IMG/VR virus record: IMGVR_UViG_3300032087_003134
Location: 1 to 29,630 of that record
DNA length: 29,630 bases
Direction: 5' to 3' (one strand)
Source: a virus
The notes below the pieces were generated by a model that had not been told where the DNA came from, did no database searches, and saw only the letters and a program-made list of their open reading frames with translations. The translations under genes and the position numbers were made by a program. Below, piece by piece: positions 1 to 29,630 of the stretch. The stretch's first letter is position 1; each line of letters opens with the position of its first letter.

Positions 1-750
1 AAATATTATTCCATCTGTATTATCAGTAGCTGCACCAGCTCCTTGTGTTCTGGCAGTATTTATTTCAGAAACTTCTGTCCAACTTGTTCCGTTCCAAGAC
101 TCTGCTTGTGTTTGAGGACTTACACTACCACCTCCCATAATAGCAGAAGTAGATGATCCTCCACCTTGTAAATTTTCTCTAGCAGTATTTAAATCATTAA
201 CTTCTGTCCAACTAGAACCATTCCATAATTCATTATTTGCAACAACATTACTTCCATTATGTCCGCCAATACATAAAGCTGCATTTTGTGTACCAGCTCC
301 ATTTGCAGCTCTTCTAGCTGTATTTAGTTCTGCAACCTCTGTCCAATTAGTTCCATCCCAACTTTCAACTAAACCATTATAGTCTGTTGGATGACCTCCA
401 TATCCTAATGTAGCACTTTGAGTTCCTTGTTGTGATCCAGATATTCTAGTTCTTGCTTGGTTTAAATTATTTACTTCTGTCCAAGTTGTACCATCATATG
501 CTTGTGTATTAGCAGTTGGGGGAGTACCACCACCAAAATAAATTGAATTTGCATGAGTTGTTCCAGACATCCAACCATTTTGCACACCACTAGCCATATT
601 ACCACCACTAGACCAAGCACCAGTTCCTAAAGCATAACCTCTTAATTTACTAGCTGATGAGTTATACCAAATTTCTCCTTCAACAGGGTTAGGTGGGTCT
701 GAGTCTAAATACTTTATGTTAAATCCTTTTATGCCTTTATAAGTTGCCAT
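1..750 (-). CDS. Kelch-like beta-propeller tail adhesin, 3' end outside window
   Basis: The first 250 codons of a gene that runs off the left edge, starting at the ATG at 750-748. After a short header (MATYKGIKGF) comes a GTGAWSSGG segment and then blades of about 50 residues. Each blade carries a W-[DN]-G-[ST]-x-W-T-E-V-x-[DE]-[LI]-N-x-A-R core followed by a G-T-x-x-A-x-x-x-G-G turn; four complete cores are visible. This pattern indicates a kelch-like beta-propeller. The gene is a tandem paralogue of the next one, one base away. Inference: a tail-tip or fibre protein that binds the host surface. Sure about the propeller repeats, less so about the virion position. Confidence 0.85.
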   Translation of the reverse strand, partial: MATYKGIKGFNIKYLDSDPPNPVEGEIWYNSSASKLRGYALGTGAWSSGGNMASGVQNGWMSGTTHANSIYFGGGTPPTANTQAYDGTTWTEVNNLNQARTRISGSQQGTQSATLGYGGHPTDYNGLVESWDGTNWTEVAELNTARRAANGAGTQNAALCIGGHNGSNVVANNELWNGSSWTEVNDLNTARENLQGGGSSTSAIMGGGSVSPQTQAESWNGTSWTEVSEINTARTQGAGAATDNTDGIIF

Positions 751-751
751 A

Positions 752-2560
752 TTAATCCGTTATTGTTAAATTACATATTGATTCAGGTACATTCCATTCT
801 TCTGTTGCACCACTAAATGGTGCTGTTCTTGAACCAGCTGCTATTGCGGCAGTAGATGTTCCACCTCCTGCTTGTTGTAAATCTCTTGCTGCTGCTAAAT
901 CTCCCACTTCAGTCCAACTTGTTCCGTTCCAATCTTCTGTTTTTGCTGTCATAGGTGGTATTTCTCCTGCAAAACATAATGCCGAAGAACTTGAAACACC
1001 TGCCATTCCTCTATGAATACCTAATTGATTTAAATCTCCTACTTCTGTCCAGCTAGTGCCATCCCATATTTCTGTTTCTGCTTTTCTAAAAGGAGGTGCT
1101 GGTGCTTCTCCAGCAGCTATTATCATAGCTGTTGAAGTTCCCGCACCATTAATTGCTGTTCTAGTTAAATTTATGTCACTTACTTCACTCCAAGATGAAC
1201 CGTTCCACAATTCTGTTGCAGCAGCATTACCACCAGCATATAGTGTTGCAGTTACCGAACCTTGTGATGCAGTTGCACCATAAAATCTTGCAGTATTTAA
1301 ATCTCCTACTTCCGTCCAACTTGAACCATCCCAAATTTCTGTAAGTGCAGAGGGATTTGTAAGCAATCCACCTTGTATTATTACAGATGTATTGACTGTT
1401 CCAGAACCTGCTAATGCTCGTCTTCCTGTATTGATAACTGTAGAGTTTGTCCAAGATGTTCCATCATATAATTCCATATTATTAGCTGTGGGATTACCAC
1501 CTGCTAACAATCCTGCTGTTTGTGAACCACCAAATGCTCTATTTCCAATTTTTGTATTTGTAACATTACTTGACGACCAAGCACCTGTACCAAAAACTTT
1601 TCCTGTAAGTTTCATATCACCTGTATCGCTACGAAAATAAACTTGTCCTTCGTTTTGTATTGAGTCTGTTATTCCTGCTTGAGACCATTCTTCTGTGTTT
1701 GTAATATTAGAATTTCCACCAAAAGATAAAGCAGTTACATCTGTTCCTTGATCGCTTCCCATGTTTTCATCTACTGCAACATTTAAATCTGCAACTTCAG
1801 TCCAAGATGATCCATTCCATGCTTCTGTTTTTCCTGTTCTTGGTGGTTCTCCTCCAAAAACTAATCCAAGTGCTTGACTTCCTGAACTTGCAAATTGTTG
1901 TCTACCAGTATTTAAATCTCCTACTTCAGTCCAAGCAGTTCCATTCCATGATTCTGCTAAAGCAGAATTAGGTGCTCCTGGAGAATTTCCACCTACTGCT
2001 AAAGCTGCTGTTGATGTTCCAAATCCTCCTAAATCTCCTCTACCTGTGTTTAAATCTGCAACTTCAGTTGCAGAAGAACCATCAAATAATTCTGTTAAAC
2101 CTGTGTATGTTGCAGGTGAGTAAATACCTGCGAAACTTAATAAAGCTGTTGATGTTCCCGCTGCTGCATGATTTTGTCTTGCTTGATTTAATGTTACAGG
2201 AGAGGTTGAAAAACTTGTTCCATCATATAATAAAATTTCATTCGTGCCATCTGATATTTGTCCTCCTGTAAGACAAGCTGCTGTTTGAGTTCCACCCGCA
2301 GCACCTTGACCTCTACCTGATGGAAGATTATTTTGTTCTGACCAAGAAGTACCATTATATTCTTCTGCATTAACTGTAACAGATGGAGCATAACCTCCTG
2401 CTGCTAAAGCTGCAGTTTGAGTTCCTGTTCCATATCCTCTATTTCTTCCAGTGTTCATAGTGCCACCACTAGACCATGTAGCACCAGCAAGTCCTCCTGC
2501 TAGAGGATCAGACGTTCTGTTCTTAACAGTAAATCCTTTTATGCTTTTATATTCTGCCAT
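752..2560 (-). CDS. Double kelch-like beta-propeller adhesin
   Basis: 602 residues made of two propeller units in tandem. Unit 1 (about residues 20-290) opens with GATWSSGG, has five WNG-[ST]-x-W-T-E-V type cores and closes with a TEEW segment. Unit 2 (about 300-600) opens with a linker (EGQVYFRSDTGDMKLTGKVF) and GTGAWSS, has five more cores and closes with another TEEWN segment, as expected if the last strand closes the first blade. The unit 2 linker matches the N-terminal linker of the neighbouring paralogue, while unit 1 has lost it. Nearly the whole protein is repeat, rich in Gly, Thr, Ser and Asn. Likely a host-recognition protein of the tail; the exact virion position cannot be told. 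Confidence 0.85.
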   Translation of the reverse strand: MAEYKSIKGFTVKNRTSDPLAGGLAGATWSSGGTMNTGRNRGYGTGTQTAALAAGGYAPSVTVNAEEYNGTSWSEQNNLPSGRGQGAAGGTQTAACLTGGQISDGTNEILLYDGTSFSTSPVTLNQARQNHAAAGTSTALLSFAGIYSPATYTGLTELFDGSSATEVADLNTGRGDLGGFGTSTAALAVGGNSPGAPNSALAESWNGTAWTEVGDLNTGRQQFASSGSQALGLVFGGEPPRTGKTEAWNGSSWTEVADLNVAVDENMGSDQGTDVTALSFGGNSNITNTEEWSQAGITDSIQNEGQVYFRSDTGDMKLTGKVFGTGAWSSSNVTNTKIGNRAFGGSQTAGLLAGGNPTANNMELYDGTSWTNSTVINTGRRALAGSGTVNTSVIIQGGLLTNPSALTEIWDGSSWTEVGDLNTARFYGATASQGSVTATLYAGGNAAATELWNGSSWSEVSDINLTRTAINGAGTSTAMIIAAGEAPAPPFRKAETEIWDGTSWTEVGDLNQLGIHRGMAGVSSSSALCFAGEIPPMTAKTEDWNGTSWTEVGDLAAARDLQQAGGGTSTAAIAAGSRTAPFSGATEEWNVPESICNLTITD

Positions 2561-2570
2561 AAGGATTTTA

Positions 2571-4775
2571 CTATGGTAATGTTATATCTGTTGGTCTTGA
2601 ATTTGTAGCTTTGTATTCATCTGATTCTGCATCCCAAGCTGCTTGTGCTGCTTGAACAATCGGTGTTACAATAGCTTGTGCTTCTGCTTTAGTTAAATCA
2701 ACATAAACAGGCTTCATATTACCATAATCAACTTCTGCTGCTTTTTGTAATGCTGCTATTTTAGTATAATCACGTTCTTTAGCTTCTTGTTCATCACGCT
2801 TTTTTAAAGCAGCCATTTTGTTTTGGTATTCCATTAGGTCTGCATTAGCATCTAATACTTCACTATGTAGACTCCAATTAGATATAGAAGCCTGTAGTTT
2901 TGAACTATCTGTACTTGCTGGACTTGCATTATGAGCATTGTTTTGTCCATCACTTAGTAAGGTAAATCCATTTCCTCCTTTCAAATCATCATTAGATATA
3001 GTAGTTACTGTAGTAGATACACTCTCACTTCCGTCTATATATACTTTAATAGTTGGAGTAATTCCCGAAGGCTTTGTTACTACTAAGTGGTGCCATTCCC
3101 CATCATTTACATCTGTTGCTGCTGTAATAGTTTGACTACTATCTATGAGAGTAAGTACCATATTACTAGCATTTACTTCCATTTTTAATCCATCAGTAAC
3201 GGCTCCTTCTGTATTGCTAAACAGTACACCTGTAGCGTCTAGCGTAGTTTTAAACCAGCCTGATATAGATAAATTAGATGTTGTGGTAAATATATTTCCT
3301 GATTTAGCTCCTCCTTGATAATATATAGGATCTGAAGCATTATGTGTATAAGTTACGTCTGTACCATTATGAGAATCTAGGAAAGATGTACCTGATACAG
3401 CATCATAAAGAGAAGCTCCATCACCTGCTTCATCTCCACATCGTATATGTCTTTCTAAGTAAGAAGCACAAGAACTATCCATTACATTAAAATAATTTCC
3501 TGAATTGTAAATTTCAGAAATTTCTTGAGAAGTTAGACTCTTACGCCAAGTAGATAATTCGTCTATATCTGCTGTATATTGCGTAGTTCCTATGTTTGGA
3601 AAAGTGTTAGGAGTGGTACTAGCACCAGGTAATCTTGATAATATACCTGCATTTACAACAGTTAAAGCTGCTGAATCAGGGTCATATGTACCTGCCTGTG
3701 TTGCAGTAGTCCCTACAGTAGTATTTCCTGCATTTATTGATAATGTAGAATTAGTTATAGCTGTGTATAAACTAGCATTTTGAGGTATGTTTATAACATA
3801 ATGATGCCAATCTGTAGAATTAGCATTACTCACGTCAAAACTTTTCCATCCACCTGCTCCCCAAGATCCTGATCGTTGATAATCTCTATTAGCTCTTTGT
3901 ACATATAATTTATTATATTGAAAATATATAAAAAATTGACCTTCCCAAGTATCATAAGTAGAGTGAAAGGGAGCTCCATGATCATGATAATATTGATACA
4001 TTATCATTTGCTGACTACTTTGTGTCTTATCTCCTTTATGCCAGAAACTTATAGCAGAATCAGTTTGAGTCCACCAATGCACAGTTCCACCTGATCTTGT
4101 ACTATCATCATAAGTAGGAAACCAGCCTTTATTGTTTGTAAAAGTTGTTTGACTATACATACCTTCAGCAGGAGTATTTCCAGGTGTCCGAGCATATTTT
4201 GTATTTGAGCTATCTATTTGCTCAGTCAAATTTTGCGTTGTAGTATTACTATCTGTTTGTATTACTTTAGCATTTGTAAAGTTATCGTATCCACCATGTC
4301 TAAATAGAACAGGCTTATATGTAGTAGTAGGGTTCTCACTTGTTTTAAACCACTGACTGTAATTAAATGATTTATTTGTTCCAATATGTTGATGCATAAA
4401 ATCTCTATCTCCAGAACCTACTGGAGAAACTGTGTTTCCATTTACATCAAAGTTAAGACCGCCTTTAGCAAATTTATTTTTAAACTCACCTGCATCTGGT
4501 GTAAGTTTAACAGCTTGTTCGTTTCCAATTACGTCGCCTGTTTGACTAGCTGCCGATGAACTTACTGTACGAGATACAGCCGGACACCAATTTTGTCCAT
4601 CTGGACTCATTTCCATTTCTACGTCTACTGTACCGGATAGACTATTATCTGTTGTTACCGTTAATATGTGATTCTTTGTACGAGGTCCAAGTTCAATAGG
4701 ATCACTAACAACCTCGGCTCCGCCAGCCTTAGTCGTTTCGGTAGTCTTAAATTTTTTCTTATAATTAGATGCCAT
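2571..4775 (-). CDS. LamG/concanavalin-like virion protein (putative tail spike or adhesin)
   Basis: 734 residues. The N-terminal 110 residues look like a small beta domain (VEMEMSPDGQNWCPA). Two LamG/concanavalin-A-like domains follow, near residues 125-420 and 480-640. Both have the hallmark strand pair, an SxWFKT segment followed about 70-200 residues later by WHHYVINI or EWHHLVVTK. The last 90 residues are helical and charged. LamG-type domains usually bind glycans, so recognition of a host surface polysaccharide is the likely role. It is the first gene after the capsid terminator and lies upstream of the kelch genes, forming an adhesin cassette. An AGGAG ribosome site precedes the ATG at 4775. 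Confidence 0.8.
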   Translation of the reverse strand: MASNYKKKFKTTETTKAGGAEVVSDPIELGPRTKNHILTVTTDNSLSGTVDVEMEMSPDGQNWCPAVSRTVSSSAASQTGDVIGNEQAVKLTPDAGEFKNKFAKGGLNFDVNGNTVSPVGSGDRDFMHQHIGTNKSFNYSQWFKTSENPTTTYKPVLFRHGGYDNFTNAKVIQTDSNTTTQNLTEQIDSSNTKYARTPGNTPAEGMYSQTTFTNNKGWFPTYDDSTRSGGTVHWWTQTDSAISFWHKGDKTQSSQQMIMYQYYHDHGAPFHSTYDTWEGQFFIYFQYNKLYVQRANRDYQRSGSWGAGGWKSFDVSNANSTDWHHYVINIPQNASLYTAITNSTLSINAGNTTVGTTATQAGTYDPDSAALTVVNAGILSRLPGASTTPNTFPNIGTTQYTADIDELSTWRKSLTSQEISEIYNSGNYFNVMDSSCASYLERHIRCGDEAGDGASLYDAVSGTSFLDSHNGTDVTYTHNASDPIYYQGGAKSGNIFTTTSNLSISGWFKTTLDATGVLFSNTEGAVTDGLKMEVNASNMVLTLIDSSQTITAATDVNDGEWHHLVVTKPSGITPTIKVYIDGSESVSTTVTTISNDDLKGGNGFTLLSDGQNNAHNASPASTDSSKLQASISNWSLHSEVLDANADLMEYQNKMAALKKRDEQEAKERDYTKIAALQKAAEVDYGNMKPVYVDLTKAEAQAIVTPIVQAAQAAWDAESDEYKATNSRPTDITLP

Positions 4776-4800
4776 TTAAACTCCTATATAGTAACTCCCT

Positions 4801-4833
4801 AAAAACCCCCCAGCCGTTTTTGAAGCTGAGGGG
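4801..4833 (-). terminator. Rho-independent terminator after major capsid gene
   Basis: Read on the minus strand, the arms at 4833-4825 (CCCCTCAGC) and 4814-4806 (GCTGGGGGG) form a nine-pair GC-rich stem with one mismatch. A ten-base loop separates them and TTTTT follows at 4805-4801. This is a textbook intrinsic terminator 37 bases past the capsid stop. It would let capsid be made in excess over the downstream adhesins. Confidence 0.9.
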
Positions 4834-4862
4834 AGAGCGTCAGGGAGGAATACGCTCTTTTA
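4834..4862 (+). terminator. Second hairpin in the capsid/LamG gap
   Basis: AGAGCGT (4834-4840) and ACGCTCT (4852-4858) form a seven-pair stem with an eleven-base loop. On the plus strand a short T run follows (4858-4861). On the minus strand it is a stem directly before the main terminator. It could stop antisense transcription or protect the capsid mRNA 3' end; the T run is short, so confidence is moderate. Confidence 0.5.
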
Positions 4863-4869
4863 CTTTAGA

Positions 4870-6153
4870 TTAAGATAATCCAGAGATTACACCATGAAAA
4901 CATGGGTTAATGTAAATCTGAAGATATCCACCGTAACGTGCTTCGTACGCATCGCTAGAAGCTTTACGTAAGAAAACAGTTCCGTCATCATCAAACCAAC
5001 CGAAGTCTGGTCTGTGGTGAATGTGGATATGAGCATCATTTAGAAGATATAGTCTGTCATCTTCAACAAAACGCTCTGGGAAGATCCCAACAGGTCCGTC
5101 GATAGACATAAACTGAATACCACTAAAAGATAGAGGTGCTCCGTTTGCAGTTTTTAATCCTGCTCTAGTTTCTACGTTGTACTGAACTTTGTCTTCAATA
5201 ATATGAAGAATTTTTTCATACTGCTTAAACGAACAAACAATAAGGTTTGGAGACTTACCACACTGCTTCTTAACTTTCAACATCATTTCGTTAAGTAAGT
5301 CAGTAGATATCTCTGTTCCTACGTTAAGTTTCTGAGCAGCTTTCCATCTACGTCCGTGGTTGATTCCGTAAGAAGAATCTGTAGAAGCAGACTTATCAAG
5401 AAGTTTAAGACCTTCTGGGTCAGCATCTTTAGAATTTTGCATGTAGATTTCAGCAGCTTGTAGGTTACCAGAACCGTCTTCAAAGTTACCTAAAACAACT
5501 TTACTAGAAGATAAAGTAACAGTAGGACTAGTAGTATTATCTGGATCAACAGCTATAATCTCTACACCTTTAATAGTAGTTCCAGCTCCAGTAGAAGCAG
5601 AAGAACTTACTTCAACGTCTACAAGATCTCTTTCTTCAAAGTTAGCTTCTTTCATGTCAGCAATAGGAACAACAATGTTTCCGTCACTATCAGCAGCTAA
5701 TAAAGCAGCCTTAGGATCTAAAGCATCAACAGCTACAGAAGTACCTAGTTTACCAGATCCATCATTAAAAAGAGCACGAGAAAGGTTTCTCATAAAAGAC
5801 TCAACACCTTTTTGAACTACTTCTTTAGTAGCTCTAACAAAAGCACCTTCGTCAGAAAGAGAAGCTTTGATAGTCTCTCTATCGATTTCTACAACAGCAT
5901 ACATCTTTTTAGCAGTGATTCTTGCATCTCCATAGATAGCTGTGTTAGAAGAAGGTAATTCACCAGAACCAACACCACCACTAAAAGATTGTGGAATAGC
6001 GATAGCTAGTTCTTTACCTGTAAAATTGTAAGATTTTTTTACTCGCCCTAAAAGTACGTTGGCTGAGTTATATACATTCTCAGAAAGCTTTTCGTACTTA
6101 ATCTTAAATAGAGCTGAGACTTCATCTAATGACATTTTAAATTGATTAGACAT
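4870..6153 (-). CDS. Major capsid protein
   Basis: 427 residues, a typical length for a major capsid protein. It lies directly after a scaffold-like gene and portal and before a strong terminator. The N-terminal region reads as a helix (SLDEVSALFKIKYEKLSENV), then SFSGGVGSGELP and an E-loop-like section with KKMYAVVEIDRETIKASLSD, then a long helix (FVRATKEVVQKGVESFMRNL). The C-terminal third has a P-domain-like NLIVCSFKQYEKIL segment and a RKASSDAYEARYGGYLQIYI end. These are usual features of HK97-fold capsid proteins of podovirus or siphovirus type. No protease cleavage site is obvious. Identity rests on gene order and this pattern rather than on a match to a named family. Confidence 0.88.
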   Translation of the reverse strand: MSNQFKMSLDEVSALFKIKYEKLSENVYNSANVLLGRVKKSYNFTGKELAIAIPQSFSGGVGSGELPSSNTAIYGDARITAKKMYAVVEIDRETIKASLSDEGAFVRATKEVVQKGVESFMRNLSRALFNDGSGKLGTSVAVDALDPKAALLAADSDGNIVVPIADMKEANFEERDLVDVEVSSSASTGAGTTIKGVEIIAVDPDNTTSPTVTLSSSKVVLGNFEDGSGNLQAAEIYMQNSKDADPEGLKLLDKSASTDSSYGINHGRRWKAAQKLNVGTEISTDLLNEMMLKVKKQCGKSPNLIVCSFKQYEKILHIIEDKVQYNVETRAGLKTANGAPLSFSGIQFMSIDGPVGIFPERFVEDDRLYLLNDAHIHIHHRPDFGWFDDDGTVFLRKASSDAYEARYGGYLQIYINPCFHGVISGLS

Positions 6154-6176
6154 TTTAACTCCTTAGTTAATTAAGT

Positions 6177-7343
6177 TTATAAATCGTCAAAATCTATATA
6201 ACTTTCTTTAGATCTTGACTCCTTCTTTTTTGTTTCTTTAGGCTCTGCCTTTTTAGAAACGGTTTTGGATGCTTGTTCAAGCATGTCACCATAAACCTCT
6301 TGCACAATCTCCTTCAGGTCGTCGTTATCAAAAGATGGGTTCTCCATAATCACCTGTTGAAGGCTTTCGACTACTGATTCTTGATCTGCTAGTTGTGGAC
6401 TAATACTAGATAAAACATCATCCGCTCTGGAGAAAGCTATACTATGAGTATAATACTCAGCTACAGCTTGAGGGTTAATGTCTCCTTCGTACTCAGAATC
6501 CAACAATTCCTGGTAAGCATTTTCAAACTCTTCATCCGACATACTGTGAGCTTCCTGAACATCGGCAATCTCCATCTCCAGTTCCTTTAAGGCTTGCTGT
6601 TTTTGGGCTTGCTCTTGTGCAGACTCTTGTTGTTTGAGGAGATACTCGTTTTGAGCAAGTAGTTCCTCATTTTTTAATTCTTCAGGGGACATCATGCTTA
6701 ATCGCTCAACTTCGGGTGCTAACTGGCTTAGAAGTTCCCTCTTAAACTCGTGAGGCTTCATTCCAGAAAATTCTGCGAAATAAGCTAATGCTCCTAAAGC
6801 ATCATCATTTTTTAATTTATCAGCAAACGAATTAATATAATTATTAATATTATCAATTTGTTTACTGTAATCTTCCCTTTCCCTTTCAAATTCTTTTCTC
6901 TCTGAAGAAAATTCTTGAAATTTTTTATCGTAAGACATTTTACCACTATAATTATTTAATAATTCTTGTAGCTCTACGTCTACTTCTTCTCCATCTACTT
7001 TGTGCTTAAATACTGCATTAGCCGGCATCTCAAGGTTTTCTTCTCCGTACTTTGCAATAAGTTTTTTAATTTCTTCTGTCTTCTCTTCCTTCGCTCTAGC
7101 AATAACTTCTGCTTCTTCTGCTTCTTCTCTCGCTTCTGCTGTACTTTGCTCTTTAGACTCTGATTTGTCCGTTTTTCCCGAAATCTCTTTTTTAGCATCA
7201 CTTAATACTTCTGCTCCTGATCTCCCATCTGTTAATGCATCTAGTTCATCAAAAGATAGTGTTTGCGCACTTTCATTAGCTTCTGGAGCTAAATCCACCT
7301 CTTGTTGAATTTCTTGCACCTGATTTGTTGCTTCATCACTCAT
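6177..7343 (-). CDS. Scaffolding protein
   Basis: 388 residues, very acidic and helical. Glu, Lys, Gln and Ala dominate, with long coiled-coil-like stretches around residues 60-160 and 210-260, and the C-terminus turns basic (SKKAEPKETKKKESRSKES). A Glu-rich protein of this size between portal and major capsid, with a positively charged C-terminal end, is the classic profile of an internal capsid scaffold. In P22-like phages the basic end contacts the shell. The downstream capsid gene starts 23 bases later. The sequence itself is low-complexity, so the function rests on composition and position. Confidence 0.85.
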   Translation of the reverse strand: MSDEATNQVQEIQQEVDLAPEANESAQTLSFDELDALTDGRSGAEVLSDAKKEISGKTDKSESKEQSTAEAREEAEEAEVIARAKEEKTEEIKKLIAKYGEENLEMPANAVFKHKVDGEEVDVELQELLNNYSGKMSYDKKFQEFSSERKEFEREREDYSKQIDNINNYINSFADKLKNDDALGALAYFAEFSGMKPHEFKRELLSQLAPEVERLSMMSPEELKNEELLAQNEYLLKQQESAQEQAQKQQALKELEMEIADVQEAHSMSDEEFENAYQELLDSEYEGDINPQAVAEYYTHSIAFSRADDVLSSISPQLADQESVVESLQQVIMENPSFDNDDLKEIVQEVYGDMLEQASKTVSKKAEPKETKKKESRSKESYIDFDDL

Positions 7344-7344
7344 T

Positions 7345-9453
7345 TTAGTTTTCTCCCTTTTCTTCTATTTCTGATTTATCTTCTCCTGGAACCATTCCAG
7401 TAATTACCTCTCCTCTATTAGCTTGTCCTTGAACAACTAATTTTTGCTGTTCTACAGACCTTGGAGTAAATCCATTTGGAAAAATTGGAAAATTAGCTAA
7501 CTCTGCTAACTTAGCCTCAAATAAAGGATTTACCCTAGCTTTTTCTACCATCAAAAATTCATGTATAGCGATGTGTTCCATCATCTCTTCTCTGTACTCT
7601 ACAGGACATTCTTCTTTAAATGTACGCTCTTGCATTGCTTTAGAATGTACTTTCCAGTGTATGATGTGATCTTCAAATTCTTCAGGATCTCCCACAGGTC
7701 TTCCTGCCATTATATCTTCAGTCTCAGATTCAGCAGCTCTTACAGAAACAGTTAATAAACTATTCATTTTGTCTGTATTACCTAGATCTAATAAGTCAAG
7801 CCATCTCTCATCTGATAGTAAATTAGGTTTCATTTGCATAAGTTCTATAACACGTTGTACTTTACCGGCTTTAGATTCAGGTAAGCCTGATCCAAGTTCT
7901 AATCTAATGTCATAATTTTTACTTAAATTAGCAGTATCAAAATGTCTAATTGCATACTTATTATTTTTACCTACTATACGTACCATACGTCCATCATCAG
8001 GCTCATAATAATCTCCTGCAACAGATATTGTCATTTTTGCAAGCTCTTTAATCATTTCATTATGCTTGATTACTGTGGTACTGTTTCTTTCTTGTTCTTG
8101 TTCATTTAAAAATTGTAAAGCAACGGCAGCAGTAATACCTTTAGGAGGTGTTCCTCTAGATACCCCTTGGATACCATATATTTGTCCCATTTCATTACGT
8201 AACTGATCCCTGAAATTGTATGCTTCTGGAGGATTTGGTTGAGTTTGTAACATTTGAGGAGGTACTGGACCTTGGTACTGTACAATAGTATTATCATTAC
8301 CTAGTGATTCTATTTTACAAGCACCTCTAGGCATAACCCACTTAGCGTGTCCCATCATGTAAATGTTCTTAGCTAATAAGGTAGATAAATTATCATGCAT
8401 ATTTTGTATAGGTCTTACCATTTCGTATTGAGATATTCCGTTTAACTGCTCAGGTACATCCATATCAGTTATACGCACTAGTGGTAAATTACCGTGGCTA
8501 AATCTTAGTATGTCCATTTCTAGGATACAATCATCAGTAAATTTTACATAATATCCTTGAGGACAGTATTTAGTTTTTTTATGAAAGAATTCGTAGTAAA
8601 CTGTTTCCTCTTCAAGAAAATGCTCTGTAAGGTCATCTGAATCGAAAGCTTTTACATCAGCAGTTCTTTTTAATTTATCAGCTTTAGTAGGATACATTTT
8701 TTTCAATGTTTCTGTAGCCTCTACTTTAGTTCTAAAACAGTATTCTACTTTATCAAAACTTTTTTGTCTTTGTAGATATACTCTCCAAGGAACCTCTATT
8801 TCATATTCTACATCTCCAACATGTATAGGTTTACTAGGATCTATTTTTAGAGGAACGCCTTGAGCATCCAATATCTTGTTTCCATTCTTATCTATGAAAT
8901 CAAGAGATATACCTAGATCTCTAGCTTTGACATATAAAGGATGTAAATCTCCCTTATCTTTGTTCCAATTTACAAAACAAAATGACTCGCCAAATATAAA
9001 AGCATTTCTTAGCATTTTAGCTCTAAGTTCTTCTATATTATTAATATACCAAATATGATCTATTAGATATTTTACAGCTTTAGCTGCATTTCTATCTTCA
9101 TACTCATCATTAGTAGGCATAATATTTACTGAAGGCTTTAATCTAGATAATTGAGATATACGAGTTTCTGTCATGTCATGAAGGTGATTAACAATAAATT
9201 TATTAATCTTGTTAAGGAATTGACGCTCTGATCGTCTAATATCTGTACGCTTGATAGTGGTTACAGAACCTCGATATGATTCTAGATTTTTTCTACATTT
9301 AGAGTTTCTACTAATTGCTTGTTTTTCTAAAGATTTAACTACTTTAGTACACCACTCTAGTAATTCTTTTTCGTCTTCTTTGTTTATTGCGTGGAATGGT
9401 TTTACGTTTATTTTATCCGGTCGGTCGTCACCTAATTCATCAAAATAACTCAT
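7345..9453 (-). CDS. Portal protein
   Basis: 702 residues between the packaging genes and the scaffold, which is the portal position. Visible features agree with the large portals of P22-like podoviruses: an N-terminal helical segment with many Arg, the SRLKPSVNIMPTNDEYEDRN stretch near residue 105, a beta-rich wing, and a middle part with GISQYEMVRPIQNMHDNLST followed by helices. A GTPPKGITAAVALQFLNEQE segment of the kind seen before the channel helix lies near residue 435. The product would form the dodecameric vertex through which DNA is packaged. It ends one base before the scaffold start codon region, so the two are probably translationally coupled. Confidence 0.88.
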   Translation of the reverse strand: MSYFDELGDDRPDKINVKPFHAINKEDEKELLEWCTKVVKSLEKQAISRNSKCRKNLESYRGSVTTIKRTDIRRSERQFLNKINKFIVNHLHDMTETRISQLSRLKPSVNIMPTNDEYEDRNAAKAVKYLIDHIWYINNIEELRAKMLRNAFIFGESFCFVNWNKDKGDLHPLYVKARDLGISLDFIDKNGNKILDAQGVPLKIDPSKPIHVGDVEYEIEVPWRVYLQRQKSFDKVEYCFRTKVEATETLKKMYPTKADKLKRTADVKAFDSDDLTEHFLEEETVYYEFFHKKTKYCPQGYYVKFTDDCILEMDILRFSHGNLPLVRITDMDVPEQLNGISQYEMVRPIQNMHDNLSTLLAKNIYMMGHAKWVMPRGACKIESLGNDNTIVQYQGPVPPQMLQTQPNPPEAYNFRDQLRNEMGQIYGIQGVSRGTPPKGITAAVALQFLNEQEQERNSTTVIKHNEMIKELAKMTISVAGDYYEPDDGRMVRIVGKNNKYAIRHFDTANLSKNYDIRLELGSGLPESKAGKVQRVIELMQMKPNLLSDERWLDLLDLGNTDKMNSLLTVSVRAAESETEDIMAGRPVGDPEEFEDHIIHWKVHSKAMQERTFKEECPVEYREEMMEHIAIHEFLMVEKARVNPLFEAKLAELANFPIFPNGFTPRSVEQQKLVVQGQANRGEVITGMVPGEDKSEIEEKGEN

Positions 9454-9461
9454 TTATGCTC

Positions 9462-9707
9462 CTATACCATTCTGTATATTTCTTCATTTTCGTCTTGTTG
9501 CTCTTGATTTATTTCATCGAATACTTTGTCAGGATCGGCAAACTTCTCAGTATTGAGAGCTTCCTCGGCTGGCATAAATTGTACGGTGTGTGTTTGTTTT
9601 TCCAAACTTTTCACCAAAATCAGAGCATACAGAGTAAAAGGTAACAGAATCATGCTTAAAATGCAAGATAAAAGTGAAAAAATTACTGAAATCTGTGTAA
9701 TATCCAT
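9462..9707 (-). CDS. Small single-span membrane protein between terminase and portal
   Basis: 81 residues. Residues 5-33 are strongly hydrophobic (SVIFSLLSCILSMILLPFTL and following), giving one long membrane helix. Residues 45-81 are acidic and soluble (KVFDEINQEQQDENEEIY). The gene fits in the 8-and-3-base gaps between the portal and large terminase genes on the same strand, so it is co-transcribed with the packaging genes. I do not recognise the family. A role in anchoring or regulating packaging, or a virion membrane-contact protein, is only a guess. Confidence 0.7.
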   Translation of the reverse strand: MDITQISVIFSLLSCILSMILLPFTLYALILVKSLEKQTHTVQFMPAEEALNTEKFADPDKVFDEINQEQQDENEEIYRMV

Positions 9708-9710
9708 AGT

Positions 9711-11192
9711 TTAGTCCTCCCAGGGGATCATATTCCAAGTCCAATCTTGTTCTTTTTTTATATCGTTTAAATCGTCTTCTTTTCGTCTCCATCCTCTATC
9801 GTTTTCTTTATTTAGCTTTTTCTCTATGACCTCATTCATGTCATAATTAGCTGCTGCGTTTAAATATCTCCAACAATCGATTAAATGGTCATTTTTCTTA
9901 GGTATATCGCCTCTATCTGTACGTACATAGTTCTGTATCTCCCATTTTAACTTTACCATGCGATCTGAAAAGGTTACAGTATTATATATCATTTGATCTT
10001 TACATAAAGATAGTCCATTTTCCTTTTTATGTAAGTGTTTAGCTGTAGGCATGAAATAATCTCCAAATTGACCCATTAATTCAGTAGCAAACCATGCTGC
10101 GGCTTCATCATATACCTTATACCAATCATCTACATCTATATAAGGATTTAGTTCTTTCATTTTTTCTTTTATTCTAGGATAAATTTGCCTAACTGACGTA
10201 TTCTCCTGGCTAGTCTCGTAGAGTTCGTCAAGAATATACACCTGTTTAGTATAAGGATTGATAGCAGCAAAAAGCACGGCAAAACAAGTAGTGGAGCCAG
10301 GATCAGTAATGCAATACCAATCAAGTTTTTTAAGATCCTTCTGTATATCATTAATTACTCCTCTGAAGGGTTGTAATCTTTTGGGGTCAAACATTGGGAA
10401 AATAGAGTTCCTTCCTCCCAAGCTGATTTCTCCAAAATACTCTCGTTTGATAACATCATCTTCACCACGAACCCTGAGTTTTTCAATTTCCCTGTCGATC
10501 TCCTCTTTAGGTGTGTATGGATTATCATAAGATGAGGCGATAATGTGTGCGCAATCTTTCCTGTCAAAACATTCATCTGCAAACTCCATATATTGATCTT
10601 GGTTTCGGTCTCCTGGCTTAGGCGGTGTCCCGATTATTACAAGAGGTGCTTTACGTACAATACGGTTTGGATTCATTTCTGTATGGAACATAGGATGAAA
10701 TACTTTAAATTCGTCATATACCACAAAGTCTGGTGTAAGACCGTTAGCAGCAGCCCAGTTCTCAGAACCTACAATCTTTATTGTACTATTATTTTTAAAA
10801 GTAACACGTGAGTCAGTATTACCTATATGTTTTATATATTTTTTTAGTGGTTCTTCTCCACCTGGAACAAAACGTCCTTTCTCATCTTTCTCTCTACCAA
10901 ACTGAGCTAGACGACCATTATGCCAAACTAGTTCTCTACCGTGAGATAGTTCTGGAGTAATGTAGTAACATGTGGAACCAGGGTGTAACAAAGCATGCCG
11001 CCATAACATGTAAACGGCAAAGTCCGTCTTACCCCATTTCCGTCCACATTGTATAAAGACCGTACCTACATCTCCCTTTACTAAGGGCATACCTACCTTA
11101 ACCTGTCCTTCATGAGGATTCCAATGTTTATGCAGATCTTCCATGATTTGCAGATATAAGGCATCACTAGGTTTTAGGTCTATTAAGCTCAT
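9711..11192 (-). CDS. terL: Terminase large subunit
   Basis: 493 residues, normal for TerL. The N-terminal ATPase has a Walker A-like loop GRKWGKT at residues 50-56 and a Walker B VVYDE at 157-161. The C-terminal RNase H-like nuclease supplies its acidic residues in CITDPGS (D297), KVYDEAA (D362) and NDHLID (D435/D439). The enzyme uses ATP to translocate DNA through the portal and cuts concatemers. It overlaps the upstream protease gene by four bases (ATGA type) and lies upstream of the portal in the late operon. Confidence 0.95.
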   Translation of the reverse strand: MSLIDLKPSDALYLQIMEDLHKHWNPHEGQVKVGMPLVKGDVGTVFIQCGRKWGKTDFAVYMLWRHALLHPGSTCYYITPELSHGRELVWHNGRLAQFGREKDEKGRFVPGGEEPLKKYIKHIGNTDSRVTFKNNSTIKIVGSENWAAANGLTPDFVVYDEFKVFHPMFHTEMNPNRIVRKAPLVIIGTPPKPGDRNQDQYMEFADECFDRKDCAHIIASSYDNPYTPKEEIDREIEKLRVRGEDDVIKREYFGEISLGGRNSIFPMFDPKRLQPFRGVINDIQKDLKKLDWYCITDPGSTTCFAVLFAAINPYTKQVYILDELYETSQENTSVRQIYPRIKEKMKELNPYIDVDDWYKVYDEAAAWFATELMGQFGDYFMPTAKHLHKKENGLSLCKDQMIYNTVTFSDRMVKLKWEIQNYVRTDRGDIPKKNDHLIDCWRYLNAAANYDMNEVIEKKLNKENDRGWRRKEDDLNDIKKEQDWTWNMIPWED

Positions 11193-11893
11193 CGTCTTCT
11201 ATTTAACCTTTCGTAACGAATCATACCTATAAGAGGACATTTAGATTCATATACTTTATAACTACCAAAAAAACTATTTACTATTCTACTAGTTTCTTCG
11301 TTTACTAATTCTTTACTACATCCTACCGTTTGAATAGAGTCTACAAAATTTTTCTTTACACAATCATATCCATGACACCAGTACTCATCCTTTGCATAGG
11401 ACTGATACTTTTCTAAACTAAGTCCCATACGTTTAGCATTTACTTTTTCCATAGATTGTACAATACCTGTCCACAACTCTAACTGTTGTTCTATTTCACC
11501 TTTGTTAAATGTACCTCTAAAACCTCCAGAGGCTCTGTGAGCCATAGATGACATATTAGGTACACCATATCTCTTACCTGGACATGCTTGTAGAAAGTGA
11601 TGTCCCATAGAGTAAGCTCTAATAGCTATGCACTCCACATTCCTAGGTATCGTAGCAAAGAGCTGAACAAAATTGAGCCCATCGTAGACAGAACCACCAG
11701 GACTATCAAGAACAATATATAACGTGTCCCCTGGCTTAGTCCTGAAACTAAGTTTGAGCAGATCGACTGAAGCTTTTCCAACGCTCGTAGCATTTACAAC
11801 CCCCTTAAATACAATATGGTTATTCTTTGTTAGTGTTATCTGACTCAGAGCTAGTGTCGGAACCAGAAGCATTATTGCTAGTAGTAGTTTCAT
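11189..11893 (-). CDS. ClpP-fold serine protease with signal peptide
   Basis: 234 residues from the ATG at 11893, chosen because GGGAG lies just upstream and because the protein then begins with a clean signal peptide: Lys2, a Leu-rich core, and a predicted cut after ALS17. The mature part is ClpP/S14-like. It has an oxyanion segment LDSPGGSVYDG (62-72), the nucleophile in AYSMGHHF (Ser95), His119 in SSMAHRASGG, and an acidic partner at Asp169 (AKDEYW). The Ser-His and His-Asp spacings of 24 and 50 are close to those of ClpP. A later GYDCVKKNFVDSI matches the family's glycine-leucine-aspartate end. The signal peptide points to export across the inner membrane, unusual for this fold in phages. 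The gene overlaps the small terminase by 74 bases. Substrate unknown. Confidence 0.85.
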   Translation of the reverse strand: MKLLLAIMLLVPTLALSQITLTKNNHIVFKGVVNATSVGKASVDLLKLSFRTKPGDTLYIVLDSPGGSVYDGLNFVQLFATIPRNVECIAIRAYSMGHHFLQACPGKRYGVPNMSSMAHRASGGFRGTFNKGEIEQQLELWTGIVQSMEKVNAKRMGLSLEKYQSYAKDEYWCHGYDCVKKNFVDSIQTVGCSKELVNEETSRIVNSFFGSYKVYESKCPLIGMIRYERLNRRR

Positions 11894-12353
11894 CTGTAAT
11901 CTCCCTGTAAGACGCATCCTCGATGTAAAATGGGTCATTTTTTAGTTTCGCCTTCAGCTCTATTACTGTAGACGGCTTGTGTTCGCTAATTATATCAGTC
12001 GGCTCTCCATCATCTAGCCTGATTATACGATCAATCTCAGACACAATGTTAGTTAGCAACCTAGCCTCATGTATTGTTGGCGGTTTGTCTCTCTTTTTCA
12101 GATCTTCTATCGCCCTATCTACACAATCAAGCGAGTTTGATGTAAGATTTACTAAAATCGCTCTCTTGTTATCAGCCAAATCTCGCAAAATTTCCTTACG
12201 TACCAGATTTCGCTCTTCTTCCCACTTATTTTTATGATATACCAGTGTTCTGTACTTAATATTCAATACCTTAGCTATCTCTTTTAGCGGTTTGAAGTCC
12301 ATAAACATGGATTTTGCCGTATCTAGGTCATATTTTGACTTTACTTCGCTCAT
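11820..12353 (-). CDS. terS: Terminase small subunit (putative)
   Basis: 177 residues, with a helix-turn-helix-like N-terminus (DFKPLKEIAKVLNIKYRTLV, near residues 19-38) followed by a helical middle. The last 25 residues are an acidic, Ser/Asn/Asp-rich tail. Small terminases bind the packaging site as rings, and this size, DNA-binding N-terminus and position two genes before TerL fit. The acidic tail is encoded in the same 74 bases that encode the start and signal peptide of the protease gene in another frame. The upstream metallopeptidase gene overlaps the start by four bases. Assigned by position and fold pattern. Confidence 0.7.
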   Translation of the reverse strand: MSEVKSKYDLDTAKSMFMDFKPLKEIAKVLNIKYRTLVYHKNKWEEERNLVRKEILRDLADNKRAILVNLTSNSLDCVDRAIEDLKKRDKPPTIHEARLLTNIVSEIDRIIRLDDGEPTDIISEHKPSTVIELKAKLKNDPFYIEDASYREITDETTTSNNASGSDTSSESDNTNKE

Positions 12354-12688
12354 TTCTTCTTACCCTTGCTTAGGAATTGCCATAGTTCTGGATTATCCAT
12401 TATTAATTGCATCAGTACAGGAGATATCAATCTAATAAGATTCTCCTCTTTATCATAATTTTTGCTATCAGAGTCAAAGTTAAATATTGCCTCTGCCTTA
12501 TCCTCCATTACCACGTGAAGTAGTTCATGTAGTAGTGTTTCTCTGGTAATCTCATCATTCTTACACTTGTATATAGTAACAGTTTTGGTACTAGAATCTG
12601 TCTTACCGTACATCTCTTCGGCTTCCTCCTGACTCCAGTATATTTGCCAGTTATAACAGCCACACTTGAATTTAGTTGGTTTCCGCAT
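12350..12688 (-). CDS. Phage zinc metallopeptidase-like protein
   Basis: 112 residues with the zinc-protease signature HELLHVVMED at residues 54-63. In this HExxH motif two His bind zinc and Glu acts as base. A downstream Glu in the KEENLIRLISPVLMQLIMDN helix is a candidate third ligand. This small IrrE/ImmA-like form, ending in a DNPELWQFL helix, is often found beside phage terminase genes, but its substrate is not known to me. A CGC pair near residue 9 is of unclear meaning. It is the first gene of the minus-strand late operon, has an AAGGTGAG ribosome site, and begins next to a promoter-like sequence. Confidence 0.8.
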   Translation of the reverse strand: MRKPTKFKCGCYNWQIYWSQEEAEEMYGKTDSSTKTVTIYKCKNDEITRETLLHELLHVVMEDKAEAIFNFDSDSKNYDKEENLIRLISPVLMQLIMDNPELWQFLSKGKKK

Positions 12689-12694
12689 TATCTC

Positions 12695-12723
12695 ACCTTA
12701 GCACAGTACATTGCACATGTCAA
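12695..12723 (-). promoter_or_regulatory. Sigma70-like promoter candidate for late operon
   Basis: On the minus strand a perfect TTGACA (12723-12718) lies 17 bases from TAAGGT (12700-12695), which is preceded by the extended -10 element TGC. Transcription would start about at the ATG of the metallopeptidase, giving a nearly leaderless message. The -10 also contains the gene's ribosome site, so one of the two readings may be accidental. Confidence 0.5.
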
Positions 12724-12726
12724 TAC

Positions 12727-12813
12727 CTGGACAGCCCCTTTTTACACACTTCGCTTCGCTCGTATGTAAAAAAGTCTACGCTTACGCATGTCTGTAGGGG
12801 AGTGGGAGTCCAG
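12727..12813. repeat. Long nested dyad in the divergent control region
   Basis: Three nested inverted pairs: CTGGAC/GTCCAG (12727-12732 and 12808-12813), CCCC/GGGG (12735-12738 and 12797-12800), and an inner hairpin TTTTTACACAC/GTATGTAAAAA (12739-12749 and 12762-12772) with a TTCGCTTCGCTC loop. The inner stem has one mismatch. No T run marks it as a terminator. It could be a protein-binding cruciform or a structured leader. Confidence 0.5.
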
Positions 12814-12992
12814 ATATACCCCTATTCCAGGTGAAATAACCCCTAACAAGGGTAGTGCCTAAACTAGCGTGATTACGGGCAGTTACGTGTCTGGTGAGGG
12901 AATAAAATCTGGGAAAAATAGGTGTGGAGGCATATATTTTATTTCTATTCCTAGCATATCTTGGTGGGGGTGCAAATTTAAGGGGGGCTTGT
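12814..12992. other. G-rich non-coding stretch
   Basis: No convincing gene. The plus strand is unusually rich in G runs for this AT-rich genome, for example GGTGGGGG near 12963 and AGGGGGGC near 12981, with few C. Two copies of ACCCCTA occur near 12820 and 12839. It may hold regulator sites or be able to form a G-quadruplex. A 91-residue open frame across it (12869-13144) looks spurious. Confidence 0.4.
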
Positions 12993-13116
12993 TTAGGCGA
13001 GACCTATGTCTTGGCGCGAAACATGTTTGGACTGTTTGTGTGGGAGTGAGGTCGCTTTATTTCTGGCGCAAGACTTTATTGGCGCGAGATTTGCATAGAC
13101 TTGCTTGGCAAGAAAA
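12993..13116 (+). repeat. Five imperfect copies of TTGGCGCRARAC
   Basis: Copies lie at 12993-13003 (TTAGGCGAGAC, one base short), 13011-13022 (TTGGCGCGAAAC), 13063-13074 (CTGGCGCAAGAC), 13079-13090 (TTGGCGCGAGAT) and 13105-13116 (TTGGCAAGAAAA, weakest). All are in the same orientation and end 60 bases before the early promoter. They could be binding sites for a phage regulator or origin iterons. Confidence 0.5.
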
Positions 13117-13175
13117 CACCGGATTTCACTATATAATGATATGATAAAATATTACGATTTATTTTCTTTTTATAC

Positions 13176-13204
13176 TTGACACTTCGCGTTAATCATGAGA
13201 AGAT
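13176..13204 (+). promoter_or_regulatory. Early promoter (sigma70-like, extended -10)
   Basis: TTGACA at 13176-13181 is followed after 17 bases by GAAGAT at 13199-13204, with the extended -10 TGA directly before it. Transcription would start near 13211 and reach the first early gene, whose GGGAGG ribosome site lies at about 13223. This is the best promoter on the plus strand and stands at the head of the early operon. Confidence 0.7.
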
Positions 13205-13207
13205 TAA
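13189..13207. promoter_or_regulatory. Operator candidate over the early promoter
   Basis: TTAATC (13189-13194) and GATTAA (13202-13207) form a perfect six-base inverted repeat with a seven-base spacer. It overlaps the spacer and -10 of the early promoter, where a bound repressor would block RNA polymerase. Which protein binds is not known. Confidence 0.45.
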
Positions 13208-13234
13208 TTAGACGTAAAACTTAGGGAGGTTGAC

Positions 13235-13399
13235 ATGTCTGACAAAACTAAAACAGTATCAACAAACATTATCAATTTACCACCGATCCCAACTGAGGTT
13301 GAAGTTCAATGGGATTCTGAGCGTGACGAATGTCGCAGAGCTGTAGAGCGTACCAATGTCTGGTGGTTATCAATTAAAAAATTAAATAACATAGCATAA
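13235..13399 (+). CDS. Small early protein, 54 residues
   Basis: First gene after the early promoter, starting at the ATG at 13235 with GGGAGG upstream. The protein has a Pro-containing N-terminal half (NLPPIPTEVEVQWDSERDE) and a basic, Trp-rich end (NVWWLSIKKL). I do not recognise it. First early genes of lytic phages often encode small proteins that bind host enzymes, but nothing here points to a partner. Confidence 0.7.
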   Translation: MSDKTKTVSTNIINLPPIPTEVEVQWDSERDECRRAVERTNVWWLSIKKLNNIA

Positions 13400-13409
13400 A
13401 GGAGGAAAC

Positions 13410-13805
13410 ATGCTTAATTTTAATCAATTTGTTATTTTATCGGCTGAATTATCTCATTTAAGACTAGATGAGAACAACACTAGAACCAATCAACTAAAAC
13501 TAATGTTAACTAAATTAGGCTTCAAGCCAACTGAAATGGTAGGATGTTATAAAGGTAGTAGCGAGACGTCGTTTTTTGTCCCTACAGAACGTGTTGACGA
13601 TATCGAGCGTTTAGAATTTATTGCGTTTGATAGGTTTCAACAAGAGTCTATTTTGGTCCAGTATAGCGATGGTCACTCACGTTTGCATTATCCTGACCAC
13701 GTTGAGCACATAGGCAAAATTAGAGAAGTGACTAAGGACATAGCGCTGACTAAGGATGCATATACATTCTACCCTAAACTAGGTAAGTTCTATGCGGCTA
13801 TTTAA
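13410..13805 (+). CDS. Hypothetical early protein, 131 residues
   Basis: Starts at the ATG at 13410 behind AAAGGAGG. The protein mixes alpha and beta: an N-terminal helix (NQFVILSAELSHLRL), a central strand set ending in FQQESILVQYSDGHSRLHY, and an end reading DAYTFYPKLGKFYAAI. It has no membrane segment or signal. Nothing identifies a known domain to me. It is the second gene of the early operon, and its ribosome site is one of the strongest here, so it is probably made in quantity soon after infection. Confidence 0.75.
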   Translation: MLNFNQFVILSAELSHLRLDENNTRTNQLKLMLTKLGFKPTEMVGCYKGSSETSFFVPTERVDDIERLEFIAFDRFQQESILVQYSDGHSRLHYPDHVEHIGKIREVTKDIALTKDAYTFYPKLGKFYAAI

Positions 13806-13881
13806 TTGGGGATTCGTGAGGGCTATTTTAGTCCTCACTTACTTGACCGTTTCAATGTATTATCTTACTGGAGGTTTTTAA
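13792..13881 (+). CDS. 29-residue membrane miniprotein
   Basis: ATG at 13792 with AGGTAAG about eight bases upstream. It overlaps the end of the previous gene by 14 bases, and its stop abuts the next ATG at 13882. Residues 8-27 are one hydrophobic helix (FVRAILVLTYLTVSMYYLTG) after a short basic start. Tight packing on both sides supports a real gene. Function unknown; it could be an early protein acting on the host membrane. Confidence 0.5.
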   Translation: MRLFNWGFVRAILVLTYLTVSMYYLTGGF

Positions 13882-14082
13882 ATGATAATATATGATTTTA
13901 TATGGAGGCGTTTAGATCAAGTTGAGTGTAGCGATGGTTGGCATGCTGCTCAGTACATGGTTGACGGGTTATGGGATAGTAATTATATGACGTTCAAACA
14001 AGAAGATTCAATGGTCAATGATATATGTCAAGAGATGTACCATGAATTAGAATCAGTAGCTAATGAAGACATACCATTTTAG
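13882..14082 (+). CDS. Hypothetical early protein, 66 residues
   Basis: Starts at the ATG at 13882 behind GGAGG. The sequence is acidic and aromatic (IIYDFIWRRL, SDGWHAAQYMVDGLWDSNYM) with an acidic C-terminal helix (DICQEMYHELESVANED). No known motif. It sits in a run of short, well-spaced early genes. Confidence 0.65.
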   Translation: MIIYDFIWRRLDQVECSDGWHAAQYMVDGLWDSNYMTFKQEDSMVNDICQEMYHELESVANEDIPF

Positions 14083-14090
14083 GAGGTAAA

Positions 14091-14246
14091 ATGATAGTTG
14101 AAGTAGATTTAGATTTTAATACTATTGAAAAAATAATAATTAGCGATTTAAAATGGCATTGTGAACACGCTGAGGACTTGGAAGACGTTGAGGCGTTGCG
14201 GAGAGTGCTACATTATTACAAAGGAGGCGATGAAAATGAACTTTAA
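14091..14246 (+). CDS. Hypothetical early protein, 51 residues
   Basis: ATG at 14091 directly behind AGGAGGTAAA, an excellent ribosome site. The acidic helical sequence (EDLEDVEALRRVLHYYKGGD) has no recognised domain. It overlaps the next gene start by 11 bases, so the two are probably coupled. Confidence 0.7.
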   Translation: MIVEVDLDFNTIEKIIISDLKWHCEHAEDLEDVEALRRVLHYYKGGDENEL

Positions 14247-14427
14247 TAATTTAGACCCAAACGAAAAACTTGCATTGATTTTGTTCAATCGTAATAATAT
14301 TAAACGAATGAGAGACGATATCATTGCGATAACTATACTTATAGCAGTGTTTGGACTTGCCTTAGTTGGCATCATGTTTGCAATGTACGAAATCAAGAGT
14401 CAATTAGGTATAAACATTTTTCCTTAG
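14236..14427 (+). CDS. Small membrane protein, 63 residues
   Basis: Start taken at the ATG at 14236, eight bases after AAGGAGG; the ATG at 14230 is too close to that site. The N-terminal half is charged (NLDPNEKLALILFNRNNIKR). Residues 31-52 form one membrane helix (IAITILIAVFGLALVGIMFA). The C-terminal tail is short. Function unknown. Confidence 0.7.
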   Translation: MNFNNLDPNEKLALILFNRNNIKRMRDDIIAITILIAVFGLALVGIMFAMYEIKSQLGINIFP

Positions 14428-14435
14428 GAGGTTAT

Positions 14436-14717
14436 ATGAGATTGATAGAAAAGAAAATGTTGAACGCTATAGAGCAAGGTAGAAACTTTAGTTTAGATAA
14501 TACGCATGTTAAGATTGACGCTAATGTTGCCCATGTATTCTTGCATGGAAACCATATAGCGAGTGTTATGTGTGATAAAGATTCTAGACATACCGTGGTT
14601 AATAAAATAACACTTAGGCAATATCCTACCCCAACGACTAAATCGAGATTACGTGCCTTAGGCGTTGACGTGTACACTAAGAAAGGTATAACTTACTTAT
14701 ATGGGGAGGCTATATGA
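14436..14717 (+). CDS. Conserved-type small phage protein, 93 residues
   Basis: Behind TAGGAGGTTAT, starting at 14436. The layout is a basic helix, then two strands around VAHVFLHGNHIASV, a VVNKITLRQY segment, and an end reading PTPTTKSRLRALGVDVYTKKG. Small proteins with this HGN and TPTTxSRLxALGV pattern recur in phages; I know of no assigned function. Its stop overlaps the next gene start (ATGA). Confidence 0.75.
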   Translation: MRLIEKKMLNAIEQGRNFSLDNTHVKIDANVAHVFLHGNHIASVMCDKDSRHTVVNKITLRQYPTPTTKSRLRALGVDVYTKKGITYLYGEAI

Positions 14718-14896
14718 TTGATTTAGATGATTTTAACCAAGACATTGACCACAACTGGACCGCATCTGAAATATTAAGAGAACGTGCGCCTCATTTACTG
14801 TACGAATTACAGAATGAATTCTATCAGATGCATAAAGATGAAGGCAATATTAAGGTAGAACCATTTACAGGTAACGAGTATTGGGTGGAGGATTAA
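14714..14896 (+). CDS. Hypothetical acidic protein, 60 residues
   Basis: ATGA overlap with the gene before and TAATG overlap with the gene after, so it is locked into a translationally coupled chain. Acidic and aromatic (DDFNQDIDHNWTASEIL, RAPHLLYELQNEFYQMHKDE). No recognised domain. Confidence 0.7.
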   Translation: MIDLDDFNQDIDHNWTASEILRERAPHLLYELQNEFYQMHKDEGNIKVEPFTGNEYWVED

Positions 14897-15423
14897 TGAA
14901 TATATTCTTCTTAGATACTGATACTAAACAATGCGCTAAATACCATTGCGACAAACATGTTGTAAAAATGATTTTAGAGTATTGCCAACTACTATCTACA
15001 GCGCATCGTGTATTAGATGAAGGTGAGCTTGACCCATGGATGGATGAGAGGCTTTATAAAAAAACACACGTGAATCATCCTAGTAGCGTGTGGGTGAGAC
15101 AAAATGCACGTAACTATCAGTATGTATTTGATTTACTCTATAGCCTAAGTCAGGAGTACAGGCAACGATATGACAAAGGACATAAGTCATGGGATAACTT
15201 AAAGTTTGCATTGTGCATGTATCCTAAGAATATAAGTTTAGAGAATATCAGAGAACCGTTGTGTCTGGACCAAGCTCCTCAATGCATGCCTGATGAGTAC
15301 AAGGACCCAAGTACAATACAAGCATATAGAAACTACTACAACGGAGACAAAGCATATATGGCAAAATGGAAAAATAGTGTAACACCAGAATGGTTTAAAC
15401 CCGAACTTGAGGAGGTAAGGTAA
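14896..15423 (+). CDS. Pyrimidine-dimer DNA glycosylase-like protein
   Basis: 175 residues from the ATG at 14896, preceded by GGAG and overlapping the previous stop (TAATG). The N-terminus reads MNIFFLD and CAKYHCDKHVVKMILEYCQL, then LSTAHRVL and HVNHPSSVWVRQNARNYQYV. This Cys-x-x-x-HCDKHVVKM arrangement is typical of phage proteins annotated as pyrimidine dimer DNA glycosylase or T4 endonuclease V relatives. The end (YRNYYNGDKAYMAKWKN, then PEWF) also fits the family. The likely role is repair of UV-damaged phage DNA, useful in sunlit water. The family match is from memory; activity is not proven. Confidence 0.7.
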   Translation: MNIFFLDTDTKQCAKYHCDKHVVKMILEYCQLLSTAHRVLDEGELDPWMDERLYKKTHVNHPSSVWVRQNARNYQYVFDLLYSLSQEYRQRYDKGHKSWDNLKFALCMYPKNISLENIREPLCLDQAPQCMPDEYKDPSTIQAYRNYYNGDKAYMAKWKNSVTPEWFKPELEEVR

Positions 15424-15488
15424 TGAGTAAAAAGAATAAAAAGAAAACTAAAAAAGGATTAACAGCATTTCAGTGGAGAGGTAAGTAA
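15423..15488 (+). CDS. 21-residue Lys-rich peptide
   Basis: ATG at 15423 overlaps the previous stop (TAATG), and its own stop overlaps the next ATG at 15488 in the same way. A GAGGTAAGG ribosome site lies upstream. Nine of the first 11 residues after Met-Ser are Lys or Asn. Too short to assign; the double overlap is the main evidence. Confidence 0.45.
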   Translation: MSKKNKKKTKKGLTAFQWRGK

Positions 15489-16123
15489 TGAACAAACAAG
15501 AGCGTAAATCTAAGATTAAATTAGCTAAAAACCTATATGAAAAATATAAGTTTGCTAAACAACAAGCTAGAGAATTTAAGTTTAAGATTGTAAAGATATC
15601 AGATGAGGTTTGTGATATCATGTACGGAGGTCAAGGGAAAGACCATTTAAAGAAAGTTAAATCAGGAGAGATTTATACTCTGAAACAGTTTGCTCTTGAC
15701 GTCGGAGTTAACCCTGCTACATTACAGAAGTGGAGTGAAGAGTATAGAAACATTGTAAAGCCATTGGAAGAGGAGGGTTTGATTGATACTAATAATATAA
15801 CTAAGGAGACGGCTTTAATTATTAGAAACATTTCGAGACCTATCCATGGCAGGATAAATAGAAAGACTACTAGAGATGAACTACTTGAAAGATATCATAA
15901 AGTATGTGCTAAATCAAAAGAGGATAGATTACTGGAGCGTTACATTTTAGCAGCGAATAGTGTATTTAATTTTGTAAATGAACATAATTTAGATAAACTA
16001 GATCAAAAGGAGGTAGAGCATCTTAGAACTATTGTAGGTAAAATAAATGACATGTTAAATCCATTTAATGAACGCATTATTAAGAAAGTAAAAAATACAA
16101 GAAGGAGGTACGACAATGTTTAA
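15488..16123 (+). CDS. Helix-turn-helix protein, possible regulator
   Basis: 211 residues, basic and nearly all helical. A MerR- or homeodomain-like helix-turn-helix is plausible around residues 62-85, where YTLKQFALDVGVNPATLQKW shows the usual helix, GVN turn and recognition helix. The N-terminus is Lys-rich and the C-terminus is a helix ending KKVKNTRRRYDNV. Inference: a phage transcription factor, possibly for the middle or late switch, since it lies in the early operon. It overlaps the next gene by eight bases. The exact family is not recognised. Confidence 0.65.
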   Translation: MNKQERKSKIKLAKNLYEKYKFAKQQAREFKFKIVKISDEVCDIMYGGQGKDHLKKVKSGEIYTLKQFALDVGVNPATLQKWSEEYRNIVKPLEEEGLIDTNNITKETALIIRNISRPIHGRINRKTTRDELLERYHKVCAKSKEDRLLERYILAANSVFNFVNEHNLDKLDQKEVEHLRTIVGKINDMLNPFNERIIKKVKNTRRRYDNV

Positions 16124-16391
16124 GGGTAAGCAAATAAGAAAATACAATAACCGTAAATTGTACTCTGTAACAGATTCCAGACATGTAACACTCAAAGAAG
16201 TAGCTACATTTTTTACTGAGGGTAAAGGTGTCATTGTACAGGATGCAAAAACATTTAAAGACTTAACGGTGGATACCTTAGTTAAAGCCTTAGCAAGCGT
16301 CGGGTATTTTGATGACGAAGTACAGGGTAGAAACCTAAGTAACATTAGTGATAATTTACAGGAGCAAGGTCTTGATGTCCAAGTCAAATAG
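16116..16391 (+). CDS. PhaR-type PHA/PHB-accumulation regulator domain protein
   Basis: 91 residues. Residues 7-58 match the DNA-binding domain of PhaR, the repressor that controls polyhydroxyalkanoate granule genes in proteobacteria: IRKYNNRKLYSVTDSRHVTL, then KEVATFFTEGKGVIVQDAKT and KDLTVDTLVKAL. The diagnostic KYxNRKLY, S-x-x-V-T-L and DAKTxxDLT segments are all present. The remaining 30 residues are unlike cellular PhaR, whose C-terminal part binds phasin promoters or granules. Strong ribosome site (AAGGAGG). Likely a DNA-binding protein that mimics or competes with host PhaR, or a repurposed phage regulator. Confidence 0.85.
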   Translation: MFKGKQIRKYNNRKLYSVTDSRHVTLKEVATFFTEGKGVIVQDAKTFKDLTVDTLVKALASVGYFDDEVQGRNLSNISDNLQEQGLDVQVK

Positions 16392-16779
16392 AGAATTTAT
16401 GTGTACTTGCCTACTTGAGGATGGAAAAAAAGATTATAATCAAAAGCATTTAAAGTTTCATCCTACCGAAGTAGATGAAGAAGAGTGTTGCGTACATTGT
16501 GGTTACTATGCGTGGGAAAAGCCAATGCATGTTATATACCCTAGGACAAACCAAGTCCCATGGCGAACCGAGGTAGCGCAAAACAATCATGGAAATGTGT
16601 GGGCAGGTATGAGTGAGATGAGGAGAGGTTATTATGAAAAAACTTATTATAGTGATTGGGAAGTTGATAACGGAAGTGCTTTCGACATTAAAGAGTTTAT
16701 TAAAAGTACTGACATGGAGCAAGAACTCAGTCAATTATACGTTAGAAGAGGAGGAAGTAATCGTGAAAAGAGCATTTGA
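16375..16779 (+). CDS. Cys-rich hypothetical protein, 134 residues
   Basis: Start taken at the ATG at 16375 (MSKSNREF) because AGGAGC lies nine bases upstream. It overlaps the PhaR-domain gene by 17 bases. An N-terminal cysteine set (MCTC at residues 8-11, ECCVHCGYYAW near 37-47) could hold zinc. The rest is charged and aromatic (RRGYYEKTYYSDWEVDNG). I do not recognise it. The end overlaps the next GTG start by 17 bases. Confidence 0.65.
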   Translation: MSKSNREFMCTCLLEDGKKDYNQKHLKFHPTEVDEEECCVHCGYYAWEKPMHVIYPRTNQVPWRTEVAQNNHGNVWAGMSEMRRGYYEKTYYSDWEVDNGSAFDIKEFIKSTDMEQELSQLYVRRGGSNREKSI

Positions 16780-16915
16780 TATAGATGATTTAGCAGAGGC
16801 GTTAGCCGATCTTACAATTGAAGTAAAGGTTTTAGAGGCAAAAGTTCAACGGTTATCAGAATTTCGTGATACGGCTGGTTATGTCCCAATTTCCGAGAGC
16901 GGAGGGAAACAATAA
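16763..16915 (+). CDS. Small coiled-coil protein, GTG start
   Basis: 50 residues from the GTG at 16763, with GAGGAGGAAG upstream; this beats the ATG at 16634, which has no good site. Residues 8-33 (DDLAEALADLTIEVKVLEAK and following) form a heptad helix likely to dimerise. Its last 104 bases are antisense to the end of the RusA-like gene, an unusual convergent overlap. Confidence 0.6.
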   Translation: MKRAFDIDDLAEALADLTIEVKVLEAKVQRLSEFRDTAGYVPISESGGKQ

Positions 16916-17285
16916 ATTTGTCGTCGATGTCGAAGTTCTCGATAACTGCACCGTCGATCTCTCTACCATTGTAGCGATGCTCGAATAGATTATCTTGAAC
17001 TAATTTTTCAATATTGGTGAGGTCCATGGATCTCTTTGAGACCTCGCCTTTTTTAGTAACTAGGAGTTTACGTGGATAAAAAAAGTCATAAGAAACAGAT
17101 AATGCATGTTGTGTTGAGCACCATTCTTTCTTTAGTGATTGTATTTGTTGGATTACCTCTGGTGTCTGCAATTGGAGTAGAAAATCCTCTCTCCAAGCTC
17201 TTGCTTCTTGTGTTAATTGTCGGTTCTTATAGTACGCTTTGTTTACGCTAAACGGTTTGGCTTTAATGGAAAAGGAAACTATCAT
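16812..17285 (-). CDS. RusA-like Holliday junction resolvase
   Basis: 157 residues on the strand opposite to all its neighbours. RusA features are an N-terminal strand with a conserved FSVNKAYYKN loop, a central RSMDLTNIEKLVQDNLF (residues 86-101) and DDKFIVSLRSRK (121-132). The acidic residues Asp88, Asp98 and Asp121/122 are present. The family's second central Asp is Thr90 here, a change seen in other phage members. RusA cuts four-way junctions, so the role would be in replication and recombination before packaging. The start overlaps the plus-strand start at 17284 by two bases, and I see no convincing promoter upstream. It may have arrived as an independent insertion. Confidence 0.85.
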   Translation of the reverse strand: MIVSFSIKAKPFSVNKAYYKNRQLTQEARAWREDFLLQLQTPEVIQQIQSLKKEWCSTQHALSVSYDFFYPRKLLVTKKGEVSKRSMDLTNIEKLVQDNLFEHRYNGREIDGAVIENFDIDDKFIVSLRSRKLGHNQPYHEILITVELLPLKPLLQL

Positions 17286-17496
17286 GCAAGAATCATACCA
17301 TAAATTGACTACGAATGAAAGACAATTATTATTTAAGGTATTTAGACAATCGAAGTTTTATAACTTTGTAAATTTTTTAAATCACGTGGAGGAACTATAT
17401 GGAAAGAGCTACGAAAGAGCAATACGAGAAAATTTTAGCAAGGTGCAAAAGGTCTTTGACGAAAGTGGAAACCGCAGGAGCGACAATACAAAATGA
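17284..17496 (+). CDS. Hypothetical protein, 70 residues
   Basis: ATG at 17284 with AAGGA about nine bases upstream. Helical and basic (LTTNERQLLFKVFRQSKFYN, ELYGKSYERAIRENFSKVQK). It overlaps the next frame by 98 bases, so one of the two might be shorter in life. The start codon overlaps the RusA-like start on the other strand. No family recognised. Confidence 0.5.
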   Translation: MQESYHKLTTNERQLLFKVFRQSKFYNFVNFLNHVEELYGKSYERAIRENFSKVQKVFDESGNRRSDNTK

Positions 17497-17641
17497 GGAT
17501 CCTGAGCATCAAGAGACGCTGTACGCATTAGCGTTGAATAACCTTAGGTTCATGATTGACTGTAGTTTTGGTGATGAAATTGAGGCAAAATTTGGTGAGG
17601 AAGTGGCTGATATTGATAATTATTTTTTGGATATAGATTAA
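17399..17641 (+). CDS. Acidic helical hypothetical protein, 80 residues
   Basis: ATG at 17399 behind GGAGGAAC, a strong ribosome site. Residues 1-25 are basic helix (KEQYEKILARCKRSLTKV). The rest is acidic (EDPEHQETLYALALNNLRF, ending GEEVADIDNYFLDID). It is out of frame with the preceding 70-residue gene over 98 bases. No family recognised. It is the last gene before the repeat region at 17771. Confidence 0.65.
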   Translation: MERATKEQYEKILARCKRSLTKVETAGATIQNEDPEHQETLYALALNNLRFMIDCSFGDEIEAKFGEEVADIDNYFLDID

Positions 17642-17652
17642 TCTCCCGATAG

Positions 17653-17681
17653 GGTTAAAAATCTATAGACTAATTTATACT
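17653..17681 (+). promoter_or_regulatory. Weak internal promoter candidate
   Basis: TATACT at 17676-17681 is a good -10 sequence. The -35 is poor (GGTTAA at 17653-17658, 17-base spacer). It lies in the 211-base gap upstream of the phased repeats and the membrane-protein and replication genes, where a second promoter would make sense. Confidence 0.25.
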
Positions 17682-17715
17682 AAATAATAATAATGTCAAG
17701 GAAAAAATGTAATAT

Positions 17716-17853
17716 ATGAATAATTATAAGGACTTAACTACTGGATTAATATATAAGGGGGCGCGGCGTTCTGTACAAAACTGTATAAAAACCGTAAAAA
17801 ACCTGCAAAAAACCGTAGAAAACCGTATAAAACTGTACAAGGACTGTAAGTGA
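17716..17853 (+). CDS. Possible 45-residue basic peptide
   Basis: An open frame from the ATG at 17716 to a TGA that overlaps the next ATG (TGATG). Its ribosome site (AAGGA) is about 13 bases away, rather far. The second half is encoded by the phased repeats and reads as Lys/Asn/Thr-rich. The repeat period is not a multiple of three, so the DNA pattern, not the peptide, is probably under selection. Confidence 0.3.
   Translation: MNNYKDLTTGLIYKGARRSVQNCIKTVKNLQKTVENRIKLYKDCK
17771..17850 (+). repeat. Eight helically phased CYGTA/A-tract repeats
   Basis: Units of C-[CT]-G-T-A or a close variant followed by an A run begin at 17771, 17781, 17792, 17802, 17813, 17823, 17833 and 17844. Spacings are 10, 11, 10, 11, 10, 10 and 11, a mean of 10.4 bases, one helical turn. 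A-tracts in such phase bend DNA strongly. A bent iteron array in front of the replication genes is a candidate origin of replication or protein-binding site. Confidence 0.7.
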
Positions 17854-18098
17854 TGGAAACCATTGGATGGATAGGTGGGATATGTATGGCGCTGTGCGCT
17901 ATTCCAGAAGTTATAGAGTGCCTAAGGAAGGGTCGAACAGGATGTTCATGGGGATTACTAGTCTTATGGCTAGTGGGCGAGGTAGGTCTGTTTGCTGTAG
18001 AATTACAGGACATGTACATGCCTCGTTTATTTAATTATATTGTAAATATCATTTGCCTAACTTACTTGATTAGGTGTAAAATAAAAGAAGGGAGGTAA
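17853..18098 (+). CDS. PQ-loop/SemiSWEET-like membrane protein
   Basis: 81 residues, starting at the ATG at 17853 with AAGGA upstream. Three membrane helices fit residues 4-20, 34-50 and 60-75. The first helix ends in AIPEVIECLRKGRTGCSWGL, matching the PQ-loop pattern in which Pro-Gln is followed by Ile or Val and a basic loop; here Gln is Glu. The Asn in LFNYIVNIICLTYL fits the conserved Asn of helix three. SemiSWEETs are dimeric sugar carriers of this size. Whether this one carries a sugar, another small molecule or nothing is unknown. Confidence 0.7.
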   Translation: METIGWIGGICMALCAIPEVIECLRKGRTGCSWGLLVLWLVGEVGLFAVELQDMYMPRLFNYIVNIICLTYLIRCKIKEGR

Positions 18099-18100
18099 AA

Positions 18101-18487
18101 ATGTTAACAGAACTTACATTAGGTGGACTGATATTTCATACATTATCATTAGAGCCACAAATACCAGATGTTATGGTATCACCTAACGTCATAATGAAAT
18201 TTGATAATCACAATGTTTTACTAGGAGAGAATAGTGTACGCGAACCTATTGTTGGGTATGGTTATGATTTTAATCTTGTTACTCATGAGTCAGCAGTTAT
18301 AGATTTTAAGTTAGGCGGTTATTTTCAGGAAGAAAAACCATTTAGAGATATAGGTATTAAATTACCTTTTCATGAGTTCATGCCTATCATGGGGTTTGAA
18401 CTTGATTTTCCTGTAACAGATGACATAGCATTGACTACCATGATAACTCCATTAATGACTTTTAGTGGCATAACATTTAGGTTCTAA
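18101..18487 (+). CDS. Beta-rich protein, possible outer-membrane barrel
   Basis: 128 residues behind AAGGGAGG. The sequence is rich in alternating polar and nonpolar stretches (PIVGYGYDFNLVTHESAVID, FMPIMGFELDFPVTDDIALT) with Gly and aromatic girdle residues. It ends in SGITFRF, a terminal aromatic as in outer-membrane barrel signals. There is no clear signal peptide, which weakens the barrel idea. It directly follows the PQ-loop gene (two-base gap), so the pair may act together at the envelope. Alternative: a soluble beta protein. Family not recognised. Confidence 0.6.
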   Translation: MLTELTLGGLIFHTLSLEPQIPDVMVSPNVIMKFDNHNVLLGENSVREPIVGYGYDFNLVTHESAVIDFKLGGYFQEEKPFRDIGIKLPFHEFMPIMGFELDFPVTDDIALTTMITPLMTFSGITFRF

Positions 18488-18651
18488 TGATTAAGTTTAT
18501 AAAAACAAAACATCATTTTGAGAATTTAGACGATGCGAGCGATGGTATGCTTGTAGAAATACAAACCGATGCTCAGACTTTAGGAGAAGTAGTAGACGCA
18601 TTTAATAAATTTTTAACCGCTTGCGGATATCAAGTAGAGGATGAAGAATGA
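18487..18651 (+). CDS. Small acidic protein, 54 residues
   Basis: TAATG overlap with the gene before and ATGA overlap with the prim-pol gene after, so it is coupled to primase expression. Sequence features are FENLDDASDGMLVEIQ and LGEVVDAFNKFLTACGYQVE. Many phages carry a similar short acidic protein of unknown role beside replication genes. Confidence 0.65.
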   Translation: MIKFIKTKHHFENLDDASDGMLVEIQTDAQTLGEVVDAFNKFLTACGYQVEDEE

Positions 18652-20753
18652 ATTTATATAAGCAGTATGCAAGAGAGTTCACGGACGCTGGCTACTCTGT
18701 TATACCAGATAAATTTATGTCTAAACAACCTGCTATAAAAGGATGGACAAACTATTGTGATACTAAACCAACTGATCAAGAGATTGAAAACTGGTCCAAT
18801 AGTTTTGACAAGTCCAATGTAGCAGTATGCTTAGGTGAGGCATCGGGTATAGTAGCTATTGATCTAGACTGTGTAGACCCTCAAATAGTTGAAATCATTG
18901 AGAAAGTTGTACCTCCAAGTAAAGTTGAAAAGGTAGGCAGTAAAGGATGGACACGATTTTTTAAGTGGACGAAAGGAATAAATACAGACAATATAAAAGT
19001 AAATGGTAATATAGTTTTGGAGATTCTGAGTACAGGAAAGAAGACGACAATACCTCCAAGCGTTCACCCCTCAGGTAGTAGTTATGTATGGAAAGGTGAG
19101 TCCCTTGCTAACATAAAGCCTGAGGAGCTGGACGTATTTCCTATATACTTAATACCTACGTTAAAAAGCTTACTTATAAAAAATCATGTGGGAGCAGAAG
19201 AAACAAGTTACAATAAAATTGTTCAAGGTAGGAATGATGCCTTATCAAAATATTGCGCTACTGTTATTAAAGAAGAAAATGATTTAGGATTAATCATTAA
19301 TAAGTTAATTAAATTTGATGAAGAGAATCATGAAACTCCATTGTTTACAGATGTTAGCGAGTTTGGAAATGACAATGCTGCTACTAATGCATTAGCTTTC
19401 TTCTCTTCTCACCTGACTTCCTTCAACACTAAGCGATACAACGCTAATCAAAGTTATGAAGACATTATACTACCAACGGAGGGTAGCGAGGGAAAGTCAA
19501 AAAGCGAGGCATCAGAAAACTCAAGCAACCCCGAGTTACCGAAACCGGAAGGTGTCCTCGCTGCAATCATGACTTACATTCTAAAGAATAGTTATATAGA
19601 GCAACCAGCTTTTGCCTTCTCGGCAGCTTTATCATTAATAGCTACGTTATCCGGTCGTAAGTTTGAGTTTGAAGGAGTAGCTCCTAACTTATATTTATTA
19701 AACGTAGCACCGTCTGGCTCAGGTAAGAACGCACCTCAAGAAAAAATCAAGGAAGTTCTCATTGATGCAAAATGCGACTATCTACTGGGGAGTGGAGATT
19801 ATGTCAGTGATGCGTCACTTATGGATGGACTACCTGAGTCGCCTGTACGGTTAGATATTGTAGACGAAGCAGGAGGTATGCTCAAGTCAGTTAATAGAGG
19901 TGGAGCTACATACAATGCCAAGATGGCAGATATATTAGCAGAACTATATACAACATCAACATCAATCTTTCTCGGTAGACAAACTGCTGAGGGAAATAAG
20001 GGACGTGCTTTAAGACCTAATGTCAACCTCCTTTGCTCAACTACGCCTACCGGTCTTTCCGAAGGAGTTACCGTTAGTGCGATTGAGAAAGGTCTTATGG
20101 GTCGTTTCCTTATTTTTATCGGAGATGGAGATAAAAAAGCTAGAAGGGTAGAGCAACCTACACGACTAGATAATAAAACTATATTGAACTTACAGCAATT
20201 AGCAAGTTATGAACCTGAAAAGTCTGATAAAGTAATTGCAGGACACGCCCAGGACATCACATTCCTTACTAAGACTGATCAAGCTAACAATATGCTACAA
20301 CATGCCTTCGAGGAATTTGACAAGCTTAGAATCGAATCTGAGGGCAATGATGTTATGTTACCAATTATATCAAGGCTATATCAGCAAATGCTAAAAGTTA
20401 CAATGATCCATGCCATATCAAGACAGATATATAAACCTATACCAGAAGTTGATCATACAGATGTAACTTTTGGCTACCAGACTGTACAATACTTTTATCA
20501 CCACATGAAAAATATAATTCAACAGTGTGTATTTAGTAATAAGACAGAACAACATTTACAAAAAGTATTATCTATAATTGGTAATAGTAAAGATGGATTA
20601 ACTAAAACTCAGATAGGTAATAAGACAAGGTTTCTTAAAAAGAAAGAAAGAAATGAAATACTAGAAGACTTGCTAGAGACAGGTCAAGCAGAGTATGTAT
20701 CTCTTAAAAAGGAAGGTAAGGTAGTATATGTGTATAGGAGTACAAAATGTTAA
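18648..20753 (+). CDS. Prim-pol with DUF3987-type helicase domain
   Basis: 701 residues. The N-terminal third is an archaeo-eukaryotic-type primase-polymerase domain: QPAIKGW near 27, catalytic acids in VAIDLDCVD (D72, D74), and the nucleotide-binding KTTIPPSVHPSG (His140). The C-terminal half resembles DUF3987: EQPAFAFSAALSLIATLSG (319-336), a P-loop APSGSGKNAP (354-363) and a Walker B-like DIVDEAG (403-409). Residues 280-300 are a low-complexity linker. It would make primers and unwind DNA; no separate DnaB-type helicase is visible in the window. Overlaps the exonuclease gene by seven bases. Confidence 0.9.
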   Translation: MNLYKQYAREFTDAGYSVIPDKFMSKQPAIKGWTNYCDTKPTDQEIENWSNSFDKSNVAVCLGEASGIVAIDLDCVDPQIVEIIEKVVPPSKVEKVGSKGWTRFFKWTKGINTDNIKVNGNIVLEILSTGKKTTIPPSVHPSGSSYVWKGESLANIKPEELDVFPIYLIPTLKSLLIKNHVGAEETSYNKIVQGRNDALSKYCATVIKEENDLGLIINKLIKFDEENHETPLFTDVSEFGNDNAATNALAFFSSHLTSFNTKRYNANQSYEDIILPTEGSEGKSKSEASENSSNPELPKPEGVLAAIMTYILKNSYIEQPAFAFSAALSLIATLSGRKFEFEGVAPNLYLLNVAPSGSGKNAPQEKIKEVLIDAKCDYLLGSGDYVSDASLMDGLPESPVRLDIVDEAGGMLKSVNRGGATYNAKMADILAELYTTSTSIFLGRQTAEGNKGRALRPNVNLLCSTTPTGLSEGVTVSAIEKGLMGRFLIFIGDGDKKARRVEQPTRLDNKTILNLQQLASYEPEKSDKVIAGHAQDITFLTKTDQANNMLQHAFEEFDKLRIESEGNDVMLPIISRLYQQMLKVTMIHAISRQIYKPIPEVDHTDVTFGYQTVQYFYHHMKNIIQQCVFSNKTEQHLQKVLSIIGNSKDGLTKTQIGNKTRFLKKKERNEILEDLLETGQAEYVSLKKEGKVVYVYRSTKC

Positions 20754-21538
20754 AAATAGGAATTAACAATTGTGATAATGAAACTTATCATAGTGACAGG
20801 AAGTTTAAATCAAGTTCAACCCTAAAGTTGTTTCTAAAAGATCCGAGAGAATATCACAAGAGATATGTACTAGGAGAACCAAGAGAGGATACTTATAAGA
20901 GTGCCTATGACTTCGGTTCATATATGCATAGCTTATTACTAGAACCTGAAAAAACAGATGAAGAGTTTGCAGTATTTGAAGGAGCTACAAGAAGAGGTAA
21001 AGTTTATGAAGAGTTTAAATCCAATAACGAAGGTAAAACAATTATTACAGCGTCTCAGGCGCAACAAGCTCTCGACCTTTATAACCTCTATCATGAACAC
21101 GTGGACACTGCCGGACTCATTCAAGGCGGATTAGCAGAACATACATTATGTGTAGAATTAGAGGGTATGCCAATAAAGGTAAGAGCTGACTACATAAAAG
21201 AAGGAATGATTATAGATGTTAAAACTAGTAGCGATCCTGTTGATAAATTCTCCGCAGCTAAAACTATTATCAGGTTTGATTATGATTTATCTGCTGCTTT
21301 ATATGTTGACGCATTTAAAAAATACACTGGACAGGACCATGACTTTATATTTGCGTTTCTTAACAAACAAAATGGTGATGTAGGTATATTAAAAGCCAGT
21401 GAAGATTTATTAGAGAACGGTAGAAAAAAATATAAGACAGCAATAAAAAGACTTGCGGAAGCTGAGAAAACTGGGATATACTTTAAAGAAGGGATACAGG
21501 AAGTAGACTTACCTTCCTGGGCTGAATTTAAGGAATGA
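20747..21538 (+). CDS. RecE-like PD-(D/E)XK exonuclease
   Basis: 263 residues. The first part has SSSTLKLFLKDPREYHKRYV and FGSYMHSLLLEP, the helical segment and His61 of RecE/exodeoxyribonuclease VIII-like enzymes. The catalytic core is VRADYIKEGMIIDVKTS, with Asp148, then Asp157-Val-Lys159 as the D-x-K pair. A helix follows (FDYDLSAALYVDAFKKYTG), as usual in the family. It degrades DNA ends to give single strands for annealing or repair. It starts inside the prim-pol stop and sits upstream of the SSB and polymerase genes. No RecT-like annealase is visible here. Confidence 0.87.
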   Translation: MLKIGINNCDNETYHSDRKFKSSSTLKLFLKDPREYHKRYVLGEPREDTYKSAYDFGSYMHSLLLEPEKTDEEFAVFEGATRRGKVYEEFKSNNEGKTIITASQAQQALDLYNLYHEHVDTAGLIQGGLAEHTLCVELEGMPIKVRADYIKEGMIIDVKTSSDPVDKFSAAKTIIRFDYDLSAALYVDAFKKYTGQDHDFIFAFLNKQNGDVGILKASEDLLENGRKKYKTAIKRLAEAEKTGIYFKEGIQEVDLPSWAEFKE

Positions 21539-21720
21539 GTGAGAAGGAGTTAATTTATATGATATATGATTATAAGGATGCTGTTAATTTAGTTACTCAC
21601 CATATACAAGAGAATCCTACAAGCTCTGATATACCTATGTGGACTAATGAATTAAAGAAACTAAAAACAAGATTAGCAGAACTAGAGGAATGTTTACACC
21701 TAGGAGAATATGATGAGTGA
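21535..21720 (+). CDS. Hypothetical helical protein, 61 residues
   Basis: ATGA overlap with the exonuclease gene. Two helices are likely, the second a coiled-coil-like stretch (NELKKLKTRLAELEECLHLG). Overlaps the next start by eight bases. No domain recognised. Confidence 0.65.
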   Translation: MSEKELIYMIYDYKDAVNLVTHHIQENPTSSDIPMWTNELKKLKTRLAELEECLHLGEYDE

Positions 21721-21835
21721 GATGACACTGAGAATAATAGAAGGATTAGTATTGTATGACCTTTTTAAAATATTTGTTAACTTAACATTGCGTCTAGCAT
21801 TGGGCGTATTACAAGGAGAGAAAGATGCCGAATAG
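21713..21835 (+). CDS. Small hydrophobic protein, 40 residues
   Basis: ATG at 21713 with AGGAG upstream. Amphipathic to hydrophobic helix (IIEGLVLYDLFKIFVNLTLR) that may lie on or in a membrane. Overlaps its neighbours by eight and eleven bases, which supports a real gene. Confidence 0.5.
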   Translation: MSEMTLRIIEGLVLYDLFKIFVNLTLRLALGVLQGEKDAE

Positions 21836-21989
21836 TAAAGAACTTGAATTAGAAAGACAAGCCATTCTATTAGATATGGCAGCTAAGATAGATTTTATTT
21901 ATGGTCTACTAAGCCAAGCAACAATCACACCTCAAGAGGAGCCTAAGAGTGAACGGAAGAGTCGCAAGAAAACTAAGAAAGCTGAGTGA
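21825..21989 (+). CDS. Small charged protein, 54 residues
   Basis: ATG at 21825 behind AAGGAGAG. An acidic helical N-terminal half (SKELELERQAILLDMAAKID) is followed by a Pro-Glu spacer and a very basic tail (SERKSRKKTKKAE), a layout common in nucleic-acid-binding small proteins. Function unknown. Confidence 0.6.
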   Translation: MPNSKELELERQAILLDMAAKIDFIYGLLSQATITPQEEPKSERKSRKKTKKAE

Positions 21990-22176
21990 ATTTAAACCTA
22001 ATACAGAAAGGCATTATCATCAGTTTAATAATTCTCACAATTACGTGCTTAGTGACAGTGGGGGATTTGAAAAAGGTCCTGGCACTATTGTTGAGGTAAC
22101 TAAGGCTGGAGGTGGTGTCACTGCCAGAGCTAAATATAGATATATGAAGGAGATATATTATGGTAGAAGCTTTTAA
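21949..22176 (+). CDS. Basic hypothetical protein, GTG start
   Basis: 75 residues from the GTG at 21949, which has GAGGAG six bases upstream. It overlaps the previous gene by 41 bases. The N-terminus is basic (NGRVARKLRKL) and the middle is Gly-rich (GGFEKGPGTIVEVTKAGGGV). The end overlaps the next start by 17 bases. No domain recognised. Confidence 0.55.
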   Translation: MNGRVARKLRKLSEFKPNTERHYHQFNNSHNYVLSDSGGFEKGPGTIVEVTKAGGGVTARAKYRYMKEIYYGRSF

Positions 22177-22381
22177 TGAAGTCACTATGATGGAAGTAAT
22201 TCAAGAAGTAATGAACACTGAAAACTTAGATCACTTATCCATAGAAGATCAGATGTTAGTATTAGACATGATAGCTGATAGTATCAAACGATATAAGGGA
22301 AAAGAGCTACAAAAGTTTTTAGATGAAATAGATGAAGAATACAATGCAAAAAAAATTAGAACAAATTTATCTGACTTGTAA
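22160..22381 (+). CDS. Acidic helical hypothetical protein, 73 residues
   Basis: ATG at 22160 behind GAAGGAGAT. Acidic and helical throughout (VTMMEVIQEVMNTENLDHLS, LVLDMIADSIKRYKG, LQKFLDEIDEEYN). No motif recognised. It lies directly upstream of the SSB-like gene. Confidence 0.65.
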   Translation: MVEAFNEVTMMEVIQEVMNTENLDHLSIEDQMLVLDMIADSIKRYKGKELQKFLDEIDEEYNAKKIRTNLSDL

Positions 22382-22405
22382 CCTGCCAACATACAAGGAG
22401 AATAC

Positions 22406-22813
22406 ATGATACAAAATGTACAAACACAGTCAAATGAAAAGAAATCTTACGAACCTCTATCAGATGATAACTATACTGTTACTCTGAATAGAGTAGGTGA
22501 GAAATCTACCAAAGCCGGAAACGGTACACTAATTGATGTATCTTTTCAGGTTTCAGATGGAGAGTTTAAGAATCGATTGATTTGGGACTCATTCTTAATT
22601 AGTCACCCTAACCCTAAGGCAGCCGGTATTGGCTTACAACGCCTTGATAGGATGTTGAAGTCTATTGGTGTACACGGAGGTTTTGAAGCCTTAGGTAATG
22701 ATAGTAGCCAGATAGAACAATTCATTGGTAAAGAATTAGTGGTAGAAACTTCGGTTGAAAGTAACCCAGGATATAAGCCACGTAATGTAATTAAAAAGTA
22801 CAGTAGGAAGTAA
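22406..22813 (+). CDS. DUF669-type single-strand DNA-binding protein
   Basis: 135 residues. Features are YEPLSDDNYTVTLNRVGEKS, GTLIDVSFQVSDGEFKNRLIW near 45-65, and a later GIGLQRLDRMLKSIG helix followed by ELVVETSVESNPGYKPRNVI. This is the layout of DUF669 proteins, an OB-fold-like group taken to be phage SSBs. It sits between the exonuclease and the polymerase, where an SSB is expected, and would coat single strands made by both. Confidence 0.8.
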   Translation: MIQNVQTQSNEKKSYEPLSDDNYTVTLNRVGEKSTKAGNGTLIDVSFQVSDGEFKNRLIWDSFLISHPNPKAAGIGLQRLDRMLKSIGVHGGFEALGNDSSQIEQFIGKELVVETSVESNPGYKPRNVIKKYSRK

Positions 22814-22815
22814 GT

Positions 22816-24519
22816 ATGCTATTCAATGGTGTAGAGTACAACATACAGTTTTGGCAGGGAGAAGAGTTAGGTAGAACTCTCGCCATTGATACTGAAACTA
22901 CTGTAATACCTTTTACAGAAACTCCTGATCTTATAACCTTTCAAGTATTTGATGGGGAGAATCTGTACTATGTTGATAGGAGCTTAGTAGACGACTTTTT
23001 AAAAAAGCATGTGACTCGAACACTCGTCTTTGCTAACGCTCCTTTCGATATAGATGTATTACGTAAATTCACGGAAGACAAATATCTTTTGAAGGAGCAG
23101 ATAGAGCGTGATCGCATTTTTGATATTAACATTTTATATCGTTTATGGCATCTTGCTACTGGGGGCGATGTACCTAGGAAGTATGGGTTGTCTAAAATTA
23201 GTGAAGAATTACTTGGAGAAGCACTCGACAAAAACGAAGATGTCAGATGTAACTTTGCCGAGTATAAGAAAACACCACTACAAGAAATACCAAAAGCCTT
23301 TCTCGAATACGGAGCGAAGGATGTTATCGCAACCTTCTATTGTTTTGTCAGACTCAGATTGGAGGCATCTAAATTAAATACAAATACCATGTTATCGCAT
23401 CACATACAATTGCTCGGAGCTTTAGCTCTTAACCGGATGTACAAAAATGGTATAGGGTTTGATGAAGAGAGAGCCTCATTATTACTACAAGAACTTAACT
23501 CTAAACTGGAGGTATTACATGCAAAGATGTCTGCTTACGGATTTGTAAAAGGCATCAAAGGTAATCAAGCTGCATATAATTATGTAATAGAATTTAGTGG
23601 ACTACCACTACCTAAAACAGACCAAGGGGATTATTCCATGAAGGAGAGTGATCTGGAAAAGTATAGCGATAATCCCTTTATAAAATCATTCTTGGAGTAC
23701 AAACGTACTGAAAAAACAACATTCTTTATTAGAAAACTACAAGGCAGTAGAGTACATCCAAGGTATGACTTAATTAAAAATACAGGCAGGACAGGATGCT
23801 CCTCACCTAATATACAACAGCTCCCTAGAGATGGGGATATACGATCAATGTTTAAAGCTAGGGAAGGTAATACATTACTGATAACTGACTACAGCGCAAT
23901 TGAGCTTGCTACCTTAGCTCAACATGTTTACACTAACTTTGGTAGCTCAGTAATGCGTAACAAGATAAACGATGGGGCAGACTTGCATAAATACTATGCG
24001 TCTGTCCTATTTGGTGTACCAGAAGACAAGGTAGAGAAATGGCAGCGGCAAGCTGCTAAGGCTGCAAACTTTGGTTTCCCAGGAGGCTTAGGCATAGAAA
24101 CCTTTATACAGTTTGCGAAAGGATATGACCTTAATGTAAGTGAGCATGAGGCTCAGAAAATGAAAGATACGTGGTTTGAGGCGTTCCCTGAGATGAAGGA
24201 ATATATGAAGGGAGAGGAAGGGTATGTAACCACACTTACAGGACGCATAAGAGCCAATACAACGTACTGTGCTGAGAAGAATACACCCTTCCAGGGACTA
24301 GCAGCAGATGGAGCTAAGATAGCTTTATATAACCTCATGGACGCAGGATTTGAGCTGGTAGGGTTTGTGCATGACGAAATAATCACGGAAGTACCTGAAA
24401 ATACAGCAGAAGAAATGCGTAGACTACAGGAGGAAATTATGGTAAACTCTATGTCACTCGTAGTACCTGATGTAAAAATCAGTGTAGAATCGACTATCTC
24501 ACCAAGGTATTGTAAATGA
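22816..24519 (+). CDS. Family A DNA polymerase with 3'-5' exonuclease domain
   Basis: 567 residues, shorter than bacterial Pol I because the 5' nuclease is absent. The proofreading domain has DTET (D25, E27), ANAPFDID (D78) and YGAKD (D169). The polymerase domain has TGRTGCSSPNIQQLP (323-337), motif A TDYSAIEL (D358), motif B RQAAKAANFGFPGG (411-424) and motif C VHDE (H519, D520). All key acids are present. In motif B the residue equivalent to Tyr766 of E. coli Pol I is Gly, a variant also found in other phage PolA enzymes. It is the replicative polymerase of this phage. Confidence 0.95.
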   Translation: MLFNGVEYNIQFWQGEELGRTLAIDTETTVIPFTETPDLITFQVFDGENLYYVDRSLVDDFLKKHVTRTLVFANAPFDIDVLRKFTEDKYLLKEQIERDRIFDINILYRLWHLATGGDVPRKYGLSKISEELLGEALDKNEDVRCNFAEYKKTPLQEIPKAFLEYGAKDVIATFYCFVRLRLEASKLNTNTMLSHHIQLLGALALNRMYKNGIGFDEERASLLLQELNSKLEVLHAKMSAYGFVKGIKGNQAAYNYVIEFSGLPLPKTDQGDYSMKESDLEKYSDNPFIKSFLEYKRTEKTTFFIRKLQGSRVHPRYDLIKNTGRTGCSSPNIQQLPRDGDIRSMFKAREGNTLLITDYSAIELATLAQHVYTNFGSSVMRNKINDGADLHKYYASVLFGVPEDKVEKWQRQAAKAANFGFPGGLGIETFIQFAKGYDLNVSEHEAQKMKDTWFEAFPEMKEYMKGEEGYVTTLTGRIRANTTYCAEKNTPFQGLAADGAKIALYNLMDAGFELVGFVHDEIITEVPENTAEEMRRLQEEIMVNSMSLVVPDVKISVESTISPRYCK

Positions 24520-24788
24520 AGTTTGATAACGGAGATTGGGTACGAATTACGAGGGAGGGAATTAGCCAAGGTAGCTTAGGCGCTGTTGTAGGCAGAGAGC
24601 TATATAAAGGCGATGCAATCTATAGAGTAGTTCTACTCGAAATGCCGGACATAGAATTTACATGTAAAGAGGATGATTTAGAACGCTGGACAGATACAAT
24701 TAAAAAGAAAAATCTACCATCTATTTGCGAGTGTGGAGGAGATAAATTGGAAGTACCACATCATTACGATTGGTGTCCTAAAGGCTAG
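24516..24788 (+). CDS. SH3-like/zinc-ribbon small protein
   Basis: 90 residues with an ATGA overlap to the polymerase gene. Residues 3-55 look like an SH3-type barrel (GDWVRITREGISQGSLGAVV, YRVVLLEMPDIEFTC). The end has CECGGDKLEVPHHYDWCPKG, whose Cys, Cys, His and Cys could bind zinc. Its coupling to the polymerase suggests a replication-linked role, perhaps nucleic-acid binding. Family not recognised. Confidence 0.65.
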   Translation: MKFDNGDWVRITREGISQGSLGAVVGRELYKGDAIYRVVLLEMPDIEFTCKEDDLERWTDTIKKKNLPSICECGGDKLEVPHHYDWCPKG

Positions 24789-24790
24789 TC

Positions 24791-25039
24791 ATGAGCAAGA
24801 TAATGAAGATGAGAGACAGTAGAGACAAGATCATTGATCAATTGATTGATGACAAGAACAGGATTTATACTAGACTAAAAAGAGAGCAGAGAGAAAATGC
24901 AGTATTAAGATCCCAGTTAAAGTATGTTAAAGAAAGATTAAAGCATGCTGAGAAAAAGATAAAGGAATTATCTAATGAAATCATTAACAGTAGAACTAAA
25001 GAAGAAGGACCTGGAGATAGCGAAGCAATTCGCCAATGA
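24791..25039 (+). CDS. Basic coiled-coil protein, 82 residues
   Basis: ATG at 24791 with AAAGG upstream. Long, charged heptad helix (KNRIYTRLKREQRENAVLRS, LKYVKERLKHAEKKIKELSN). Overlaps the next gene by 65 bases. No family recognised; likely an oligomer. Confidence 0.6.
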   Translation: MSKIMKMRDSRDKIIDQLIDDKNRIYTRLKREQRENAVLRSQLKYVKERLKHAEKKIKELSNEIINSRTKEEGPGDSEAIRQ

Positions 25040-25586
25040 TAGAGTCCATCTCTCTATAGATCATTATAAAAAAAGAGGTCAGGGTAGCTTAGATAAGATT
25101 ACCCATGATATAACAACTGGAGCCTTAGGAGAGATAGGAATCTACAGGGCTCTTAAACGACTAGGTATAAAAGCTAGCAAACCGGATTTTAACGTATATG
25201 ACACTAAGAAAAAAAGTTATGATGCTGACCTTACAGACAATACTGGTAATAGATTTCATTGTAAATCACAATGCGTTGAGTCGGCTAATAAATATGGTAA
25301 GTCCTATATACTACAGTATGGTGGTAACGGTATGGGACATGTTGATAAATTATTCAGAAATGTTACTAATCGTGATTTTCTTATCCCTTGTCTTGTCGAT
25401 GTGGAGAACATGGAGGTAATCATATACGGATGTATAAAGATTGAAACCATAATGAAGAAAGATCTAGTCAAGATGCCACGTGTAAAATGGTTAGAGCATA
25501 GTAAGAGAGCTATATATCTTGAGGACCTATTTACTTTATCTTGGTATGAAAGATGGGGTAGACTTAAAAAGCAAAGTATGATATAG
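24975..25586 (+). CDS. PD-(D/E)XK nuclease-like protein
   Basis: 203 residues from the ATG at 24975 behind AAGGAA. It has the outline of a restriction-like fold: GALGEIGIYRALKRLG with Glu53, then KPDFN (Asp71), a DADLTD loop (Asp83/Asp85) and a strand ending RFHCKSQ (residues 93-99). Lys97 would be the catalytic Lys, and His95 would stand where the family has Glu or Asp. Predicted role: a DNA endonuclease in recombination or host DNA breakdown. Modest certainty, since one acid is replaced. Confidence 0.55.
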   Translation: MKSLTVELKKKDLEIAKQFANDRVHLSIDHYKKRGQGSLDKITHDITTGALGEIGIYRALKRLGIKASKPDFNVYDTKKKSYDADLTDNTGNRFHCKSQCVESANKYGKSYILQYGGNGMGHVDKLFRNVTNRDFLIPCLVDVENMEVIIYGCIKIETIMKKDLVKMPRVKWLEHSKRAIYLEDLFTLSWYERWGRLKKQSMI

Positions 25587-25605
25587 TTAGTTATGGGTCT
25601 TTGTG

Positions 25606-25636
25606 GAGACGGTGCTTATAGCTTAATATCCGTCTC
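25606..25636 (+). promoter_or_regulatory. Hairpin in the 68-base gap before the DUF5664 gene
   Basis: GAGACGG (25606-25612) and CCGTCTC (25630-25636) are a perfect seven-base inverted repeat with a 17-base loop. No T run follows, so it is not a classic terminator. It could be an mRNA-stability or protein-binding structure placed just ahead of the next gene's AAAGGGAG site. Confidence 0.4.
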
Positions 25637-25654
25637 GATCCATTAAAGGGAGTC

Positions 25655-25960
25655 ATGGAAGGTAAGAAATTTGATACAGATAAACCACAATATGATTTAA
25701 TAGATGCACATGCCTTAGAAGACCTAGCTAAGGTTCTAACTATTGGCGCACAGAAGTATGATAGATATAACTGGAAGAATGTAGAACCTCACAGATACGA
25801 GGCAGCCTTACTTAGGCATATACAAGCCTGGCGTATGGGAGAACAGCAAGATCCAGAGACAGGCTTACATCACATGGCTCATGCCTTAGCAAACGCAATG
25901 TTTTTATATTGTCATGATCATTTAGAACCTGTGGAAATATCAGATATTGAAGATGTATGA
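25655..25960 (+). CDS. DUF5664 dATP/dGTP diphosphohydrolase-like protein
   Basis: 101 residues matching the DUF5664 helical nucleotide-pyrophosphatase domain: KKFDTDKPQYDLIDAHALED, LTIGAQKYDRYNWKN and YEAALLRHIQAWRMGEQQDP, then GLHHMAHALANAMFLYCHD. The MazG-like Glu and His-Asp positions that bind metal are visible. Relatives include MazZ, which cleaves dGTP/dATP-type nucleotides in phages with 2-aminoadenine DNA, but the domain also occurs in phages without it. It likely adjusts nucleotide pools. It is the last gene of the plus-strand operon and ends six bases before the convergent holin stop. Confidence 0.85.
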   Translation: MEGKKFDTDKPQYDLIDAHALEDLAKVLTIGAQKYDRYNWKNVEPHRYEAALLRHIQAWRMGEQQDPETGLHHMAHALANAMFLYCHDHLEPVEISDIEDV

Positions 25961-25966
25961 TCTTTC

Positions 25967-26356
25967 TTACTTGCCTAGCTTACTTGCACTTACAATCTTC
26001 TCTATGGTACGTCCTCCAACATAAGCACCTAAAAAGATCTCAGCTAACTTGTACAGCTCAGGACCTGGATTACAAAGACCAAAAGAAGCCAACACAATAA
26101 TAGTGACCAGAGCGGTCGAACAGATGGGTCGCCACATGGCAACAAAAGGATGAGGTGAATTAGCCTCTGCGATTAGCAATTTGTGTCGGTATTCTGCCAG
26201 CTTACTTTCGTAGTCTAGGATTCTATCCTGTGCTTTTCCTTGTATCTTAGCCAACTCATTTTTTAGTTTAAGCTTCTCCTCTTCAGAAGTATGAAGCTCA
26301 TCAACTATCTTAGATGCTGGACTAAATATGTTTGATATGAAATCAAATAATCCCAT
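25967..26356 (-). CDS. Holin (3TM, gene-transfer-release type)
   Basis: 129 residues: an amphipathic N-terminus (GLFDFISNIFSPASKIVDEL), a charged coiled coil (residues 23-65), then HPFVAMWRPICSTALVTIIV and a second hydrophobic segment (LAEIFLGAYVGGRTIEKIV). The PHPFVAxWRP motif is a hallmark of the Holin_3TM family. Holins form membrane holes that let the endolysin reach peptidoglycan. It is the last minus-strand gene of the lysis block; its ATG overlaps the stop of the preceding small gene. Confidence 0.85.
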   Translation of the reverse strand: MGLFDFISNIFSPASKIVDELHTSEEEKLKLKNELAKIQGKAQDRILDYESKLAEYRHKLLIAEANSPHPFVAMWRPICSTALVTIIVLASFGLCNPGPELYKLAEIFLGAYVGGRTIEKIVSASKLGK

Positions 26357-26514
26357 TAATACCCTGACTTCTTTTTCTTTCTTTTCATATTAGCTATTCT
26401 TTTTACATTCTCAGCTATACCACCTTTGAAATTTGGTTTACCTACTTTATTTGGTCTAACAGCTTTATTAAATAAAATGTCCATTAAACCTTTCTTGTCT
26501 TTCTTTTTTTCCAT
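26356..26514 (-). CDS. 52-residue basic protein between endolysin and holin
   Basis: ATG at 26514 with AGGAG upstream; its stop overlaps the holin ATG (TAATG). Very Lys-rich at both ends (MEKKKDKKGL, MKRKKKKSGY) with NFKGGIAENVKRIAN between. Not recognised. The tight fit in the lysis block supports a real gene. Confidence 0.6.
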   Translation of the reverse strand: MEKKKDKKGLMDILFNKAVRPNKVGKPNFKGGIAENVKRIANMKRKKKKSGY

Positions 26515-26523
26515 AGCTTTCTC

Positions 26524-27315
26524 CTATTCTATGAATTTACTAACTTCGTCAGCAATTTCTTTATATGATTTACCTTTAGTCTTTTCGTTTAGTTCTTTAG
26601 AAGATGTATCTTTATCTAAAAACTCTTTAAATAATAAATTTCTTTTTGCTCTAGATTTAGTCTTTTTATTTACTATATCTGTAACTTTATCCATAGCATC
26701 TTCTTTAGAAAAATCTACCTTTTTTCTTATCTTTTTCCAGTAATTAGCAGCTTGTTTCCTCATTACATCATAGTTTTCATTTAATAGGTTAGGGTTCTTT
26801 AACAAGGTATCAGGAGCTTCTGGAAACAATTCTTTACTGGCTTCAGATATATTATGTCTACCTGTAGTTTGAAATAAACCAGCTCCTCTAAACTTATATC
26901 CCTCGCCTGGAAGATTACCTAAATCCTTACCTCGTTTACCTCCATATATTTTATCATATATAGCTTTTTGTCCTTTACTATGAAGTTTTTTTATTTCCTT
27001 AGGACTCATACCTTTTAATTCTGAAAATTGTTTTTGCATGTCTAAAAGATTTTTTACAGTATAACCTTTTTCTTTCGTTACATTAAAATTTGTTTCAGCT
27101 TTTATTGTAGCTAAATACGCAGCCTTTTCCCTACCAGTTAAGTTTAGATCTTTCATAGCGTCATATACTGCCTTTTTAATTTGCTTTCTATGAGCCATCT
27201 TAACACCTTTCTTAATTCTCTTATCTAGAGAACCTTCTTTTAAATATTTACTACGAGAAGGACTCTCTTTAAAATATTTAATTACTGACTTTTTAACTTC
27301 TTCTTTACTAGCCAT
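26524..27315 (-). CDS. Endolysin, GH19 chitinase-like
   Basis: 263 residues from the ATG at 27315 (MASKEEVKKS), with AAAGGT upstream; the longer frame from 27408 would lie inside the previous gene. The catalytic region shows GREKAAYLATIKAETNF (Glu74) and a second Glu at 82, then AIYDKIYGGKRGKDLGNLPG and YKFRGAGLFQTTGRHNI (140-156). This RGxGLxQxTGRxN block is the GH19/lysozyme-like signature. No signal peptide, so release would need the holin. It cuts peptidoglycan glycan strands. Confidence 0.87.
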   Translation of the reverse strand: MASKEEVKKSVIKYFKESPSRSKYLKEGSLDKRIKKGVKMAHRKQIKKAVYDAMKDLNLTGREKAAYLATIKAETNFNVTKEKGYTVKNLLDMQKQFSELKGMSPKEIKKLHSKGQKAIYDKIYGGKRGKDLGNLPGEGYKFRGAGLFQTTGRHNISEASKELFPEAPDTLLKNPNLLNENYDVMRKQAANYWKKIRKKVDFSKEDAMDKVTDIVNKKTKSRAKRNLLFKEFLDKDTSSKELNEKTKGKSYKEIADEVSKFIE

Positions 27316-27316
27316 T

Positions 27317-27631
27317 CTATTTACCTTTGTATTTCCCTTGAGCAGCTCCGGTACCATCACCAGTATTAGACATACACTTAGAACAACCTTTACCACCACA
27401 TGACGCACATTTACTCCCTTTTTTCTTTTGTATTCTTTTTCTAGCCGCAGCTTTTTTCATACGTTTAATTTTATCTTTATACATAGCATCCTCTCGTTTA
27501 GATTTCTCTAGTTCTTCTTTTATTCTCTTGGCTCTATTAGCAGTTTTTTGTAGATTCCCTCCTATAGCCACACCTCCTCCACCTAAGGAAGCAATCTTAA
27601 TTAATGTGTCACCTCTACCTGGTCTTCTCAT
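27317..27631 (-). CDS. Basic Cys-cluster protein, 104 residues
   Basis: Starts at 27631, overlapping the stop of the gene before it (ATGA). Residues 4-25 are Gly-rich, 30-70 are a strongly basic helix, and 75-86 hold C-x2-C-x4-C-x2-C (CASCGGKGCSKC), a zinc-ribbon-like cluster reminiscent of DnaJ knuckles. The tail is Gly-rich. Function unknown; DNA or RNA binding is plausible. Confidence 0.65.
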   Translation of the reverse strand: MRRPGRGDTLIKIASLGGGGVAIGGNLQKTANRAKRIKEELEKSKREDAMYKDKIKRMKKAAARKRIQKKKGSKCASCGGKGCSKCMSNTGDGTGAAQGKYKGK

Positions 27632-27882
27632 TTTTTCCTCGCGAATGTTGATACGTTTATTGGTTTATTTCCTACCCTTCGTTTACTTTTTTCAGCTTTA
27701 CGCTTTCTTTGTACAGCAGATCTAATCTGTCCTTTTGACATAGAAGCTGCCTTCGCAGCAGGTACACATTTAGGGTACTTACCTTTACTGGAATCTCTAC
27801 GTCCACAATCAGCATAAGAACCATCTTTCTTCTTACGTCCAATATCAACCCATTTCTCTGCAAACCATTTCTTTAAACTCAT
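27628..27882 (-). CDS. Basic small protein with KWVDI...CGR pattern (DUF5872-like)
   Basis: 84 residues. LKKWFAEKWVDIGRKKKDG is followed by DCGRRDSSKGKYPKCVPAAK (Cys26, Cys39) and a Lys/Arg-rich tail. The KWVDI, CGR and YP-x-C-x-P elements recur in small proteins of marine phages and giant viruses under the DUF5872 label; no function is known to me. The ATG overlaps the stop of the 44-residue gene before it (TAATG). Confidence 0.7.
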   Translation of the reverse strand: MSLKKWFAEKWVDIGRKKKDGSYADCGRRDSSKGKYPKCVPAAKAASMSKGQIRSAVQRKRKAEKSKRRVGNKPINVSTFARKK

Positions 27883-28016
27883 TAGTAAGTTCCGCCTCTT
27901 TTCTTGTAAGTTCTCACTAGCCAGGCATTGGCGTATGCCGAAGGATAGACCTTAAATTTGCGCTTTGCCTCAGCCTTTACTCTTGCATACAGTTCTTTAT
28001 TCTTTGGTTTAGCCAT
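27882..28016 (-). CDS. 44-residue PSAYAN-type protein
   Basis: ATG at 28016. The protein reads KNKELYARVKAEAKRKFKVY, then PSAYANAWLVRTYKKRGG. This is the conserved N-terminal half of a widespread small protein of marine phages, in which it is often fused to a KW-x-x-EKWVDI half like the next gene. Here a TAATG junction separates the halves into two coupled genes. Function unknown. Confidence 0.7.
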   Translation of the reverse strand: MAKPKNKELYARVKAEAKRKFKVYPSAYANAWLVRTYKKRGGTY

Positions 28017-28242
28017 TCTTAATACCCCATATAACTATTGATGCAATGCATCCTAGCAGTACAAGAATGAACTTCAGGTTATCACGCATCCATTTCCATA
28101 CCACTAAAGGTTGTAATAATTCTTCATTTTTATCTACACGCTTTTCGAGCAGGTCAGTTCTCTTGATATGATATTTTATATCTTGTTCCATTCTAATCTG
28201 TGATTCTCGAATAACTTTTATATCCTGCTCTATCTCTTTCAT
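28009..28242 (-). CDS. XhlA-like coiled-coil membrane protein
   Basis: 77 residues. Residues 1-45 are a coiled coil (QDIKVIRESQIRMEQDIKYH) and 56-74 a C-terminal membrane helix (KFILVLLGCIASIVIWGI). This layout matches XhlA/hemolysin-type lysis accessories and small phage proteins beside holins. It may assist holin or act in the envelope. It overlaps the next gene start by eight bases. Confidence 0.7.
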   Translation of the reverse strand: MKEIEQDIKVIRESQIRMEQDIKYHIKRTDLLEKRVDKNEELLQPLVVWKWMRDNLKFILVLLGCIASIVIWGIKNG

Positions 28243-28243
28243 G

Positions 28244-28543
28244 TTAACAGTTCCATTTACGCAATGACTTGTTAATCCTACTATTAGGATCTCTTGCTGT
28301 CTTTGCTGAGGTTAATCTTCTTTTCATTCCCATCATTCTAGCACAAAATGATTTACGTCGATTAGCAGCTTTACTTCCTTTCTTTAACTTAGAAGGAGGA
28401 GTAGTTACTGCCATCTTTAATTTACTACCTGGGTTCGCTTTACGGTAAGAAGCTACACCTTTACGGTTTAGTCCTCCACTAGGACTCTTACCTTCTTTAC
28501 GTTGCCAGGCGGCAGATTTAGCTGCTTCTCGTATAGTCTTCAT
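28244..28543 (-). CDS. Basic small protein, DUF6321-like
   Basis: 99 residues. SAAWQRKEGKSPSGGLNRKG, then RKSFCARMMGMKRR and an end with LRKWNC. Small Lys/Arg-rich proteins with AAWQRKEGxxPxGGLN are common in marine phages near the lysis or tail genes (DUF6321 label). Function unknown; perhaps DNA-binding or virion. TAATG overlap with the gene before it. Confidence 0.72.
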   Translation of the reverse strand: MKTIREAAKSAAWQRKEGKSPSGGLNRKGVASYRKANPGSKLKMAVTTPPSKLKKGSKAANRRKSFCARMMGMKRRLTSAKTARDPNSRINKSLRKWNC

Positions 28544-29526
28544 TAATACTCCGGTTTATCTACTTTATTTCTTCTTTTAGTATATACAAACTGTTGCATC
28601 TTCATAGGTTCTTCTTTAGCAAACATTGAATCAGGAATCATCCCATCTTTAGCAAACTTTGAACTCATCATCATTCTATCTCTAGGAGATTTTACAGATT
28701 GAAGATAAGCTTGAACAGCTTGATTATCTTGTGGAGTAATAGCCATTCCATCCCAGCCTATTCCAGGTTGTACCATATCTGGAGCCATACTACTAGCCAG
28801 GGACATAGCTTGTCTGATAGCTCCTACATTTTTATTCTGAATAGCTTTTCTAAGTCTATCTCCTAAATCCTTATTTAAAGAAGATGCTAAAGTTACAATA
28901 CTATCTTGTCTTCTAATTACCTCTTCAGTATTTCTAGCTAAAGGTTGTTCCATTAAATCTACTTGAGCTGTACTAGCTACAAAAGTATCAAAGAATTTTT
29001 CACTGGATATAGCAGCACTAGAAGCTAATCTAGAAGCTATTGCATTATACTTATCTGGATTCTTACTAATAGCACTGGCTACTGAATTAGCACTCTTAGC
29101 TAATACTTTATTTGCCCACGGCTGTTGAGATAAAGATCTTAGCCCCATTACAGTAGCTCCGGCTACGGCTGCAGGAGCAGATGCTTGAGATGCCAGTACA
29201 GTAGACACACCTAGATATCTTTGAATACCATCATTCATAGCTTTAGTAATAAAGTTTTTACCCTTATCTTGAGTTAGTGATTCTTCTAATATTTCTGATG
29301 CTTCAGCTAATGCTCCATAGTTTTTATTTGCTTCTTGAAATGCTTTTAAACTTTCTGGAGGAAGTACATCTACTTTAGAACCAATTTCTTGTTCTACTCT
29401 ATCTCTCAATATATTAGCTACTTTTAATTTAAGTCTTTGTTCTGCTTTAGGCTCTACTTCTAAAGATCTAAATACATCTTTATTCTTTTTATATATATCT
29501 GATTTAACCTGATTCAAATTTTTCAA
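28543..29526 (-). CDS. C-terminal part of a probable large virion protein
   Basis: 327 residues if begun at the TTG at 29526, but no ribosome site stands before it and the frame is open only 12 bases further up, so the start is doubtful. The sequence is helical, Ala/Ser-rich and without domains I know (PESLKAFQEANKNYGALAEA, SAISKNPDKYNAIASRLASS). Such sequence is typical of the end of long internal or tail-associated virion proteins. Probably a 5'-truncated gene, cut by a deletion or an assembly join. The stop overlaps the next ATG (TAATG). Confidence 0.55.
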   Translation of the reverse strand: MKNLNQVKSDIYKKNKDVFRSLEVEPKAEQRLKLKVANILRDRVEQEIGSKVDVLPPESLKAFQEANKNYGALAEASEILEESLTQDKGKNFITKAMNDGIQRYLGVSTVLASQASAPAAVAGATVMGLRSLSQQPWANKVLAKSANSVASAISKNPDKYNAIASRLASSAAISSEKFFDTFVASTAQVDLMEQPLARNTEEVIRRQDSIVTLASSLNKDLGDRLRKAIQNKNVGAIRQAMSLASSMAPDMVQPGIGWDGMAITPQDNQAVQAYLQSVKSPRDRMMMSSKFAKDGMIPDSMFAKEEPMKMQQFVYTKRRNKVDKPEY

Positions 29527-29623
29527 AGTTAAATTTTTCTAAATCTAAGTTAAGTGCTTCGTAGTGAATCATTTTAGTATCGACTAGTACCCCATCTAAA
29601 TCAAATATTATAACTTTAATCAT
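29504..29623 (-). CDS. HAD-hydrolase N-terminal fragment
   Basis: 39 residues from the ATG at 29623: MIKVIIFDLDGVLVDTKMIH, then YEALNLDLEKFNFE. Motif I of the HAD superfamily (DLDGVLVDT) is perfect, with the two catalytic Asp. The frame stops at 29504 after only one motif, while whole HAD enzymes have 150-250 residues. It overlaps the virion frame by 23 bases. It looks like the start of a broken gene. Anything upstream is outside the window. Confidence 0.6.
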   Translation of the reverse strand: MIKVIIFDLDGVLVDTKMIHYEALNLDLEKFNFEKFESG

Positions 29624-29630
29624 TTTTTAT

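Follow-up and report, generated by a model that had tools for sequence, protein, structure and literature searches.

The gene lying between the terminase genes of a 29,630-nucleotide viral sequence (IMG/VR record IMGVR_UViG_3300032087_003134, analyzed over its whole length and called the window below) appears to encode a serine protease of the ClpP fold that carries a signal for export from the host cytoplasm. We give a probability of about 0.7 to the reading that this enzyme, made late in infection and independent of ATP, would cut host envelope proteins through Ser95, His119, and Glu170. The evidence comes from the conservation of its leader, from the comparison with leaderless ClpP proteins carried partly by the same phages, and from the proteases that take its place before the large terminase gene in related loci.

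Gene context, fold, and active site

The protease ORF runs on the minus strand from an ATG at 11893 to a stop codon that ends at 11189 and encodes 234 residues (Table 1). It overlaps the gene of the TerS-like HTH protein by 74 nt and that of TerL by 4 nt, in agreement with a preliminary description that had placed it between the terminase genes. The order of the operon is M78-like HELLH protein, TerS-like HTH protein, exported protease, TerL, small membrane protein, portal, scaffold, and major head protein. Both the start at 11893 and its Shine-Dalgarno sequence (GGGAGAT or close to it) were retained in all full-length close relatives. A longer frame opening at the ATG at 11938 was rejected, as it is without a Shine-Dalgarno sequence and that ATG is not generally conserved in the relatives. 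Initiation after the leader, which the preliminary description had considered, was ruled out by the Shine-Dalgarno sequence, by conservation, and by the lack of any later ATG before the fold.

Table 1. Features of the window discussed in the text (positions on the 29,630-nucleotide stretch)
Feature	Position	Strand	Basis
Gene of the predicted exported serine protease (ClpP fold, 234 aa)	11189..11893	-	Pfam CLP_protease, AF2 and Foldseek; counterparts kept across dozens of loci
Signal peptide, codons 1-17 (MKLLLAIMLLVPTLALS)	11843..11893	-	Predicted cut before Gln18; homologue alignment and rule-based calls with controls
Shine-Dalgarno sequence of the protease gene (GGGAGATT)	11898..11905	-	Sequence; GGGAGAT or equivalent in homologues
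Catalytic Ser95 codon	11609..11611	-	Invariant in exported and leaderless ClpPs
Catalytic His119 codon	11537..11539	-	Invariant in exported and leaderless ClpPs
Codon of Glu170, which probably completes the triad in place of the ClpP Asp	11384..11386	-	Conservation and alignment
TerS-like HTH protein, small terminase candidate	11820..12353	-	28% identity to L080 protein with Terminase_5 HTH match; phrog_4151 DNA binding
Terminase large subunit (TerL)	9711..11192	-	phrog_2 terminase large subunit, 6.1e-17; starts in the last protease codons
Putative metallopeptidase (M78-like, HELLH), encoded upstream of TerS	12350..12688	-	Pfam Peptidase_M78, 6.2e-4 (below cut-off); phrog_1233
Small protein, membrane segment at its N-terminus, encoded between TerL and portal	9462..9707	-	Conserved in every lineage-A locus read
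Portal protein (SU10/P22-like)	7345..9453	-	Pfam, 4.5e-11; phrog_156, 3.9e-28
Separate head scaffolding protein	6177..7343	-	phrog_3927, 5.8e-7
Major head protein	4870..6153	-	phrog_14242, 5.4e-16; SU10_MCP, 7.3e-5
Holin, 3 TM, GTA type	25967..26356	-	PF11351, 1.8e-9; phrog_3427, 1e-23
Endolysin	26524..27315	-	phrog_181, 1.2e-21

Three further genes of the window were also noticed. A 128-aa protein (18101-18487, plus strand) is beta-rich by eye, ends in a C-terminal Phe, and is conserved in genome G001; it gave no family match and may be a small outer-membrane barrel. A pyrimidine dimer DNA glycosylase-like protein is encoded at 14881-15423 on the plus strand (Pfam, 1.4e-5), and the product of the minus-strand gene at 2571-4775, probably a tail or virion protein, contains a Laminin G domain (Pfam, 7.1e-6).

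Assignment to the ClpP fold, also proposed earlier from the sequence, was supported by both the fold search and AlphaFold. Pfam CLP_protease matched residues 20-188 with E=8.8e-18, and the sequence matches in the PDB were all ClpP, the best at 1.9e-12. An AlphaFold (AF2) model built from 24 natural sequences reached a mean pLDDT of 87.7, and its top Foldseek matches against the PDB, all of them to ClpP, had TM-scores of 0.75-0.85 when normalized to the target. Judged by secondary structure, a long helix at 133-155 in the monomer model would be the ClpP handle region. In a viral fold library, the model also matched A0A6J5KYR7 of an uncultured Caudovirales phage over nearly its full length (TM 0.84) and A0A7D3V576, which is named ClpP/TepA and comes from the giant virus Fadolivirus (TM 0.78), the C-terminal extension being included in both cases.

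The catalytic triad first suggested, Ser95-His119-Asp169, stood for its serine and histidine but probably not for its acid. Position 169 was occupied by D, E, N, K, R, Q, or S among exported relatives, whereas position 170, which aligns with the catalytic Asp of ClpP, was E in 28, D in 9, and N in 1 of 38 exported proteins. Because position 169 varies while 170 is Glu or Asp in 37/38 and falls on the ClpP Asp, Asp169 was discarded as the catalytic acid, and the third residue is probably Glu170, giving a likely Ser95-His119-Glu170 triad.

Compared with ClpP (MEROPS S14, PF00574), the window protease shares the fold, the SPGGS oxyanion region, and the spacing of Ser and His, but differs in its probable third catalytic residue and in a C-terminal extension with conserved Cys. 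Its predicted signal peptide (residues 1-17) replaces the N-terminal axial, ClpX-docking segment; the ClpP match starts from residue ~20, and no partner ATPase was seen. The score against the bacterial clpP equivalog model (TIGR00493) was 52 bits for a cut-off of 308.6. A ClpP/crotonase-type fold working outside the cytoplasm without a Clp ATPase is known from SppA and NfeD. Unlike these, the window protease is a single small domain without an NfeD domain; SppA/NfeD models did not match it, and TIGR00706 (SppA) gave only weak matches below cut-off in relatives. COG3904 is a predicted periplasmic ClpP-like family; among the open-licence papers searched, a single one named it.

Relatives outside IMG/VR were also sought. 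Motif-pattern scans of 84,980 genomes, by protease and by TerL, returned no cellular relatives or hosts, such scans detecting only relatives that share the motifs. Among named phages, only ordinary ClpPs with 25-37% identity were found, none covering 80% of the window protease. A search limited to open-licence literature found no relevant paper on exported phage ClpPs or phage periplasmic proteases, so the novelty of the protein is provisional.

Export signal and its conservation

Translation of the window gene begins MKLLLAIMLLVPTLALSQITLTKNN, a typical signal peptide with the opening strand of the ClpP fold coming immediately after it. The leader (MKLLLAIMLLVPTLALS, followed by Q) displays n-, h-, and c-regions with an A-S site at -3/-1. 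Across 24 aligned homologues, down to 40% identity, the basic n-region (MK), the hydrophobic core, and small residues at -3/-1 were kept, while the sequence and length of the leader varied. The signal peptide noted in the preliminary description is therefore a conserved tripartite feature of the family. Cleavage after residue 17 is plausible, but the topology would be no different if the segment stayed in the membrane as an uncleaved anchor.

Export was called with a simple home-made Sec-signal rule, with starts picked by codon and Shine-Dalgarno sequence only. Crude as it is, this rule behaved cleanly in its controls: it was positive for 50/51 proteins of the group, as compared with 15/501 (3%) background genes from those contigs and 314/5100 (6%) shuffled sequences. 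In the final IMG/VR survey of distinct sequences, for which the search for a hydrophobic core was widened to residue 30, an N-terminal export signal was found in 78/78 exported-type proteases and in 0/24 leaderless ClpPs, partly from the same phages; these counts refer to distinct representatives that are related in sequence and thus are not independent samples. Homologues lacking the N-terminal extension, whose existence would have spoken against export, were absent among the family members surveyed. The only leaderless matches of the exported-type models, L035 and L036, were both ordinary ClpPs from other phages. Set against the leaderless ClpPs and the background genes, these frequencies agree with the earlier proposal that the protease is aimed out of the cytoplasm.

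We also considered that the leader might be an artefact of overprinting on the TerS frame. Across loci, the protease gene overlaps its upstream neighbor by as much as 107 nt, by as little as 4 nt, or not at all, and the leader persisted throughout. Because it is present where the overlap is 4 nt or absent, the leader is not a by-product of overprinting. In two relatives, a lipobox stands in place of the signal peptide (LALSSC in L141 and AISGC in L147). The cysteine content offers a further indication of the compartment: six cysteines (88, 104, 173, 178, 192, and 219) were invariant in the 24-sequence alignment, down to 40% identity, and in a wider set Cys104, Cys173, and Cys178 were each present in 23/38 and Cys88 and Cys192 each in 29/38. 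Such conservation would fit disulfides formed in an oxidizing compartment, with the cysteines probably paired.

The protease slot upstream of TerL

A scan of IMG/VR with the window TerL yielded 53 loci. Where the contig piece includes the gene before TerL, this gene nearly always encoded an exported protease, mostly a relative of the window protein; the slot proteins of L074 and L076 were very distant members of the ClpP fold. In six loci (L072, L075, L079, L082, L083, and, in the second TerL lineage described below, L138), the slot was filled by an unrelated exported protease of the trypsin fold, of the type of the HtrA/DegP trypsin-like proteases (PF13365). Trypsin_2 matches ranged from 1.7e-8 to 7.5e-22 for the four proteins tested among L072, L075, L079, L082, and L083, and the one scanned with NCBIfam (L075) was HtrA/DegP-like. 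The slot proteases of these same five loci also start with a hydrophobic leader; the trypsin-fold occupants are short and showed no PDZ domain by Pfam. Repeating the TerL scan from one of the phages with a trypsin-fold occupant returned no further loci, and the trypsin-like occupant had no match among named phages.

Exported ClpPs were also found upstream of TerL in lineage B, a distant TerL group with 21% identity to the window TerL; one of them (L143) shares 35% identity with the window protein across 204 residues. One lineage-B locus (L138) carries the trypsin-fold protease where the exported ClpP otherwise sits. Lineage-B genomes commonly encode a separate leaderless ClpP nearby. The exported ClpPs are closer to the window protein than these leaderless ones, and leaderless ClpPs formed a clade of their own in the tree (support, 0.997). 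Overall, a leaderless ClpP was found on the same contig piece for 28/78 exported representatives, and TerL for 66/78, always downstream and on the same strand. In genome G013 (locus L080), nothing lies between TerS and TerL. A leaderless ClpP is encoded upstream of TerS, and a second ClpP with a lipoprotein signal is encoded elsewhere in the genome, outside the head operon, where its neighbors are the gene of a membrane-anchored SLT transglycosylase and that of a membrane protein; this SLT neighborhood was seen in one genome only.

Fold, signal type, and exact neighbors change, whereas what stays is a serine protease bearing an export signal, as would be expected if proteolysis outside the cytoplasm is what selection maintains. 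The switch between signal types, the refilling of the slot by an exported trypsin/HtrA-like enzyme, and the presence of a second, leaderless ClpP all argue for this at the level of sequence.

Other genes of these operons were noted alongside. The HELLH protein (M78-like, phrog_1233; 12350-12688, minus strand), a second putative peptidase of the packaging operon, also precedes TerS in related loci such as L072, L075, L076, and L082, and lineage B also has HELLH proteins in the vicinity of its exported protease (L098 and L141). The 9462-9707 protein has a conserved motif, KSLEKxTHTVQFMP, in the lineage-A loci read, with a variant in L080, whose protease slot is empty. As a candidate partner of the protease, this small membrane protein was rejected, being present with the slot empty in L080, while lineage B has no membrane protein at that place. 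Several lineage-B phages encode a protein of ~295-320 aa between the exported ClpP and TerL (L128 1468-2427; L130 2588-3547), which may resemble a 2OG-Fe(II) oxygenase.

Candidate roles of the exported protease

Phage ClpP-like genes near terminase and portal genes are routinely named prohead proteases, and the window protein could in principle be an ordinary cytoplasmic enzyme of this type whose hydrophobic N-terminus serves as a propeptide or as a tether to the membrane at the site of head assembly. It shares with phage head maturation proteases (NF045542, phrog_94) the ClpP fold and a late-operon position near terminase and portal genes, where prohead proteases also sit; its best PHROG matches are head maturation proteases (phrog_94, 7.1e-12), and it matches NF045542 at 2.7e-10. 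However, the NF045542 score is 40.5 against a curated cut-off of 120 bits, thus 80 bits short, and many related phages hold a separate leaderless ClpP that fits head maturation better (3e-23 versus 2.7e-10 with NF045542). The leader found in every exported-type protein, with a lipobox in two of them, the conservation of cysteines, a positive n-region that predicts a catalytic domain on the outside, the separate scaffold gene of the window, and the exported copy of G013 outside the head operon all speak against such a prohead enzyme. The separate scaffold gene would also be consistent with the preliminary suggestion that the capsid protein is not cleaved. The replacement of one fold by another is consistent with either place of action: Liu and Mushegian (2004, as cited in PMC10132091) reportedly described that one prohead protease fold is replaced by another in late operons, and the swapping of unrelated folds in such operons is a pattern that would even favor a prohead role. 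Because that pattern has already been reported, fold-swapping alone proves nothing about where the enzyme acts, and it is the shared export signal that carries the argument. We therefore consider a prohead role improbable, as the preliminary description had done. Catalogues would mislabel the exported enzyme as a head maturation protease.

The favored reading, that of an envelope protease, would run as follows, the word periplasm presuming a diderm host. The enzyme would be made in the late packaging and head operon alongside the packaging proteins and exported by the host Sec pathway through its signal peptide; some relatives would rely on a lipoprotein signal instead, or perhaps on an anchor that is not cleaved. 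The enzyme would then lose its leader or stay anchored in the membrane, fold outside the cytoplasm, where several of the conserved cysteines probably form pairs, and cleave host envelope proteins late in infection without an ATP-driven unfoldase. The leader's function and cleavage, the disulfides, the proteolytic activity, the late timing, and the envelope substrates are thus all predicted from sequence.

What such cleavage would serve is a matter for more tentative statements. A breach of the envelope at lysis and a block of re-adsorption or superinfection seem about equally likely, both ahead of the maturation of exported phage proteins or of feeding on periplasmic protein. As a lysis factor, the protease might weaken the outer envelope or cut lipoproteins or peptidoglycan-linked proteins, a spanin-like job; we regard this as possible, with the odds still against it. 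Its late operon would suit the task, as would the lipoprotein ClpP of G013 beside the membrane-anchored SLT gene and a membrane protein, and the window encodes a holin and an endolysin while no spanin was recognized in it. The absence of a spanin is weak evidence, given how small and varied spanins are and that the contig is incomplete, and the protease gene lies ~14 kb from the holin and endolysin genes.

Exclusion is a similarly tentative proposal: the protease might degrade or clip an outer-membrane receptor or an envelope protein required for DNA entry, so that infected cells and debris take up no more phage. The high divergence of the proteases and the swapping of their folds would suit changing envelope targets, and phage T5 provides a precedent for an exported phage envelope protein in its lipoprotein Llp, which acts in superinfection exclusion (PMC9586334). 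Llp resembles the window protease in being phage encoded and exported to the envelope, some relatives of the latter carrying lipoprotein signals, but the two are unrelated, and Llp acts as a FhuA-binding protein, not as an enzyme (PMC9586334). Against an exclusion role, the window protease gene belongs to the packaging operon instead of standing beside a receptor-binding protein.

An auxiliary function, either the digestion of periplasmic and envelope protein for amino acids or a DegP/HtrA-like quality control during phage growth, is unlikely. The cellular HtrA/DegP family includes quality-control proteases of the envelope, and the HtrA/DegP-like NCBIfam assignment of the replacement enzymes would favor such a role, but those occupants are short and show no PDZ domain by Pfam. 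Auxiliary genes are also usually variable, whereas the slot before TerL is almost always filled.

Taken together, these results point, by a small balance of probability, to widespread uncultured phages that keep a dedicated slot for exported proteases by their terminase genes, filled by two unrelated folds and mislabelled as head maturation, which would serve a protease-based attack on the envelope, in lysis or in exclusion, that has not been described before. A whole, widely sampled branch of phage ClpP-like proteins is predicted to be exported, and many phages carry both an exported and a leaderless ClpP. The presence or absence of a leader offers a simple rule to separate the two kinds and corrects the annotation of dozens of phage genomes. 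The fold-swapping slot supplies natural replicates with which an envelope role can be tested, and if the exported enzyme does attack the envelope, it would represent a proteolytic route to lysis or exclusion.
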